NCBI GenBank assembly: GCA_017524805.1
Contig: JAFXUX010000031.1
Coordinates: 1-64,000 of the forward strand
Length of the DNA stretch: 64,000 bases
Source: Candidatus Methanomethylophilaceae archaeon
GTDB taxonomy: Archaea > Thermoplasmatota > Thermoplasmata > Methanomassiliicoccales > Methanomethylophilaceae
Direction of reading: 5' to 3'
In this document: positions 1 through 64,000 of the stretch, piece by piece
How the letters are laid out: each line of letters starts with the position of its first letter
Numbering within the stretch: position 1 is the stretch's first letter
Translations under genes and position numbers: made by a program
Notes under the pieces: generated by a model
What the model was told of the DNA's origin: nothing
Databases searched by the model: none
The model's input: only the letters and a program-made list of their open reading frames with translations

Positions 1-147
1 CTCGACAGGGGCGTGCCGATAGAGTACGTGTCGTACTGCATGGGCCACGACTCCGTGGAGACCACCCAGAAGTACTACGCGAGCTACAGGGACAAGTCGG
101 TCCTTAGCGAGGTCCACGAGATCCTGAGGCGCGGGTCCAAGGTGTGA
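1..147 (+). CDS. Tyrosine site-specific recombinase/integrase, C-terminal end (partial)
   Basis: The frame is open from the window edge and stops at TGA 145-147, giving 48 residues. The segment MGHDSVETTQKYYASY has the C-terminal layout of tyrosine recombinases: a (L/M)GH box followed after about a dozen residues by the nucleophilic tyrosine. Everything upstream (the Arg and Lys catalytic residues and the DNA-binding arm domain) lies outside the window, so whether the enzyme is complete cannot be judged. The 3' end faces the 3' end of a tRNA-Pro gene about 145 bp away, a common place for integrated elements. The family call is secure; the function as a phage, plasmid or element integrase is inference. 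Confidence 0.8.
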   Translation, partial: LDRGVPIEYVSYCMGHDSVETTQKYYASYRDKSVLSEVHEILRRGSKV

Positions 148-261
148 ACGCAGGAGGGCGTGGGCCCAACAACAAAAAGCCGGACCCACACCTTCCCGAA
201 TACTCAAAAAACTATTTAGAAAAACACAAACGCTATTAGCCAGACCGCGAGAAACAAGGTC

Positions 262-285
262 AAAAATTATGCTGAATAGCATAAT
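262..285 (-). terminator. Hairpin plus T-run downstream of tRNA-Pro
   Basis: On the minus strand an 8-bp perfect inverted repeat (arms 278-285 and 266-273, loop of 4) is followed directly by five T residues (complement of 262-266). It lies 7 bases beyond the tRNA 3' end and is a good candidate terminator for the tRNA transcript. Confidence 0.6.
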
Positions 286-292
286 ACATCAG

Positions 293-365
293 TGGGCCCG
301 CCCGGATTTGAACCGGAGTCAATGGCTCCCGAAGCCACAAGGATACCAAGCTACCCCACGGGCCC
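293..365 (-). tRNA. tRNA-Pro (anticodon CGG)
   Basis: The minus strand folds as a standard cloverleaf. The 7-bp acceptor stem is GGGCCCG (359-365) with CGGGCCC (294-300), and the discriminator A is at 293. The anticodon arm is GTGGC/GCCAT with loop TTCGGGA, giving anticodon CGG (proline, codon CCG). The T arm is CCGG-TTCAAAT-CCGG. There is no intron, and CCA is not encoded. A TATA-like box sits about 26 bases upstream, and a hairpin with a T-run follows. Confidence 0.95.
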
Positions 366-386
366 ACATGCGGAGCATCTGTTTGA

Positions 387-398
387 CCGATATAAGGA
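387..398 (-). promoter_or_regulatory. TATA box of tRNA-Pro
   Basis: The minus strand reads CCTTATATCGG, centred about 27 bases before the mature tRNA 5' end, the normal distance from an archaeal TATA box to the transcription start. Confidence 0.6.
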
Positions 399-441
399 TT
401 TGCATATGGTGGATCGGGGCCGCCCAACACCTTTCTGGATC

Positions 442-1575
442 TCATCCGGGATAGAATGTCGCGTTGGCTTTCTTCAGTTCCTCTCTGATATTGATGTGCT
501 GCGGGCAGACTTTTTCGCATTCCCCGCATCCGATGCATTCGGTCCCTGGGTTCTTTCCATGGAGCTTGACCAGCCAGTTTTCTTCGCTTTTCGCGAAATC
601 AGAATACCCATAGAGGTTCACGATGTTCATGGCTGAGAACGTCCCGGATATGCCGATGTTTTTGGGGCATGCTTTGGCGCAGTAATCGCAAGCGGTGCAT
701 GGGATGATCGGCAACGAGGCCATAGCAACCTGGGCGTCGGCTATGGTTTCTTTCTCCCGCTCATCCAGCGGCCTGAAATCTTTCATGAAGGACAGGTTGT
801 CAGCCATCTGCTCGACGTTCGACATGCCCGAAAGAACCTTCGAAACTCCCGGGAGGCTGGCTGCGAAACGGAGCGCCCAGCTGGCATATGATTTTCCGCT
901 CCTGTCTCCGTCCAGGATCTCCTTTACTTTCTCCGGCGGGTCGGCCAGAAGCCCGCCTTTGATGGGCTCCATCACGATTATTGGTTTCCCGTATCTTCTG
1001 GCGGTCTCGTAGCATTTCCGGGATTCTATGGTGGGGCTGTCCCAGTCGGCCCAGTTTATCTGGAGCTGAACGAACTCCATCTCGGGATGCTCTTCGAGTA
1101 TCTTTTCGAGCTCCTTCGCCCTGGAGTGGAACGAAAAGCCGACGTGCTTGACCTTCCCGGCTTTCTTCATTTCCTGAGCGAAATCCCAGATCCCGTATCT
1201 GTCGAAATATGCCGTGCGGCTCTCGCCGAGGTTGTGGAGGAGATAGTAATCGATGTATCCGGCGCCGGTCCGCTCCAGAGATGTCCCGAGCTGCGCTAAA
1301 GCTTCCTCCCGGCTCTCGCATCTCCAAGCCGCGATCTTGGTCGCCAGCGCGAAGCTTTCTCTGGGATAGCGCTCTATCAGGGCCTGTCTTATGGCCTCTT
1401 CGCTTCCGGGATATGCCCAAGCGGTGTCGAAATATGTCAGGCCAGCTCCCATATACATGTCAACCATGGTTTTGACCTGCTCGACGTCGATCTGACCGTC
1501 CTTTTTCGGCAGGCGCATAAGTCCGAACCCAAGCTTTCCGTCTTCTTCCAATCCGGGCAGAACCGCACACTCCAT
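442..1575 (-). CDS. Aldo/keto reductase with C-terminal 2[4Fe-4S] ferredoxin domain
   Basis: 377 residues from ATG 1575; a longer frame begins with TTG at 1629 but adds nothing that looks conserved. An AKR TIM barrel fills residues 1 to about 280, with the catalytic Asp/Tyr pair in FDTAWAYPGSE, the Lys in ATKI and the His in YYLLHNLGE. The C-terminus carries two ferredoxin-type clusters, CTACDYCAKACP (about 293-304) and CIGCGECEKVCP (about 347-358). This is the usual build of the ferredoxin-linked AKR branch common in anaerobes, probably an NAD(P)H- or ferredoxin-coupled carbonyl reductase; the substrate is unknown. It is divergent from the MATE transporter gene. Confidence 0.85.
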   Translation of the reverse strand: MECAVLPGLEEDGKLGFGLMRLPKKDGQIDVEQVKTMVDMYMGAGLTYFDTAWAYPGSEEAIRQALIERYPRESFALATKIAAWRCESREEALAQLGTSLERTGAGYIDYYLLHNLGESRTAYFDRYGIWDFAQEMKKAGKVKHVGFSFHSRAKELEKILEEHPEMEFVQLQINWADWDSPTIESRKCYETARRYGKPIIVMEPIKGGLLADPPEKVKEILDGDRSGKSYASWALRFAASLPGVSKVLSGMSNVEQMADNLSFMKDFRPLDEREKETIADAQVAMASLPIIPCTACDYCAKACPKNIGISGTFSAMNIVNLYGYSDFAKSEENWLVKLHGKNPGTECIGCGECEKVCPQHINIREELKKANATFYPG

Positions 1576-1683
1576 ATGAACACCGACGGCATCGTTATTA
1601 CCGTTATCGGACCGTTCGATTAATCTCAACCCAATCCTTCGCGGGCATCCTTTCTGATATGTGGGACGGCGTTTCCGTGGATG

Positions 1684-1695
1684 AAAATAAATATG
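1684..1695 (+). promoter_or_regulatory. TATA-like box for the MATE transporter
   Basis: An AT-rich AAAATAAATAT block centred near 1689 lies 36 bases before ATG 1725, leaving room for a short leader with a weak GGGG-type ribosome site. Confidence 0.45.
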
Positions 1696-1724
1696 GGCTC
1701 GGTTTTCAGCGTCGGGGCGATTCC

Positions 1725-3095
1725 ATGGAAGGGGAGACCGAAGGCGTAGGGTTGCTTCTGGGGAACCAGAGAAAGGGTATAGTAGCGATGGCTATACCTC
1801 TGGCTGTCGCCCTTCTCTTCCAGAGCCTGAACAACATAGTCGACAGCCTCTGGGTCTCCGATCTCGGCAGCGATGCCATGGCCGCGCTCGGGATAGTATA
1901 TCCTCTGTATTGCGTGCAGATAGGAATCGGCAACGGGTTGGGTGTCGGGGTATCCGCGGCCATAGCCCGCAGCATCGGCATGAAGCACAGGGAGAAGGCA
2001 GAGAGGGCAGCCGCCCAAGGATTCGTGGTTGCCGCCCAGGTGTCCGCCATCATGACGCCGGCGCTGATCCTTATCGCCCCGTATGCCATGCCTGCGATGG
2101 GTGCGGGCGATACCATCGGCGAGTGCCTCGGCTACGCTTACCCGCTGTTCATCTCGACGTTCCTGATAATCCTCAGCGGAATTCTGGCCGGGATGCTCCG
2201 CGGCGAAGGGGCCGCAAAGCGCTCCATGCTCATGCAGGCCACCGGCGCGGTCGTGAACATAATCCTGGATCCTATCTTCATATTCGGGTTTGACATGGGC
2301 GTGGCCGGAGCGGCGTGGGCCACCGCCATATCGTTCGCCGTCTCGTGCCTCGTAGCGATAATATGGTACGTCCGCGGGAGAGGGCTTTTCGTGCGCATAA
2401 GGAAGGCGTACATGAGAAGCGACGCCGCCGTCAGGAAGGACATATTCTCGGTCGGTCTTCCGGAAGCTTTGGAGCTCTCCGTGATGAATGTGTTCAACAT
2501 AGCGCTGAACTACTGCGTCATAGTCTGCGGCGGAACCGACGGGGCAGCGATCTATTCGTCCAGCTGGAGGGTGTTCTACATCCTCTTGGTCCCGGCCCAA
2601 GCTCTCGGAGGCGCTTTGGTGAGCGTATGCTCCGCAGAGTACGGCATGGGAAGGTTCGACATGATCCGCGACGGGTTCCGCTTCACGGCCGTCCGCGCTT
2701 TCGTCCTTCTGGTGGCGTTCTCGGCAATCACCGCCCTGCTGTCCGATCCGATAGCCGCAGTCTTCACCCATAGCGACGGCCTCCGCCATATGCAAGGCGA
2801 GATGACGGACATGATCCGCATGTTCTGCGTGTTCCTGCCGGCGATGTCCTTCATCTACACCGGGTCATCGCTTATGCAGGCGGTGGACAGGGCTCGCGGA
2901 GGGATGTACAACGCCCTCGCCAGAAATCTGATGCTGACCGGGCTGTTCTTCTTCGGAGCTTACTGTTTCGGCACCCTCGGGTCCCTGTGGATCCTGCTCA
3001 CGATAGGTGAGATAATCGGCGGACTGATGATGCTCGTCCACGCGATCATAGCGTTCGGAAAGGCGGAGAAGGCAGGCGCGCCCTCTCCGCAATGA
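1725..3095 (+). CDS. MATE family efflux transporter
   Basis: 456 residues from ATG 1725. The protein has about 12 hydrophobic segments in two homologous halves, starting with an NKGIV-like N-terminal stretch (NQRKGIVAMAIPLAVALLF) and the LFQSLNNIVDSLWVSDLG helix typical of MATE proteins, followed by AMAALGIVYP. MATE proteins export drugs or cationic metabolites using H+ or Na+ gradients; the substrate here is unknown. A longer frame from 1659 starts ahead of the promoter and was rejected. A second MATE protein is encoded at 60475-61881. Confidence 0.88.
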   Translation: MEGETEGVGLLLGNQRKGIVAMAIPLAVALLFQSLNNIVDSLWVSDLGSDAMAALGIVYPLYCVQIGIGNGLGVGVSAAIARSIGMKHREKAERAAAQGFVVAAQVSAIMTPALILIAPYAMPAMGAGDTIGECLGYAYPLFISTFLIILSGILAGMLRGEGAAKRSMLMQATGAVVNIILDPIFIFGFDMGVAGAAWATAISFAVSCLVAIIWYVRGRGLFVRIRKAYMRSDAAVRKDIFSVGLPEALELSVMNVFNIALNYCVIVCGGTDGAAIYSSSWRVFYILLVPAQALGGALVSVCSAEYGMGRFDMIRDGFRFTAVRAFVLLVAFSAITALLSDPIAAVFTHSDGLRHMQGEMTDMIRMFCVFLPAMSFIYTGSSLMQAVDRARGGMYNALARNLMLTGLFFFGAYCFGTLGSLWILLTIGEIIGGLMMLVHAIIAFGKAEKAGAPSPQ

Positions 3096-3131
3096 AAAAA
3101 AGATCCCGGAGGTTCCCCTCCTATCGGCGGC

Positions 3132-5765
3132 TCACTCGGCCATCCTTCTCAGGACGTACTGGAGGATGCCGCCGTTCGCGATGTATTCCATCTCGACGTC
3201 CATGTCGACCCTGCAGACGGTGTCGAACTCCAGCTTCTTGCCGCCTCTGTACGCGGTGACCCTGACGTATCCCTTGGGCTCCATGTCCTCCAGATCGTTG
3301 TCGAAGGTCTCGGTCCCATCCAGCTGTAGCGTCTCGCAGCTTTGCCCCGGAAGGAACTGGAGCGGGACTATGCCCATGCCGACGAGGTTCGATCTGTGGA
3401 TCCTCTCGAAGGATTCGGCGATGACGGCTTTGACACCAAGCAGAAGCGGGCCTTTCGCAGCCCAGTCTCTGGAGCTTCCGGTTCCGTATTCTTTGCCGGC
3501 GAGGACGATCAGCGGCGTCATGTCGTCATCGTATTTCCTCGAGGTCTCGAATATGGTCCCGACGGTTCCGTCCGGGAGATATACGGATCTGCTGCCTTCC
3601 GTCCCGGGGACCAGCTGGTTCTTGAGCCTGACGTTCGCGAAAGTCCCTCTGACCATGACCTCATGGTTGGCCCTTCTGGATCCGTAGGAGTTGAAGTCCT
3701 CTTTGCTGACTCCCTTGGACAGCAGGTATCTTCCGGCGTCGGAGTCCTCGGAGAAAGCGCCGGCAGGGGAGATGTGGTCGGTGGTGATGCTGTCCCCCAG
3801 CTTCGCCAGGCATCTGGCCCTCTCGATGCTCCTGATCCCGGGCTCCTCGAATATCTCGTCGAAGAACGGCGGGTTTCTGATGTATGTGGAATCCTCGTCC
3901 CAAGAGAACTGCGGGGAATCGGCGCATTCCACGGCGTCCCATCTCTCGGATCCCTTGAAGATGTCCTTGTACTTCGATTCGTACACCTTCCTGGTGACGT
4001 ATTCGTCTTTCAGCTTCTCAATCTCCCAATCGGCCGGCCAGATGTCCTTGAGGTAGACGTCCCTGCCTCCGACGGTTGCCAAAGGCTCCCTGTCCAGGTC
4101 TATGTCGACGCGCCCCGCGATGGCGAAGGCCACCACGAGAGGCGGAGAAGCCAGATAGTTCGCCCTCACCAAGGGGTGGATGCGTCCCTCGAAGTTCCTG
4201 TTGCTGGAAGCGATGGCGGCGACGGCGAGGTCGTTAGCCCTGATGGAATCGCTGACCTCGTCGGAAAGCGGCCCGGAGTTGCCGATGCAGGTCATGCATC
4301 CGTATCCGCAGACCTGGAACCCAAGCTTCTCCAGATATACCAGAAGCCCGGAGTTTCTGAGGTATTCGGTGACCGCCTTCGATCCCGGCGCCAGGGAGGT
4401 CTTGACGAAGCTCTTGGGCTTCAGACCGAGCTCGCACGCTTTCTTGGCGACCAATCCCGCGGCCAGCATGACAGACGGGTTGGCCGTGTTGGTGCACGAG
4501 GTGATCGAAGCTATGACCAACGAGCCGTCACCCAGCACGTCTGCCACGGGCTTCCTCTGATTCTCGACTCCCAACGCTTTGAGGGTCTCGGAGAACTTCT
4601 CTTTCATCTCGGACAGCATGATCCTGTCCTGGGGCCTCTTGTGGCCGGCGAGGCAGGGTTCCACGGTCGACAGGTCCAGTTCCATGGTGTCGGTGTATTC
4701 CGGCTCGCTCTCGTACCACATCGACTGCTCCTTCATGTATTTCTCGACGGCATCGATGTGGCTGAGGTCCCTTCCGGTGAGTTTCAGGTATTCGATCGTC
4801 TTTTCGTCGACGGGGAAGTATCCCATGGTCGCGCCGTATTCGGGGCCCATGTTGGCGATCGTCGCTCTGTCCGCGAGCTCAAGGGTTTTGTAACCGGGTC
4901 CGAAGAACTCCACGAATTTGCCCACGACGCCTTTTTTCCTGAGCATCTGCACGATGGTCAGCACAAGGTCCGTGGCAGTGACACCGGCGCTGAGCTTGCC
5001 GGTGAGCCTGAATCCTATGACATCCGGGAGCTTCATGTAGCTGGGCTGCCCGACCATGACCGCTTCCGCTTCGATGCCGCCGACGCCCCATCCCACGACG
5101 CCGAGTCCGTCTATCTGGGTGGTATGGGAGTCGGTTCCGAAGCAAGAGTCGGGGTAGGCTATCTTTTTCCCGTTCTCCTCTTTTACGTGAACCAGAGGCG
5201 ACAGGTATTCCAGGTTTACCTGGTGGCAGATCCCGTTTCCAGGCGGCACCGCGCGGAAGTTCCTGAACGATTTCTGCGCCCATTTGAACAGCGCGTACCT
5301 TTCCTTGTTCCTCTGGAAGTCCAGCTTCTCGTTGAGCTCCTTGGCATCGTCCCTCCCGGCGAAGTCGGTGTTGACGGAATGGTCGATGACCAGATCCACC
5401 GGCACGAGCGGATTGATCAGCTCGGGGTTCTTGCCCATGGCAGCTACAGCATCCCTCATCGAAGCCAAGTCGGCGACGGCTGCTCCGCCGGTGAGGTCCT
5501 GGAGAAGGACTCTGGCGGGTATCCACGGGAGATCGCGGTCGGTGTTCTCCTTCGGGTTCCAAGATGCGGCCGCGATGACGTCATCGTCTGTGACAATCTT
5601 TCCGTCCCTTCTCCTGAGCATGGATTCTACGATCACTTTGATGCTGTACGGCATCTTGGAGAGGTCCTTGATGATGCCTTTCTTTTCCAGCTCCCTGAGG
5701 CTGTAGATTCCGATGTCACCTTCGGCGGTGCTCACCGTTCTCAAGCAATCTCCGATTTCTTCCAT
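3132..5765 (-). CDS. acnA: Aconitate hydratase (AcnA type)
   Basis: 877 residues, the usual length of single-chain aconitase A/IRP-type enzymes, which interconvert citrate and isocitrate through cis-aconitate. The three [4Fe-4S] ligand cysteines are in ITSCTNTANPS and GYGCMTCIGNSG. The C-terminal swivel domain carries the GSSRDWAAKGP substrate loop. The start at ATG 5765 is supported by AGGAG 7 bases upstream and by a TATA box about 42 bases upstream; the frame continues to 5855 but that would put the promoter inside the gene. In a methanogen the enzyme probably serves the biosynthetic oxidative branch from citrate to 2-oxoglutarate; that role is inferred. Confidence 0.95.
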   Translation of the reverse strand: MEEIGDCLRTVSTAEGDIGIYSLRELEKKGIIKDLSKMPYSIKVIVESMLRRRDGKIVTDDDVIAAASWNPKENTDRDLPWIPARVLLQDLTGGAAVADLASMRDAVAAMGKNPELINPLVPVDLVIDHSVNTDFAGRDDAKELNEKLDFQRNKERYALFKWAQKSFRNFRAVPPGNGICHQVNLEYLSPLVHVKEENGKKIAYPDSCFGTDSHTTQIDGLGVVGWGVGGIEAEAVMVGQPSYMKLPDVIGFRLTGKLSAGVTATDLVLTIVQMLRKKGVVGKFVEFFGPGYKTLELADRATIANMGPEYGATMGYFPVDEKTIEYLKLTGRDLSHIDAVEKYMKEQSMWYESEPEYTDTMELDLSTVEPCLAGHKRPQDRIMLSEMKEKFSETLKALGVENQRKPVADVLGDGSLVIASITSCTNTANPSVMLAAGLVAKKACELGLKPKSFVKTSLAPGSKAVTEYLRNSGLLVYLEKLGFQVCGYGCMTCIGNSGPLSDEVSDSIRANDLAVAAIASSNRNFEGRIHPLVRANYLASPPLVVAFAIAGRVDIDLDREPLATVGGRDVYLKDIWPADWEIEKLKDEYVTRKVYESKYKDIFKGSERWDAVECADSPQFSWDEDSTYIRNPPFFDEIFEEPGIRSIERARCLAKLGDSITTDHISPAGAFSEDSDAGRYLLSKGVSKEDFNSYGSRRANHEVMVRGTFANVRLKNQLVPGTEGSRSVYLPDGTVGTIFETSRKYDDDMTPLIVLAGKEYGTGSSRDWAAKGPLLLGVKAVIAESFERIHRSNLVGMGIVPLQFLPGQSCETLQLDGTETFDNDLEDMEPKGYVRVTAYRGGKKLEFDTVCRVDMDVEMEYIANGGILQYVLRRMAE

Positions 5766-5801
5766 GGAATGGCTCCTATGCTTTGAGTTAAAGGAATTCA
5801 G

Positions 5802-5813
5802 TATTTTATAATG
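5802..5813 (-). promoter_or_regulatory. TATA box of acnA
   Basis: The minus strand reads CATTATAAAATAC, centred about 42 bases before the start codon, with an AGGAG ribosome site between box and start. Confidence 0.55.
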
Positions 5814-5919
5814 GCGAATGGAAGCGTTTGCGGAGGCGCTGGACAGACCCCTCATGGAATTTCCTGAGATTAGTCATTATTTTTATTGTAAACTCAATAA
5901 ACATGACATTTATGGTAAT

Positions 5920-5936
5920 ATTTTAAATATTAATTA
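5920..5936 (+). promoter_or_regulatory. AT-rich promoter of the universal stress protein gene
   Basis: An ATTTTAAATATTAATTA block ends 28 bases before ATG 5964. The whole acnA-usp spacer is strikingly AT-rich in a GC-rich window, and the exact box is uncertain. Confidence 0.45.
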
Positions 5937-5963
5937 ATGAAATGTTTACTACGGGGATACGAA

Positions 5964-6371
5964 ATGTACAAGAAAGTATTGTTAGCAGTAGACGGAACGG
6001 AAGCAAGCAAGACAGCCGTGAGGGAAGCGATCTCCATGGCAAAGGAATCCGGAGGCAGGGTTACCGCGGTATATGTCAAGGACATAGGTTACAGCCTGAA
6101 CCCGATCTATTACTCTATGGAAGAGATAGACAGGGATGCCCGGAAGGTATTCTCCCTTGTCATGGAAGAGGCGAAGGCCGCAGGTGTCGATGTGGATTAT
6201 AAGGTCACTGTCGGCCATGCCGTGAATGACATCGTTTCGCTGTCGGAAGGACATGATGTCATAGTATGCGGCACCCACGGACGCACGGGCGTGAAGAGAT
6301 TGGTCTATGGCAGTGTTTCTGAGTCGCTGACCAGAATGGCCAGATGCGCCACTGTAATCGTGCACAGCTAA
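5964..6371 (+). CDS. Universal stress protein (UspA family)
   Basis: 135 residues. The N-terminus KKVLLAVDGTEAS contains the beta-1 strand and Asp that contact ATP. The C-terminus has GTHGRTGVKRLVYGSVSE, the G-2X-G-9X-G-S/T nucleotide-binding signature, so it belongs to the ATP-binding Usp group. ATG 5964 follows the promoter and a GGGG-type ribosome site; a longer frame from 5937 starts inside the promoter. It is a single-gene unit with TAA stop. Usp proteins are general stress regulators; the partner is unknown. Confidence 0.9.
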   Translation: MYKKVLLAVDGTEASKTAVREAISMAKESGGRVTAVYVKDIGYSLNPIYYSMEEIDRDARKVFSLVMEEAKAAGVDVDYKVTVGHAVNDIVSLSEGHDVIVCGTHGRTGVKRLVYGSVSESLTRMARCATVIVHS

Positions 6372-6410
6372 GCCGTTCCCGTATCCCCGGAAATCGGGAG
6401 CGAAGAGGTA

Positions 6411-6430
6411 TGGGGGGCAAGAACCCCCCA
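6411..6430. other. G/C hairpin after usp
   Basis: A 7-bp perfect inverted repeat (TGGGGGG/CCCCCCA, loop of 6) lies in the 131-bp convergent gap between usp and the DUF35 gene. No T-run follows on either strand, so it is not a typical archaeal terminator. It may act as an mRNA 3' structure. Confidence 0.35.
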
Positions 6431-6502
6431 AAACAGGTTGAAGGCGCCGATTATCAGTCTGCGCCGAAAGATTCCGCGATGGGCGCGGTTTGGTTTGTGC
6501 CG

Positions 6503-6907
6503 TCAGATTTCCGGCACGAACTTGAATCCGTAGTGGATGACTCCGCTGATCCCATCTGAATCCAGTTTTCTGAGCACGGCGCGGACGCGCATGCCGATCT
6601 CTATCTTATCGAGGTCCACGTCCACTAATTGGCCGCTTATCAGGATGCCGTCGTCCGTGCGGACCATCGCCGCCGCATAGGGCTTCTGCCTTACGTTGGC
6701 GTCGGGGGCGTCGTAGATCACGGTGTATGTGTATATTTCGCCGGTGCGGGACACGTTGTATTTCTCTATCTTTCCGATGCCCTTCCTTCTGCATACGGGG
6801 CAGAAGTCGCGGCTAGGGAAGAATATCTTCCCGCAGTTCCCGCATTTGGTGCCTATCAGGTTGTACCTTCCGGGAATCTCTCTCCATTCCTTCGCTACGG
6901 ATGCCAT
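6503..6907 (-). CDS. DUF35 / OB-fold acyl-CoA-binding protein (thiolase-HMG-CoA synthase partner)
   Basis: 134 residues. The rubredoxin-like N-terminal zinc ribbon has the pairs CGNC and CPVC (about residues 22-42), followed by the DUF35 OB-fold. In archaea this small protein bridges acetoacetyl-CoA thiolase and HMG-CoA synthase and passes the CoA intermediate between them. Its ATG overlaps the thiolase stop by one base (TGATG), so the genes are translationally coupled. It is the last gene of a four-gene operon (regulator, HMG-CoA synthase, thiolase, DUF35) for the start of the mevalonate pathway to archaeal lipids. Confidence 0.9.
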   Translation of the reverse strand: MASVAKEWREIPGRYNLIGTKCGNCGKIFFPSRDFCPVCRRKGIGKIEKYNVSRTGEIYTYTVIYDAPDANVRQKPYAAAMVRTDDGILISGQLVDVDLDKIEIGMRVRAVLRKLDSDGISGVIHYGFKFVPEI

Positions 6908-8076
6908 CAGATCGCCTCCATTATGGTCACGGCGGCGACGGAACCGGTTCCTCCGGTGCTCTGGGCCAGACCGTATTTGGCGCCGTCGACCTGCCTCTTG
7001 TCCGCGCGGCCTCTGAGCTGCTGCGCAATCTCCGCTATCTGAGCCACGCCGGTGGCACCGATCGGATGCCCGCGTGCCTTGAGCCCTCCGGAAGTGTTCA
7101 CGGTGACGGCGCTTCCGCCCACCTGGCATTGCCCGTCCAGCACGGCTTTTCCTGCCTCTCCCTTCTTAAAGAACCCGAGGTCCTGGAGCGCCATGATCCC
7201 TGATACGGTGTAGACGTCATGGACTTCCGCGACGTCCACGTCTTCGGCCTTGATCCCTGCCTTCGCATACGCCTTCTGGGCGGCGGCAACGGTCGCACCA
7301 TAAGTGGTTATGTCTTCCCTCTGGAACAGAGCGAGGGTATCGCTGGCCTGCTCGGCCGCAGACACCTTGACGTACGAATCGGTGTATTTCTTGGCGTCCT
7401 CCAGCGGGCAGAGCACCACGGATGCGGCGCCATCCGATATGGGGGCGCAATCGAACACGCGGAGAGGGCTGGCTACGAAGCCGGATTTCAGCACAGTATC
7501 GAGGGTTATCGCTTTCCTGAACTGCGCGTCCGGGTTCAGGGCGCCGTGGTAGTGGCTGTTGACGGCGAAAGACGCGATCTCTTCCCTGGTCGCGATGCCG
7601 TCGTGGATCATCCTCTGCGCTATCATGGCATGGAGGCCGGCGAAGGTCATCCCCATCCCAGCTTCCCATTCAGCGTCCGCGGTGGTGTCCAGAACGGAAT
7701 TGATCTTCACGTCATCCAGGTCGGTCATCTTCTCTGCTCCTCCTACGAGGACGATGTCGCTGAGCCCGGAGGCCACGGCCATGAAGGCTTGCCTGAAAGC
7801 GACCGCTCCCGACGCGCCTCCGGCCTCTATCCTGGTGGCCGGGACATGGTTGGTCGACATCCCTGAATAGTCGGCTATCAGCGATGCGATGTTCTTCTGA
7901 TTGATGAAATGGCCTGCAGACATGTTGCCGATGTACATGCCGTCGATGTCGCTCCCGGAGATCCCGGCGTCGGCCATCGCTTTCATCCCCGCTTCGATCC
8001 CTATGGCTCTGAAGGATTTCTCCCAGTGCTCTCCGAACGCGGTGGTTCCTACCCCAATGATTGCTACGTCTCTCAT
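6907..8076 (-). CDS. Archaeal acetyl-CoA C-acetyltransferase (thiolase), nucleophilic Cys position occupied by Gly
   Basis: 389 residues. Archaeal thiolase that condenses two acetyl-CoA to acetoacetyl-CoA for HMG-CoA synthase. The fold landmarks are present: NMSAGHFINQKNIASLIAD, the VASG helix, and GGLKARGHPIGATGV with the catalytic His. The nucleophile motif, normally EAACASG, reads EAGGASG (residues 84-90; codons GAG GCC GGA GGC GCG TCG GGA), so the active-site cysteine is a glycine. ATG 8076 is preceded by GGAG lying inside the end of the HMG-CoA synthase gene; a GTG at 8085 is a weaker alternative. Either the enzyme is altered or there is a T-to-G change in this sequence. Confidence 0.88.
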   Translation of the reverse strand: MRDVAIIGVGTTAFGEHWEKSFRAIGIEAGMKAMADAGISGSDIDGMYIGNMSAGHFINQKNIASLIADYSGMSTNHVPATRIEAGGASGAVAFRQAFMAVASGLSDIVLVGGAEKMTDLDDVKINSVLDTTADAEWEAGMGMTFAGLHAMIAQRMIHDGIATREEIASFAVNSHYHGALNPDAQFRKAITLDTVLKSGFVASPLRVFDCAPISDGAASVVLCPLEDAKKYTDSYVKVSAAEQASDTLALFQREDITTYGATVAAAQKAYAKAGIKAEDVDVAEVHDVYTVSGIMALQDLGFFKKGEAGKAVLDGQCQVGGSAVTVNTSGGLKARGHPIGATGVAQIAEIAQQLRGRADKRQVDGAKYGLAQSTGGTGSVAAVTIMEAI

Positions 8077-8081
8077 CCCAA

Positions 8082-9134
8082 TCACTCCGGCATGACGATC
8101 TTTTCCTTGAATTTCGCATAGATCCCGTAATCCACATAGACGGGATTCGCCAGGATCTTCTCCAGCACGGGAGCGTTGTCCCTCTTGTACCTGCTGATCG
8201 CGTCGGTGACGGTGATGTCGAACGCGTCGCTTCCGGCTCCGGATCCGTAAGATGTTACGAAAATCCTGTCCCCGGGTTTGGCGTGGTCCAGGATGCTGGC
8301 CAGACCGAGAGGCACCGCTCCGCTGTAGGTGTTTCCGATCTCCGGCGTCAGAAGGCCGTACTCTATCTGCTCCGGCGAGAATCCGAGCTGCTTGGCCACC
8401 CTTGTCGGGAATTTGCCGTTGGGCTGGTGGAACACCGCATAATCATAATCGGAAGGCTGGGTGCCCATGGCTTCCAGCATCATCTTGGCGGCGGAGGTCA
8501 CATGCCTGAAATACGCAGGCTCGCCGGTGAATCTGCCTCCGTGGAGCGGGTAGGGCTGCCCTTCCCTCCTCCAGAAATCGGGAGTGTCGGTGGTGAAGCT
8601 GAGAGTTTTGTTGATCTTGGCTATGACGTTCTCCGAACCGATGAGGTATGCCGCACCTCCTGCCGAAGCCGAGTATTCCAGCGCATCGCCGGGCGCACCC
8701 TGGGAGGTGTCCGCTCCGATCGCTACGCCGTATCTGACCATCCCGGATCCGACGAGACCCATGCACGCCTGGATTCCGGCGGTCCCGGCTTTGCAGGCGA
8801 ATTCGAGGTCTGCGGCGGTCATGGCCGGCGTCGCCTCTATGGATTCCGCGACTATGGTTGCGGTAGGCTTCACCGCGTAGGGATGGGATTCCGATCCGAC
8901 ATAGATCGCGCCGATGTCTTGGGGATCCACCTCCGGGACCCTGGCCATCATGAATCTGGCCGCCTCGGTCGCGATGGTGACGACGTCTTCGTCAGGTGAA
9001 GGCACCGATTTCTGGTTGATCATCAGGCCTTTGCCCATGGCTTTGCCGTCGATCCCCCAGATCCTGCCTATCTCCTCAGGCTTTATTCTGTATCTTGGGA
9101 CGTATGCCCCGTAGCTAACGATTCCGACTTCCAT
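8082..9134 (-). CDS. Hydroxymethylglutaryl-CoA synthase (archaeal)
   Basis: 350 residues. Condenses acetyl-CoA with acetoacetyl-CoA to HMG-CoA in the mevalonate route to isoprenoid lipids. The N-terminus [19 protein letters not shown] is typical of archaeal enzymes. The catalytic Cys is in [11 protein letters not shown] and the His in [13 protein letters not shown]. Two ATGs are possible; the one at 9134 has GAGAGGA at good spacing, while at 9140 the same site abuts the start. It overlaps the end of the upstream regulator gene, consistent with coupled translation. Confidence 0.93.
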
Positions 9135-9136
9135 CT

Positions 9137-9823
9137 TCATTCCTCTCTGAAAACTCTAAGGTTGGCTGTGATCTCCTCCGCGGTGAGGTCCGTGACCACA
9201 AGCGGGATCTTCTCGAGTTTGGCCAGCTTAACCGCCAACGGGTCAACCGTCTCCGGTCTGATGTAGACGACCATGGCGGGTGTGAGCGGATGCGCGCGCA
9301 CCGCGATCATGGGGGAGCGCCCGTAGTGGACGTTCGTGAAGAGCAGGGCCCTTTCGATGTTCCCCCCGTATATCTTAAGATAATCCTGGGATCCAAGGCT
9401 CAGGATGGCCTTCACAGAATCCACCACGGTGAAACCGTAGACGATCTTCGCCGGGCAGTCCGGGTTGAGGTTCTTCCCTTTTATCTTGGATATGAAAGTA
9501 TCCATCCCGACCCCTATCAGGAACTCGTCCATCGATTTTATGCATTCGAGCTTTTTGTCGGGGTTGTATCTGGATATGACGGGCGAACCGTTGGCCATAT
9601 CCAGATCGATTAGCGCGTCCACCATCTTCCTGATGACGTTGACTCCTGGAGATTTTCTCCTCCCGGATTCGTAATCGCTGATGACAGAATGGGAAATCCT
9701 CATGGCGTCTGCCAATTGGTTCTGGGAAAGGCCGAATTCCTCCCTCCATTTCCTGATCGTGCGTCCCGGATTGGGCGAAAGCGCGATTTCGCCGGCGATC
9801 TTCTGTTTGAATTCGTCGACCAT
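9137..9823 (-). CDS. HTH (XRE-type) transcriptional regulator of the mevalonate operon
   Basis: 228 residues. Residues about 20-60 form an XRE helix-turn-helix ([19 protein letters not shown], then [12 protein letters not shown]). The remaining 160 residues form an archaeal domain with no motif I can assign, possibly a ligand sensor. It is the first gene of the operon with HMG-CoA synthase, thiolase and DUF35, and its stop overlaps the next start. This gene order recurs in archaea (COG1709-type regulators beside HMG-CoA synthase), so control of the first mevalonate steps, possibly with autoregulation, is a reasonable inference. The start lies 25 bases from a strong TATA box, so the mRNA is leaderless. 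Confidence 0.8.
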
Positions 9824-9840
9824 GGAGGGAAGGATTCGGC

Positions 9841-9855
9841 CGTTTATATATAAGA
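9841..9855 (-). promoter_or_regulatory. TATA box of the mevalonate operon
   Basis: The minus strand reads CTTATATATAAACG, the strongest TATA box in the window, centred 25 bases before ATG 9823, which implies a leaderless transcript. Confidence 0.75.
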
Positions 9856-9886
9856 GTGTCGAATATTAATTTCGTTGAAAGACGAA

Positions 9887-11257
9887 TCAATCCAGTTCCT
9901 TGGACAGAGTCTCGACTATCTTTTTCAGGACTTTGATCCTTCCGTATTTCTTGTTCTCCGATTCGATGGCGATCCAAGGGGCCCATTCGGCGTTGGTTGA
10001 TGAGATCATCCTGTCGATGTATTCCTCGTAGACGCCCCATTTTTCGCGGTTGCGCCAGTCCTCTTCGGTTATCTTGTACTGTTTGACCGGGTTCTCCTGC
10101 CTCTCTTTGAATCTCCGGAGCTGCTCGTCGGGGCTTATCTCCATCCAGAACTTCAGCACGATGCATCCTGTGCTCGCCAGGAATTTCTCGAATCCGCGTA
10201 TCTCCGCGGCTGAGCGGCCGTATTCCTCTTTCGAGCAGAAGCCTTCTATGGGTTCCACCATCATTCTTCCGTACCAGGAGCGGTCATAGATGCAGATGTG
10301 CCCCGCTTTCGGCATCTTCATGGCGAATCTCCACATGTAAGTGTGAAGCTTCTCCTCTCCAGTCGGGGCCGCCACGGGGTTGACATAATAGCCTCTGGGA
10401 TTCAGCGCCCTGGTGACGCGCTTGATGGTTCCTCCTTTCCCGGCTGCGTCCCATCCTTCGAACACTATGACCAAGGCTTTGTCCGAGGTCGCCAGTTTGG
10501 CCTGAAGGCGGTTCAGCTCCTCGGAAAGCCTGGTAAGGTCTGCGCGGTAGTTTTTGGCGGTCTTGCTCAGATCCAAATTTTTGCGCGGGTTCTCGAACAG
10601 AGGCTCGACTTTCAGGTTGGACGGGGGATACCCGGAATCCATCCTGGATTTGACGCGGTCCAGGAAGGTTTGGATGACGCTGTCCGTGGTTTTCACGGCG
10701 CTGTCGCCCACTTTGATCACGTCCCAGGGGGCAGTCGGCGTTCCGGTCTCGGAGATGATCTTCGAGGAAGTCTTCCTGTTCCATATCTCATAGTCGTGGT
10801 CGTCCGCGAGGAACGTACCTTTGGGCCCGTTCATGCGGTCGCCGGCGGATCCAAGGCTGTCTTTGACCGAATCCAGGAAGAATTTGACCAGGATAACGCC
10901 GTTGGACGTGAAATAGCGTTCGAGGTCGTTGACGACCTTCAGCATATCGCCCTTCTCAATCTGCGAAGGCTTCAGCCAGGAATACCAGGAGCGGTCGTAG
11001 ACGGCGATCTTCCCTTTGGCCGGCTCATGGCCGATGGTTTTCATCGTGGTCCTGGGATCGTTCTTCTCTCCGGCCTGGAAATGGGAGTATCTGGCTACCC
11101 TGGGATCCAGCAGGTTCAGGAATTCGTTTATGATCATCTCTTGGACGCGCTCGTCGTGGCCTTCGAAAACGACGAGGACAGCTTTCTCCTCGTCGATAAT
11201 CTTGCGCTGTATCATCGTCAGCTCGTCTTCGAGCTCTTGGGTGACTTCATAGGGCAT
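9887..11257 (-). CDS. Two-domain polyphosphate kinase 2 (PPK2; polyphosphate:AMP phosphotransferase type)
   Basis: 456 residues with two tandem PPK2 domains. The C-terminal copy (about 225-456) is intact: Walker A GWDAAGKGG, the RALNPRGYYVNPV strand, the lid region YDRSWYGRMMVEP and PVKQYKITEEDW. The N-terminal copy keeps the fold (VYDRSWYSWLKP) but its Walker A has become GHDERVQEM. This asymmetry matches class II PPK2 enzymes, which phosphorylate AMP to ADP with polyphosphate and use only the C-terminal domain. ATG 11257 lies 25 bases from an AT box shared with the divergent phosphatase gene. Confidence 0.9.
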   Translation of the reverse strand: MPYEVTQELEDELTMIQRKIIDEEKAVLVVFEGHDERVQEMIINEFLNLLDPRVARYSHFQAGEKNDPRTTMKTIGHEPAKGKIAVYDRSWYSWLKPSQIEKGDMLKVVNDLERYFTSNGVILVKFFLDSVKDSLGSAGDRMNGPKGTFLADDHDYEIWNRKTSSKIISETGTPTAPWDVIKVGDSAVKTTDSVIQTFLDRVKSRMDSGYPPSNLKVEPLFENPRKNLDLSKTAKNYRADLTRLSEELNRLQAKLATSDKALVIVFEGWDAAGKGGTIKRVTRALNPRGYYVNPVAAPTGEEKLHTYMWRFAMKMPKAGHICIYDRSWYGRMMVEPIEGFCSKEEYGRSAAEIRGFEKFLASTGCIVLKFWMEISPDEQLRRFKERQENPVKQYKITEEDWRNREKWGVYEEYIDRMISSTNAEWAPWIAIESENKKYGRIKVLKKIVETLSKELD

Positions 11258-11275
11258 ATTCTATGAACGTAGGTT

Positions 11276-11288
11276 ACAATAAATATGG
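11276..11288. promoter_or_regulatory. Shared bidirectional TATA box (PPK2 / IMPase)
   Basis: AATAAATAT on plus (ATATTTATT on minus), centred at 11282, lies 25 bases before ATG 11257 (minus) and 26 bases before GTG 11308 (plus). One AT element appears to serve two leaderless transcripts. Confidence 0.55.
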
Positions 11289-11307
11289 TTGCCGTAATTT
11301 CCCATCC

Positions 11308-12099
11308 GTGCTATCCAAGTTGGAGGATATTGTGAGACGCTCCGGCGTCATGGTCAGGGATACCGCCGATTTCACGGTCAAAGACAAAGGCACCAAGGAG
11401 AACGTGGTGACCTCCGTCGACGTCGAGAATGAGATTTTCTTGAAGAGAGAGCTTTTATCGCTGATTCCAGGCTCCGTTTTCAAGGGCGAGGAAGGCGATG
11501 ATGTCCCGGTCGCTCATAAAGGATACACATGGATAGTCGATCCCATCGATGGCACGACGAACTTCGCCCGCAGAATCCCAGAGATCGGCATATCCGTGGG
11601 GCTTCTGAAGGACGGGGAGCCTTTTATGGGAGTTGTTTACAATCCATACACAGACAATCTATACAGCGCGGAGAGAGGGAAAGGAGCCCGCAAGAACGGC
11701 GTTCCCATACGCGTCTCCGACCGCCCGATGGAGGATTGCCTGCTTTGCACGGCGTGGTGCGCTTATTACAAGCAATATGCGTCCGGATGTTTCAGGGTCA
11801 GCGAGAGGATGCATCCCATCTGCAACGACATACGCAGGATCGGGACGGCCGCAATAGAACTGAGCATGCTGGCTGAAGGCGCCGTGGACTTATTCTTCGA
11901 AATACGCCTGTGCCCCTGGGATTATGCGGCCGCTTCCGTCATCCTTTCGGAGGCCGGAGGATTCATGGTCTCCATGGAGGGCCCCGTCGATTATGACCAT
12001 GCCTGCGCGTTCATCGCGGCGAACAATGAAGGCAACTTAGAGACGCTCGCCAAGATCGTCAGAGAGGAATTCGGCGGGAAGACGCCGTATGATTTCTGA
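11308..12099 (+). CDS. Inositol-1-phosphatase / fructose-1,6-bisphosphatase family phosphatase
   Basis: 263 residues from GTG 11308. Metal-binding motifs of the Li+-sensitive phosphatase superfamily are present: GEEGDD, DPIDGTTNF and WDYAAASVILSEAGG. Archaeal members usually hydrolyse both inositol-1-phosphate (membrane lipid headgroups) and fructose-1,6-bisphosphate (gluconeogenesis). An ATG at 11263 would extend the protein by 15 residues, but it lies upstream of the shared TATA box and lacks a ribosome site, so the GTG start, which matches the family N-terminus, is preferred. Confidence 0.85.
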   Translation: MLSKLEDIVRRSGVMVRDTADFTVKDKGTKENVVTSVDVENEIFLKRELLSLIPGSVFKGEEGDDVPVAHKGYTWIVDPIDGTTNFARRIPEIGISVGLLKDGEPFMGVVYNPYTDNLYSAERGKGARKNGVPIRVSDRPMEDCLLCTAWCAYYKQYASGCFRVSERMHPICNDIRRIGTAAIELSMLAEGAVDLFFEIRLCPWDYAAASVILSEAGGFMVSMEGPVDYDHACAFIAANNEGNLETLAKIVREEFGGKTPYDF

Positions 12100-12122
12100 A
12101 TAAAGATGGATGGAGATTCATC

Positions 12123-12581
12123 TCAGGTTTTCAGGAGCTCGACGCAGGCCACGTTCTCCAAAGCTTGGTCCTCGTAAGAGAGGAAACCATCGTTCAGGCC
12201 CAGCTTCCTCGCTTTCTCTTCGGTGGCATCCGCGAGGGAATCGTCCCTTTCCATGCCGATGGCATCCAATTCGGGGTCGTCTATGCCCAGAAGAACGGCG
12301 ACGTATTCGTCCCTGCCCTCTTTCGGCCTCATCTTGGCCATGGCTTTGCCGATCTGCCTTTCCCAGGCGCAATAAAGTATGATCTCAGACATGATTGTCT
12401 TGGATCTGTTGGTCCCTTCCTCGAAGGCCCTTTTCGCATGCATGAAAGCCGACATTGCATGGCATTTCCCGCAGACCATGTCGGGATCGAGAAGGACGCA
12501 TTCCCCGCCCATGGACGTGAAATGCCCGATAATATCGTCGAACCCGGCTTTCCCTCTCATGCCGATGACCTGCGCTTCCAT
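12123..12581 (-). CDS. KEOPS complex subunit Cgi121
   Basis: 152 residues. The segment from HAKRAFEEGTNRSKTIMSEI to YCAWERQIGKAMAKM is the conserved core of Cgi121/TPRKB. This subunit binds the 3' CCA end of tRNA and stimulates Bud32-Kae1 in making t6A37 on ANN-decoding tRNAs. Pcc1 of the same complex is encoded at 31619-31852. The gene is convergent with the phosphatase gene and divergent from thrB. Confidence 0.85.
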   Translation of the reverse strand: MEAQVIGMRGKAGFDDIIGHFTSMGGECVLLDPDMVCGKCHAMSAFMHAKRAFEEGTNRSKTIMSEIILYCAWERQIGKAMAKMRPKEGRDEYVAVLLGIDDPELDAIGMERDDSLADATEEKARKLGLNDGFLSYEDQALENVACVELLKT

Positions 12582-12717
12582 GTACGCGAATCATGGCTCC
12601 CAGCCTTAAATATGATGCGTCCGAGGCGGAATCCCTTACTTATCGGCAAATGGGATATGCCGTTAGACAAACTTAATTTAATGATGCGATGATGGCGTGG
12701 CAGAAAGCGTGAGCCCA

Positions 12718-13650
12718 ATGACCGAAGAATGGATTAGAATCTCAGCGCCAGCCACCACATCCAACATAGGAGCTGGCTTTGATATTTTCGGGATCGCCCT
12801 CAACGAGCCCTATGACATCATAGAAGGAAGGAAAATCGAATCTGGGATAGTGATTTCGGAGGTTTCCGGACCCGGTTCGGAGTCCATCCCTTTGGATGCC
12901 GAGAAGAATTCGGTGGGAATCGCCGCCGCCGAGGTTCTCAGGAGATGCGGCGCCGATTTCGGGATCGAGCTGAAGATAAAGAAAGGCATCAGGCCCTGCA
13001 GCGGAATAGGGTCCTCAGGGGCTTCCGCCGCCGGAGGGGCATATCTCGCGCACATCCTTTGCGGAGAGAAGCTCAGCCCCACCGAAGTCGTCCTCTGTGC
13101 CGCCCATGCTGAAGACGTCACATCCGGCGGATTCCACGCGGACAATGTGGCCCCCTGCATACTGGGAGGATTCACGATCATCCGTTCGTATGAGCCTTTC
13201 GAGGTCATCAGCATTAAGCCTCCGGAGGATCTCGGCATCGTTGTGGCCATGCCTGACGTTCTTGTCCCCACCAAGGAGTCCCGCATGGTTCTTCCCAGAG
13301 AGGTCCCGGTCAAAGATCTCGTTTTCCATGTCGGCAACGCATCCTGCCTCGTCTACGCCATGATGTCGGGGAACCTCCCGCTGATAGGGCGCTCGGTCAA
13401 GGATGCGGTTTTCGAGCCGGCCAGGGCCCATCTGGTTCCGCATCTCAAAGAAGCCGAGGATGCGGCCATGTCTCACGGCGCTCTCGTCTCTTTCCTGGGA
13501 GGCTCAGGCCCCTGCATAATTTCATTTTACGACAAGAACCTGCGCAACGGCGAATCCATCGCTGACAGCATCAGGGCGCTTTACGCCGACAACGGCATGA
13601 AATGCGACACCTGGGTCACGGATTGCGGCACCGGATGCAGGAGGTTATGA
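12718..13650 (+). CDS. thrB: Homoserine kinase
   Basis: 310 residues. GHMP kinase fold with the phosphate loop PCSGIGSSGASAAGG and the N-terminal SAPATTSNIGAGFDIFGIAL. It phosphorylates homoserine, the step before threonine synthase, and the next gene is thrC. A TATA-like CTTAATTTAATG lies 40 bases upstream of ATG 12718; GTG 12697 is an alternative start. The thrB stop overlaps an ATG (ATGA) at the thrC junction. Confidence 0.92.
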   Translation: MTEEWIRISAPATTSNIGAGFDIFGIALNEPYDIIEGRKIESGIVISEVSGPGSESIPLDAEKNSVGIAAAEVLRRCGADFGIELKIKKGIRPCSGIGSSGASAAGGAYLAHILCGEKLSPTEVVLCAAHAEDVTSGGFHADNVAPCILGGFTIIRSYEPFEVISIKPPEDLGIVVAMPDVLVPTKESRMVLPREVPVKDLVFHVGNASCLVYAMMSGNLPLIGRSVKDAVFEPARAHLVPHLKEAEDAAMSHGALVSFLGGSGPCIISFYDKNLRNGESIADSIRALYADNGMKCDTWVTDCGTGCRRL

Positions 13651-13652
13651 AT

Positions 13653-14870
13653 ATGGCAGCTCACAAAGTCATCTGCTGGGATTGCGGAGCGGAAGTCGAC
13701 GATCCATTCGTCAACATCTGCCCCAAATGCGGCGGCCTTCTGACCGTCAAGATGGACCTGGAGAAGGTCAAAGAGATGAAGCCCGAGGATCTCAGGAAGG
13801 AGCCCATAGGCGTTTGGAGGTACGCTCCGTTCATGCCCGTGGATCCCGCCCACAAAGTCTCCATCCAGGAGGGCGGCACCCCTCTGTACCCCACCAAAGC
13901 TCTGGGCGCGGAGATCGGGGTCGAGAACACCTTCGTGAAGTTCGAGGGACTGAACCCCACGGGATCGTTCAAGGACAGGGGAATGACCATCGGAGTCTCG
14001 CACGCCAAAGAGCTCGGCGCGAAAGTCGTGGGATGCGCTTCTACCGGGAACACGTCCGCCTCTCTCGCCGCATACGCCGCGAAAGCCGGGATGAAATGCG
14101 CCGTCTTCCTGCCGTCCGGGAAGGTCGCCATGGGAAAGCTGGCCCAGGCCCTTTTCTTCGGCGCCAAAGTCCTGTCGATCGACGGCAATTTCGATGACGC
14201 CCTGGCTTTGGCCAGGAAAATGGCGGACGAGAGGAAGCTGTATCTCCTCAACTCCATCAATCCCTACCGCCCGGAAGGACAGAAGTCCGTTCTCTTCGAG
14301 ATAATGGATCAGCTCAACTACGACGTACCCGACAGGATCATCCTTCCCGTGGGCAACGCAGCCAACATCTGGGCGGTTTACAAAGCCCTCACCGAGCTGA
14401 AAGAGGTCGGATGGATCGACAAAGTCCCGATGCTCACGGGAATCCAGGCCGAAGGCTCCGCGCCGGTCGCTAAGGCTTTCAAGGCCAAGACCAAAGATTT
14501 CGTCGCCGAGCCGAATCCGGAGACCGTCGCCACCGCGATTAGGATCGGGAACCCGGTCAGCGGAAGGAAAGCGCTCCACGCCATCTATTCCACCGGCGGC
14601 TATTCGCTGACGGTGACTGACGACGAGATCATCAAGGCACAGCAGCTCCTCGGAAGGAAAGAGGGCGTCTGCGTCGAGCCTGCTTCCGCCGCATCCGTGG
14701 CCGGACTGAAGAAGCTCCGCGAGATGGGCATCGCCGACAGGGATGAGAGGGCGGTCTGCATCTGCACCGGAAACGGCCTCAAGGATCCGGACACCATCAT
14801 CAACAACTGCGCTCCCCCGATCAAATGCGGCAATTCCGTCGCAGAAGTCGAGCGCATCCTCTCCCAGTGA
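13653..14870 (+). CDS. thrC: Threonine synthase
   Basis: 405 residues. A PLP enzyme that converts O-phosphohomoserine to threonine. The N-terminal zinc ribbon has CWDC and CPKC, typical of archaeal threonine synthases. The PLP lysine is in NPTGSFKDRGM, the phosphate-binding loop is GCASTGNTSASLAAYAAKAG, and C-terminal signatures are present. GGAGGT at 13640-13645 is 7 bases before ATG 13653 and only 1 base before ATG 13647, so the former is preferred. It forms an operon with thrB. Confidence 0.95.
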   Translation: MAAHKVICWDCGAEVDDPFVNICPKCGGLLTVKMDLEKVKEMKPEDLRKEPIGVWRYAPFMPVDPAHKVSIQEGGTPLYPTKALGAEIGVENTFVKFEGLNPTGSFKDRGMTIGVSHAKELGAKVVGCASTGNTSASLAAYAAKAGMKCAVFLPSGKVAMGKLAQALFFGAKVLSIDGNFDDALALARKMADERKLYLLNSINPYRPEGQKSVLFEIMDQLNYDVPDRIILPVGNAANIWAVYKALTELKEVGWIDKVPMLTGIQAEGSAPVAKAFKAKTKDFVAEPNPETVATAIRIGNPVSGRKALHAIYSTGGYSLTVTDDEIIKAQQLLGRKEGVCVEPASAASVAGLKKLREMGIADRDERAVCICTGNGLKDPDTIINNCAPPIKCGNSVAEVERILSQ

Positions 14871-14874
14871 GAGG

Positions 14875-17202
14875 TCAGAAATCAAACAGATTGGACTGCC
14901 GGGGTCCCCCGGCGTCTATATCCGCTTTTTTCTTGGTTCTCTTCGGTTTCTCCGGATCCGGCTCGGGAATTTTCTCTTCCGCCGCCATGCCGTATTCCTC
15001 GGCCATGGCGATTAGCATGGCTTCCTCCTCATCGTCGGGCATGTCGGAGGAGAACGAAGGCTGTGCAGAAGGCTCCTGAGCATGGTTTCCCCCTCCGAAT
15101 TTCGACTTCATGCTTTTGGCCAGTGCCTTCCCTATCTTGGGGAGATCGGCGAGGAAAGACTCGTCGGCGGCCATCACATCCATCTCGGTTTTGATCCCGC
15201 TGTCGAACAGGACTCTAGCCCTGCTGCGTCCCACTCCGCGGAATCCGACCAGACCTAGGAGCTCCTCTTTGACTCCATATCTGATCCTGGTTATCAGCGG
15301 TTTGATCTTCACGGTCGCGTCCGGGTTGAATATCATGGCGATCTCGCCCATGGCGTACAGGATCCAGTCCATCATGTCGATCCTTGATCTTATGTCGCCG
15401 GGGCCAATCCCCATCTCATCGGTGATGATCTCCTCTGGAATCTCCTCGATCCATCTCTCGGCCAGCAGAGCCGTCTTCAGGTCGCTGTAAAGGAATTCGG
15501 GGTCGTAATCTTCGATGTCATCGGGATCCACGAGATACGCGTCATCCATCCTCGCGGCGGCGGCCGTAAGGGAATCCCCGTCGCATTTCTTGGGGAACAT
15601 GCCCAGCACATCGGGGGTCATGGCGGCAGCGACTAGGATCGGGAACGTCTCGGTGTCGTCCCTTATCTTCATCACCGCATCCCTCAATATCGACGCGGAA
15701 ATCGGATCTATGCACATGTCGGAGATCCTTTTTCCGAACGGGAGTGCGACTATCCTGCTCCCTTCGCGGACCACCATGCACTCCTCTTCGAGGAATCCGA
15801 TGGTCCTTTCCACAACCGATTCTATCCCGAACATCTGCGAGGTCGTCCCGAAGAAGGTGTCCCTGAGAAAATCCAGGACCGTATCTTCGGACCAGGCGTC
15901 TCCGGTGGCTATCAGTCCGAGCATATGGCTTCTGAGGACATTCTCCCCGAAGAGCTTGGATGTAAGCCTTTCTGTGTCGTGGTTTACGTAATCGTCCATC
16001 AGATGGTCGGCGTCGTTGATGTTCTTCGCTATCAGGACGGCTTCCCCATACGGATCGAATCTCGGCCTGCCGGCGCGGCCGCTCATCTGCTTTATCTCCA
16101 TTACGGGGAGCGGCACGTTGCCTGCGTTTGTCTCGAAGCGCGTCGTGTCTCTGATCACTACTCTTCTTGCTGGGAGATTGATCCCGGCTGCGAGGGTGGG
16201 GGTAGCCACTATGCATTTTATCCTGCCTTGGCGGAAGCCATCCTCGATGAACTTCCTCTGCCTGTACGTGAGCCCGGCGTTGTGGAATGCCACCCCGCAT
16301 CTCACGCATTCGGCCAGCTTCCTTCCGGATGCTGTGGATTCGGCCTCTCCCTCCAGGATGTATGCCTCCGCTCCGGATAGCTTTGTGCCGACTATCTTGG
16401 ACAGCGGCTTGCCGAATCTGGCGGCCAAGGATTCCGTGGAGCGCCTGCTGTTCACGAACACTATGCTTTGGCCGCCCTCTCTGATCGTCTGCTCCACAAG
16501 GTTCCAGACCTCATCTTTGCCGGTCGATTCGACTTCCCGTCTGCTTCCGTCCCCGAATCTTATGGTGCCGTCGAAATAGACGCCTTCCTTGAGAGGAATC
16601 GGGCGCCAGTCGCTTTTTATGAGCTCGGCATGGAGCCATTCGGCGAGGTCCTCGGCGTTGGATATGGTCGCGGACAGGGCGATTATCTGGAGGTCTTTGT
16701 TCCTGCGCATGAGTTTGGTCAGGGCGACCTCCAAGGTCGGGCCTCTTCCAGGGTCGTGAATCATGTGGATCTCATCCGCGATTACCAAACCGACGTCGCG
16801 GATCCATTCGCTGCCATGGCGGATCATCGAATCCGCTTTTTCGGAGGTCGCGACCACCACGTTGGCTTCTGAGATGCCTCTGTCTTCGGCGTCCAGGTCG
16901 CCCGAGCTGAGATGGACTTTCACCCCCAAATCGGAGAATCTATCGAAATCGTCCTTTTTCTCCGATGCAAGCGCCTTCAGAGGCACTATGTACAGGACTT
17001 TGCTTCCGCGGGTTATCGTTTTCAGCGCCGGAATGTACCCGATGAGGGATTTCCCGCTGGCGGTTGGTATAGCGGCTACGACGCTTTTCCCCTCCAACGC
17101 CACCGGAATGGCCTCCGCCTGAGGGGGATGCAATTCCAGGAAGCCTTCGGCCTTCAGCGCTTCAGCGATGCGCTCGGGGATGTCCAATTCGTCGACCCGC
17201 AT
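14875..17202 (-). CDS. ATP-dependent DNA helicase Hel308
   Basis: 775 residues. A Ski2-like superfamily 2 helicase that unwinds stalled replication forks 3'-5'. Seen in order: Q-motif region LHPPQAEAIP, Walker A PTASGKS, DEIH box, SATISN, HNAGLT, the QMSGRAGR motif VI, a winged helix, the ratchet domain and C-terminal helix-hairpin-helix residues (GFRGVGRSRARVL). The last residues QSNLFDF match a PCNA-interacting (PIP) box. ATG 17202 is 28 bases from the TATA-like GTTATTATCG; ATG 17214 lies only 16 bases away. The gene is convergent with thrC, 4 bp apart. Confidence 0.93.
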   Translation of the reverse strand: MRVDELDIPERIAEALKAEGFLELHPPQAEAIPVALEGKSVVAAIPTASGKSLIGYIPALKTITRGSKVLYIVPLKALASEKKDDFDRFSDLGVKVHLSSGDLDAEDRGISEANVVVATSEKADSMIRHGSEWIRDVGLVIADEIHMIHDPGRGPTLEVALTKLMRRNKDLQIIALSATISNAEDLAEWLHAELIKSDWRPIPLKEGVYFDGTIRFGDGSRREVESTGKDEVWNLVEQTIREGGQSIVFVNSRRSTESLAARFGKPLSKIVGTKLSGAEAYILEGEAESTASGRKLAECVRCGVAFHNAGLTYRQRKFIEDGFRQGRIKCIVATPTLAAGINLPARRVVIRDTTRFETNAGNVPLPVMEIKQMSGRAGRPRFDPYGEAVLIAKNINDADHLMDDYVNHDTERLTSKLFGENVLRSHMLGLIATGDAWSEDTVLDFLRDTFFGTTSQMFGIESVVERTIGFLEEECMVVREGSRIVALPFGKRISDMCIDPISASILRDAVMKIRDDTETFPILVAAAMTPDVLGMFPKKCDGDSLTAAAARMDDAYLVDPDDIEDYDPEFLYSDLKTALLAERWIEEIPEEIITDEMGIGPGDIRSRIDMMDWILYAMGEIAMIFNPDATVKIKPLITRIRYGVKEELLGLVGFRGVGRSRARVLFDSGIKTEMDVMAADESFLADLPKIGKALAKSMKSKFGGGNHAQEPSAQPSFSSDMPDDEEEAMLIAMAEEYGMAAEEKIPEPDPEKPKRTKKKADIDAGGPRQSNLFDF

Positions 17203-17264
17203 ATGCTCTTCCATATGTCCAGTTCGATAATAACATGGCGGTCCTTATTTCTGACATAGGGTAT

Positions 17265-17278
17265 CTTTAATTATAATC
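17265..17278 (+). promoter_or_regulatory. TATA box of the surface-protein gene at 17295
   Basis: TTTAATTATAATCC is centred 24-25 bases before ATG 17295, implying a leaderless mRNA. Confidence 0.6.
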
Positions 17279-17294
17279 CCAATATAGCCCAAGC

Positions 17295-18308
17295 ATGAAA
17301 CAATGGGTCTGGGCGTTTCTGGCTATCTCGGCAGCGATGCTTCTCGCGCTATCCGTCCAGTCCGCGGACTCGGAAGGCGCGAGCGACGATTACGTATCGC
17401 AGCTGGATGCGAATTCGTCGGCGGTATACGCGGAAATCTCAAATCTATCGGGAAGCGTGGATGCCACCCAGACAATCTCAGCGGAATTCCCGAATGTAGT
17501 CCTTTTCCTGAGCGAAGAGGAAGCGAAAGGATACGCCGCCTCCGAAGCCAACGATGCGGCCGCTGCCGTCTATCTGAGCGATCCCTTTTGCATATGGCTT
17601 TGGGACCTCCCAGTGAAAGGAATAGAGGTCGAGTCTGAAATAGCGTCGGTGACTTTGACCGGGGATCCCACGACTTATTACGCCGTCAGATCGGTGTCGT
17701 TCCAGATTTCAGTGCAGGAAAAATACGCCGATTCAGTGCAGAAGACATTGGATTCCGTCAAAGATGCCCTCAAAACCTATTCGGGGAGCGATTCGTCCAA
17801 AGCGAAATCGATTGCCAAGGATCTTTCCGGCATATCCAAGAAGGATGATGAGGAGGGGGAGATCAGCGATCTTTACGATGCGCTCGTGAAAAGGTCGTCG
17901 TCTTCCGCCGGAATCGCCGCCGCATTCACGTATGTCGCTTCGAACAACGGTTTGGAAGCGGTCACCGTCAAAGGCATGTTCTACGGCGATTCCTCGGACG
18001 GGAAGGTCGCCTATTGGAACGAGTGCGTCGCAGACGAGAAATGGTATGCAGTGGACGTTATCAACGGGTTGACCATGGTCGGAAGCGCCACGCCCGCATC
18101 GGGCTCGGCTTTCGCGTCCGTATATTATGAAGATCTGGATCTCAAAGATCCGAACGGGCTGGTTCCGCCCAGCTTGGAAAGGGAAGGCTATCCATATCCA
18201 GACGATACGCCTTTTTATAAGAAATACGGTCCAGTATTGACGATGGCAGTGATTTCCGCGATAGTCGTGCTCGCTCTGTTCGTCGGAGTGAGGCAAGGGA
18301 ATTTCTGA
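17295..18308 (+). CDS. Secreted/membrane-anchored protein with a degenerate transglutaminase-like domain
   Basis: 337 residues. A signal peptide (residues 1 to about 27, WVWAFLAISAAMLLALSV) and one C-terminal transmembrane helix (about 313-333) place the bulk outside the cell. Residues about 200-260 follow the layout of a transglutaminase core: SSSAGIAAAFTYVASNNGLE, then VKGMFYGD, then a WNEC segment and DEKWYAVDVING. The positions expected to hold the catalytic Cys and His are occupied by Ala/Ser and Tyr, so it is probably a binding pseudo-enzyme. No clear family match otherwise. It is a single gene with leaderless TATA spacing; a separate surface protein at 34335 carries an intact triad. 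Confidence 0.6.
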   Translation: MKQWVWAFLAISAAMLLALSVQSADSEGASDDYVSQLDANSSAVYAEISNLSGSVDATQTISAEFPNVVLFLSEEEAKGYAASEANDAAAAVYLSDPFCIWLWDLPVKGIEVESEIASVTLTGDPTTYYAVRSVSFQISVQEKYADSVQKTLDSVKDALKTYSGSDSSKAKSIAKDLSGISKKDDEEGEISDLYDALVKRSSSSAGIAAAFTYVASNNGLEAVTVKGMFYGDSSDGKVAYWNECVADEKWYAVDVINGLTMVGSATPASGSAFASVYYEDLDLKDPNGLVPPSLEREGYPYPDDTPFYKKYGPVLTMAVISAIVVLALFVGVRQGNF

Positions 18309-18325
18309 GAGGAAATAAAGAAATC

Positions 18326-18338
18326 TTTTTATAAAAGA
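18326..18338 (+). promoter_or_regulatory. TATA box of lonB
   Basis: CTTTTTATAAAAG is centred about 36 bases before ATG 18368, leaving a leader of about 10 nt. Confidence 0.6.
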
Positions 18339-18367
18339 ACAAACTGTTCAAATGGGGTCATTGAAAT

Positions 18368-20518
18368 ATGAAAGAGAAAGACGTTGAGAGGTCAAAGATT
18401 TCCGTCGAGGAGTGGGCGGAACAGCAGACCTTCGATACCACGGCCGACATAAGGATCCCCGATTCCATGACGGATCGCGTGATCGGACAGGACGATGCCG
18501 TGGAAGTCATGCGGAAGGCGGCCTCTCAGAAAAGGCATGTGATGCTCATAGGCGAGCCTGGGACGGGGAAATCCATGCTCGCTAACTCCATGGTCGAAAG
18601 CCTTTCTTCCGAGGATCTCCAAGATATAGTCGCTTACAACAATCCTGAGGATAACAATGAGCCCAGGATCAGGGTATTCCCCGCCGGTAAGGGCAAGACG
18701 CTTGTCGCTGAGCAGAAAGCCGCCGCGGCCGCCAGGAAGAACCAGTCCAACACGATGTGGGTCTATGCCTGCATGGCGCTGATAATACTCGGTCTGGTGG
18801 GTTCTTTCATATTCAACAATTTCATGATCGCGCTGGCGGCGATGCTGGGCGCATTCATCATAATAATGCTGTTCAGGACCCCTATGCAGACGAAGAACGA
18901 GGATGCACTTGTTCCCAAGCTTCTTGTCGGCCATGACGCCGGAGAGATGCCGCCGTTCGTGGATGCCACAGGTACCCATGCCGGAGCTTTATTGGGCGAT
19001 GTCAGGCACGATCCTTTCCAATCAGGCGGCCTTGAGACCCCGTCCCACAGCAGGATAGAGGCTGGAGCCATCCACAAAGCCAACAAGGGTGTCCTGTACA
19101 TCGATGAGATCAACGTCCTCAAGATGGAATCCCAGCAGGCTCTCCTCACTGCCATGCAGGAGAAGCAGATGAGCATTACCGGACAGTCCGAGAGGTCTTC
19201 CGGCGCTCTCGTCAAATCCGAGCCTGTGCCATGCGATTTCATCCTCGTCTGCGCAGGCAACTTGGATGCGATCAAAGGGATGCACCCCGCCCTGAGATCG
19301 AGGATCAGAGGTTACGGTTACGAGGTGTACATGCGCAGCACCATGCACGACACCGACGAGAACCGTCTCAACATAGCGCGTTTCGTGGCCCAGGAAGTCA
19401 AGAAAGATGGCAAGATCCCCCATTTCGACAGATTTGCCGTGGCTGAGATCGTCAGGGAGGCCCAGCGCCGTTCCGGAAGGAAAGGAGAGCTCACCCTCAG
19501 GATGAGAGAGCTCGGAGGTCTCGTCCGTGTGGCCGGGGATATCGCATATCAGAGAGGTTCCCCCTCTGTGACCATGGGCGATGTCGTAGCCGCGCGCAGA
19601 TCCGCCCGCAGCATCGAGCAGCAGATCGCAGACAGATATATCGAGAACAGCGCCGCTTATTCCATGTTCAAGACGTCCGGCAGCGAGATTGGAATGATCA
19701 ACGGCCTTGCCGCGCTCAACGCCAGCTCCAACATGGCCGAATACTCGGGAATCGTTCTCCCCATCGTCGCAGAGGTATCGCCTTCCCAAGTCCGCAAGGG
19801 AGGCCGCATCATCGCAACCGGTCAGCTGGGCACCATCGCCAAAGAAGCCGTCGACAACATCTCGGCGGTCATCAAGAAATACACGATGACCAGCCTCTCC
19901 GATAGCGACATCCATCTCCAATACATCGGAACTTATGACGGAGTCGAGGGAGACAGCGCTTCCATCACGATGGCTACGGTCATAATCTCTGCGCTGGAGA
20001 GGATACCGATCCGCCAGGATCTGGCGATGACCGGTTCCCTGAGCGTCAGAGGAATGGTCCTGCCCGTGGGCGGAGTCACAGCCAAATTGGAGGCTGCGGC
20101 CGCTTCCGGAATCAAAATCGCGCTCATACCCAAGGACAACGCCAAGGACGTCATGGTCGAGAGCAGATTCTACAAGACCATGGACATATACACCGTCGAA
20201 ACCCTCAGAGACGTCTTCGAGTATGCTTTCGTGGATTGCCCTATGAAGCAGCAGTACCTCGACAAGCTCCTTCCGCTCAACGAAAGCGGCGGGTCCACGG
20301 TCAAGAGAATCGAGCCTCCCGTGGAATACGTCTACCACAACCCTCCTCCCGAGGCTCCCGCCCAGAAGAAGCCTCCGGAAGAGCCTCCGATCCCGGAACC
20401 GGTTTCCAAGTCCGCTCCGTCTCCGAGCGCTCCCCCGTCGGGATACACTTCCGCCGGGAACATCGAAGACGACCTGGGCAAAGGGACGAAAGACCCCTTG
20501 AAGCCGTTCAGGGGATGA
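18368..20518 (+). CDS. Archaeal membrane-anchored Lon protease (LonB type)
   Basis: 716 residues. ATP-dependent protease of the archaeal Lon-B family. AAA+ Walker A is GEPGTGKS (about residue 60). Two transmembrane helices (about 138-180) are inserted in the ATPase domain and hold the hexamer at the inner membrane face. Walker B is GVLYIDEIN. The Ser of the Ser-Lys dyad is in [11 protein letters not shown] and the Lys in [10 protein letters not shown]. Archaeal LonB normally ends shortly after the protease domain; this one has an extra 70-residue tail rich in Pro, Glu and Ser (from about residue 645), probably disordered. Confidence 0.93.
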
Positions 20519-20541
20519 GGGCCGGGTCCAAGCCCAAATCA

Positions 20542-20568
20542 CGGGGGCCACAACCCCCGCCCACTTTT
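20542..20568 (+). terminator. Possible lonB terminator
   Basis: A 6-bp GC hairpin (CGGGGG/CCCCCG, loop of 6) lies 23 bases after the lonB stop, followed within 5 bases by TTTT. It is weak but well placed. Confidence 0.4.
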
Positions 20569-20722
20569 CCATTTGAATTCTGATTTGCGATCCGCTGGGC
20601 ATATCCGAATCCCGAAACTTTCGGCGAAAACTGCCGGCTGGATACGTTCAGAGTAATAATCGCGCGAATGCAGACTGGCATCCCGCAATTGTGTTTTATA
20701 CGGATTCGCAGTACTCCATGGC

Positions 20723-21442
20723 ATGTCTAGAAACGACTACAGTGCGTATTCCATGGTGGTGGGGAGGTTCCAGCCTTTCCACAACGGCCATATGGACGTC
20801 ATCAGGAAGTGCGCATCAGAGTCGGACCATCTCATCGTCGGAATCGGGAGCGCCCAGTATTCCCATCACCCGGACAACCCTTTCACCGCCGGCGAGAGAT
20901 ATCTGATGATCGAGAATTCCCTGGATGACGCGGGGATCCACAACTACAGCATCGTCCCGATGGAGGATCTGAACCGCTATTCCGTTTGGGTTTCCCATGT
21001 GGTGTCGATGTCGCCTCCTTTCAGGCGCGTGTACACCAACAATCCGCTTACTAAGCGCCTGTTCGAGGAGGCCGGGTTCGAAGTCCGCGCATCGCCCCTC
21101 TACAACCGCGATGTCTACTCCGGCACCGAAATCCGCCGCAGGATCGTCGCCGAGGAGGAATGGAGGTCGCTCGTGCCCAAAGCCGTATCAGAAGTGATGG
21201 ACGACATAGACGGGGTCGGAAGGCTCAGAGACATCTCTGGAGGTGGAGACAACGCCCCTCTCCGAAGCCGAGGCCTTGGAAAGCCTTCTCGCAAGCATGG
21301 GAAAGACTCTGTCAACTGCCGAATCCTGCACCGGAGGTCTTATCGGAGGCGCTCTGACGGCCATCCCAGGCTCTTCCGAGGTTTATATGGGAGGTATAGT
21401 TTCCTATTCAAACGAAGCCAAGACGGATCTTCTCGGCGTTGA
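20723..21442 (+). CDS. nadM: Nicotinamide-nucleotide adenylyltransferase, frame extended at the C-terminus
   Basis: The frame encodes 239 residues. The first 174 or so form archaeal NadM, which makes NAD from NMN and [17 protein letters not shown] (HxGH motif), [20 protein letters not shown], and the C-terminal [11 protein letters not shown] site. Family members end soon after the sequence equivalent to [11 protein letters not shown] (about residue 174). Here the frame stays open for 200 nt more inside pncC, giving an Arg/Ser-rich tail that looks like a shadow of the next gene. A lost stop, a frameshift or a true long overlap are all possible. ATG 20723 is about 25 bases from TTTTATACGG. The neighbour pncC acts in the same pathway. 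Confidence 0.85.
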
Positions 21443-21734
21443 TCCGGAGACGATCCGGAGATTCGGCGCGGTTTCCGAGCAGACGGCATCGGAGATGGCG
21501 GCCGGAGCGCAGAAGGCGTTCGGAACGGATGCGGCCATTGCGGTCACCGGAATAGCCGGGCCAGGCGGGGCGACCCCCGAGAAACCCGTCGGTCTGGTTT
21601 ATATCGCCGTGGCCGACGGCCCCAGGACAGTAGTCTGCCGCAACGTGTTCGAGGGCGGCAGGGATTCCGTGAGGGAGCAGACCGTCTCCACTGCATGCGA
21701 GGTCATGAGGGAATTGCTGGAGGGCAAACTATGA
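21243..21734 (+). CDS. pncC: Nicotinamide-nucleotide amidase (CinA C-terminal domain family)
   Basis: 163 residues, a stand-alone CinA C-terminal domain. Diagnostic stretches are [19 protein letters not shown] and [20 protein letters not shown]. PncC deamidates NMN to nicotinate mononucleotide, recycling pyridine nucleotides, which fits the adjacent nadM. The start is GTG 21243, the only candidate because this frame has TAG at 21207 and no ATG before the domain. It overlaps the nadM frame by 200 nt and the next gene by 4 nt (ATGA). Confidence 0.88.
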
Positions 21735-22417
21735 TCGGAGGGAGATTCGAGCGGCAATTGCCTCTGTTCGGCGAGGAAGGCCAGGAGAAGATCATGGGCG
21801 CAACGGTAGGCGTCGCCGGATGCGGCGGCCTGGGAGTGACTCTGATAACCTTGCTGGCAGAGGCGGGAGTGAGCCATTACATCCTATCGGATCCGGATTA
21901 TCCGGACATAACCAATCTGAACAGGCAGTTCATCTATACTGCGGGCGACCAGAGGCCGAAGTCCCAGATTTCGGCGGAATGGATCACGGCTATCAATCCG
22001 CTGGCTGAGATCGAGGTCCATCCCGAACCATTCGGAGAGGGCACCGAATCCATGTTCTATCCGTGCGACATCATAGTGGATTGCTTGGACAACATGGAAA
22101 GCAGGATGAAGCTCGCGGATTACGCCTATGGTAACGGCAAGCCCTTGGTGCACGGCGGCATAAGCGGGTTCGAAGGCCAGATAGCCGTGTCTATTCCTGG
22201 TCAGACGCCGAGCTTAAGGGATATGATAGGCACATGCGCCGGAGAGGGCGAGGGCGTTCCCGTTTTCGGGGCTGCTGTCTCTGCGATCGCCGCTATGGAG
22301 GCCATCGAGACTCTGAAAATAATCTCGGGCATGGGAACCGAGACCGCAGGGAAGCTTGTGGCAGTCGATTTCCGCTCGATGTCGATGCAGACCGCCGATT
22401 TCAGCGGGAAGCGATGA
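21731..22417 (+). CDS. ThiF/MoeB/HesA family adenylyltransferase (E1-like)
   Basis: 228 residues. Rossmann motif GVAGCGGLG (about residues 25-33), the [14 protein letters not shown] Arg finger, the Lys in RPKSQIS, and DCLDNMESR. These are the ATP-binding residues of enzymes that adenylate the C-terminal Gly of ubiquitin-like sulfur carriers. The two CxxC zinc pairs of MoeB are absent; one Cys (GTCAGEGEG) sits where ThiF has its catalytic Cys. A role in sulfur transfer for thiamine, molybdopterin or tRNA thiolation is likely; which carrier is not visible. ATG 21731 overlaps the pncC stop. Confidence 0.82.
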
Positions 22418-22498
22418 ATGCTCTTTTTCCGGTCGGTCCAGAGCGATCGATCGGACGTTTTGCAAGCACTTATCTAACACTTGGATGATTAGCGGCCC

Positions 22499-23401
22499 AT
22501 GGAACATGTAATGACCGGAAAGGTCAAAGAGGTCTACAAGGTGGACGACGACACCCTTGAGTTCGCCTATACCGACAACATCTCGGTGTTCGACAAGATC
22601 ATACCGTCCAAAATTCCGCACAAAGGGGAGACCCTCTGCAGAACCGCGAAGTTTTGGTTCAATATCCTGACCAAGAACGGCATCCGCAACCACTTCATCA
22701 GCGAGCCGTCCAAAGACAGGATGAGGGTCGAGCGCGTGGACATCATCCGCGATTACAGCAGGATCGACGGCACGACCAAGAACTATCTGATTCCTCTGGA
22801 GGTCATCTGCAGATACTATGCAGCAGGATCCCTTCTGGACAGGATAAAATCCGGCAAGGTCAAGCCAGAAGACCTCGGATTCCCCGCCGGATATCAGGTC
22901 AAGAAAGGCGACAAGCTGCCGAAGCCGTTCATCGAGTGCACCACGAAGCTGGAGGCCCATGACGAGAACCTGACCGACGAGGAAGCCAAGAAGATGGCCG
23001 GCCTTTCGGATGAGGAATACGAGGAGATCAAAGCCACCGTGCTGAAGATCGACGCTATCATCGCCGAGGAAGCCGGGAAGAGGAATCTCATCCATTGCGA
23101 CGGGAAGAAGGAGTTCGCTTACGACAAGAACAGGAAGCTCATGGTCGTGGACACCTTCGGAACTCTCGACGAGGATCGCTGGTGGGACGCGGATGAGTAT
23201 GCCGCCGGAAGGATAGTCGAGCTCTCCAAGGAATTCGTCCGCCAATACTACCGCGAGACCGGGTACCATGATGCACTCTATTCTGCCCGCGAAGCCGGGA
23301 AGCCAGAGCCCGACATACCTCCCCTCCCACAGGACATCATCGACCGCGTGAGCAAGCTCTACGTCGATATGTACGAGAGGATAACCGGAGAGAAATTCTG
23401 A
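22499..23401 (+). CDS. purC: Phosphoribosylaminoimidazole-succinocarboxamide synthase
   Basis: 300 residues. SAICAR synthase of de novo purine synthesis, adding aspartate to CAIR. The N-terminus GKVKEVYKVDDDTLEFAYTD, then ISVFDKIIPSKIPHKG, and the substrate segments RDYSRIDGTTKNYLIPLEVI and LIHCDGKKEFA fit the long PurC subfamily. It is a single gene; ATTATCTAACAC-like sequence about 25 bases upstream may be its TATA box. Confidence 0.95.
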   Translation: MEHVMTGKVKEVYKVDDDTLEFAYTDNISVFDKIIPSKIPHKGETLCRTAKFWFNILTKNGIRNHFISEPSKDRMRVERVDIIRDYSRIDGTTKNYLIPLEVICRYYAAGSLLDRIKSGKVKPEDLGFPAGYQVKKGDKLPKPFIECTTKLEAHDENLTDEEAKKMAGLSDEEYEEIKATVLKIDAIIAEEAGKRNLIHCDGKKEFAYDKNRKLMVVDTFGTLDEDRWWDADEYAAGRIVELSKEFVRQYYRETGYHDALYSAREAGKPEPDIPPLPQDIIDRVSKLYVDMYERITGEKF

Positions 23402-23424
23402 AGGAAGTTTAAGGTGAGGCGGCC

Positions 23425-23853
23425 TCAGAAGAGGTCGACCTTCACCAATTTATCGCCTTTGGGGCATTCGATGTCCCCATAGACGGTTTTTATGCTGTAT
23501 TTGGAGCCTTCGGTTTTGCCGGGCGCATGGCACAGCCGGTAGTTTTCGCATGCGAGGTTCTCGCATTTAGATTCCTGGTAAGTGATCATGCTCCCGTCGA
23601 TGGCTTGCTTCTTGGGTATTGACGCGGGCGTGGGGATTTTCTCGACCACCGCGGCGGTGACCTCTTCGCCCAGGTATTCGTGGCATTCGTGGGTCTGCGA
23701 CCTCACTTCCAAGACCCTGTATTTGGATCCCGGCTCCAGATTGAAGCACACCCCTTTCAGTTTGCATTCCCTGCAGTCGTTCAGCGGGCCGACGAAATAG
23801 AATTCGTTGCCTTCGTGAGCCTGCGAAGTGCCGATTAGCGTTATCAATGTCAT
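23425..23853 (-). CDS. UPF0179 family protein (archaeal, cysteine-rich)
   Basis: 142 residues. An archaea-specific family of unknown function. Cysteines appear as CRECKLKGVC near residue 30, CHEYLG, and CENLACENYRLC near 98-108, suggesting an iron-sulfur cluster or zinc sites. ATG 23853 has GAGGAAG just upstream, and the stop of egsA lies 7 bases before it, so the two are probably co-transcribed. Confidence 0.85.
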   Translation of the reverse strand: MTLITLIGTSQAHEGNEFYFVGPLNDCRECKLKGVCFNLEPGSKYRVLEVRSQTHECHEYLGEEVTAAVVEKIPTPASIPKKQAIDGSMITYQESKCENLACENYRLCHAPGKTEGSKYSIKTVYGDIECPKGDKLVKVDLF

Positions 23854-23860
23854 TTCTTCC

Positions 23861-24919
23861 TCAAATGACGCCTGTTTCGCTCGCGACGGTCATAGCTACT
23901 TCCTCGCTTATGCCTGTCGTACCGAGTATCGTGAACCTGTCGGACCTTATCTCGTGAGCGTGGACCATGGCGTCTATCATCTGATCTTTCGTTATCCCCA
24001 GTCCTCTGGCGGTTGTGGGGGCACCAATCATACGCAAAGCGTCTCTGATGCTCTTCCAGTCCCCTCCGTGGAGATACATCGTCAGTATCGAAGCCACACC
24101 GCACTGCTCCCCATGCAACGCGCGCCCGGGGCATGTGAGGTCAAGCCTATGCGAGATCATGTGCTCCGCGCCGCTGGTGGGTCTGGAGCTCCCCGCTATG
24201 TTTATCGAGATCCCGGAGAGGATAATGGGCTTGATCGCGAGCCAAACGCTCGTTTCCAGCCCGGGTTTTATCTTGTCCGCGGAGCTCATGACTGATTCCG
24301 CGGCATACTTGGACAGCGTGTATGCCGTCCCGCTGTAACTCTCATTCGTGAGCCTTTTGGCGAAATCCCAATCCTTCAGAGCTGTGAGATTGGAGATGAC
24401 ATCGGCGCATCCGGCGGCCAGAAGGCGGTAAGGGGCCTTTGAGATGACGGCAGTATCGGCTATTATGCCCATCGGGGAGCCTGATTCTATGGATTTGGAT
24501 CCCGCGGGGGTTTTCAATGATGCTCTGTTGGATGCGATGCCATCATGCGAAGCCGATGTGGGAATGCTGATGAATGGGATGTCGAGATCCTTAGAGACGA
24601 CTTTGGCCGTGTCGATCTTGCTTCCGCCGCCGACCGCCAGAATGAAATCCGATTTGAATTCTCTGATCTGGTTTTCGGCGGTTTTGACGTTCTCCATCGT
24701 CGCGTCGCCTATGAGACAGACGTCCAGATCGTATCCGCTCATATATTCGGCGACCTCTTTTCCGGCGGCTTTCATCGTCTTCTCGCCGGATATAAGCGTG
24801 GCGGTGCGCCCTATCTTGAGCTCGTCGCACATCTCTCTGACGGATCTCAGCGCATTGTGGCCGGCGTTGACGTTGCGCGGGAACTCGGCCACTTTCCATT
24901 TCATGAACTCTTCCGTCAT
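23861..24919 (-). CDS. egsA: sn-Glycerol-1-phosphate dehydrogenase
   Basis: 352 residues. Reduces dihydroxyacetone phosphate to sn-glycerol-1-phosphate, the archaea-specific backbone of ether lipids. The NAD(P) loop is VGGGSKIDTAKVV. The Zn ligands are the Asp in DVISNLTALKDWD and the His residues in SGAEHMISHRLD and RALHGEQCG. The frame is open to 25084, but that would run through the structured RNA and the promoter, so ATG 24919 is used. A TATA-like CTTTAAGTC is centred about 32 bases upstream. Confidence 0.95.
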   Translation of the reverse strand: MTEEFMKWKVAEFPRNVNAGHNALRSVREMCDELKIGRTATLISGEKTMKAAGKEVAEYMSGYDLDVCLIGDATMENVKTAENQIREFKSDFILAVGGGSKIDTAKVVSKDLDIPFISIPTSASHDGIASNRASLKTPAGSKSIESGSPMGIIADTAVISKAPYRLLAAGCADVISNLTALKDWDFAKRLTNESYSGTAYTLSKYAAESVMSSADKIKPGLETSVWLAIKPIILSGISINIAGSSRPTSGAEHMISHRLDLTCPGRALHGEQCGVASILTMYLHGGDWKSIRDALRMIGAPTTARGLGITKDQMIDAMVHAHEIRSDRFTILGTTGISEEVAMTVASETGVI

Positions 24920-24945
24920 GTTCACTGGAACCCATATGGATGTCA

Positions 24946-24957
24946 GACTTAAAGACT
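24946..24957 (-). promoter_or_regulatory. TATA-like box of egsA
   Basis: The minus strand reads GTCTTTAAGTC, centred about 32 bases before ATG 24919 and 24 bases after the T-run that ends the upstream RNA candidate. Confidence 0.45.
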
Positions 24958-24974
24958 GTCCGCTCAAATACACT

Positions 24975-24980
24975 AAAAAA
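24975..24980 (-). terminator. T6 run ending the RNA candidate
   Basis: Six consecutive T residues on the minus strand, 20 bases after the closing helix of the structured RNA candidate. Oligo-T tracts terminate archaeal RNA polymerase. Confidence 0.5.
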
Positions 24981-24999
24981 TGACGGATTATGGAGCGAA

Positions 25000-25198
25000 T
25001 AATCTGACGAGGGTTCCCCGTACCCACCCTCACGATTCCGGCCGGTGCCCGGTAGTAAAGATATCCGTCTGCGTTGGATGTCACGATGGGGGCTTAACTG
25101 ATGTATAGATGTCCCGCCCCGGACCCAATGCTATCCGCTTAACCCGCGGACAAGGGTTTGCACCCGCTCCGGAAAGGCTACCTTCCTGCGTCAGATCA
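25000..25198 (-). ncRNA. Structured RNA candidate, type not assigned
   Basis: A 199-nt GC-rich segment on the minus strand is closed by a 10-bp terminal helix (25189-25198 with 25000-25009, one G-U). Inside are hairpins at 25171-25186; a branched unit closed by 25168-25172/25119-25123 holding 25154-25165 and 25134-25150 (5-bp stem, 7-nt loop); 25089-25093/25116-25120; and 25010-25014/25026-25030. A T6 run follows. It contains two GTTAAGC motifs. It lacks the SRP helix 8 GGAAGGGAGC motif, the 5S CCGAAC loop and the RNase P conserved regions, so it is left unassigned. The 5' strand of the closing helix overlaps the stop codon of the DIP1984 gene, so it could also be a processed 3' UTR. Confidence 0.5.
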
Positions 25199-25646
25199 GC
25201 TCTGTAATCCAGTTGAGCTCTTGGATGGAATTGTCGGTTTTCCTCACGTCCTCGGAGATTCTGTCCGCTTGCTTTCTCAGAGCCTTGACGTCAACCGTGC
25301 TGACTATCTTGATGTCGGTGGAAACGCGGCGCTCAGCCCTGTTGCTGGCATGGTCGATGAAGGTTCTCAGCATATCGCCTTTCCTCTTCATGACGTCTCT
25401 GCGGGCCAGAAGCTCAGCAAGCGTAGCTCCGTTCCTGTCTTTGGTGAGGCTGTTGGTGATGTTTATCCTGCGGATCAGATCCGTGAGCTGTTCCGTGATG
25501 GTGTCAAGCTCCGCGAGAAGAACTTTCGGATCTTCGCTGGGCTCATCTCCTTCTTGGACTTTGGAATTGTTGTTGAGCCTTATCTCAAGCTGTCTGAGCC
25601 TCAGATCCAGGTCAGACCTCATCTTAAGCGCTTCCGCGAGCTTCAT
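25191..25646 (-). CDS. DIP1984 family protein
   Basis: 151 residues. MKLAEALKMRSDLDLRLRQL, RLNNNSKVQEGDEPSEDP and the C-terminal QELNWITEL match the DIP1984 (septicolysin-like) family of helical proteins, common in bacteria and unusual in archaea. The function is unknown despite the old septicolysin label. The protein is almost entirely amphipathic helix and probably coiled coil. ATG 25646 is 26 bases from the shared central TATA box; ATG 25655 is only 17 bases away. Confidence 0.85.
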   Translation of the reverse strand: MKLAEALKMRSDLDLRLRQLEIRLNNNSKVQEGDEPSEDPKVLLAELDTITEQLTDLIRRINITNSLTKDRNGATLAELLARRDVMKRKGDMLRTFIDHASNRAERRVSTDIKIVSTVDVKALRKQADRISEDVRKTDNSIQELNWITELI

Positions 25647-25665
25647 GCCCCTCATAATTGCATCT

Positions 25666-25678
25666 GTTTATTTAATCT
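25666..25678. promoter_or_regulatory. Shared bidirectional TATA box (DIP1984 / flavoprotein)
   Basis: TTTATTTAAT on plus (ATTAAATAAA on minus) is centred at 25672, exactly 26 bases before ATG 25698 (plus) and 26 bases before ATG 25646 (minus). Confidence 0.6.
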
Positions 25679-25697
25679 GTACCGCAGATTATGGTCC

Positions 25698-26366
25698 ATG
25701 AAAGCGCTGATCGTCGCGGGGAGCATGAACGCCGATGGCATCACCGCAAGGATGTGCGGATATGCGGCCGATGCCCTCCGCGGATTGGGTTGGGAGGCTC
25801 GGATCGTTTTTCCGTCTGGGATGGACATACGCCACTGCTCAGGGTGCGGGAAATGCGCGTCCGGAGTATGCGCGATCGACGACGACATGGCCGAAATCCT
25901 GGATGCCGTCGAAGGGTCTGACCTCTTGATTCTGGCGTCTCCGATACATTTCAGCGGCCCTTCTTCTCTGATAAAAACCGTCATGGATCGGTTCCAACCT
26001 TATTGGTGGAAAGGGTCTCATGGAGGAAGGATGGCAGCTATGCTCTGCGGAGGAAGCCCGAACGCCCGCTTCTCATGCGCCGTGGCTGAGATGAGAGCGC
26101 TTTCGATAACGGCTGGAATGGGGTGGGCGGGCCATCTCGAATTCCCGGGAACCGACGACCGCGGGGGAAAAGGCCTGAAAGAGGCTGTCGGAGACTTCGT
26201 CTGCGATATCGTCACAGAGCGACGTGGAATATCTTGTTCGCGAAGGAAGCCGGCACGGAGGCGTATCTGGCCCCCGGGAACGGGATTGCGGATGGGCACA
26301 TGTCCTCTATGGATTCCCATTGTCTGTCCGTCAGGGACATGTCCGAGTCGACCACGCATATCCTGA
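25698..26366 (+). CDS. NAD(P)H-dependent FMN reductase / iron-sulfur flavoprotein family
   Basis: The open frame is 222 residues; the recognisable flavodoxin-like part covers about 175. The N-terminus KALIVAGSMNADGITARM is the phosphate-binding loop for FMN. CSGCGKCASGVCAIDDDM is the cysteine motif of iron-sulfur flavoproteins, and ASPIHFSGPSSLIKTVMDR is the second FMN contact. Family members end near the equivalent of DIVTERR. After that the frame continues 155 bp into the convergent gene with a Pro/Arg/Cys-rich tail that looks non-native. A redox role using ferredoxin or NAD(P)H is inferred. Confidence 0.8.
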   Translation: MKALIVAGSMNADGITARMCGYAADALRGLGWEARIVFPSGMDIRHCSGCGKCASGVCAIDDDMAEILDAVEGSDLLILASPIHFSGPSSLIKTVMDRFQPYWWKGSHGGRMAAMLCGGSPNARFSCAVAEMRALSITAGMGWAGHLEFPGTDDRGGKGLKEAVGDFVCDIVTERRGISCSRRKPARRRIWPPGTGLRMGTCPLWIPIVCPSGTCPSRPRIS

Positions 26367-26841
26367 AGTAATTCATGTCCATGAGCTCGTCCAAGATATC
26401 CTCCACATATGATTTCCTTCCTCCCCTGCGGATTCCCATCCCGTCAGCGACGTAGACCGCGGGGATGAAGCTGTCCGATACGTCCATTATGTCCTTCAGT
26501 ATGGCATCCGAGAGGGAGACATGGTAAGGGGAGATGATCATGTCCGCGGAGGAATTGAACGCGTCCATGAGGTCTTCCGTCGTCTCGATCGAAGTCATCA
26601 GCCATAGGTAAGCCCCTCTTACTCTCAGACGTTTCATTACGCCCTCGCAGAACCATCCCTATCTGAGGCTGTTCACATCCGCGGCGATTATCGGCGACCT
26701 TTCCTCGGTAATGATTATGCCTCTGAGGGCAGACAACGGCATCAGCGGCCCTTCCAAGACCGGTCTGCCGCCTTCGAACCGCCCCTCGGAGATTCTCACC
26801 TTCCCATCCTCGTAGACAGCGAACACCGCCGGAATATCCAT
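26212..26841 (-). CDS. Conserved-looking protein of unknown function with one in-frame amber codon (possible pyrrolysine)
   Basis: ATG 26841 to TGA 26212 is one continuous frame of 210 codons if TAG at 26659-26661 (codon 61) is read through. Upstream are 60 residues beginning MDIPAVFAVYEDGKVRISEG. Downstream, with no shift of frame, comes GWFCEGVMKRLRVRGAYLWL and another 130 residues of ordinary composition. Without readthrough the downstream part would start at ATG 26637. No family was recognised; alternating strands and helices (LMTSIETTEDLMDAF, ISPYHVSLSDAILKDIM) suggest an alpha/beta fold. The 3' end overlaps the flavoprotein frame by 155 bp. Confidence 0.65.
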
Positions 26842-26940
26842 GCGCCAGAAATTTTGGATTTGGTATTTGGATATGTTGCAGAATCCTTTATGCGATAGGT
26901 TATTAACCTGCGCAGAGCGATGACCGTCCGAGGTTCAGAA

Positions 26941-27315
26941 ATGAGCAGAACTTTCGTTTGTTCAAAATGCGGCACCGCGGTCGATCTCATCTACAAGGGA
27001 GGGTGCTTCCCCAGCTGCTGCGGATCCCCCATGACCCCGGTAGAGCCCAAAACCGACGATTTCGCCAAAGAGAAGCATGTCCCTTACATCGAGAAGAAGG
27101 ACGGGGGATTCCTGGTCAAAGTAGGCAAAGAGGCCGCCCACCCCATGGCCGATGACCACTACATCGTGTATATCCAGATCTGCGCCGACGGCATCCTCAT
27201 GAGGAAATACCTCAAACCCGGAGACGCTCCCGAGGCTTTCTTCCCCACTTCCGCCGAGAAAGTCACCGCATGGGAGTTCTGCAACAAGCACGGCCTCTGG
27301 AAATCCAACCAGTGA
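26941..27315 (+). CDS. Desulfoferrodoxin / superoxide reductase
   Basis: 124 residues. An N-terminal desulforedoxin-like domain (CSKCGTAV ... CFPSCCGSPM) binds one iron with Cys ligands. The neelaredoxin domain supplies the Fe(His)4Cys centre: KHVPYIEKKDG, HPMADDHYIVYIQI and CNKHG near the C-terminus. It reduces superoxide to peroxide, the normal oxygen defence of strict anaerobes. GAGGT is 7 bases before ATG 26941. It is a single-gene unit. Confidence 0.93.
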   Translation: MSRTFVCSKCGTAVDLIYKGGCFPSCCGSPMTPVEPKTDDFAKEKHVPYIEKKDGGFLVKVGKEAAHPMADDHYIVYIQICADGILMRKYLKPGDAPEAFFPTSAEKVTAWEFCNKHGLWKSNQ

Positions 27316-27419
27316 TTCCGTATTAAACTAAAATCTCAAACCCTGCGGATCGGATTCCGTCCGCAGGCCATTTCTTTTTCATAATTATGAAAGGCAGGGG
27401 GATGGTTCCCCCATGTTTC

Positions 27420-30089
27420 TCAGCACGCGAAGTAACCGTGCGTCTTGAGCATCCTCTTCTTGACGAGGTGCGACCCGAAGAAGTAGAATACTGCGATGAA
27501 CGGCATCCAAAGCAGCGACCACAGCGGGATGGGAAGCACTCCTTCCATGCCTACGGATTCCGCGATGGCAAGCCACAGGTCTCCGGTGAACGGAAGCAGC
27601 GTTCCGGCTGCCAGCGCGAGTATGGTGGTCACAACGAGGATGTTGGATGGCCAGCTCCTGAAGAATGGGAGCTTGTTGGTACGCACGATGTGTATCGCCC
27701 AAACCTGCATCCAGTACTGCTCTATGCACCACAGGGTCTCGAACAGTAGCTCCACGTTGGTGCCGCTCAGGTCTTCCCTGGCGAGGATGGCGGCGGCGGC
27801 GCTGTCGAACCCTTCGAAGGGAATGGTAGCGAAGACCACGAAGATCATGAATGCCCATGTCATCAGGTCTGTCAGAGGGCACATCAGCCCGTATCTGAAC
27901 ATGACGTTCTTCAGGTTGATGGCATCCCATTTCCTTGGTTCGCGGACGAATTCGTCTTCAACTTTGTCCCACGGGATGACCAGGCAGGCGAAGTCGTTGA
28001 TCAGGTTGAAGATCAGGATCATAATCGCGCCCATAGGCTCGAAGTTGAACAGCAGAGTCGCTATGATCAGCGAGAACATGTATCCGAAGTTGATCGAACC
28101 GATCATCTTGACGTACTTTATGCTGTTGACGTAGACTTTTCTGCCTTCTATGGCTCCGTTCTTGAGTATGCCCAGATCCTTTTCCAGCAGGATCATGTTG
28201 GCGGTGTCCTTGGCGATGTCGGTTCCGGTGTCCACCGAGATGCTGACGTCGGCGTTCTTCATGGCGACGACATCGTTTATCCCGTCTCCCATCAGGCCGA
28301 CGGTGTGGCCGTTTCCGCGAAGGGTGGTGACTATCCTGGATTTGTTTTCGGGGGTGAGCCTTGCGAACACGTTGCATGTTTCCACTGCGGTCTTCAGTTC
28401 TTCGTCTGACATGGCGTCTATCGCTTCGCCGACGAGGATTTCCTTGCCTTCGATGCCTATCTCGTCGCAGACGTACCCGGAAACGTATTCGTTGTCACCT
28501 GTGAGCACTTTGACGGCTATGCCATAATCGGCCAGATCCTTGATCGCGGTCTTGGCGGTGGGCTTCACGGGATCGATGAACACGACGAATCCGTCGAATA
28601 TGAGGTCGCATTCGTCCGCAGAGGTGACGTTGGTCCCATCGGGCATGAACTTGTGCGCAACCGCAAGGACGCGCATGCCTTTGCTGCTGTACCACTCCAC
28701 GAGCCCCATGATGTCGTTGATGGTGCTGTCGTCGAGAACCTGGATGTCCCTGTTCTCGTCGGTGTACCCGGAGGAGATCTCGAGGATCTCAGCCACCGCT
28801 CCTTTGGTGATCATCATGTCGACGTCATCATTCTTCTCGACGACGACGGTGGCTCTCCTTCTGATGAAGTCGAACGGTATGTCGGCGACGAATTTGTACC
28901 CGTCCAGCTCGTCGGAGAGGCCGTTGTCTTCCGCATACTCATCGATCGCCCAATCTATCTGGTTGGTTGCCGAAGTCAGGTTCTTGCTGTTCAGGCAGGT
29001 AAAGATCTCTATCGTATGGCTGGGGTTGCCGTAGACATCGTTGCACGACTCGAGGGAAATCCTGTTCTGAGTGAGGGTCCCGGTTTTGTCCGAGCAAAGG
29101 ACATCCATGGCTCCGAAGTTCTGGATCGAGGTGACGTCCTTGACGATGACTTTGTTCTTCGACATGTCGATGGCGCCCTTCGCAAGGTTGGTCGATACGA
29201 TGGTCGCCAGCATCTCGGGCATGAGGCCTATCGCCAAAGTCAGCGAGAAGATGACGGCTTCCATGATCCCATCGAAAGTGAACTCTCCGCAGTTGAAGTA
29301 GCTCTTGGCAACCATTATGAGGAAGACCGGGGGGACCATGTAGAGCATGATCTTGATCAGAACCGACGCGATCGCTTTGCTTCCTTTGTCATAGGTGGTC
29401 GCAGATCTCTTCTTGGAGAGCTCTTCTGCCATGCTCCCGAAGATGGTGTCGTCACCGACGGAGACGACTATCGCTTCCGCGGAGCCCCCGATGACGCTGG
29501 TTCCCATGAAGGCCATGTTGTTGCATCCGAGGATGTTTCCCACGCTGGCGCTGGGTTCGGTGACTTTCGTGACAGGCCCAGATTCGCCGGTAAGCGAGGA
29601 TTGGTCCACCTGCAGGTGGTTTGATTTCAGTATTCTCACGTCGGCGGGGATGACGTCGCCGGTGTCAAGTATGATTATATCTCCGACGACCAGCTCTTTG
29701 GAGTCCATCTCCACCTCTACGCCTTCGCGGCGCACGGTTATGATCGTAGTGACCATGCTGACCAGTTTGGACGCGGCTTTGCTGCTGCGGGTCTCCTGGA
29801 TGAAGGTCATGGTTCCGCTGACGACAATCAGAGTCGTGAGGATTACAAAATAAATGATGTCCGGGTCCAGAATCATCCAAAGGATGTCTATGACGGCCAG
29901 TGCGATTATGAAAATGTTGACGAATGCGTGATAAAGCCTTTTCAGAACGATATGTTTGTTATGGTTGGTGACTTCATTTTTCCCGTATTGAATGCGGGAT
30001 GTCGTCACTTCTTCGTTATAAAGCCCATTTTCGTTGCTTCCGAGAAGCTTCACCATTGTCTCCCCGTTCAAGGACGCGGCCGACTTCAT
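27420..30089 (-). CDS. Magnesium-transporting P-type ATPase (MgtA/MgtB type)
   Basis: 889 residues from ATG 30089; the frame begins with GTG at 30140. P3B-type ATPase importing Mg2+. DKTGTLTQNRI holds the phosphorylated Asp, TGES is the dephosphorylation loop (SLTGESGPV), GDGINDVVAMKNADV is the hinge, and ten membrane helices are spread as expected, with GLMPEMLATIVSTNLAKGA after the fourth helix. The leader of about 40 nt lies downstream of GCTTTAAGTC. No Mg2+ riboswitch is recognisable. Divergent from the serpin gene. Confidence 0.93.
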   Translation of the reverse strand: MKSAASLNGETMVKLLGSNENGLYNEEVTTSRIQYGKNEVTNHNKHIVLKRLYHAFVNIFIIALAVIDILWMILDPDIIYFVILTTLIVVSGTMTFIQETRSSKAASKLVSMVTTIITVRREGVEVEMDSKELVVGDIIILDTGDVIPADVRILKSNHLQVDQSSLTGESGPVTKVTEPSASVGNILGCNNMAFMGTSVIGGSAEAIVVSVGDDTIFGSMAEELSKKRSATTYDKGSKAIASVLIKIMLYMVPPVFLIMVAKSYFNCGEFTFDGIMEAVIFSLTLAIGLMPEMLATIVSTNLAKGAIDMSKNKVIVKDVTSIQNFGAMDVLCSDKTGTLTQNRISLESCNDVYGNPSHTIEIFTCLNSKNLTSATNQIDWAIDEYAEDNGLSDELDGYKFVADIPFDFIRRRATVVVEKNDDVDMMITKGAVAEILEISSGYTDENRDIQVLDDSTINDIMGLVEWYSSKGMRVLAVAHKFMPDGTNVTSADECDLIFDGFVVFIDPVKPTAKTAIKDLADYGIAVKVLTGDNEYVSGYVCDEIGIEGKEILVGEAIDAMSDEELKTAVETCNVFARLTPENKSRIVTTLRGNGHTVGLMGDGINDVVAMKNADVSISVDTGTDIAKDTANMILLEKDLGILKNGAIEGRKVYVNSIKYVKMIGSINFGYMFSLIIATLLFNFEPMGAIMILIFNLINDFACLVIPWDKVEDEFVREPRKWDAINLKNVMFRYGLMCPLTDLMTWAFMIFVVFATIPFEGFDSAAAAILAREDLSGTNVELLFETLWCIEQYWMQVWAIHIVRTNKLPFFRSWPSNILVVTTILALAAGTLLPFTGDLWLAIAESVGMEGVLPIPLWSLLWMPFIAVFYFFGSHLVKKRMLKTHGYFAC

Positions 30090-30263
30090 TCTTTGATCAG
30101 GAGGAATCGAACCATTTACCACGCTGGCTGCTATAATCACATAGGACTTAAAGCAATCTCCGAGGAGGCGTCAGAAACTCCCTTTATATCGGCTGGTATC
30201 AGCCATTTCCTATGTGTCCGAGGCTCATACCCTTCTAACGGCCCGCATAGCGGATGTTCCGAG

Positions 30264-30276
30264 AAGGATAAATCCC
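30264..30276 (+). promoter_or_regulatory. TATA box of the serpin gene
   Basis: AGGATAAATCC is centred about 27 bases before ATG 30297, implying a leaderless mRNA. Confidence 0.5.
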
Positions 30277-30296
30277 AGCACGGCAATCGACGGCGC

Positions 30297-31571
30297 ATGA
30301 AAGCTTTGCCTGTGATCGCGGTCGCTGCGGCATTGCTGATCGTCGCTGCGGCTCTTTGCATTCCTGGGAGCACGGAGGAGCGCAGGCTTCCTCTGGAATT
30401 CCACGTCCCTGACGTCTCCGACATGGATGTTAAGGACGGCGCAGTCCCATCCGGAAGCGTCAACGCCCTCGGATGGGATTGTTTCGATGCCGCCGATGGC
30501 GGGAACATCCTGCTCTCGCCGTATGGGATATACTTCGCACTGGGCATGCTGGCCAACGGCTCTGAATCCGGGTCCGAGGCGGAAAAGGAGATGCTCGGAA
30601 TCCTCCATTCCGACGGCATCGATTCTCTGAATGCGTATCTGGATTCCCTTTTGGCTGCGAACGGGGAGGAGTTCGTCTCCTGCGGAATGGTGATGGTGGA
30701 CCGCTCTGCCGTCGCCGGGACGTCCGTGTCCGAGGATTTCGCCAAGGCTGTGGTGAGGTATTGCGGCGGCGCGGTATCGGAAGCCGATTTCTCGGGGGAT
30801 TTGGATGCCGTGAAGGCTCTGATCAAGGAATGGGTCAGCGAGAAGACCTGCGGCCTGATCCCGGATTACGAGTCGATAGCCACGGAAGATACGGTATGCG
30901 ACCTGCTGAACGTGGTGCATTTCAAGGGAAGCTGGAACGTTCCTTTCGATTCCGATCTGACGTATGACGAATATTTCCATGGCGACGGCGGCTCTGTCTC
31001 ACTGGTTCCGATGATGCATGGGACTCTCAAAGGCGTGCGCTATCACGAGGATTCCAGATTCAGGGGAATCCAGCTGGAATACGATTCCGAGCTTCGGGAA
31101 GGCCTTTGCATGCGCATCATCCTTCCTAAGGATCCCTCCTCGACAGAGGTTCTGAAGGAATGGAAGTCAGAATCCTGGGAGAACAGGGAGGCTTTCATGG
31201 GGAAGCTGGGATCTCCGGCCCTTGTCGATGCCGATATCTCTCTGCCCAAGCTGGATCTTTCTGAATCTCTGGATCTGAAAAAAATCCTGTCGGAGCTCGG
31301 TCTGAGCGAATCTGCAACGTTCAGCGGGATGATAGATGGCGTTCCGCTGTCAGTGGAAGGCGGGAAGCATCAGGCTAGGATGATAGTCGACGAGGAAGGC
31401 ACCGAAGCGGCCGCCGTCACGGAGATAACGATGGAAAAGCTGTCCGTCATCCCCGGATCCGATCTGTCAATAGTGGAATTCCGCTGCGATATCCCGTTCC
31501 TGATGGCCATCGTGGACGAGGAGACAGGAGCGGATCTGTTCGTCGGATACGTGGGCGACGCATCTCTTTGA
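30297..31571 (+). CDS. Secreted serpin (serine protease inhibitor)
   Basis: 424 residues. A signal peptide or N-terminal anchor (residues 1-22, ALPVIAVAAALLIVAAALC) is followed by a complete serpin fold: NILLSPYGIYFALGMLANGS, LLNVVHFKGSWNVPFD, and the C-terminal DIPFLMAIVDEETGADLFVG. The reactive-loop hinge DEEGTEAAAVT has the small residues required for loop insertion, so it should be inhibitory. Counting from the hinge Glu (P17) puts P1-P1' at Leu-Ser (KL/SV), which would suit chymotrypsin- or elastase-like proteases. The target is unknown; host or neighbouring-microbe proteases are plausible for a gut methanogen. Confidence 0.9.
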   Translation: MKALPVIAVAAALLIVAAALCIPGSTEERRLPLEFHVPDVSDMDVKDGAVPSGSVNALGWDCFDAADGGNILLSPYGIYFALGMLANGSESGSEAEKEMLGILHSDGIDSLNAYLDSLLAANGEEFVSCGMVMVDRSAVAGTSVSEDFAKAVVRYCGGAVSEADFSGDLDAVKALIKEWVSEKTCGLIPDYESIATEDTVCDLLNVVHFKGSWNVPFDSDLTYDEYFHGDGGSVSLVPMMHGTLKGVRYHEDSRFRGIQLEYDSELREGLCMRIILPKDPSSTEVLKEWKSESWENREAFMGKLGSPALVDADISLPKLDLSESLDLKKILSELGLSESATFSGMIDGVPLSVEGGKHQARMIVDEEGTEAAAVTEITMEKLSVIPGSDLSIVEFRCDIPFLMAIVDEETGADLFVGYVGDASL

Positions 31572-31618
31572 CGATCGATTCTATGGGAAGCTGTATGCCA
31601 TCTAAGAGATGAGGTTCT

Positions 31619-31852
31619 ATGATAAAGGCAGAGATACGCATAGATTATCCGGACGAAAGGACCGCCCGCGCGGTTTTCGATGCTCTGGCCCCGGACAACG
31701 CGGGGTATGTAGAATCCGCTCTCGAAGGCGCTTCCATAGTTCTCAGGGCGGAGTCAGAGACCGCCGGGACCATGAGGAATACCGCCGACGATCTCATGGC
31801 ATGCGTCAAGGCGGCCGAAGATTCCATAGGGGCTACGGGCCAACCCAATTAA
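31619..31852 (+). CDS. KEOPS complex subunit Pcc1
   Basis: 77 residues, the usual length. KAEIRIDYPDERTARAVFDAL then EGASIVLRAESETAGTMRNT and a C-terminal helix are typical of Pcc1, the dimerising subunit that links KEOPS and helps bind tRNA for t6A synthesis. The GATGAGG ribosome site lies just upstream of ATG 31619. tgtA, another tRNA-modification gene, follows 24 bp later and is probably co-transcribed. Stop TAA. Confidence 0.82.
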   Translation: MIKAEIRIDYPDERTARAVFDALAPDNAGYVESALEGASIVLRAESETAGTMRNTADDLMACVKAAEDSIGATGQPN

Positions 31853-31876
31853 TATCAAGACAAGTTAACGTCGGAT

Positions 31877-33802
31877 ATGTTCGAGATCATAAAGCGCGAT
31901 GGCATGGCGCGCATGGGCAGATTCGAGGTCCACGGGAAGGTCGTGGAGACCCCTGCCCTGCTTCCGGTTGTGAATCCCAAGATAAACACCGTGCCTCCGC
32001 GCGAGCTTTACGAAAGGTTCGGGTTCAAAGCCCTGATCACCAATTCATACATAATCAAGAATTCGCCGGAGCTCAAAGATAAGGCTCTGGAGCTGGGACT
32101 GCACGGTCTGCTCGACTATCCCGGCGTCATCATGACCGATTCCGGGACTTTCCAGTCCCATATGTACGGAGAGGTCGATCTCACAAACGAGGAGATAGTC
32201 CAGTTCCAGAAGGACATCGGGACGGACATCGGGACTGTGCTGGACATCTTTACCGAGCCTTTCTGGACCAAGGAGCAGACGGCCGAATCCATAGTTACGA
32301 CTTTGGAGAGAACGGAGAAAGCCTGCGAAATGAAGGGCGACATGCTCATCAACGGTGTCATCCAAGGCTCGGTATACCAGGATTTGAGGGAGGATTGCGC
32401 CAGGAAGATGGCTTCCATGGACATAGACGTCCACCCCATAGGCGGCGTCGTCCCTCTGATGGAGCAATACCGCTATTCCGAGCTCGTCGATGTGGTCATG
32501 GCTTCCAAAAGGGGCATAAACCACAGCCGCCCCGTCCACCTGTTCGGCGCCGGCCACCCTATGATTCTGGCCCTTGCCACTCTGATGGGATGCGATCTGT
32601 TCGATTCCGCTGGGTACGCCAAATTCGCCAGAGACGACAGGATGATGTTCATCGACGGAACGTTCAGGCTTGCCGACATGAAATCTTTGGATTGCGATTG
32701 CCCAGCGTGCCGCGGGCGCAGAGTCGAGGAGCTCCGCGGGCTGGACAAGAAGAGCAGGACGAAGATAATCGCCGAGCACAATCTGTATCAGATCACGCGC
32801 GAGCTGGCTCTCGTCAGGCGCTATCTTCAGGAAGGTCGCCTCTGGGAGCTGGCCGAGATCCGCTGCAGGGCCCATCCTGCTTTGTTGGACGCTCTCCGCA
32901 GGCTGAAAGAGCATCAGGCTCAGATGGAGCTCAGCGACCCCCTCAGCAGGGACGGAGCCATATTCTATACTGGCTCGGAGTCCCGCGGAAGGCCGGTCTA
33001 TCTGAGATATCTGGACAGGCTTGGGAAAAGATACGTGCCTCCGACCGACAAAGCCGTCCTGTTCCCGGATTGCCAGGGCAAGCCGTACAGCAGGCCGTAT
33101 GCCGAGGATTTCGACAGGGCAAGGAAGGCGGGATACACCCCCATTGTGGTCTCCCCGTTCGGACCGGTTCCGGCGGAGCTGGATGAGATGTACCCTCTGG
33201 CCCAATCTCTCTTCCCCTCGATACAGGATGATGAGACCGAGAACGAATCTGAAAGGCTGACATTCCAGTTTTTGAGCATGATGGGATTCAGAAAGGCGAT
33301 AGAGCCTGGTCAGATTCCGGATGGGGGCTCCATAGAATACGATGCCGACATGCTCAGGGCGAAAGCCGTGGCGAGGTATCAGTTCGGGAACGAGGCCGCG
33401 GATGCTCTTTTCAGAGGCGAGGTGACGTTCGTCAAGAGCAAGAAGACCGGCAAAATAAGGAACGTCATATCGGATGGCGAGCACGTTCTCTCGATGCGCG
33501 CCGGAGACGGGCTGTATACTCTCAGATTGGAGGGAGCGAAGAGAATCGTCTCGTCGGTTCCAGCACCATATATGCGTGTGGCGATCATGGATGATGCCGT
33601 CCCATTCGTTGCCGACGGGCGCAACGTGTTCGCACAGTTCGTGCTGTCCTGCGATCCTGAGCTGCGCCCGATGGAGGAGGCCATAGTGACCGACAAGGAC
33701 GGCAATCCCGTGGCCACCGGCCGCATGTTCCTGACGCCCAAAGAGATACCTTTCATGAAGAAAGGCATCGCAGTCAAGGTCCGCACCGGCGCCGAGGAAT
33801 GA
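31877..33802 (+). CDS. tgtA: tRNA-guanine(15) transglycosylase (archaeosine synthesis)
   Basis: 641 residues. Exchanges G15 of archaeal tRNAs for preQ0 on the way to archaeosine. The catalytic domain carries VIMTDSGTFQSHMYG with the general-acid Asp and HPIGGVVPLMEQYRY, and the zinc site CDCPACRG plus a later His. The C-terminal half holds the archaeal C1/C2 domains and a PUA domain (about 565-641) that reaches the D arm of tRNA. Fused, full-length enzymes of this kind are normal in Euryarchaeota. Confidence 0.95.
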   Translation: MFEIIKRDGMARMGRFEVHGKVVETPALLPVVNPKINTVPPRELYERFGFKALITNSYIIKNSPELKDKALELGLHGLLDYPGVIMTDSGTFQSHMYGEVDLTNEEIVQFQKDIGTDIGTVLDIFTEPFWTKEQTAESIVTTLERTEKACEMKGDMLINGVIQGSVYQDLREDCARKMASMDIDVHPIGGVVPLMEQYRYSELVDVVMASKRGINHSRPVHLFGAGHPMILALATLMGCDLFDSAGYAKFARDDRMMFIDGTFRLADMKSLDCDCPACRGRRVEELRGLDKKSRTKIIAEHNLYQITRELALVRRYLQEGRLWELAEIRCRAHPALLDALRRLKEHQAQMELSDPLSRDGAIFYTGSESRGRPVYLRYLDRLGKRYVPPTDKAVLFPDCQGKPYSRPYAEDFDRARKAGYTPIVVSPFGPVPAELDEMYPLAQSLFPSIQDDETENESERLTFQFLSMMGFRKAIEPGQIPDGGSIEYDADMLRAKAVARYQFGNEAADALFRGEVTFVKSKKTGKIRNVISDGEHVLSMRAGDGLYTLRLEGAKRIVSSVPAPYMRVAIMDDAVPFVADGRNVFAQFVLSCDPELRPMEEAIVTDKDGNPVATGRMFLTPKEIPFMKKGIAVKVRTGAEE

Positions 33803-33845
33803 GAAACATGCCGGCAGGGGCATCCCCGCCGGTTTTTATCTGAAA

Positions 33846-34247
33846 TCAGTTCATCACTGGAAGGTCATTCTTCACGCCGTCGGCGTAGACCTTCGCTATG
33901 GCGTTCTTCATGATCGTATCGGGTACGTCTTCGGCGTATTCCCTCTTCCAATCGAGGATCGGGCGCCCGAAAGTCACTTTTCCGGGTTGGTCAGGGTCGT
34001 CGTCGGCTTCGAGATATTTGATCGCCAGCCCGTCTACGATTTCCTGGACGCTTTTTCCGTTGATTATGATGGAGCTCGATCCGCTTTCTATTTTTGTCTC
34101 TTTGAAGGTGCAGGGGATATCTTCCATCTCCAAGTCGCACATCAGGTCTTTGATGTACGAAACCATCGCTGCGGAGGACCTTCTTCTGACTACGGGGTCG
34201 TCTATAGGCGCATCCGTGTGCCTGTACTCTATTTCTATCCTGACCAT
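33846..34247 (-). CDS. Small conserved archaeal protein (DUF2703-like, tentative)
   Basis: 133 residues with no certain family. The segment DIPCTFKETKIESGSSSIII followed by NGKSVQEIVDGL resembles the DUF2703 pattern in which a thioredoxin-like fold ends in an INGK(P/S) loop. The rest, FGRPILDWKREYAEDVPDTI, is unrecognised. A TATA-like GTTTTAAGTATG is centred 25 bases before ATG 34247. Convergent with tgtA and divergent from the surface protein. Confidence 0.55.
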   Translation of the reverse strand: MVRIEIEYRHTDAPIDDPVVRRRSSAAMVSYIKDLMCDLEMEDIPCTFKETKIESGSSSIIINGKSVQEIVDGLAIKYLEADDDPDQPGKVTFGRPILDWKREYAEDVPDTIMKNAIAKVYADGVKNDLPVMN

Positions 34248-34302
34248 GGACTCTAATCCCCCGTCATACTTAAAACGATGGCGGTACGCCTTTGAAGGTT
34301 CT

Positions 34303-34314
34303 GTTTTTATCCGA
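34303..34314 (+). promoter_or_regulatory. TATA box of the transglutaminase-like surface protein
   Basis: GTTTTTATCCGA is centred about 27 bases before ATG 34335, implying a leaderless mRNA. Confidence 0.5.
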
Positions 34315-34334
34315 GTATTGCGATTCTCCCGGCA

Positions 34335-36230
34335 ATGTCAAGCTCTGGAGTAGTGGCGCTTTTGGTGGCTGTAATAGTCATTATCGTAGGCGCCGCCATA
34401 TTCTTGGGAGGCTCTGGAGACGATGGCCAGCAGAAGACTGATCCCGAAGAGCCAGTCGATCCTGTGGATCCGGATGTCCCCAAAGCCACGTACAGCATAA
34501 GCTATGTTCTCAACGGAGGCACTCTGGTCGGCACCGCCCCCAAAACATATGAGAGCGGCCAATATGCCGATTTACCTTACGCTGAAAACGGAGGGCTGTT
34601 CTTCGACGGATGGTTCACGGATGAGGGATGCACCACGCCGATCGGGGCGATATTGGAAAGCCAGACCGGCGATCTGACGCTATATGCAGCATGGTCCGGA
34701 AGCAAAGTCGGTACCGGATTCACCATGAGCATCGACGGCTCTTCCCCCTCCATAGTCTTCAAGAGGAATTATACCGGGACTGCTACATGGGAATACCTCG
34801 GCGAAGATGACGGCGCCTATTATGTGGAGCGTACCATGAAAATCGGTACCAAACACTGGTACAGCGGAATCACGATACCGTACTGGTGGTCCACCATATT
34901 CGGCAGCACTACTACGGAAGAGGCGGCCGACGTCCTTGATTTGACCGAGCATTACTGGACGGATGACGATGACGGCGACGATACGGTTTTCTTCTATCGC
35001 GGCAATGAAACCTTAACCGGGAATTTCTTCGGAAATGGACAGAAGTCATATGTCTGCGAGGTTTGGGAGTCTGAAGACGGGACAGAGAAGCAGTGGGTAT
35101 ACCGCAGTTTCTATCCGCTGAAAATCGAGACTTTCGATTCTGGGCTGGAGCTGAACTATTCTTTGACCAAAGTCTATGAGGTCAATAATATCGTCGGGGA
35201 TTTCGAGCCTACGGTATATGCCGAATATGGGATTACCGTCACAGGTTATACCACCCTCGCCATCGGCGAGACTCTGACCCTTACTGCGTATGGACAGGAT
35301 TTCTACGGCTGGTACATCGACGGGAAGCTTCAGGAACCCATCAGCCGCACTCTGACGGATGACCGCGCAACTCCAGATAAGGTATATGAAGCGCGCACAG
35401 ACGTAGAATATTACGTTCTGGAATCGAATACGCTATATTTCGAAGATGTCCATCTTGTGAGCCCTGTCACCATCTACGATGATGAAGGCAAGGAATACAA
35501 CATGAACACTGGCGTTACCTTCAGCGACAGGGTGAACGGAATTTTCACGCCGATCGACAGCAGAGAACCTGTCCCATGCATTCTGAGGGTTTATAAGGAA
35601 AAGACCTCCACGTTCTCCTGCACTTGGGAAGTCGGCAAGAACAGTTATTCCATGTCCTTCACCATGCATTACAACGATCTGTATGATTATTCAAAGGATA
35701 CGGACAGGGCCGATTTCAGCTCCTACAGGGCGATGTCCAAGTACTTCACCTATGATGACCCATATGTAAAGATCGCGTGCGAGAAACTGCTCGAATACAA
35801 GTCGCTCTATAACATGAACGACCGTGATTTCGCATATTTCGTCATGAAATTCGTGGAGACGATTCCCTATCTGTATGATGAGAGCTCGCGCGGGAAGATG
35901 GAGTTCATCAAATATCCGGCCGAACTGTTCTGGGACGGCGGAGGAGACTGCGAGGATTCCTCGATTCTGTATTGCACTCTCATGAAGAAGATGGGATACG
36001 ATACTGCGCTGCTCATATTCCGCGACCATGCCATGGCATCGATACACTTCGTGAACGATTCGTACAACTATGGCGATAATGTCGCGACGAAAAACGGGAA
36101 GAAGTATGTCTATGTGGAGACGACCACTACCGGGGAGACCTGGAGCAACCGCAGCGGATACGATCTCGGAGACATCTTCGATGACGCATACAAGCCGTCG
36201 AAGATAGAGGATATGTACGTGTTGGTATGA
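34335..36230 (+). CDS. Membrane-anchored surface protein with InlB-type repeat and C-terminal transglutaminase-like domain
   Basis: 631 residues. One N-terminal membrane helix (about 4-28), then an acidic/proline linker. An InlB/Flg_new beta-grasp repeat follows (about 55-120: SISYVLNGGTLVG, FFDGWFTDEGC, LTLYAAW). The C-terminal 120 residues form a transglutaminase-like domain with the triad visible: Cys in GGGDCEDSSILYC, His in FRDHAMASIHF, and an acidic residue in YVYVETTT. It may act as a peptidase or crosslinker on the cell surface; the substrate is unknown. Its stop overlaps the start of thiM, an unexpected partner. Confidence 0.8.
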   Translation: MSSSGVVALLVAVIVIIVGAAIFLGGSGDDGQQKTDPEEPVDPVDPDVPKATYSISYVLNGGTLVGTAPKTYESGQYADLPYAENGGLFFDGWFTDEGCTTPIGAILESQTGDLTLYAAWSGSKVGTGFTMSIDGSSPSIVFKRNYTGTATWEYLGEDDGAYYVERTMKIGTKHWYSGITIPYWWSTIFGSTTTEEAADVLDLTEHYWTDDDDGDDTVFFYRGNETLTGNFFGNGQKSYVCEVWESEDGTEKQWVYRSFYPLKIETFDSGLELNYSLTKVYEVNNIVGDFEPTVYAEYGITVTGYTTLAIGETLTLTAYGQDFYGWYIDGKLQEPISRTLTDDRATPDKVYEARTDVEYYVLESNTLYFEDVHLVSPVTIYDDEGKEYNMNTGVTFSDRVNGIFTPIDSREPVPCILRVYKEKTSTFSCTWEVGKNSYSMSFTMHYNDLYDYSKDTDRADFSSYRAMSKYFTYDDPYVKIACEKLLEYKSLYNMNDRDFAYFVMKFVETIPYLYDESSRGKMEFIKYPAELFWDGGGDCEDSSILYCTLMKKMGYDTALLIFRDHAMASIHFVNDSYNYGDNVATKNGKKYVYVETTTTGETWSNRSGYDLGDIFDDAYKPSKIEDMYVLV

Positions 36231-37018
36231 GCAGACCGTCTGATTACATGGGAAAGGTCCGGGCGAAGAGGCCGCTGGTCCAGTGCATGACCAATTACGT
36301 GACCGTCAACGACTGCGCGAACGCCTGCCTCTGCTGCGGGGGGACGCCGGTCATGACGGATGCGGCCGAGGATGTGGCGGAGATGGTCAGCATAGCTTCT
36401 GCGCTCGTGCTGAACATCGGGACGCTGAACAGCCGCACCGTCGATTCCATGGAAGCCGCCGGACGTGCCGCCAACAAGGCCGGCATACCGGTCCTCCTGG
36501 ATCCGGTCGGCGTCGGAGCGACGAGATACCGCACCGAGACCGCTTTCAGGCTTCTGGAGAGGGTCGATATCGCCGTCATCAAAGGGAACCACGGCGAGAT
36601 CGGCGTTCTCTCCGGGAACGGAGGCCAGGTCAGAGGCGTCGATTCCATGGGCTCCAAGGATCCGAAGTCAGCCGCTGAAAAGCTGGCCTCCGAGTTCGGA
36701 TGCGCTGTCGCTTCCACCGGAGAGGTGGACTACGTTTTCCGCGGGGGATCCGGCGTCGAGCTGAGGAATGGGCATCCGCTCCTAGGAACCGTTTCTGGCA
36801 CAGGATGCATGCTATCCGCAGTCGCCGGCGCCTATATCGGAGCTTGCGGCGTCTCGTTGGAATCGCTGTCCGCATCCCTGCTTGTGTTCAGCATCTCCTC
36901 GGAATATGCGGCGACAAAATGCGAAGGCCCGGGAACGTTCAAGCCCGCTTTCTTGGATGCCATATACAATCTGGATGCGGAGCGTCTCGACACCCGCGTC
37001 CAGATCCGCAACCTCTGA
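36227..37018 (+). CDS. thiM: Hydroxyethylthiazole kinase
   Basis: 263 residues. Phosphorylates 4-methyl-5-(2-hydroxyethyl)thiazole in thiamine salvage. The N-terminal VQCMTNYVTVNDCANACL, then PVLLDPVGVGATRYR, KGNHGEIGVLSG and the anion-hole/catalytic GTVSGTGCMLSA are all typical of ThiM. ATG 36227 overlaps the stop of the preceding surface-protein gene by 4 nt and has no clear ribosome site of its own, so it probably depends on translational coupling. Confidence 0.93.
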   Translation: MSRPSDYMGKVRAKRPLVQCMTNYVTVNDCANACLCCGGTPVMTDAAEDVAEMVSIASALVLNIGTLNSRTVDSMEAAGRAANKAGIPVLLDPVGVGATRYRTETAFRLLERVDIAVIKGNHGEIGVLSGNGGQVRGVDSMGSKDPKSAAEKLASEFGCAVASTGEVDYVFRGGSGVELRNGHPLLGTVSGTGCMLSAVAGAYIGACGVSLESLSASLLVFSISSEYAATKCEGPGTFKPAFLDAIYNLDAERLDTRVQIRNL

Positions 37019-37053
37019 AACATTTCAATCTGGCTGGGAACTTCGAATCCCAG

Positions 37054-37431
37054 TCAGAGCATTTTCAAGCTTCCTGTTACGCGATCGATCTCTCCGGCGA
37101 GGGCAGGGCCGATCCCGATGCAGGTGGTCGTTCCAGGCTCGATCTGGGTCCTTCCCGCGTCCGTTATCGTAGACACCGGGAGCTTCACGCTTCTGGCTTC
37201 CGCTGCGAGGCGCATGAGTTCCTCCAAAGAGTCGACTTTGAGGACGACCTTTGCCTGGCCGCTCGAGTGCCATCCGTCGAACGTCTTTCTGTCGTATTTT
37301 TGGACGTAGATGGCGCATTCGACTGCCGCATGCGCAGCTTGGGCGGCTATTTTGCCTTTGCCCATTTTCAGGTCGTTCCTGACGACCACCACGAGCTTGT
37401 ATTCGTCCGATCTGAAAGGGGATGCTGTCAT
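37054..37431 (-). CDS. Peptidyl-tRNA hydrolase, archaeal/eukaryotic type (Pth2)
   Basis: 125 residues, slightly longer than the usual 115. Core KLVVVVRNDLKMGKGKIAAQ and QAAHAAVECAIY, then KVVLKVDSLEEL and TITDAGRTQIEPGTTTCIGI. It releases tRNA from peptidyl-tRNAs that drop off the ribosome. AGGAAAG precedes ATG 37431 and a TATA-like CAAATAAACG lies about 27 bases upstream. Convergent with thiM. Confidence 0.95.
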   Translation of the reverse strand: MTASPFRSDEYKLVVVVRNDLKMGKGKIAAQAAHAAVECAIYVQKYDRKTFDGWHSSGQAKVVLKVDSLEELMRLAAEARSVKLPVSTITDAGRTQIEPGTTTCIGIGPALAGEIDRVTGSLKML

Positions 37432-37473
37432 CTTTCCTGCCCATGCATGACACGTTTATTTGCGTTTTTCCCC

Positions 37474-37830
37474 TCAAAAGAAAGCGTTGCGACGCAAGAG
37501 GATGGCAATCAGCATCCCGGCCTGGAATCCTATGGTGAAGAGGAAGATCAAGCCCCCTCCCATTTTCATCCCGTTCCCCCCTACAGCGATGAACGGTATT
37601 ACGAAGAGGCAGAGCAACCCGACGAAAAATGATATGGCGAATCCGAGGGCGGCCCCGGCGCCGATCGCAGCCACATGCCTGATGCCGATTTTCATCTTCC
37701 CTTTCTCTTCCGGCTGGGATTGGTTTTCCTGGCCGGGTTCGGGGGTTACGGTTTTATCCAACGTGGATCCGCATCTGGGGCAGAACCCATAGTCATCGGA
37801 TGTTTCGGCTCCGCACTCAGGGCAGATCAT
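37474..37830 (-). CDS. Small zinc-ribbon membrane protein
   Basis: 118 residues. The N-terminal zinc ribbon has CPEC and CPRC (residues 3-21). An acidic linker (to about 45) is followed by two long hydrophobic segments rich in Gly, Ala and Ile. ATG 37830 lies 26 bases from AAATTTTAAAACC, so it is leaderless. No function is known for this architecture. A similar protein is encoded divergently at 37927. Confidence 0.65.
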   Translation of the reverse strand: MICPECGAETSDDYGFCPRCGSTLDKTVTPEPGQENQSQPEEKGKMKIGIRHVAAIGAGAALGFAISFFVGLLCLFVIPFIAVGGNGMKMGGGLIFLFTIGFQAGMLIAILLRRNAFF

Positions 37831-37926
37831 GGCACCCAATCCGGATTGCGGTTTTAAAATTTCCTCAATCTTTCGCAGCCCGACGCAGTCCGCAAGTATA
37901 TGAACCCCTCCGCTTTATTGCGGGGC

Positions 37927-38277
37927 ATGAAATGTCCGAAATGCGGATTCGAGAATTCCGAGGACACGCTCTTCTGCAAGCAATGCGACTGGAGGGTGGA
38001 TATCCCTTACGTCCCAGAAAAGAAGACGAATGCCGCGTTATACAGCGCGATCGCCCTAGCTTTGGGCGTAATCGCCGCAGCCCTATGCATGATGGACAAT
38101 CTTGGATACGCCGCGGCCGCTGTCGGTGCCGTCGGAATGGTCGTGGGAGGATATGCCATCAACGTTCCAAGGCTGCTGAACAGCGACAACAAGGCGGTTC
38201 TCGTGACAATAGCGGCGATCGGGCTGATCCTCAGTATGGTTGGGTTCATGCTCGGCCTCTATTCGGCGGTGCTCTGA
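37927..38277 (+). CDS. Small zinc-ribbon membrane protein
   Basis: 116 residues. N-terminal ribbon CPKC and CKQC (residues 3-20), then three hydrophobic segments (NAALYSAIALALGVIAAAL, AAAAVGAVGMVVGGYA, LVTIAAIGLILSMVGFMLGL). It has the same general build as its divergent neighbour but no obvious close sequence match. ATG 37927 is about 26 bases from AGTATATGAA. The stop overlaps the next start by one base (TGATG). Confidence 0.65.
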   Translation: MKCPKCGFENSEDTLFCKQCDWRVDIPYVPEKKTNAALYSAIALALGVIAAALCMMDNLGYAAAAVGAVGMVVGGYAINVPRLLNSDNKAVLVTIAAIGLILSMVGFMLGLYSAVL

Positions 38278-38801
38278 TGGCGGTATACCGCGGCAAGTAC
38301 ATCCTCGAGGGTCTTGGGACCATCAGCCCCGAGATGAAAGCCAACCTGGATATCGCATACGAGATCTGCATGTCATATAGGCCGGAGTTTCCCTGCGAGA
38401 TGTGCGGGAAATGCTGCCATCAGCCCAATATAATCGTCACTCCGGATGAGTTCGAGAGAATAGCCAGCGCAGCGAACGTCTCCATTGCCGAGTTCATCCA
38501 GGAATACCTTGCCCGCACCCCCGACGGAAGATTCCTTCTGGCCAAGACCGAGCCTTGCGCTTTCCTTGGGAAGGACAACAGATGCACCATATGGGAGGAC
38601 CGCCCGCAGATATGCGATGATTTCCCGTATGCCGTGTCCATGTTCATGAGCAGGGTGTATCTGGCGCTGACCAACCCCGACGCGGACATCCTCGAGCTCA
38701 TCGATTACATGGACAAATCATGGCCGTGCACCAAAGCCATCAGATCCACCATCAAAGGCAAGATAGAGGAGCGCAGGAAAGACGTCGTGGCGATGTCATA
38801 A
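38277..38801 (+). CDS. YkgJ-family cysteine cluster protein
   Basis: 174 residues. FPCEMCGKCCHQPNIIVTPD is the CxxCxxCC motif of the YkgJ/Fe-S-oxidoreductase-like family. Further cysteines are in TEPCAFLGKDNRCTIWEDRP and in the C-terminal SWPCTKA. The family probably binds a zinc or iron-sulfur centre; the function is unknown. It is coupled to the zinc-ribbon membrane protein upstream. Stop TAA overlaps the pilin-like gene on the other strand by 6 bp. Confidence 0.82.
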   Translation: MAVYRGKYILEGLGTISPEMKANLDIAYEICMSYRPEFPCEMCGKCCHQPNIIVTPDEFERIASAANVSIAEFIQEYLARTPDGRFLLAKTEPCAFLGKDNRCTIWEDRPQICDDFPYAVSMFMSRVYLALTNPDADILELIDYMDKSWPCTKAIRSTIKGKIEERRKDVVAMS

Positions 38802-39236
38802 CCCTATTTTGAGCGATGCGGACAGCGTTCCCCCCAGAGAGACGGGGAAACTCGATTCCGCTCCCGAATAGACCTTGACATCCTCTTCTCCGATCGAACT
38901 GTTCTCGTCTCCGTACGACAGTTCCATGCGGTAGGGATGGCCTCTGCAATGGAGATCCAGGAACTCTTCCAGATACTCCAGAGGCTTCCCATCCCCGTTC
39001 GCCAACGAATAGGCCAGGACGTCCGTCAGGAACACTACAGCGCCGTCGTCTAAATCTGATACGTCCGACGGTCTGACTTTCGCCGCGGATATGGCGTCCA
39101 TAGCTTCGGATGCGTTCGGGCCGTTCTCCTCATCCATGCCGAATTGCATCGAGATAACCGACAGGGCCATCAGAATAATCGCCATGAACGCGATGGCATC
39201 CACATACGCTGTGAATCCGCGTCTGTCCTTCAGCAA
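38796..39236 (-). CDS. Type IV pilin-like secreted protein
   Basis: 146 residues from TTG 39236, overlapping the upstream pilin-like gene by 7 nt. The N-terminus LLKDRRGFTAYVDAIAFMAI continues into a hydrophobic helix; basic residues then G-F-T followed by the hydrophobic stretch resemble a prepilin leader. The remainder is acidic and Ser-rich, as expected of a small exported pilin head. No Cys. The start is inferred because the longest frame to 39281 begins inside the previous gene. Probably a minor pilin for the apparatus encoded at 41733-45477. Confidence 0.6.
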   Translation of the reverse strand: MLKDRRGFTAYVDAIAFMAIILMALSVISMQFGMDEENGPNASEAMDAISAAKVRPSDVSDLDDGAVVFLTDVLAYSLANGDGKPLEYLEEFLDLHCRGHPYRMELSYGDENSSIGEEDVKVYSGAESSFPVSLGGTLSASLKIGL

Positions 39237-39628
39237 ATTACCACCCTGAAGATCGCCGGGACTTTCCTCCCTCCGTCGCATCCTATGGATATCGTCTTGA
39301 ACAGCGTCGAATATCCCGATCCCGGGTCAGTGCCCAGCGATACGGAACTGTCCCCGCAGAATTCCCCCGGAACGTTCGCCTCCACGGATACGTACGCTTT
39401 CCCGCTGGTGTCGAGATATTCCTGCAGGTATCCTTCATATGACGGCACGAATTCCCCGTCCACTATCTCGCCACCGAGCATACCCACGTTGAAGCGCAGA
39501 TCCTCTTCGGAATCGGCCGAAATCAGCAATGCGGCGGCGCCGAGGAAGGCCGTAAGCGCCAGGACGACTGCCATCATGGACAGAACCGCCTCCATGAATC
39601 CCATTTCGCCGCTTCTATTCCCTATCAT
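39230..39628 (-). CDS. Type IV pilin-like secreted protein
   Basis: 132 residues. The short N-terminus with G-F-M-E before a hydrophobic helix (AVLSMMAVVLALTAFLGAAAL) resembles an archaeal prepilin leader; the head domain has three Cys (GEFCGDS, GCDGG and the last residue). ATG 39628 is 27 bases from TATTTTATC, so the transcript is leaderless. First gene of a two-gene operon. Confidence 0.6.
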   Translation of the reverse strand: MIGNRSGEMGFMEAVLSMMAVVLALTAFLGAAALLISADSEEDLRFNVGMLGGEIVDGEFVPSYEGYLQEYLDTSGKAYVSVEANVPGEFCGDSSVSLGTDPGSGYSTLFKTISIGCDGGRKVPAIFRVVIC

Positions 39629-39650
39629 GCGGAGGGTTTCGCGTTAGGCA

Positions 39651-39660
39651 GATAAAATAG
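39651..39660 (-). promoter_or_regulatory. TATA box of the pilin-like operon
   Basis: The minus strand reads CTATTTTATC, centred 27 bases before ATG 39628. Confidence 0.55.
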
Positions 39661-39719
39661 GGGATGCGTGCGCGTACGTCGCATCCCGATTATGTTATCA
39701 GGCCGGTTATCGACGGATC

Positions 39720-41627
39720 TCATACCCCGCGGATGTACAGGCCTTTGGTGAAGCTGCTGCCGCACATCTCGGAGAGTTTTCCCAGCGTTTTCTCCGAAGG
39801 GTTGACGCACATCTCGCCCACCATTTTCGCCACCGCGGCCGGCCTTTTCCTCAGGTCCAATCCGGCGGAGGCGACGCCGAAGCGCCTGAACTCGTCCAGC
39901 CTGTCCAGGAGGTTCAGGTCCGCAGAGTTCAATATGTGGGAATAACCGCGTTTGTCCTTGTAGACGGGGAAGGAAGCTTCCGTTTCGTCTTTCAGAGAGC
40001 AATCTGACATGCCCGGATCGCGGGTGATCATGAGCTCCGCCCTTCCGAAAGCCATGACTTCCGTCCTGATGGGATAATGCGCTGTAAGCTCCGATATCTC
40101 GCCCTTGGAGAGCTCCGTGGAGAGCGTCGTCTGATACAGCTTAAGAGGGAAATACGAGTTGAATGCGTTCAGCACGCTGCTTCCATAGATTCTCTCAGAA
40201 CCTTTGCAAGCGCGGTACTGGGCCACCGTGTTCACCATGACGGGATGCTTCGTCTCCGCGAACTCGTCCAGAGGGTCGAATCTGGGGAGCAAGGAGACGA
40301 TCTCTTTTCCTGCTGCGTTGCAGATTTCCCTTGCTTCTCCGATCTTTCCGGTGGCATCGTAGTATATGCGGTCGGCATAGGGCAGAGCGGCTTCCAGCGT
40401 TTTTATCGATGACACATAGAATGACAGCTGGGTTCTCTCCTCGGGTTTGCGGAAGCTCTCGCGCTTCAGCTTGACCGGTCTCCTCTTCGTGGAACCTTCC
40501 AGTTTCGGAGCCGGCCCGAATCCGTTTTTGATCTCGTCAATGCGCGGGTCGTACGTGCGATAGATGCTGTACTTCCCGTCTTTGATCTTGAAAGGCACTT
40601 GGGCGGACACCAGATCGGTGACTTTGAAACCGCCAATTTTTTTGTCCCCGTCGAAAATGGAGAGCCCATCTCTGATGCCGATCTTCTCGCTCAATTGCGA
40701 TGGGTCAAGCTTCCTGTCCTTGATGGCGGCGTTCCCGACGAAGAACCCTCTGTTGTCGGGATAAAGGGGCTGGACCGGGGATACGAATTCCCCAAGATAC
40801 CCGGAGCAGGTCCCGCGGTTGAACACCGTCCTCAGAAGCTCCATAGTATCGTCGAATTCTTTTCCCGTCTCTTTCTTTTCTGCCATGGAATACGCTTTGG
40901 CCGCCAGGTACGAATACGCCGGGGATCTCATGCGCCCTTCGATTTTCAGGGAATCCACGCCTATCTCGCGCAGCTTATCCATGTATTCCATCCCGAACAG
41001 ATCGGCGCAGCTCAGGAGATAGCCTTCTTTTTCGTCGGTGGAGTATTTCTTTCTGCAGGGCTGGGCGCAGGACCCGCGGTTCCCGCTTCTGCCGCCTATG
41101 TGGCTGGACATTAGGCACCCTCCGGATACGCAATAGCATAGCGCGCCTTGGATGAACACCTCGGTTTCGACGGGGGATTCAGGAACCATCTTTCCCAGCT
41201 CATCCATGGTGAGCTCTCTGGCGAGCACGGCGCGGTCCAAACCGTTCTCCGAGCACCATCTCAGGCCCTCCAGAGAATGGATCTGCATCTGGGTGGACGC
41301 ATGCTTCCTGATGTCGACGCTGCTGAGCTGCTTGAGAAGACCGAGGTCCTGGACTATGACGGCATCCGCATCGATGTCCGCCAAGAATCTGACGAAGGAT
41401 ACTGCGTCTTCTATCTCTGAATCTTTGACGAGGGTGTTGACCGTCACATGGACTTTCACGCCGTTGTCATGGGCATATCCGACGGCCCCTTCGAGCTCTT
41501 TGTCGCTGAAATTCCCCGCGAAAGCGCGGGCGCCAAAGCTCTTCCCAGCCAGATATATCGCATCAGCCCCGGCCTTGACAGCCGCCGGGAGGCTTTCCGG
41601 AGACCCTACGGGCGCCAGTATTTCCAC
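39720..41627 (-). CDS. U32 family peptidase
   Basis: 635 residues. N-terminal U32 (collagenase-like, COG0826) TIM-barrel: EILAPVGSPESLPAAVKAGA, DAVIVQDLGLLK, CYCVSGGCLMSSHIGGRSGN and RGSCAQPCRKKY, the four-cysteine signature, then SLKIEGRMRSP. Related bacterial enzymes (RlhA) hydroxylate 23S rRNA using prephenate, so a nucleic-acid role is possible. GTG 41627 is 25 bases from TTATAAACTATTTAT. It lies between the two halves of the pilus-like gene set with no evident link to it. Confidence 0.88.
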   Translation of the reverse strand: MEILAPVGSPESLPAAVKAGADAIYLAGKSFGARAFAGNFSDKELEGAVGYAHDNGVKVHVTVNTLVKDSEIEDAVSFVRFLADIDADAVIVQDLGLLKQLSSVDIRKHASTQMQIHSLEGLRWCSENGLDRAVLARELTMDELGKMVPESPVETEVFIQGALCYCVSGGCLMSSHIGGRSGNRGSCAQPCRKKYSTDEKEGYLLSCADLFGMEYMDKLREIGVDSLKIEGRMRSPAYSYLAAKAYSMAEKKETGKEFDDTMELLRTVFNRGTCSGYLGEFVSPVQPLYPDNRGFFVGNAAIKDRKLDPSQLSEKIGIRDGLSIFDGDKKIGGFKVTDLVSAQVPFKIKDGKYSIYRTYDPRIDEIKNGFGPAPKLEGSTKRRPVKLKRESFRKPEERTQLSFYVSSIKTLEAALPYADRIYYDATGKIGEAREICNAAGKEIVSLLPRFDPLDEFAETKHPVMVNTVAQYRACKGSERIYGSSVLNAFNSYFPLKLYQTTLSTELSKGEISELTAHYPIRTEVMAFGRAELMITRDPGMSDCSLKDETEASFPVYKDKRGYSHILNSADLNLLDRLDEFRRFGVASAGLDLRKRPAAVAKMVGEMCVNPSEKTLGKLSEMCGSSFTKGLYIRGV

Positions 41628-41640
41628 GGTGTTCCTTAGG

Positions 41641-41656
41641 ATAAATAGTTTATAAG
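41641..41656 (-). promoter_or_regulatory. TATA box of the U32 peptidase gene
   Basis: The minus strand reads CTTATAAACTATTTAT, placed about 25 bases before GTG 41627. Confidence 0.55.
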
Positions 41657-41732
41657 CATTTTACGGGAGATCCTGATGACGCAGCGTTACCGCACGCGCT
41701 GGAATATTAAGCGTCCGCGTCGAACCGTACCC

Positions 41733-42584
41733 ATGGACATAATCGGAAGGATGGCCGGGGCAATTCCCCGCGCCAAAGGGAAGGGGCAGGATATCCCGAA
41801 ACGTTACGAGCCTCCGGCGGCGATTTCCGGGGATTCCTTGATAATCAACTGCTCCGGGTGCAGGTATGCCCCCGATCCCGGGACCGCGGAATGCATCAGA
41901 TGCATGGTATCGTCGATGTGCTCCAAAGGTAGCTCCGGGAGGATCGTTCTGCGCACGGGAAAAGATCTGGAAATTGCCGGGCGTTCCGGGAAGGTCATCA
42001 AGGATGCAGCATCGGTGATGAGATGGTCGTTCCCGCAGGAGGCCCCGAAAGGAAGGTGCAGGATGTGCGAGGTCTCCAGGTCCAAGGTCATGGACGTCCT
42101 GTGGGACGGTTTCCCTTCCGGAGGCATCGCGGAGGCTCTGGCTTTCGTCGAAGGGAAGCGCCCCCAAGGCAAGGAATGCGATCTTTGCGTCCTCCGCACA
42201 CGCCGCGCAATAGAGCAGATAGAAACCGGGCTCAAGGAGATAGAGGAGCGGATGGCGGACCTTTCCGGGAGGACTCTGCGATGGCCAGATTGCCGCCTTT
42301 TTTCTCCCACGGCAAATCCGCCGGGAGCAATGACGATCGGGAGATTCCGTTCTATTGGGATGCCGATCCGCTGGAATCGGTCAGCAGAACTATGCCGAGG
42401 ACCGAGCCCAGCCTTCCGCACGACCCTTCCGCGTCGAAGAACGATTTCACATCTCTGTTCTCATCGATGGTCTGGAAGGACCTCAGGACGAAGCCCTCGT
42501 ATGCCGAGTGCTGGCTGGTCGGGACGCAGGAGAATCTCAAAGCGATATCAAGCTATTCGACCCAGTTCGCTCATGTCACCATAG
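41733..42584 (+). CDS. Cysteine-rich protein upstream of the secretion ATPase; frame overlaps the ATPase gene by 304 nt
   Basis: The open frame from ATG 41733 is 283 codons and meets TAG at 42582. The convincing part is residues 1 to about 183, with cysteine pairs CSGCRYAP, CIRCMVSSMC, CRMCEVS and CDLCVLR, so probably two zinc or iron-sulfur sites, and an acidic helix ending QIETGLKEIEERMADL. After about codon 183 the frame runs inside the ATPase gene and turns Arg/Ser/Pro-rich, like a shadow. A frameshift joining it to the ATPase or a lost stop is possible. ATG 41733 is 27 bases from GGAATATTAAG, so the mRNA is leaderless. Its role in the pilus-like system is inferred from position only. Confidence 0.6.
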   Translation: MDIIGRMAGAIPRAKGKGQDIPKRYEPPAAISGDSLIINCSGCRYAPDPGTAECIRCMVSSMCSKGSSGRIVLRTGKDLEIAGRSGKVIKDAASVMRWSFPQEAPKGRCRMCEVSRSKVMDVLWDGFPSGGIAEALAFVEGKRPQGKECDLCVLRTRRAIEQIETGLKEIEERMADLSGRTLRWPDCRLFSPTANPPGAMTIGRFRSIGMPIRWNRSAELCRGPSPAFRTTLPRRRTISHLCSHRWSGRTSGRSPRMPSAGWSGRRRISKRYQAIRPSSLMSP

Positions 42585-44059
42585 GAATGGCCAACGACGG
42601 CCAGACCGAATACTCGCTGATGCCCCGGGAATACTCCTTCGACGATTCCGTCAATTCGGTGGTTTCCGATGTCATCCGCGGGATCCGCGTAGAGTATCGC
42701 TTGCACGGCGGAAGGTTGGACCGCGATTCCGTCATCGGCACCGCCCGCGCGCTGGCCGCCAACAGGTATGACGACATAAAGGAAGCCTGCGGGAATTCCG
42801 CCAATCTGGATGGCCTGATGGACGACATATGCTCCGCATCATACAGGCATTCCGTCGGGGCAGGGATTTTCGAGGTGCTTCTGTCCGATCCGCACATAGA
42901 GGATGTGTACATCGATGCTCCTTGCGACAGGAACAGAGTGCATGTGACGATCAACGGCATCGACGGCGTGAATTCTCATATGCGCTGCAGGACCAATCTG
43001 ATGGCCGACCGCAGGGAGATGGACAACATCGTGAACATCCTGAAGAGGGAGAGCGGTCTCAGGTTCTGCCAGTCATCTCCGGTTCTGGAGACGGATTTCC
43101 GCGAGTTCGACGCCAGAGCAACTCTCATCGGTTTCCCGATGAGCCCCAACGGGGATGCTTTGGCGATAAGGAAGCACTCTGCGAGGCCTTGGACGCTGAC
43201 TAGGTTGCTGGCGAACGGGACGATAGATCAGCGTGCGGCGGGTCTGCTGTCATTCATGGTAAACAACCGCTCCACAATCCTTATCTGCGGGCCGAGGGGA
43301 GCCGGGAAAAGCTCCCTTCTGTCAGCCTTGATGTTCGAGTTCCCGCTGGGCCAGAGGATTCTCACTATAGAGGACACTATCGAGCTGCCAGGGGAGCAGA
43401 TGCGCAGCATGGGCTACAAGGTGCAGACCATTCTGGTGGACGACAGAAATGATGGCAGCCCGCTTACCAATGCCGATGAGGCTCTCAGGGTTTCGCTGAG
43501 GATGGGAGAGTCGGCGATAGTCATGGGCGAGGTCAGAGGCGACGAGGCTCGCACTCTCTATCAGAGCATGAGGACGGGGAAAGCCGGGAGCGCTATCATG
43601 GGTACGATCCACGGCGATTCGGCCATGTCGGTATACAACCGCGTCGTCTACGATATGGGAATCGCCCCTGAAGCGTTCATGGCCACCGATGCCATCGTAT
43701 CGTTGGGAACGGTCAAGGACAGGAGAACCGGAAGCCTCGTCAGAAGGGCGGTGGAATTCGTCTGTACCGCATCGGAGCCAGGGAAGTTCATCGACATGAC
43801 CGACCAATCTGTTATGTTCGAGGCGCCTTCGATGAAAAGGGCGATGAGGATGTCACAGATGGGAAAGGCCGAAGCCGCAAAGGACATCCGCGCTAGGTCC
43901 GCGATGAGGTACTGGCTGGCAGAGAAGGGAAAGACCGACGAGAGATTCTTCGGCCCTGAATGGGTCACCCTGTCCAATGATATACTGTCTAGGATGCCTC
44001 CGTCGGCCCCGGCAGAAGCCGCTCTCGACGAGCTCAAAAGGAGGGTGTCCCTGATATGA
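42281..44059 (+). CDS. Type II/IV secretion (TadA/archaeal pilus) ATPase
   Basis: 592 residues. Hexameric ATPase that drives pilus or archaellum assembly. The N-terminal domain (to about 190) is lineage-specific. Then VGAGIFEVLLSDPHIEDVYI, GFPMSPNGDALAIRKHS, Walker A CGPRGAGKSSLLSAL, the Asp box TIEDTIELPGEQ, Walker B VMGEVRGDEARTLYQSM and the His box MGTIHGDSAMSV. ATG 42281 is preceded at 7 bases by GGGAGGA. Its stop overlaps the next start (ATGA), coupling it to the membrane protein. Confidence 0.92.
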   Translation: MARLPPFFSHGKSAGSNDDREIPFYWDADPLESVSRTMPRTEPSLPHDPSASKNDFTSLFSSMVWKDLRTKPSYAECWLVGTQENLKAISSYSTQFAHVTIGMANDGQTEYSLMPREYSFDDSVNSVVSDVIRGIRVEYRLHGGRLDRDSVIGTARALAANRYDDIKEACGNSANLDGLMDDICSASYRHSVGAGIFEVLLSDPHIEDVYIDAPCDRNRVHVTINGIDGVNSHMRCRTNLMADRREMDNIVNILKRESGLRFCQSSPVLETDFREFDARATLIGFPMSPNGDALAIRKHSARPWTLTRLLANGTIDQRAAGLLSFMVNNRSTILICGPRGAGKSSLLSALMFEFPLGQRILTIEDTIELPGEQMRSMGYKVQTILVDDRNDGSPLTNADEALRVSLRMGESAIVMGEVRGDEARTLYQSMRTGKAGSAIMGTIHGDSAMSVYNRVVYDMGIAPEAFMATDAIVSLGTVKDRRTGSLVRRAVEFVCTASEPGKFIDMTDQSVMFEAPSMKRAMRMSQMGKAEAAKDIRARSAMRYWLAEKGKTDERFFGPEWVTLSNDILSRMPPSAPAEAALDELKRRVSLI

Positions 44060-45477
44060 AGAAGGCTCTCAGCGGAACCGACAGCAAAAGGCTGCTGAAC
44101 GAATGCCCGACAGTGGTCGGGATGATGACATCGTCGCTGGAGTCTGGAGGATCTTGGGACGCGGCTGTGAGGATGGTGGCTTCCGAGGGGCCGCCGCTGT
44201 CCAGGAAGCTCTTCTCATCGATCGTCAGGAAGGTGGACACCAAATCCTCCGAGACGATGTCTTCATGCGTATCCGATGCAATGTCCGAGCTTCCGGAATC
44301 CGCGGCGGGATATCGGAGAGCGGTCCACATGTGCATGGCGGCCTCGGAATCCTCCGGCCAGGACGAGAGGTCTAACATGCTGAAGGACGCCTCCGACATC
44401 GCGTTGACCGCGGTGAAGGATATGGGAGACGAATATGGAGCATCACTGAACACACCGTGCATGACGGTATTCGGGATAGGAATCCTCGTGCCCATGATAC
44501 TGATGTCGATATTGCCTATGCTCAGCCTCGGGGGCATGATGGGCATCGGGACCATAGACAAAGGAACGATCGTGTTCGTCACTCTGGCTCTGATCCCGGC
44601 CGCCATTCTGATGATATCGTTTTGGCTCAGATATACCAACCCATTTCTCATCGCCGAGTTCGAGGCCCGCGAACTCCGCTGCGCTCTCCCCCTTCTGCTG
44701 GCCATCCCTCTGGCAATAGTATACCTCAGTCTTGGAGGGGGCGTGGACGAGTTGGTTCTATTCACGTTGGCTCCGGCTTCCGTCGCCTCGCTGGCTTTCA
44801 TGTGGAAAGACGTAGCGGAGGACAAGAAGCGTGCGAAATGCGAAGGCGGCCTGAGGGATTGCGTGTTCGACATGGGCAGCAGGATGATCTCAGGCGACAA
44901 TTTCGAAAGCGCTTCCTCAGGTGCGATCGCTGTCAGAAGCGAGTGCGCGGATGCCGCAGCCGCTTATTCGAGGGAGCTTTCCCTATGCAAAGGAGATGCG
45001 GTGAAGGCTGTTGCAAGATCCATAAGACCAATATCAGGGGATGTGGCGGTGGCTTTCGCAGACATTTGCCGCTGTTCCCGCAGGGACGTCACAGACGCCG
45101 GGCGCTTGGCGATAGCGCTGGGAAGGCAGTTCCAGAACAGGAACCACGCATGGCGGAGATTGGAGATGAATCTCAAGAGTATGACTGACATGATGCTGGT
45201 GACCGCGGTCTTCTTCGCGCCTATGGTTTTGGGTATGAGCGTCTCCATGCTGGCGCCCCTGTCGCAGATTGACGGATTCGCCGGCATGGACGGGACTGCC
45301 GCCGTGCTTTCGGTGTATCTGGCGGAGCTCTGCGCAACGATAGCGGTGCTTATGGGAAGCCTCGGGAGCGGAGAAGGGATCAGAAAGATGCTGTGGAGAT
45401 TCTGTCTGATGTGCCCGATCGGCCAGATAATTTTCTGCGTCTGCTGCGGAATAGTTTTCCGATGTATTCGCGCCTGA
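44056..45477 (+). CDS. TadC/FlaJ-like pilus assembly membrane protein
   Basis: 473 residues. Two helical cytoplasmic T2SSF-type regions (about 1-130 and 250-380) are separated by membrane helices (FGIGILVPMILMSILPML, IVFVTLALIPAAILMISFWL, plus two more), with a C-terminal pair of helices. This is the layout of archaeal pilus platform proteins that pair with the ATPase encoded just upstream. ATGA overlap with the ATPase gene. Sequence is divergent, so the call rests on topology and position. Confidence 0.75.
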   Translation: MKKALSGTDSKRLLNECPTVVGMMTSSLESGGSWDAAVRMVASEGPPLSRKLFSSIVRKVDTKSSETMSSCVSDAMSELPESAAGYRRAVHMCMAASESSGQDERSNMLKDASDIALTAVKDMGDEYGASLNTPCMTVFGIGILVPMILMSILPMLSLGGMMGIGTIDKGTIVFVTLALIPAAILMISFWLRYTNPFLIAEFEARELRCALPLLLAIPLAIVYLSLGGGVDELVLFTLAPASVASLAFMWKDVAEDKKRAKCEGGLRDCVFDMGSRMISGDNFESASSGAIAVRSECADAAAAYSRELSLCKGDAVKAVARSIRPISGDVAVAFADICRCSRRDVTDAGRLAIALGRQFQNRNHAWRRLEMNLKSMTDMMLVTAVFFAPMVLGMSVSMLAPLSQIDGFAGMDGTAAVLSVYLAELCATIAVLMGSLGSGEGIRKMLWRFCLMCPIGQIIFCVCCGIVFRCIRA

Positions 45478-45512
45478 ATCATGAAGGCGGGGCCATTGCT
45501 CCCGCCCGATTT

Positions 45513-45533
45513 GCTATAAAAAGCACTATAGTG
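45513..45533 (+). promoter_or_regulatory. TATA box followed by ACTATAGT palindrome
   Basis: GCTATAAAAAG is followed at once by the 10-bp palindrome CACTATAGTG (45524-45533). The same core occurs twice at the DUF2099 promoter and at the IS66 insertion site. The next gene starts at 45614 and also has a nearer TATA-like CATAATGCTTAATC, so the region may hold two promoters or a regulated leader. Confidence 0.4.
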
Positions 45534-45613
45534 ATAGTGATGTTCGAAAATTAACAATCACTGTCTGTATTATGACAATAGTTTTTCATAATGCTTAATC
45601 TATTGACCCAATC

Positions 45614-46105
45614 ATGTTTGGGCTTAAGAAGAGGGTGTCCGCCGGGAAGGGGCACAGCCTTTCCGAGATCAAGGAAACCGTCAGGAAATCCTTCGATCTG
45701 ATGGAATACAAGTATGATGTCGATGAGAACGGCAGCGTTATCTGTGACGTGATGGGCGATGACATACCCATGAGGGTTGTCGCGGCTTCCGACGAAAACT
45801 CCATAGGGATACTCGTTCTGATGTCTTTCTCCGTGGACGAATCCCACAAGGTCGGAGTTCTCGACAGGATAAACTCCCTGAACAACGACATCCGCTACGG
45901 GCGCTTCTACCTTCACCCGATAGATGAGGGATATGCGCCAGTGTTCCAGTACAGCATACCGGACTGCGTCATCAACCTCAAGCCAGAAGTGGTCGCAACC
46001 TTCATCCAGATGTCCTTGGACACCGTGGACAAGGTCGATGGGGAGATCAAGAAGATGATCGAGAGCGACGCCTGGAAGAAGTCCTCCGATTACATGTACA
46101 TCTGA
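45614..46105 (+). CDS. YbjN-domain protein
   Basis: 163 residues. The layout of an amphipathic helix (KETVRKSFDLMEYKYDVDEN), strands with DIPMRVVAA and IGILVLMSFSVDE, and NSLNNDIRYGRFYLHPIDEG matches the YbjN/type III secretion chaperone-like fold. In archaea these are small cytosolic proteins of unknown function. ATG 45614 is about 25 bases from an AT-rich box. An operator-like palindrome lies 80 bases upstream. Confidence 0.7.
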   Translation: MFGLKKRVSAGKGHSLSEIKETVRKSFDLMEYKYDVDENGSVICDVMGDDIPMRVVAASDENSIGILVLMSFSVDESHKVGVLDRINSLNNDIRYGRFYLHPIDEGYAPVFQYSIPDCVINLKPEVVATFIQMSLDTVDKVDGEIKKMIESDAWKKSSDYMYI

Positions 46106-46255
46106 TCTGACCGCTGTAAGTCCTGCGAATCGGCCCATCCCCCTCCATCCCGCGTCATGCGGACATCTCAGGGCGCCTGGGACGGCATCATCCGTCTTCC
46201 GGCCCCGCTTTTCCTTGCGTCAATTTTAACCATAAGTTCGCGCATCCCCGTTGCG

Positions 46256-46783
46256 ATGCCAGAATCCGTCGGTCTGCTTTCTAAAACTACAGCGGAGCCT
46301 AGCGCAGCCTCTGCCGCCGACAGTACTGACGGCCGTTCGATCCTCGATATCGCCAAAAGCATCGATCCGGAGCTGCAGGCGAGGCGCAGCGCAGAGATGA
46401 GGAAAAAGAATGGCAGGGTGAGGGCATTCGTCTGGAAGCCGGCCGTGATTTTTCTTGCGGTATCTTTCGTGCTGACTCTTGCTACGGTCCTTTACGACAC
46501 GCAGGTCAACGACGGGATGATAATCACGGAGAACAACAGCCTGTGCATATGCATGTCTCTGTTCGTTTTCTTCCCCATCATCGCATACATGGCTCTGATG
46601 ATGATGAAAACTTCGGTGAGTTTCCTGATGGGCACGGCCGGGCTGGCCGCATGGGTTTACGGGCTTCTCTCCGGCGAGTGGTTTAGCGATCTAATAATCC
46701 CGCTGGCGATTCTCAGCGTCATCATCTGCGTCCACGTTATGGCATGCTCCGCAGCCGTCAGGGTTTCCCGCGTCGATTTCTGA
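46256..46783 (+). CDS. Predicted four-helix membrane protein
   Basis: 175 residues, no recognised family. A cytosolic N-terminus of about 60 residues (Ala/Ser-rich, then KSIDPELQARRSAEMRKKNG) is followed by four hydrophobic segments: VIFLAVSFVLTLATVLY, LCICMSLFVFFPIIAYMALM, FLMGTAGLAAWVYGLL and LIIPLAILSVIICVHVMAC. ATG 46256 is 26-28 bases from CAATTTTAACC, so leaderless; an earlier frame start at 46157 is rejected. Its 3' end overlaps the convergent nuclease-like gene by 127 bp. Confidence 0.6.
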   Translation: MPESVGLLSKTTAEPSAASAADSTDGRSILDIAKSIDPELQARRSAEMRKKNGRVRAFVWKPAVIFLAVSFVLTLATVLYDTQVNDGMIITENNSLCICMSLFVFFPIIAYMALMMMKTSVSFLMGTAGLAAWVYGLLSGEWFSDLIIPLAILSVIICVHVMACSAAVRVSRVDF

Positions 46784-47931
46784 TCTCGCTTCTTCTTGAT
46801 GAGAGACATCCTGATGTCATATGTGATGTCCGCCATATCCGATATCACAGGATCGGCGATTCCCTTGGCGATGTCCGCCCTCAGCCTGGAATAGTTCACC
46901 ATGCTGATGCTGTCGTACTGGCCCGTCTCTTTCAGCCTTTTTATGACGGCGGTCTTGTCCTTCGGAAGGTTGGCCCTTCTGTAGCGGCGTATGCTGATGG
47001 TGGCATCCCTGCCGTCGACCAGATCGCATCTCGCCGAGTCCGCGTATGCCACGATCTTCGCTTTGACTGTGTCCCTCCTGCTTTGGAGCATTTCCATGCG
47101 CTGTTTGAGGGCCGCTATTTTCTCGTCCAGATCGGAGTATTCTTGGACGAGCTCTTCGATCTCTTCCGCGGGCATCCTCTTTTTCCCGTTGATCGAGGAG
47201 AGATAAGGCTGGCATCTGTTTCTGTGGGGGCAGTATGCGCATCCTTCCCCGAGTTTGGGAGGATAATTCAGATCCCCTTCGATCTCCCCTATCCTTTCCG
47301 ACAGCTTCTCTGCGGCCTCGCCCATGGATTGCTTCCTCACCGGGCATTCCGTCTCGTCGCCGGTCAGAAGGTATCTCCATTGCAGGACGATCCTGTCGGT
47401 CCCCTGGAGGCTGTAGGTCGCCCACAATGCAGAGACCTTGGACTCCAGATCCTCGGTCAGATCCTTCCTGAGGCCGGCGTCGTCTGTTATGTATCTGCAC
47501 AGGACGGCCGAATCGCCTCTCCTGTATATCTCATCGATAGAGACTCTGGCGGTTTTCCCGCGCGGAAGGCTCTGAACACCTCTGATATCGAATGCTATGA
47601 TGCTGCTGCCGTCGGATTCGGCGATGAATTCCGCGTATTTTCTGGTGCAGGCCTCTCCTTTCCTGTAGAATTCGGCGATGTCCTGCCCCTCTCCCGTGCA
47701 GACATCTTCCATGCAGGCGTCCCACTCCTCCCTGAACATGGCCAGGGCTTCCGCGGCGGAGACTTTGTGCCCCATAACGCGCCTGCTGTTGGCATGGGCC
47801 ATCATCCTGTGGACGGAGATGTCCAGGCAATCCTGGAGGGAGATCCTCCAGTCATCCGACATGGCTGATAGCCTGTATGCTTGCGGGCATCCTTCGTATT
47901 TTCTGATGTCGCCGAAGGAAAAGGTGGGCAT
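46657..47931 (-). CDS. PD-(D/E)XK / Cas4-RecB-like protein with 4Fe-4S cysteines, nuclease motif incomplete
   Basis: 424 residues. An N-terminal Cys in RKYEGCPQAYRL (Cys15) and a C-terminal triplet CAYCPHRNRC (231, 234, 240) are the arrangement that ties the [4Fe-4S] cluster of Cas4, AddB and Dna2 nucleases. Motif II Asp is present in VSIDEIYRRGD (133), but the usual D-x-K strand reads VLCRYITDD without the lysine, so activity is doubtful. A coiled coil (about 250-300) and a basic tail follow. ATG 47931 is 25 bases from a box shared with the divergent gene. The last 42 residues run over the convergent membrane-protein gene. Confidence 0.7.
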   Translation of the reverse strand: MPTFSFGDIRKYEGCPQAYRLSAMSDDWRISLQDCLDISVHRMMAHANSRRVMGHKVSAAEALAMFREEWDACMEDVCTGEGQDIAEFYRKGEACTRKYAEFIAESDGSSIIAFDIRGVQSLPRGKTARVSIDEIYRRGDSAVLCRYITDDAGLRKDLTEDLESKVSALWATYSLQGTDRIVLQWRYLLTGDETECPVRKQSMGEAAEKLSERIGEIEGDLNYPPKLGEGCAYCPHRNRCQPYLSSINGKKRMPAEEIEELVQEYSDLDEKIAALKQRMEMLQSRRDTVKAKIVAYADSARCDLVDGRDATISIRRYRRANLPKDKTAVIKRLKETGQYDSISMVNYSRLRADIAKGIADPVISDMADITYDIRMSLIKKKRDQKSTRETLTAAEHAITWTQMMTLRIASGIIRSLNHSPERSP

Positions 47932-47949
47932 GGTTGCGCATACACGGCA

Positions 47950-47962
47950 TCGGTTAAATCTG
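47950..47962. promoter_or_regulatory. Shared bidirectional TATA-like box (nuclease-like / DUF4268-like)
   Basis: CGGTTAAATCTG is centred at 47956, 25 bases before ATG 47931 (minus) and 27 before ATG 47983 (plus). Confidence 0.55.
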
Positions 47963-47982
47963 TGTCCGTGATTTCTCCCATC

Positions 47983-48408
47983 ATGTTGGGCGAAGATAAG
48001 CTGGAGCCATTTTGGTCGGGGCTCTACGACAGGATCGGTGAGCTTTCCAGCGTGCGCGCGGATAGGCCGGGAAAGAAAGATCGGATGAAGTTCGATCCCG
48101 GGATCAAGAATCTGCATTTCGTGGCGGGATTGTCCGAGGGCGTCGCTTGGTTCGAGATCCGCATCGGGCAGGGCTTCCCGGACCCGGAGATAATACTGTC
48201 CAAAGCAGATGAGCTGTCTTCGAGGGTGGGATGCGTCTTCGTGCCGAACGCCGAGACCAAAAGGGAGCGCGCCCTCAGAGCGGAGATGCCTTTCGATTCG
48301 GAGAGCTTGGACGCATGGGAATACGCATACTCCTGGTTTGAGAAGGTTATCAAGATTTCGTCGATGGTCTGCATCAAACAATGCCGCAGGGCTGCGATCG
48401 TCGTATGA
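47983..48408 (+). CDS. DUF4268-like protein
   Basis: 141 residues. LEPFWSGLYDRIGELSSV near the N-terminus, a central VAWFEIRIGQGFPDPEIIL strand pair, and SWFEKVIKISSM at the end resemble DUF4268, a domain often found near or fused to nucleases. It is divergent from a Cas4/RecB-like gene and overlaps a DUF2085 gene by 4 nt. The function is unknown and the family assignment is tentative. Confidence 0.5.
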   Translation: MLGEDKLEPFWSGLYDRIGELSSVRADRPGKKDRMKFDPGIKNLHFVAGLSEGVAWFEIRIGQGFPDPEIILSKADELSSRVGCVFVPNAETKRERALRAEMPFDSESLDAWEYAYSWFEKVIKISSMVCIKQCRRAAIVV

Positions 48409-48884
48409 AGCGCATAATGCTGTTCTTCGTCGCGATAGCTTCGATCTTCTTGGCGATGTTCATCTTGGCACCTTTCGCCGCCCCTTATGGGACGTATTGG
48501 GGTCTGGACGGCAGCCCAGCCCACATCGACCATGATTGGAGCATCTCCGAATTCCCGTATCTGTTGGGGGATATTCTGTGCCATCAGAAGGCGGCGAGAA
48601 GCTTCGTTCTCAACGGGTCTCAGATGCCGGTCTGCATAAGGGACACCGGTTTGCTGCTGGGATTCGCGCTCGGATGTTTGGCGCACCTCGTTGCCGATTT
48701 GAAGATCGGGAGGAAGCAGATCGCCATAGCCTCTGCGATGGTCTGCTTCACGATAGTCGAATGGGCGGTCGAGCCCTATTTCGGAGACCTTCCCATCACC
48801 AGGTTCCTTACGGGGGTCGTATCCGGAGCCGGCGTAGGAATCATTCTGGGCTGGCTGATCCGTTACGAGATAGAAAAGAATTGA
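48405..48884 (+). CDS. DUF2085 membrane protein
   Basis: 159 residues. GDILCHQKAARSFVLNGSQM and PVCIRDTGLLLGFALG are the DUF2085 signature (conserved CHQ and C-x-R-x-x-G) between membrane helices; about four helices in total. The function is unknown. ATG 48405 overlaps the stop of the preceding gene (ATGA). A 6-bp hairpin (CAGGCG/CGCCTG, 48893-48908) follows the stop without a T-run. Confidence 0.8.
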   Translation: MKRIMLFFVAIASIFLAMFILAPFAAPYGTYWGLDGSPAHIDHDWSISEFPYLLGDILCHQKAARSFVLNGSQMPVCIRDTGLLLGFALGCLAHLVADLKIGRKQIAIASAMVCFTIVEWAVEPYFGDLPITRFLTGVVSGAGVGIILGWLIRYEIEKN

Positions 48885-49036
48885 AGGATGCGCAGGCGAT
48901 TGCGCCTGACGCGGGCCTGTCCAAGTTCAAATTGAAGGAGCTCGGTCGTCTCCATGCATAAGGAACGGGTCTTACCGCTACGCATCCCATAGATTCCATG
49001 CCGAGAAGATATAAAAGAGATGCGGGAAGTTCGCGG

Positions 49037-49050
49037 ATATTTTTAATTGC
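49037..49050 (+). promoter_or_regulatory. TATA box of the NIF3-Orc1-Ncs6 operon
   Basis: GATATTTTTAATTG is centred 27-28 bases before ATG 49072, giving a leaderless start. Confidence 0.6.
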
Positions 49051-49071
49051 CTTATTTCAGATACCCTGCGC

Positions 49072-50034
49072 ATGAAGATATACGATGCCTATAGGATGGC
49101 CATCGAAGCCGGGATCTCCAAGGACCCGCGCCCTCAGGCAGAGATTCAGAGGGCCCTGTCCAAGGCGAAGGAAGCGTATGACCGCCTTCCCGAGGACAGG
49201 AAGGATCTTTTCGATCCCGAGCGCCTCTGGAATCCATATGCCGATTCCCGTTTCTCCGTCATGGCCGAGGAAGCCTAGGATCTGGAGGCGGAGGCCATCA
49301 TGTGGGGCATCGACATAGGGCCGGCGGAGATCCTGCTGGCCGACAGGCTCAGGGAGAAAGGGAGAACGATTTCTGCGGTGGCCGCCCACCATCCGATCGG
49401 GACCGCCCGCACATGTTTCCCGGAGGTCGTGAGTTTGCAGGCCGATCTCTACCACAACGCAGGGGTGCCGATAAACATCGCCGAATGCGTCATAGCGCCG
49501 AGGACCGAGGAGGTTCTGAGGGGTGTAATGGGATCCAACTACAACCAGGGGGCGGACGCGGCCAGGCTTCTCGGGATCCCTCTGTTCAACGTCCACTGCC
49601 CTGCTGACAACATGGTCCAGAGCTATCTGACCGATCTTTTCGGCAGAGTCAATCCTTACAGGTTATCAGACATCATCGACGCCCTTTACACGGAGCCGGA
49701 ATACCGCGATGCAGCGAGGTTCAACTCTCCTCCGAAGATAATGGTAGGCAATCCGGATTCCCGCTGCGGGAAGGTGATCTGCAAGATGAACGGCGGGACC
49801 TCGTCCCCCAAGGAGATCTATGAGAAGCTGGCTTGGGCGGGCGTCGGAACCGTAATCGGAATGCATTTTCCGGACAGCCATCTCGAAGAGGCCAGAAAGT
49901 TCGGCGTGAATCTGGTCATATCCGGGCACATGTCCTCGGATTCTTTGGGCGTCAATCTCATATGCGATATCTGGGAAAGAGAGGGGATAGAGATCATCCC
50001 CTGCTCAGGATTCACGCGCCACAGCAGGAATTGA
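49072..50034 (+). CDS. NIF3-family (DUF34) metal-binding protein with in-frame amber codon (possible pyrrolysine)
   Basis: 321 codons including TAG at codon 69 (49276-49278) and the TGA stop at 50032-50034. Both sides of the TAG are in one frame and both are coding. The first 68 codons begin with KIYDAYRMAIEAGISKDPRP and have their own TATA box at leaderless distance. After the TAG come DLEAEAIMWGIDIGPAEILL and the NIF3 metal motifs AAHHPIGTAR, VHCPADNMVQSYL and SGHMSSDSLGVN. NIF3/DUF34 proteins are widespread di-metal proteins of unsettled function. In a pyrrolysine-using methanogen the TAG would be translated; otherwise the gene is broken or restarts at ATG 49300. The orc1 start lies 1 base after the stop. 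Confidence 0.8.
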
Positions 50035-50035
50035 G

Positions 50036-51202
50036 ATGTTCGAGAGAGGCTCCCGCATAATCCGCGACCCCAAGGTCTTCGATTACGACTACGTACCTCC
50101 GAAGCTGATCGGCAGGGATGAGCAGCTGAGCACGATGGAGCTCCTCTTCCGCCCTCTTGCGGAATACGGAAGGTCCTGCACCGCCGTTCTCATGGGTCCG
50201 GTCGGAACCGGAAAGACCGCAGCCGCGAAATGCTTCTGCAGGGACCTGGCCGAGCACTGCGCCAAAAAAGGCTCGCCCATAGAGGCGATCTTCGTCAACT
50301 GCAGGGCGAGAAACTCCGAGGCGGCCGTGCTCCTCCAGATGGTCCAGCATTTCGACAGAGGGTTCCCGGACAGGGGTTTCTCGCCCGACCAGATGTGGAG
50401 GGCGCTCAGGCAGCAGATATCGGGTGAAGGGAAGGATATAGTCATAGTTCTGGACGAGGTCGATGTTCTCCTGAAGAAAAGCTCGATGGATCTGGTGTAT
50501 CAGATATCGCGCTTTACGGAAGGCGGTCCGGACATAGGCCGCTCCGTATCGCTGGTCATGATCTCCCAGGAGCCGCTGTTCGATCTCTTGGACGAGGCTT
50601 CATTCTCCTCTTTCCGCAGGACGAACTCTGTCATCTTCGACAGATATGACATGCCGGAGCTGAGGGAAATAGTCCTCCAGAGAGCCAACGCCGGGATATT
50701 GCCCGGAAGGATAGGGGACGAGCCGATCGACATGATCGCTGAATCCGCCTCCGAATACGGCGACGCCAGGATGGCGATAGAGCTTCTGGACAGGGCCGCT
50801 AATATGGCCGAGGGAGAGGGAGCCGACGAGATCGATGCGGAGCATGTGCGCGGAGCGAAGGCCATGATATACAGCACAGTGTCCGAATCCAAGCTCAAAA
50901 CATTGGACAGGAGCAGGATGCTGGCTCTGCTGGCCGTTTCCAGGGCGATAAGAAAGCAGACGTCGATAAGCATCACGGCCGCGGAGAAGACTTACGCCGT
51001 TGTCTGCGAGGAATACGGGGAGACCCCGAGGAAGCACACCCAATTCTGGACCTACATCCAAGACATTGAGAAGCTGGGCGTCATCAAGACGGCGGTCGTG
51101 AACGAGGCCAGCGGCAGGACCACGAGGATATCCCTCCCGGGAATCCCGTCTAAGGTCCTGGCCGAGAAGGTCGAAACCTTGATCGAGAAGGCTTCCGAAT
51201 GA
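50036..51202 (+). CDS. Orc1/Cdc6-family replication initiator
   Basis: 388 residues. AAA+ ATPase that marks archaeal replication origins and loads MCM. Walker A is GPVGTGKTAAAK, Walker B is VIVLDEVDVLLKK, sensor 2 is in EYGDARMAIELLDRAA, and a C-terminal winged helix follows (about 310-388). It sits second in an operon behind NIF3 and overlaps the next gene by 4 nt (ATGA). Archaeal orc1 genes often lie beside an origin, but this copy is inside an operon and no origin-recognition repeats are apparent nearby. Confidence 0.93.
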   Translation: MFERGSRIIRDPKVFDYDYVPPKLIGRDEQLSTMELLFRPLAEYGRSCTAVLMGPVGTGKTAAAKCFCRDLAEHCAKKGSPIEAIFVNCRARNSEAAVLLQMVQHFDRGFPDRGFSPDQMWRALRQQISGEGKDIVIVLDEVDVLLKKSSMDLVYQISRFTEGGPDIGRSVSLVMISQEPLFDLLDEASFSSFRRTNSVIFDRYDMPELREIVLQRANAGILPGRIGDEPIDMIAESASEYGDARMAIELLDRAANMAEGEGADEIDAEHVRGAKAMIYSTVSESKLKTLDRSRMLALLAVSRAIRKQTSISITAAEKTYAVVCEEYGETPRKHTQFWTYIQDIEKLGVIKTAVVNEASGRTTRISLPGIPSKVLAEKVETLIEKASE

Positions 51203-52971
51203 GATGCGACATCTGCGGAGAGGACGCGGTCACCTTCATCAGATACAACGGCACGCACCTCTGCGGCAGGCACTTCATGCGCTATGTCGACAGAAGGGTG
51301 AAGAAAGAGATCAGGAAGCAGATCCACGTCTACTCGGGCGACAAGATAGCCGTGGCCGTCTCAGGCGGCAAAGACAGCATGCTGGCTCTGTCGATGGTAT
51401 CGTCTGTTTTCGGCCCCAGGAATGGGATAGAAGTTCATGCGATAACAATCGACGAGGGGATAGAGGGATACCGTCCGCCGAGCGTGGACATAGTCCGCAG
51501 GTATTGCGAATCCAACGGGATAGCTTTCCATCTCAGGTCTTTCACGGAGTTGGGGGTGACCATGGACGGGATCGCGCCGCTGTCCGAAGAGAGCAGTCCA
51601 TGCACTTATTGCGGGGTGTTCAGGCGCCGTCTGATGAACGACGAAGCGCGGAAGATCGGCGCGAAATACCTGGCTACCGGCCATAACCTTGACGATATGG
51701 CCCAATCCGTGATGATGAACTTCGTCCGCGGAGACGTGGAGAGGCTTGCCCGTCTTGGTCCCCATGAGAAGGTCCAGCCCGGGCTCATACCCAGATTCCT
51801 TCCTTTGAGGACGATCCCGGAGAAAGAGACTCTTCTGTATGCGTTGGTCTCCGGGCTGGAGTTCTGGGACGGGGAATGCCCCTATTGGAAAGAAGCCCTC
51901 AGAAATCAGTACCGCGACATAGTCGACGATTTGGAGGAGCGCTCCCCCGGCTCGAAATTCAGCATCCTTTCTTCGTACGACACGCTGCGTCCGATGCTGT
52001 ACAGGGAGCTGCCCCCATCCAATCTAAAGCTTTGTTCATGCGGGGAGCCGACCGTGGGCAACCGGTGCAAATCCTGCGAGCTCCTTCAGGAGGCCAGGAG
52101 AAGAATCTCCGGCGGGGCGCGATCGCAGAAGGGGATTCGGATTCACCCACTCCGGGCTTCCGTCCCACGGCTCTTTGCCTATCGAATGCAGTTTCCCTAC
52201 GACCATCTCCTTCCCGATGTCGGTGACCGCGAAGATCTGCACTTTGTTTCCCGCGATTATTATATCGTCTCTTCTGGACAGAGCCTCTTCCCTCAGAGGC
52301 CCGGAAGCGCAGGCTGTTATGAAATCGCAGTTATCGAACATCGCTTTGGCATCGCATCTGCTGGTGCCGGAGGTATGGACGGCTATTATCACGGCTCTGC
52401 TCCCGTATTTTTCTCTGATGAATTTGGCGTCGTCCGCATTGGTGACGGTGACCGAGAATCTTTCATATCCGCGGGCGGCGGCCTTTTCCGCACACGCTTT
52501 CTGATCTATCTTTGCCGTATCCGGGTCAAGAACGTTTTCCGGTCCAACATCGGCAATGACCTTTTTCAGAGGGCTGGTCTCGATTATCCCGGAAATCCTG
52601 CCGCACATCCCCTGGACGATCTCCGGGTCTTCGCTTATGAAGCTTCCGGCCCCATCGGCCACGATCACCGAGGCTTGGATCTGTCCCTTGGACAGCGCCG
52701 TCGAGAGGATCTCCGACACTCCGAAGGTTACGTAGTCTCCGGCGCGCGCGACGCGGTTCTCCGTGAAGAGCCCGAAGTCCTTTATGCGGAATTCGATGTT
52801 CTTGCGGACGGCTTCCGTATCGATATTCTCGATCCCCAGCAATTTGTTGAACAAAGGGCAGAATCTCAGCTTCGGAGGTTCGATGCTCACTATCTTTCCG
52901 TTCTCGACGGTGACTACGGCCAATCCGAGCACTTCCATAACGTGGTGGTCTTTGGTCTCGCCCATGACTGA
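51199..52971 (+). CDS. Ncs6/TtuA-like tRNA thiolation enzyme; frame extends far beyond the family end
   Basis: The frame is open for 590 residues; the enzyme itself is residues 1 to about 305 (to about 52113). The N-terminal zinc finger is CDIC and CGRH. The PP-loop VAVSGGKDSMLAL activates tRNA. CTYCGVFRRR with a further cysteine is the 4Fe-4S/thiol site. The GHNLDDMAQSVMMNFVRGD segment and a C-terminal zinc finger CSCGEPTVGNRCKSC are typical of TtcA/Ncs6/TtuA proteins that thiolate tRNA U34 or U54. After that the frame passes through the antisense of the DUF2099 gene, surely not a natural domain. ATG 51199 overlaps the orc1 stop. Confidence 0.8.
   Translation: MRCDICGEDAVTFIRYNGTHLCGRHFMRYVDRRVKKEIRKQIHVYSGDKIAVAVSGGKDSMLALSMVSSVFGPRNGIEVHAITIDEGIEGYRPPSVDIVRRYCESNGIAFHLRSFTELGVTMDGIAPLSEESSPCTYCGVFRRRLMNDEARKIGAKYLATGHNLDDMAQSVMMNFVRGDVERLARLGPHEKVQPGLIPRFLPLRTIPEKETLLYALVSGLEFWDGECPYWKEALRNQYRDIVDDLEERSPGSKFSILSSYDTLRPMLYRELPPSNLKLCSCGEPTVGNRCKSCELLQEARRRISGGARSQKGIRIHPLRASVPRLFAYRMQFPYDHLLPDVGDREDLHFVSRDYYIVSSGQSLFPQRPGSAGCYEIAVIEHRFGIASAGAGGMDGYYHGSAPVFFSDEFGVVRIGDGDRESFISAGGGLFRTRFLIYLCRIRVKNVFRSNIGNDLFQRAGLDYPGNPAAHPLDDLRVFAYEASGPIGHDHRGLDLSLGQRRREDLRHSEGYVVSGARDAVLREEPEVLYAEFDVLADGFRIDILDPQQFVEQRAESQLRRFDAHYLSVLDGDYGQSEHFHNVVVFGLAHD
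52036..52965 (-). CDS. DUF2099 family protein, methanogenesis marker 8
   Basis: 309 residues. The N-terminal DHHVMEVLGLAVVTVENGKI, then RFCPLFNKLLGIE and KNIEFRIKDFGLFTENRVAR, is diagnostic for DUF2099, present in methanogens and classed as methanogenesis marker protein 8 (function unknown). The last 20-25 residues (after GSPEWVNPNPLL) look like read-on sequence, because the gene converges with the Ncs6-like gene and both lack stops at their expected ends. The promoter region holds a TATA box between two ACTATAGT palindromes. Confidence 0.82.
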   Translation of the reverse strand: MGETKDHHVMEVLGLAVVTVENGKIVSIEPPKLRFCPLFNKLLGIENIDTEAVRKNIEFRIKDFGLFTENRVARAGDYVTFGVSEILSTALSKGQIQASVIVADGAGSFISEDPEIVQGMCGRISGIIETSPLKKVIADVGPENVLDPDTAKIDQKACAEKAAARGYERFSVTVTNADDAKFIREKYGSRAVIIAVHTSGTSRCDAKAMFDNCDFITACASGPLREEALSRRDDIIIAGNKVQIFAVTDIGKEMVVGKLHSIGKEPWDGSPEWVNPNPLLRSRPAGDSSPGLLKELAGFAPVAHGRLPA

Positions 52972-53010
52972 AGATTTCGTTGCGTCCGTATATCGTTTGC
53001 TGTGCTGTTT

Positions 53011-53050
53011 GTAAGACTATAGTCTATTTTATAATAGCACTATAGTCTGT
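53011..53050 (-). promoter_or_regulatory. Promoter of the DUF2099 gene with flanking ACTATAGT palindromes
   Basis: A central TATTTTATAATAG (minus: CTATTATAAAATA) is bracketed by the perfect 12-bp palindrome AGACTATAGTCT (53014-53025) and by CACTATAGTCTG (53038-53049). The symmetric sites beside the TATA box look like operators. ATG 52965 lies about 65 bases downstream. Confidence 0.5.
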
Positions 53051-53095
53051 AATCTCGCGAATCAGAGTGACATCCAGGTATCTTGAAACTTGAGT

Positions 53096-53124
53096 CCTAT
53101 AGTGTAACTATTCAGAACCCTCTC
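53096..53124 (+). repeat. IS66 left end: 8-bp target duplication plus 21-bp inverted repeat
   Basis: CCTATAGT at 53096-53103 followed by the 21-bp left inverted repeat (53104-53124, starting GTAACTATTCAGAAC). Confidence 0.93.
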
Positions 53125-53150
53125 TTTCGATAGAACTATGGTGTGAAAAC

Positions 53151-54623
53151 TTACACAGAGTTCTGAAGCTTTGAAAGTGCCTCTTTCAAGGATCCGAAGG
53201 CGTTTCCGCCTTGTTTCCTGACGGTGCTGAGATATGACATAACCCAAAGATGCCTTCTGGCACCGCCGACTGTGCGGAAGCATCCGCTGACCTTGGTCTT
53301 CGTCTTCAGGTTGCGTATGTCACGCTCGGCTTGATTATTATCAAACGGTGCCCTGAAATCGTGGAGGAAAAGCGTCACCGAACCTTTCAGGGCGCGGAGG
53401 CGCTCGATGAGAGCGCGCTCCTTGCCAAGCTTTATTCTCCCCCTCTTCCTCTCGTCCTGAACCGGCGGAGGAGGGCGCTCGGAATCCGCCAAGCTGAGTA
53501 TCTTGTCGTACCTTTCATCGAAGTAACCCAGAGTGACTGCGTCGATGGACCTCCTCCCCGTGGACAGCGCACATTCCTTCTCGGACTTCATCTGTAGAAG
53601 CAGCCTTTTCATTTCTCCGGGCCATTCATGGCCCGGTTCCATCTCCTCTATCGCTGTCAGCTCCCTAAGAATGTGGGCGCAGCAGACGGAATGCTCGACC
53701 TCGAAGCCGCCCCAATACGACAGCCAGCAGTCGTGGACGGCTATCCCCCTGAACTTCCCAAGAACACCGTTCTCCAGAATCCCTTCTATCCCGCGCTTTT
53801 CGCTGATGGTTTGGTAGGTCAGTTCTGCCGTTGAAGAATTGTGGACCCACATGAGTTTGCCGCCGCACCTCACTCCGGTCTCATCGAAGTGGCACACATC
53901 GCGTTTGACGATGCTCTGGCGGATCCCTTCCAAAGCGTCTTCGACGCTCTCGGCGCATTTGCGGACCATGGATTCGACCGTAGCCGGAGACAGTGATACG
54001 CCGAACATGCTGCGGATTATGTCACTGACACGCGAGAAGCTGATCGCCCCGTACGTGTTGAGGATCCCAGCCACGGCTGCGAAGGAATCTCCGTACTGGA
54101 CATGCGCATCCACGTCTTCGGGGAACCGAACGCGCGACATCTCCTCTGGACCCTGCCAGTTCCCCATAGGGCACGATTTGGCGCCCATAGACCTGTATTC
54201 GCGGACCCTCACGTCCATGACCGCGTCTACCACGAATCTGCTCTCGCCAGCCTCAAGGGTTTTATCGCTAATGCATTTGGCCAGATTGGGGCAGCCCGAG
54301 CAGCTTTCAGGGATGCAAGGGATGACCTCGTCGGGTTCGTGGGGGACACTCATATTGTGCCCTTCGTGCCCTAGCTGGCCGCCGGGCCTTTTGCCGCTCT
54401 TGACGCGCTGGCTCTTGGGCGCAGGCTTCGCGTAGCCGTCGCTGGAAGGGGGCTTAGAGCTGTTTGTCGAATTCATCCTAGTCCTCCTTTCCAGCTCTTT
54501 GATCCTCTCTTGGAGCGCCTTGATCATTTCGTCCTTGGCCAGGCAATCCTGTAGCAGACGATCGATGTATGCCAGCAGATCTTCTCTGCTGGCATTGCGG
54601 TATGAATCGGAATGCTCTTCCAT
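53151..54623 (-). CDS. IS66-family transposase
   Basis: 490 residues. N-terminal coiled coil (LLQDCLAKDEMIKALQERIK), a basic linker with SKPPSSDGYAKP, a zinc finger (CSGCPNLAKC) and the DDE_Tnp_IS66 core: first Asp in CHFDETGVRC, second in IAVHDCWLSYWGG, Glu in DNNQAERDIRNLK, with the C-terminal IS66 signature SGCFRTVGGARRHL. It is the length of full TnpC proteins and has no internal stop. TAA stop. Promoter is upstream of the accessory gene, so the two are co-transcribed. Confidence 0.96.
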   Translation of the reverse strand: MEEHSDSYRNASREDLLAYIDRLLQDCLAKDEMIKALQERIKELERRTRMNSTNSSKPPSSDGYAKPAPKSQRVKSGKRPGGQLGHEGHNMSVPHEPDEVIPCIPESCSGCPNLAKCISDKTLEAGESRFVVDAVMDVRVREYRSMGAKSCPMGNWQGPEEMSRVRFPEDVDAHVQYGDSFAAVAGILNTYGAISFSRVSDIIRSMFGVSLSPATVESMVRKCAESVEDALEGIRQSIVKRDVCHFDETGVRCGGKLMWVHNSSTAELTYQTISEKRGIEGILENGVLGKFRGIAVHDCWLSYWGGFEVEHSVCCAHILRELTAIEEMEPGHEWPGEMKRLLLQMKSEKECALSTGRRSIDAVTLGYFDERYDKILSLADSERPPPPVQDERKRGRIKLGKERALIERLRALKGSVTLFLHDFRAPFDNNQAERDIRNLKTKTKVSGCFRTVGGARRHLWVMSYLSTVRKQGGNAFGSLKEALSKLQNSV

Positions 54624-54626
54624 CTC

Positions 54627-54995
54627 TCACTCGGATGATTCGAGGGCGCGCCTGATTCTGTCTAGCACTGACGTCTTCTTGCTGAGCTGCATCTCCAGAT
54701 CTAGCACTTTCTTTCTAAGCTCGAGTATTTCCGCATCCTTTTCGTCCTGGGTAGGACTCAATTTGTGCCCCTCGGCGAAAGATTTCGGTAATTGGGGGTC
54801 CGCGGCAGCGGACCATGTTGCCGATCCCCTTCTGCCCGTGGGTACGATCTCGCCCGTGTCTGGATCAATCTTTCCTATCAACTTGCGCTTGTTGCGGGCC
54901 TGATGCTTATCTTTGTCCCAGTATGATGTGGATTCATAGACATAGGTCACCCCGGTCTTCTTGTTGGTCATTTTCACGATAGACGTCGCTTCCAC
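54627..54995 (-). CDS. IS66-associated accessory protein
   Basis: 122 residues. KKTGVTYVYESTSYWDKDKH and KRKLIGKIDPDTGEIVPTGR, then a C-terminal coiled coil (EKDAEILELRKKVLDLEMQL). This short frame resembles the N-terminal segment seen in several archaeal IS families and probably helps the transposase bind ends. The GTG start at 54995 is 25 bases from TTTATATATACC; ATG 54971 is an alternative. The transposase ATG is 3 bp downstream of its stop. Confidence 0.7.
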   Translation of the reverse strand: MEATSIVKMTNKKTGVTYVYESTSYWDKDKHQARNKRKLIGKIDPDTGEIVPTGRRGSATWSAAADPQLPKSFAEGHKLSPTQDEKDAEILELRKKVLDLEMQLSKKTSVLDRIRRALESSE

Positions 54996-55009
54996 CGCAA
55001 CTATATAGT

Positions 55010-55064
55010 AATAGGTATATATAAATATACCTATTTTGACATATGTAGGTATAATTTATACCTA
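55010..55064. promoter_or_regulatory. Two TAGGTATA palindromes in the IS66 promoter
   Basis: AATAGGTATAT/ATATACCTATT (55010-55035, spacer of 4) and TAGGTATAA/TTATACCTA (55046-55064, spacer of 1) are near-identical inverted repeats over the TATA box of the IS genes. They could be operators or hairpins limiting transposase expression. Confidence 0.45.
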
Positions 55065-55113
55065 TGGAGTTATCGAAAACACGTTCAATTTAATGAGGTA
55101 AGACTACAGTCTG

Positions 55114-55142
55114 GAGAGGGTTCTGAATAGTTACCCTATAGT
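55114..55142 (-). repeat. IS66 right end: 21-bp inverted repeat plus 8-bp target duplication
   Basis: The 21-bp right repeat (55114-55134) is the exact reverse complement of the left one and is followed by CCTATAGT (55135-55142). Confidence 0.93.
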
Positions 55143-55254
55143 TGATAGAACTATAGTGTCATTGTATTTTCATGGTTTCCTTTTTCCTCCGGACAATCAC
55201 TTATTTATCAGAAAGCGCTTACTTTTATGGCCCGGCAGTGCCGGCGGTGTTAAA

Positions 55255-56733
55255 ATGTATTCGGAAGGGAAGATCTGGATAGCCAAAGGCGATGAGAGGG
55301 TGTATTTGCTTCCCCGCATGTCCAACAGGCACGGCCTGATTACGGGAGCCAGCGGAACCGGGAAGACAGTGACCATGAGGGTTCTGGCCGAATCGTTCAG
55401 CGACGCGGGCGTGCCAGTCTTCTTCAGCGATATGAAAGGGGATGTCGGCGGCGTATGCAAGGCCGGGGAAGATACGGAGAAAATGCGCGGCCGCGCGGAG
55501 AAGCTGGGCGCCGAGGGATTCGAATTCAAAGGCTTCCCAACCGTTTTTTGGGACGTATACGGGGATTGCGGGCATCCGGTCAGGACGACTGTCTCCTCTC
55601 TGGGCGCTTCCCTATTAGCTCGCCTGATGGATCTCACCAACGTCCAGAGCGATGTTCTGGCTATGATATTCAGGATATGCAAGGACAAAGGCTGGGACCT
55701 GATCGATTCCAAGGACCTCATCTCCGTTCTCCAGCATATCGCCCAGAATCGCAACGATTACATCGCGGAATACGGGAACATGTCCTCCCAGACTTTGGGG
55801 GCGATCCAAAGGTCCGTCCGCACTCTCGAAGATGAGGGCGGCGATTTCTTCTTCGGCGAGCCGGCCTTGGACATCTTCGATTGGATAAGGACGGACGAGA
55901 ACGGGAAGGGCGTTCTGAATGTCCTGAATTCCGAGAAGCTGGCGAGGAGCCCGAAGCTTTACAGCACGTTCATGATGTGGCTGATCCAGGAGCTGTTCGA
56001 GAGGCTTCCGGAAGCCGGGGACCCAGAGAAGCCGAAGCTCGTGTTCTTCTTCGACGAGGCCCATATGCTGTTCTCAGACGCTCCGAAGCCGGTGATCCAG
56101 AACATAGAGCAGATGGTCAAGCTCATCAGATCCAAAGGCGTCGGAATCTATTTCGTTTCTCAGAGCCCCTCGGACATACCGGACAGCGTCCTTGCGCAGC
56201 TGAGCAACCGCGTCCAGCATGCCCTCCGCGCTTACACTCCGGCGGAGCAGAAATCGGTGAGGGCGGCAGCATCATCGTTCCGCACCAATGAGAAGTTCAA
56301 GACCGAGACCGCCATCACCGAGTTGGGAGTGGGAGAGGCGTTGGTCTCCTGCCTGGACGAGAAAGGCATACCTTCGATAGTCGAGAGGGCTTTCATCCTT
56401 CCGCCTCAGAGCAGCCTGGATCCTCTGAGCCCGGCAGAGTATGAGAGCATCATAAAATCGTCCCGCTTCGAATCCAAGTACAGGGAGCGCCAGGAGAGGC
56501 AATCCGCATACGAGACTATGAAGGGCATGGAGGAGGAGAAGCAGAAGATGGAAGCGAAGGCCGCGGAATCCAAAGCCAAAGCCGCTCCGAAATCTGCCGC
56601 GACAGCATCCGCCAAAAGCCGCTCGTCCAAAAGCACGGCAACGAAAGTCGCGGAGAAGGCCATCAACAGAGCGGCGGCCACCGCCGGTAGGGAGATCGGC
56701 AAAGGCATTCTCAAAGGCCTGTTCAAGAAATAA
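55255..56733 (+). CDS. HerA-like / DUF853 ATPase
   Basis: 492 residues. Walker A GASGTGKTVTMRVL at about residue 28, DMKGDVGGV just after, Walker B VFFFDEAHMLF at about 280, then YFVSQSPSDIPDSVLAQLSN and NRVQHALRAYTP. This is the YjgR/DUF853 branch of the HerA-FtsK superfamily; the role is unknown, possibly DNA pumping. A Lys/Ala-rich linker (about 435-480) precedes the last amphipathic helix. ATG 55255 lies after CTTTTATGG; a longer frame starts at GTG 55156 in the IS66 flank. The IS66 element sits 120 bp upstream and may have replaced part of its promoter. Confidence 0.88.
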   Translation: MYSEGKIWIAKGDERVYLLPRMSNRHGLITGASGTGKTVTMRVLAESFSDAGVPVFFSDMKGDVGGVCKAGEDTEKMRGRAEKLGAEGFEFKGFPTVFWDVYGDCGHPVRTTVSSLGASLLARLMDLTNVQSDVLAMIFRICKDKGWDLIDSKDLISVLQHIAQNRNDYIAEYGNMSSQTLGAIQRSVRTLEDEGGDFFFGEPALDIFDWIRTDENGKGVLNVLNSEKLARSPKLYSTFMMWLIQELFERLPEAGDPEKPKLVFFFDEAHMLFSDAPKPVIQNIEQMVKLIRSKGVGIYFVSQSPSDIPDSVLAQLSNRVQHALRAYTPAEQKSVRAAASSFRTNEKFKTETAITELGVGEALVSCLDEKGIPSIVERAFILPPQSSLDPLSPAEYESIIKSSRFESKYRERQERQSAYETMKGMEEEKQKMEAKAAESKAKAAPKSAATASAKSRSSKSTATKVAEKAINRAAATAGREIGKGILKGLFKK

Positions 56734-56783
56734 TCGGCGGCTCCGAAGCAAGCCGCCAGAAACGGTTTAGGAAGGGGATCCGA

Positions 56784-58229
56784 TCAGATCCTCTTCCATT
56801 TCACTCCATCCGCGGAGTCTTCCAATTGGATGCCCGCTTCTTTGAGCCTGTCGCGGATCATGTCGGCGTACTGATACATCTTGTTCTTGCGCATCTCCCC
56901 GCGGAGGTCGATGAGTATTGATACCAGCGAATCGATAGCTCCATCGTCTGCTTCTTTCGGCTTCGGGATTATGTTCAATATGCCGTTGAACTCATCTATG
57001 AGCTTCAGGTGCCTCTCAGCCGCCTTCTTGGACAGGGTCTTCTCGCCCATCGCTTTGTTAGTCGCCCTGGCCATCTGGTACATCACTTCGATGGCGGCGC
57101 GGGTGTTGAAGTCGTCGTCCATTGCGTTCCTGAACGCTTTCCTGTAGGATTCGATGAGATCGCAGCAGTCGTCGCTCTCGGCATCCCCATCAGGGCCGTT
57201 CTTGGCGCATTCCATTAAGCTTTCGTAGTTGTTGGCGAGCCTCGAGAGCGCGGCCTTGGATTCGTTGAGGATGTCCTCGCTGTATTCCAGCTCGCTCATG
57301 TAGTGCGCGTTGAGGAAGTAGAATCTGATGGTCTGAGGGTCGAATTTCTTCGAGACATCCTTCACGGTGAAGAAATTCCCTTTGGATTTAGACATCTTCT
57401 CGGCTTCGCTCATGCCTTGGCCTCTGACGATGAGCATCCCGTTGTGCATCCAATAGTTCGCCAGGGGTTTCCCGGTCACGGCTTCCGATTGAAGGATTTC
57501 GTTCTCGTGGTGCGGGAACACAAGGTCGTTGCCTCCGCCGTGGATGTCGATCTGCTCCCCAAGGTATCTCTCGATCATCGCGGAGCATTCGATGTGCCAC
57601 CCGGGCCTTCCAGGGCCCCAGGGGGAATCCCAGGAGCATTCACCGGGTTTGGCCGCTTTCCATATCGCGAAATCCATGGGATCGATTTTGCTCTCATCGA
57701 GTTTTTTGAGTCCGGATCTTATTCTCTCGGACTGCTGCATATCGTCCAGATTCCTTTTGCTGAGCTTCCCGTAATCTTTGACCTTGCGCACAGAGAAATA
57801 AACGCTGCCGTCTTCGGTGGCATATCCGTAGCCGCTGTCGATGATCTTCTGGACCATCCTGATGATGTCTCCGATGCATTCGCTGGCTTTGGGATAGATG
57901 TCAGCTTTGTTTATCCCGAGTTTCTCCGCATCCTCGAAGTATTTCCTGATGTATTCCGCGGAGAGCTCCAAGGGCTCTATCCCCCTTTCCGCCGCCCTTT
58001 TTATGATTTTGTCGTCCACGTCTGTGAAGTTGGTGACGTGGGTGACCTGATATCCGAGATATCTCAGATAGCGGGCGACGGTGTCGAATACGATCATGCT
58101 TCTGGCATGGCCCATGTGGATGTCATCGTACACGGTGACTCCGCAGACGTACATGCGAACCTTGCCAGGCTCTATCGAAACGAATTCTTCTTTGGAATTG
58201 GTCAGCGTGTTGTGGATTAACAGAGACAT
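56784..58229 (-). CDS. cysS: Cysteinyl-tRNA synthetase
   Basis: 481 residues. Class I synthetase charging tRNA-Cys. Zinc ligands are Cys in [12 protein letters not shown] and in HIECSAM with HHENE. The HIGH motif is HMGHARSM and KMSKS is [10 protein letters not shown]. The C-terminal helical bundle is normal. Its presence shows the direct route to Cys-tRNA; the indirect SepRS/SepCysS route is not seen in this window. ATG 58229 is 27 bases from AAACTTATCTATC. The 57 bp between this gene and the HerA-like gene are convergent. Confidence 0.95.
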
Positions 58230-58338
58230 CGCGCCCCAATAGGGCAGATGATAGATAAGTTTGCACCTTGGGTCCGTTATGATCGTCGGATGAAGGCAGG
58301 AAAGATATACCTATGAAGATGTTCGCAATCCGATACAA

Positions 58339-58920
58339 ATGAGAAAGGATTTCGGTTCAAAGCCTTGCGTCTATCCGATGCCGGTGTTCATAATCGCCAC
58401 TTACGGGGAGGACGGCGTCCCCAACGCCATGAACGCGGCATGGGGAGGCATCGCCGAGGAGGACAGGATAACGATATGCCTTGATCCCTCGCACAAAACC
58501 ACCGAGAACATACTCGCCAAGAAGGCGTTCACGGTGAGCATGGCCACGGAGGACTATGTCGCCGAATGCGATTACGTAGGCATCGTATCGGCCAACGACG
58601 TCCCCGACAAATTCGCGAGGGCAGGGTTCCATGCCGAGAGAAGCGGGAAGGTCGACGCGCCGCTGATAAAGGAGCTGCCGATGGCCCTGGAATGCGATTT
58701 AATAAGCTTCGATGAGAGCACTTGCACCCTCATAGGGAAGATCGTGAACGTCTGCGCCGACGAGAGCATCCTCACGGACGGAAAGATCGATCCCAAGAAG
58801 CTCAGGCCGATAGTCTACGACACCGTGAACAAGAGATACTACTCCTTCGGGTCTGAAGTCGGGAAAGCGTTCGGAGAGGGGAAGAAGCTGATCCGAGGGC
58901 CTCTCCGATTTTTCAGATAA
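58339..58920 (+). CDS. Flavin reductase-like / flavoredoxin-family protein
   Basis: 193 residues. The N-terminal segment PVFIIATYGEDGVPNAMNAA and the FMN-binding TENILAKKAFTVSM are typical of the flavin reductase-like domain (flavoredoxin, DIM6/NTAB). It binds FMN and may shuttle electrons; the donor is unknown. ATG 58339 is 27 bases from GATATACC. Stop TAA. Confidence 0.88.
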   Translation: MRKDFGSKPCVYPMPVFIIATYGEDGVPNAMNAAWGGIAEEDRITICLDPSHKTTENILAKKAFTVSMATEDYVAECDYVGIVSANDVPDKFARAGFHAERSGKVDAPLIKELPMALECDLISFDESTCTLIGKIVNVCADESILTDGKIDPKKLRPIVYDTVNKRYYSFGSEVGKAFGEGKKLIRGPLRFFR

Positions 58921-58956
58921 AATGAGGTTCCGGGGGATCCCCGGAGCCCGTTTGAA

Positions 58957-59595
58957 TCAGGACTTGATGTCCTTGCTCCAGTCGTCCGATATGGATTCGC
59001 TGGCTTTGTCCTTGCTTCTCCTGACTTCGGCGACCACTTTCCCGACCGCGGCGAACATGGAGCTCGCGCCCGCCTCGTTCTGCTCATAGTTGGCAGCGCG
59101 GTTGGCGTCGATGCCGAGGGATGCCGCTTCGGTAACGGAATCAATGTTCGCTCCTATGAACAGGAATTCCCAATCCTCTTTCTTGCGGGTTTCGATCAGG
59201 TTCTTTATCGTGTCGCGCCTGTATTCGTGGCTGGCGTTCTCGTAGCCGTCCGTTATTATGACGAACATCGTTTTCCCGGGTTTCGAAGATTCTTCGGCCC
59301 CGTCCTGCTTGGCTTTGATGCTGTTTATCGTCTTTCCGACGGAATCCAGGAGCGCTGTGGACCCTCTGACAAAGTATTCTTTGGAGGTCATTTCGGGGAT
59401 TTCCTTGAGGGAGACCCTGTCGTAAAGCAGTTCGTACTGGTCGTCGAAGAGGACCACCGTTACCAGCGCGTCGCCCTCTTCCTTCTTCTGCTTCTCGATC
59501 AGAGAGTTGAAGCCGCCGATGGTATCGCTCTCTTTACCGCTCATGCTTCCGCTTCTGTCGAGTATGAATACCAATTCCATCAGGGACTGATCCAT
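58957..59595 (-). CDS. VWA-domain protein
   Basis: 212 residues. A single von Willebrand A domain with an intact metal-ion site: DRSGSMSG, the Thr/Ser in RGSTALLDSVG, and ITDGYENAS. No signal peptide or membrane segment, so it is cytosolic. Stand-alone VWA proteins often work with AAA+ ATPases, but none is adjacent. ATG 59595 is 25 bases from GATTTTTTAATCTG. Confidence 0.88.
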   Translation of the reverse strand: MDQSLMELVFILDRSGSMSGKESDTIGGFNSLIEKQKKEEGDALVTVVLFDDQYELLYDRVSLKEIPEMTSKEYFVRGSTALLDSVGKTINSIKAKQDGAEESSKPGKTMFVIITDGYENASHEYRRDTIKNLIETRKKEDWEFLFIGANIDSVTEAASLGIDANRAANYEQNEAGASSMFAAVGKVVAEVRRSKDKASESISDDWSKDIKS

Positions 59596-59614
59596 GGCCG
59601 GTTAATGGCAATTC

Positions 59615-59628
59615 AGATTAAAAAATCA
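59615..59628 (-). promoter_or_regulatory. TATA box of the VWA gene
   Basis: The minus strand reads GATTTTTTAATCTG, centred about 25 bases before ATG 59595. Confidence 0.5.
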
Positions 59629-59658
59629 TCTTTCCGAAGGGCCTATGGGGCAGGTTTC

Positions 59659-60339
59659 TCAGGCCCTTCGCCTTTTCACCCCGATGAAGGCCCCCATTTC
59701 GCCATCCTCGCTCACGACTCTTTTCGCGTCTATCCCTGCGGCGGCCATGAAAGCGATCATCTCGGAATCTTTGTACACATTCATCGGAGGCTCTGCGTTG
59801 GCCTTGGCTTCCTCGTAGTTGTCGTCAGTGATAGGTTTGCCGTCCGGGATGCATATGGTGGCTCCCTCGGCCATGACGCGGCCGATCTCCTTGAATGCCT
59901 TGCCGATGTCCTCCCAGAAGAAGTAGCTGGCATTGGAGATGACGAGTCCGAATTTCCCGTCCTCGTAAGGCATGTCGTGGACGTCCCCGATGATCAGTCT
60001 GAGCCTCCCCTCGTCGATGAAGTATCTGTCGTACTCGCTGGCGTATTGGTATGAGACCTCGGAGATGTCGATGCCGTATCCTCTGGCTTTGGTGAACCTC
60101 CTGAGGATGAGCCTGGAGACGATACCGCCTCCGTACCCTATGTCGAGGATGAACTCCGGGTCGATGTCAGGTATCTGGGCGATGGCCCATTCGATCCCGG
60201 GGCGGTGCCCTTCGTTCATGTGGTCTATGACCGACGGTCCGAGGTCGCCGTGGGGCATCCTGCATTGCATGATGTCGAAGTTCTCTTCCCCGTATCTGGG
60301 CGCTTCCGGCCTAGCCTTTCTGTCGAGTATGTTTGCCAT
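59659..60339 (-). CDS. Class I SAM-dependent methyltransferase
   Basis: 226 residues. SAM loop LDIGYGGGIVSRLI, GYGIDISEVSYQYA and the catalytic-side GDVHDMPYEDGKFGLVISNA. Methyltransferase_11-type; substrate unknown. GGAGGT lies 8 bases before ATG 60339; a longer frame to 60471 is rejected. It shares the opening motif HMNEGHRPGIEWAIAQIPDI and the ASYFFWEDI strand with both domains of the fused gene at 62013, so all three are paralogues. Confidence 0.85.
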   Translation of the reverse strand: MANILDRKARPEAPRYGEENFDIMQCRMPHGDLGPSVIDHMNEGHRPGIEWAIAQIPDIDPEFILDIGYGGGIVSRLILRRFTKARGYGIDISEVSYQYASEYDRYFIDEGRLRLIIGDVHDMPYEDGKFGLVISNASYFFWEDIGKAFKEIGRVMAEGATICIPDGKPITDDNYEEAKANAEPPMNVYKDSEMIAFMAAAGIDAKRVVSEDGEMGAFIGVKRRRA

Positions 60340-60474
60340 GTCGCTGAACCTCCCGCAATATCCGGGCATTTCGCTGGGATGATGGGTGGGATGCAATCGC
60401 CAACATATGATAAAGGATATTCTCCGCAGGATATCGGATTCTTGAAGAACATCCGGCCGGAGTTCAGGCACCCA

Positions 60475-61881
60475 TCATGCGGTCTGCTGTCCGGCTTCCC
60501 TCATCAGCCTTCTCATGCTTGCATAAGCCAGAGCCATCACGATGCATCCTCCGCCTATGTTCAGCGCGGCCATTATCAGCATGATACCCTGGAACGGATC
60601 GATGCCCAGGAATCCGTACGCCGACAGCGCGAACAGGATCAGCCTCAGAATCGACCAGAACAGATCGAAATACATCGGGATCTTGGCCTTCTTCATGGCC
60701 TGGAGCAGCGAAGCTCCGATCCCTTTGATGGCCATGAAGGGCATCGTCAAGCATATGAGCCTCAGCGCCTGGGCAAGGTCCGGAAGCAAGGCGCCCATAC
60801 TCTCCTCGTAAGTGAATATCGACATCAGAGGCTCGGCAAAGATGAAGATAAGCACTGTAAATACGGCCGCGATGCAAAGAGTCAGCTTCAGGGCGTAATC
60901 GGCCGCCCCCTTCATCTTGACGAGATCTTTCTGGCCGTACGAAGAGGAAGCGATGGGAAGCATCGAATGCTCCAGAGATTTCCCGGGGAGATTGAACAGG
61001 GACGTTATCCTGAACGGGTAGTTGTAGATCAGCACCGCCGTAGTCCCTCCCGCGACTATGATGAAAATCCTCTGGGCGAACACGGTGAAGTTGGTGATCA
61101 GGTCCTGGAATGTCTTCGGGATCCCGACGTTCATGATCTCTTTGACGGCATCCTTGGAGAAGCGGAAATTCGAGCGGTCCATCCTGACGGCGGTCTTGCC
61201 TTCGGCGTACCACCGCAATCCTATCATCAGCGCTATGAGGGCGGAAAGGCCTGTCGAGATTCCTGCGCCCATGATCCCCATGTTCAGCGCGTAGATGAGG
61301 AAGGGATCGAGGACTATGTTCAGAAGCGCCGCGGCCATCTGGATTGCGGTGGACTTGCGGGCCGCTCCCTCACCTCTGAACAGACCGCCGATGACGGAAT
61401 GGGCCATCAGTATGGGAGCCATGGCTATGAACGGGATCATGTAGTCCCAGCATTCTGTCCTGATGTTCTCGGCGCCCAGAATCCATAAAGCAGGATCCAT
61501 CGCGAAGAACATGATCGCAGAGGAAGCCAGACCAAGCAATATGCTGAGGATCATAGCGTTGCTGGCAATGGAGCCGGCGATCTCTTTGTTCCCTTGGCCA
61601 AGGCGGAACGCAATGGCGGAGGTAGCTCCGATCCCTATCCCCATGCCGGCGCACATAAGCAGGCCGTAGAACGATATCGACACGGAGATGGCCTCGGATG
61701 CGGACTTTCCCAGGCCCGATATCCAGAAGGTGTCCACGAACTGGTTGAGCTCGATGACCGCGAAAGCCACCAGGAACGGGACGAACATGCTCCGTATGGC
61801 TTTCTTGTAGTCCCCTAAGAGTATATCCAAGTCGGTGCCGTCGGATCTCAGCAGCTTAACCAGTTTCCCGCCCCCAATCAA
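60475..61881 (-). CDS. MATE family efflux transporter
   Basis: 468 residues, about 12 membrane helices in two halves. SMFVPFLVAFAVIELNQFVD then TFWISGLGKSASEAISVSIS at the first two helices, and GEGAARKSTAIQMAAALLNI with DPFLIY in the middle, are MATE features also seen in the protein at 1725. The start is uncertain: TTG 61881 is the earliest, and no ATG occurs before residue 32. Substrate unknown. It lies between two methyltransferase genes. Confidence 0.85.
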   Translation of the reverse strand: MIGGGKLVKLLRSDGTDLDILLGDYKKAIRSMFVPFLVAFAVIELNQFVDTFWISGLGKSASEAISVSISFYGLLMCAGMGIGIGATSAIAFRLGQGNKEIAGSIASNAMILSILLGLASSAIMFFAMDPALWILGAENIRTECWDYMIPFIAMAPILMAHSVIGGLFRGEGAARKSTAIQMAAALLNIVLDPFLIYALNMGIMGAGISTGLSALIALMIGLRWYAEGKTAVRMDRSNFRFSKDAVKEIMNVGIPKTFQDLITNFTVFAQRIFIIVAGGTTAVLIYNYPFRITSLFNLPGKSLEHSMLPIASSSYGQKDLVKMKGAADYALKLTLCIAAVFTVLIFIFAEPLMSIFTYEESMGALLPDLAQALRLICLTMPFMAIKGIGASLLQAMKKAKIPMYFDLFWSILRLILFALSAYGFLGIDPFQGIMLIMAALNIGGGCIVMALAYASMRRLMREAGQQTA

Positions 61882-62012
61882 ATAATGGCCGATGCGTCCA
61901 ACCGTATGCCCGCCGCAGATAACAGTTTTGCGTAACCGTTCCGCAATTGCATGGGAATATAGACCATAGCGATGATGACTGCGAGAAACAAAGCAGAAAT
62001 ACGGATGGATTA

Positions 62013-63383
62013 ATGCTCCATGCGATTGAAATGCAGGAAATATGCCAGTTCATGAGGCCCCACGGGGAAGAGGGGAAGAAGGTCATTGAGGAGATGATAG
62101 AATCCCACAAGGACCAGATCGAGTGGGGCGTGCAGCAATTCCCGGAGATCCATCCGGAGAGGATCCTGGACATAGGGTGCGGAGGCGGGAATTTCTCGCG
62201 TCTGCTTCTTGAAAAATATCCCGGTTCCAAGGTATACGGGCTGGACATCTCCGAGACTTCCTTAGAATACTGCAGGGAATACAACGGGAAATACGTCGGC
62301 GAGGGGCGTCTGGAGCTCACGCTCGGAGATGTAATTGACATGCCATACGATGACGGGTTCTTCGACCTGATCGTCTCGAATTCCAGCTATTTCTTCTGGC
62401 CAGACCTCAGAGGGAGCATGAAGGAGATCGCCCGCGTGCTGAGAGAGGACGGGCTGGTCTGCATAACCACGGGCTGCCATTTCGAGAATCATTCCGACGC
62501 TGAAGGCGAGGAGTTCTGCGACGGGTTCCGCGTAGTCACCGGATCGGAGATGATGAGCTGCTACGAAGGGGCGGGGCTCAGATACCGCGCATGCGTAGGT
62601 CCCGGAGGCAGGAAATGCGCCTATTTCGGCAGGAAGGGAACCGACGATGAAGAAGGGATAAGGCAGCACATGCTCCCCCGCGGCGAGGAAGGGGAAGCGG
62701 TGCTGAAGAGCATGAACGATGATCACAGGCCACAGATACAGTGGGGGATAGACCATCTCCCAGAGATCCGCCCTTCGAAGATACTCGATGTGGGATGCGG
62801 CGGAGGGGTGTTCATCAGGCTCGTCCTGGAAAGGTATCCCGAGGCCAAAGGATTCGGGATAGATCTGTCCGAGCTTTCGGTGGAGCATGCGAGAGCCTTC
62901 AACGCCGATCTGGGTGACAGGGCAGAGTTTGAGATTGCCAATGTGGAGAGGCTGCCGTTCGGGGACGGGGAGTTCGATCTCGTAGTGTCCAATGCGAGCC
63001 ACTTCTTCTGGCCGAACCTCGCCGAGGACATCAAGGAGGTGGGCAGGGTCATCAGGACGGGAGGCACGCTATGCTTCACCGCCGGGATACATTACGAGAC
63101 CAAGCCCGCGGAAGAGGAGATGAAGGGCGAAGGCGTGAGGAATTACGCCATCGACAGCGAGATGATCGGGATGCTTGATGCGGCCGGAATCGACGCGGAA
63201 TGCTTCGCGGATCCGGAGAGCGGAAGGTATGTCGCATATGTGGGGATCAAAAGGCGACGATATCGGAGTCTCATCATCAATGAATGCCTGTACTCCAGGC
63301 TTTTCCTCTACCAGCAGGTCAAGGACACGAGGGTGGAGGCGGATGTCTTCAGGTTCCCGTTGGCGTCTACGTTCAGGCCGTAG
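62013..63383 (+). CDS. Fusion of two SAM-dependent methyltransferase domains
   Basis: 456 codons. Domain 1 (about 1-205): LDIGCGGGNFSRLLLE, GLDISETSLEYC, DVIDMPYDDGFFDLIVSNSS. Domain 2 (about 206-418): LDVGCGGGVFIRLVLE, GIDLSELSVEHA, VERLPFGDGEFDLVVSNASH. Both are paralogues of the single-domain protein at 59659. Domain 2 should end at VGIKRRR, where the single-domain protein has VKRRRA and stops; here the frame runs on 40 codons into antisense adhesin sequence and meets TAG at 63381. ATG 62013 is preferred; a TTG at 61947 would add 22 residues. Confidence 0.8.
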   Translation: MLHAIEMQEICQFMRPHGEEGKKVIEEMIESHKDQIEWGVQQFPEIHPERILDIGCGGGNFSRLLLEKYPGSKVYGLDISETSLEYCREYNGKYVGEGRLELTLGDVIDMPYDDGFFDLIVSNSSYFFWPDLRGSMKEIARVLREDGLVCITTGCHFENHSDAEGEEFCDGFRVVTGSEMMSCYEGAGLRYRACVGPGGRKCAYFGRKGTDDEEGIRQHMLPRGEEGEAVLKSMNDDHRPQIQWGIDHLPEIRPSKILDVGCGGGVFIRLVLERYPEAKGFGIDLSELSVEHARAFNADLGDRAEFEIANVERLPFGDGEFDLVVSNASHFFWPNLAEDIKEVGRVIRTGGTLCFTAGIHYETKPAEEEMKGEGVRNYAIDSEMIGMLDAAGIDAECFADPESGRYVAYVGIKRRRYRSLIINECLYSRLFLYQQVKDTRVEADVFRFPLASTFRP

Positions 63384-64000
63384 TTGCTCAGGACGCTCTG
63401 GGCCACTGTCGAGTCCGATCCGCTCACGTCGACCCCGTTGACGGAGAGGGATTTGACTGCCCAGGTGACGTTGGCGGGCCCTGCGGTCTTGGCGGTCGGG
63501 AAGGTCGAGGCGGTTCTCTGGACGCTGTAGACGTTGGGGGTGTTCTACCTGGCGACCTTTTCCTCGACGACGGCGGTGATGTCCCTGCTCCCTGCGGAGG
63601 TGCCGGTGAGGGTCTGGTGGAAGACGTAAGTCCCGGTTGCCGTCGGCTTCCCGGTGATCTTCCCGGTGGTGGCGCTGATGGTCAGTCCGATGTAGGATGT
63701 CCAGGCGCTGGTCGCGGTCCCGCCGTTCTTGCTCATGGTGGTCGTGACGGTTCCGGAGGTCGGGAACGCGGGCGCGGTCAGCTTGGTGGTGCCCTTGATC
63801 GCATAGATGGTGTAGTTCTGGGCGTCGACGGAGGCCGGGTTGGAGACCCCGACGGTCAGGGTGGTGCTCACGCCGAATCCGGGGCCGTTGGCGGGCTGCA
63901 TGGTGGCGGTCCCCTCGGAGACCTGCGTGTATCCGCTGGAGGTTTGGCTGTACTTGCTCGGAGAGACCGACGTGCTCATGAAGTTAGTCGCGCTCGCGTA
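63308..64000 (-). CDS. Large adhesin-like surface protein, C-terminal part (partial) with in-frame amber codon
   Basis: The minus-strand frame is open from the window edge (the listed ATG 63979 is internal) and continues without TGA or TAA to TAG 63308-63310, crossing TAG at 63545-63547. Upstream of that amber is a Ser/Thr-rich Ig-like repeat: LTISATTGKITGKPTATGTY then HQTLTGTSAGSRDITAVVEE. Downstream come 78 more residues of the same composition (SLSVNGVDVSGSDSTVAQSV, NYGLNVDANGNLKTSAS). Either the first TAG is read through or it truncates the protein at 63548. Such repeats belong to surface adhesins. The 3' end collides with the fused methyltransferase gene. Confidence 0.6.

Follow-up and report, generated by a model that had tools for sequence, protein, structure and literature searches.

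Our analysis of a window of 64,000 nucleotides (the whole stretch of DNA considered here), which belongs to an assembly of 1.95 Mb in 47 contigs with Methanomassiliicoccales genomes, many of rumen and gut origin, as its nearest named relatives, suggests that a conserved NIF3-superfamily housekeeping gene carrying an in-frame amber codon is intact, and that UAG at its codon 69 is very probably translated as pyrrolysine by PylS and tRNA-Pyl(CUA) to yield a protein of 320 residues, the TAG having most likely arisen from a lysine codon by a nearly neutral substitution. This reading draws on what the sequence itself presents, that is, the TAG, the pyl cluster of the genome, a conserved full-length frame, purifying selection along that frame and the use of TAG as a sense codon in dozens of genes; from these we infer that the gene is expressed and that codon 69 would be decoded, with some efficiency, as pyrrolysine. 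The features of the locus are as follows.

49040-49047, plus strand: TATA-like element TTTTTAAT, about 25-32 nt before the ATG at 49072, recognized from the sequence and from the nearest relative, G094
49072-49275, plus strand: codons 1-68, a conserved N-terminal region with invariant D18, R20, N54, P55 and D58
49276-49278, plus strand: TAG codon 69, predicted pyrrolysine, in the loop after a short helix (residues 65-68)
49279-50034, plus strand: codons 70-320 and TGA, the NIF3 core, with H106-H107 and H286-xxx-D290, supported by the 3rxy profile match, fold and dN/dS
50036-51202, plus strand: Orc1/Cdc6-type gene (Pfam Cdc6_lid, Cdc6_C and AAA), starting 1 nt past the NIF3 stop

The original prediction had placed a TAG at codon 69 of a frame that is the same on both sides and ends in TGA, and reading of the whole frame bears this out with the coordinates exact: translation of 49072-50034 gives 320 residues followed by TGA, the TAG being the sole internal stop, and there is neither a second stop nor a frameshift anywhere in the frame. 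Dicodon scores are typical of coding sequence before the TAG as well as after it (32.8 upstream and 139.7 downstream). The TATA-like tract at 49040-49047 is retained in G094, and many orthologues possess an AT-rich tract at a similar distance; it is probably the promoter element of a leaderless or short-leader transcript starting near the ATG at 49072. Among 45 loci tested, the cdc6 gene lies directly downstream of the NIF3 gene in all 39 relatives with a match.

The metal site of the NIF3 superfamily is marked by an HH motif together with a C-terminal H-xxx-E/D motif, and the putative metal-site residues H106, H107, H286 and D290 are invariant in the 49 sequences of the family collected here. 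A profile of the family matches PDB entry 3rxy, a NIF3 protein, over residues 70-314 (E 1.8e-38), and the structure predicted from the 49 sequences (mean pLDDT 96.1) likewise finds 3rxy as its best fold match in the PDB (TM 0.70/0.81), with YbgI, HcgD, SA1388 and similar entries as further matches at E < 0.001. A search with the Pfam and NCBIfam NIF3 models yielded zero matches even at E 10. The protein is thus, as judged from the 3rxy profile and the fold search on which the label rests, a divergent subgroup of the NIF3 superfamily. It shares with 3rxy, from Sphaerobacter thermophilus, the core fold and the HH plus C-terminal H-xxx-D/E residues, but its group carries in addition a conserved N-terminal stretch, about 70 residues long, that the 3rxy profile match does not cover; methanogen HcgD (3wsd) has the same core fold with only distant similarity (14% identity). 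In the confident model, residue 69 is predicted to lie in a loop, after the helix and before a strand formed by residues 75-79.

A match to the gene was found in 87 of 100 genomes of the family, mostly across codons 1-320, and none of the 17 good genomes of the genus lacks it; distant relatives with 43-50% identity, including metagenome-assembled genomes labelled Clostridia and Actinomycetota, match residues 1-319. Such wide matches over the entire length argue that the open frame is not due to chance. It had been considered at the outset that orthologues might all begin at the equivalent of ATG 49300, past the TAG. In the loci read they begin instead at the equivalent of ATG 49072, and they are full-length and collinear. 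Comparison with the nearest species, G094, gives low dN/dS values both before the TAG (codons 1-68, 0.066) and after it (codons 70-320, 0.043), that is, strong purifying selection in both halves.

The search for pylS, pylT and pylBCD that the original prediction had called for found them all: contig C25 carries, in order and in one cluster, the gene for tRNA-Pyl(CUA) (pylT) followed by pylS, pylB, pylC and pylD, with PylS above its curated cut-off and PylB, PylC and PylD above theirs. A search of the genome for the N-terminal domain of PylS (TIGR03912) was negative, which is no argument against pyrrolysine, since a shortened PylS has been reported for this order (PMC3941956). The same contig harbours the methyltransferase genes mtmB, mtbB and mttB, which served as positive controls and exhibit TAG at codons 201, 355 and 334, respectively, within full-length family matches. 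The release factor aRF1 (G000:C8:57010-58206) retains ordinary NIKS and YxCxxxF (YRCDSQF) motifs despite the wide use of TAG as a sense codon.

The meaning of TAG was then judged across nearly the whole genome, read in stretches (1,950,363 bases), with genes called from dicodon scores after training on long open reading frames. Under the standard code, 87 of 1694 coding ORFs end in TAG, and coding continues past the stop in 56 of these 87 (64%) versus 133 of 1392 (9.6%) for TGA and 33 of 209 (15.8%) for TAA (Fisher p 5e-32 and 6e-16 for TAG versus TGA and TAA, respectively), these counts being approximate as they come from a simple, purpose-made gene caller. When the first 30 codons past the stop are required to be open and coding-like, the fractions are 55%, 6% and 13% for TAG, TGA and TAA. 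TAG may thus be a true stop in at most 31 of the 1694 called genes (1.8%), and behind these 31 TAG-ended ORFs without coding continuation a back-up TAA or TGA is only somewhat commoner than behind TGA. The genes with coding continuation include mtmB, mtbB, mttB and the gene for RNA polymerase subunit A'', and also those for TsaD, citrate synthase, FeoB and an ABC ATPase, in which the TAG is located inside a Pfam match. By this count TAG is largely a sense codon in this genome.

Several individual loci deserve mention. The tRNA-modification gene tsaD/Kae1 (G000:C6:57447-58427, minus strand) contains an in-frame TAG at codon 119 that is private to this species. A pooled short-window search of the relatives returned TAG-containing matches in several of them for citrate synthase, a PHP-domain gene and others, the TAG being counted anywhere in the match, and no TAG match for NIF3 codon 69 or tsaD. 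Within the window itself, a minus-strand, secreted-looking gene (63146-64000, extending to contig position 64198) possesses in-frame TAGs, the first at 63547, and its tail is overlapped by a plus-strand, methyltransferase-like gene that ends in TAG at 63381; because of this overlap, at least one TAG around 63381 may act as a stop.

Of particular weight is the gene for subunit A'' of RNA polymerase (G000:C7:52161-53633, minus strand), in which codon 100, as numbered in this genome, is an in-frame TAG. The TAG occupies the same alignment column in 7 of the 23 genus members aligned (G000, G094, G065, G090, G100, G080 and G089), which form one group by sequence similarity and share about 71% of the protein sequence; the remaining 16 exhibit AAG (13), AAA (1) or ATG (2). 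Retention of this TAG across species argues that amber decoding is constitutive there, and that TAG would be read efficiently as well as constitutively throughout the seven-species group.

Codon 69 of the NIF3 gene presents a different picture. Its TAG is private to this species, for which there is a single assembly, and the nearest species (93% identical) has AGA, so that conservation of the TAG is unusable as evidence. Among 28 aligned relatives the codon specifies lysine in 15, arginine in 10 and methionine, leucine or glycine in the rest. The position is the 50th most variable of the 320 columns and borders a three-residue insertion found in closer relatives, that is, it lies in a variable, indel-prone loop. 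The sister species G080 possesses its own in-frame TAG at codon 5 of the gene, where others encode aspartate or glutamate; with one TAG at codon 5 and the other at codon 69, the genus has thus acquired two independent TAGs in the NIF3 gene, each at a site of its own.

Could the TAG be a recent nonsense mutation, such that NIF3 is a young pseudogene, or ends at codon 69 and leaves the cell without functional NIF3? Since the TAG is private to the species and maybe young, and since a young pseudogene would still display a low dN/dS, that ratio alone does not decide against a very recent loss. The 320 codons are, however, free of any second lesion, and the 8 amino-acid changes assigned to this species' branch, as compared with 11 on the sister branch, represent no excess. 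Moreover, every good genome of the genus keeps the gene, its order with cdc6, from which 1 nt separates it, is conserved, and the cell possesses tRNA-Pyl and decodes TAG as sense in dozens of its genes, RNA polymerase A'' among them. We therefore regard a pseudogene as very improbable. A sequencing or assembly error, with a sense codon such as AAG being the real one, is about as improbable: a single AAG to TAG substitution would be enough in the one assembly available, but random errors would not favour TAG, and continuation of coding is enriched for TAG over both TGA and TAA. The recurrence of the A'' TAG in independently assembled species also speaks against errors, although both arguments hold for the class of in-frame TAGs and not for this particular base.

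Two other readings appear weaker still. Near-cognate suppression, in which UAG would be read as an ordinary amino acid and not as pyrrolysine, might be favoured by the mostly lysine or arginine residues aligned with codon 69, but the dedicated tRNA-Pyl(CUA) and PylS, together with the three methyltransferase genes that have TAG at the usual place, make it most implausible. Least tenable is a protein that begins past the TAG. The ATG at 49300 (Met77) is indeed the first one after codon 69 and opens an ORF of 244 codons, but (i) residues 1-76, which include the five invariant N-terminal residues, remain conserved among relatives with 43-50% identity, (ii) they are under purifying selection, (iii) Met77 is predicted to fall within the strand 75-79, and (iv) the TATA-like tract is positioned for 49072.

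Hence, translation of UAG at codon 69 as pyrrolysine in an intact NIF3 gene is the reading that we adopt. In this lineage UAG would be a standing sense codon that specifies pyrrolysine, and a lysine codon (AAG) at a tolerant position of a variable loop would have drifted, nearly neutrally and by one substitution, to TAG, a change that would be tolerated because TAG already was a sense codon. It is then needless to assume a recoding element or a NIF3-specific role of pyrrolysine. With aRF1 exhibiting ordinary motifs, some termination at codon 69 is possible. A functional role for Pyl69 was considered and is unsupported, the position being variable and adjoining an indel. The original prediction of a candidate pyrrolysine NIF3 protein is thus strengthened by the pyl genes and the orthologue starts, while its emphasis on NIF3 has to be corrected: the codon is species-private, probably neutral and one of about 56.

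In-frame amber codons outside methyltransferase genes have been predicted for this order before, and NIF3 is a new example: 16 predicted pyrrolysine genes beyond the methyltransferases and 1.6% TAG stops in 'Ca. Methanomethylophilus alvus' (PMC4153887), and, counting the methyltransferases, 46 genes that contain an in-frame amber codon in ISO4-H5 (PMC5011839). Our genome shares with both the order, the pyl system, a very low use of TAG as a stop and the presence of one in-frame TAG each in conserved genes of diverse kinds, roughly half of which have TAG-free homologues in sister genomes; it differs in its approximately 56 genes with in-frame TAG and in the A'' TAG common to seven species. Neither the table of genes for M. 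alvus (PMC4153887) nor the text on ISO4-H5 (PMC5011839) names NIF3. A literature search combining NIF3 and pyrrolysine found nothing. Kivenson et al. reportedly described, in Science in 2025, an archaeal code that assigns every TAG codon to pyrrolysine, with M. alvus among the archaea concerned. Our genome resembles that code in the genome-wide use of TAG as a sense codon in pyl-bearing archaea, but differs in that about 31 ORFs may end at TAG.

Taken together, it is likely that among the gut methanogens of this clade UAG in practice specifies pyrrolysine, as a sense codon, in genes that serve basic cell functions, that is, in A'' in seven species and in TsaD and NIF3 here, even with ordinary aRF1 motifs. 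A private TAG at a variable lysine/arginine site is what would be expected from drift once amber is sense, and whenever a pyl-bearing genome shows a TAG in frame, the whole genome is the best background for judging it; here, annotation with the standard code would break up about 56 genes. If our reading is true, these cells would depend on pyrrolysine for transcription and growth, beyond the use of methylamines, and the A'' TAG common to the group offers a direct way to test whether an essential process has this dependence.
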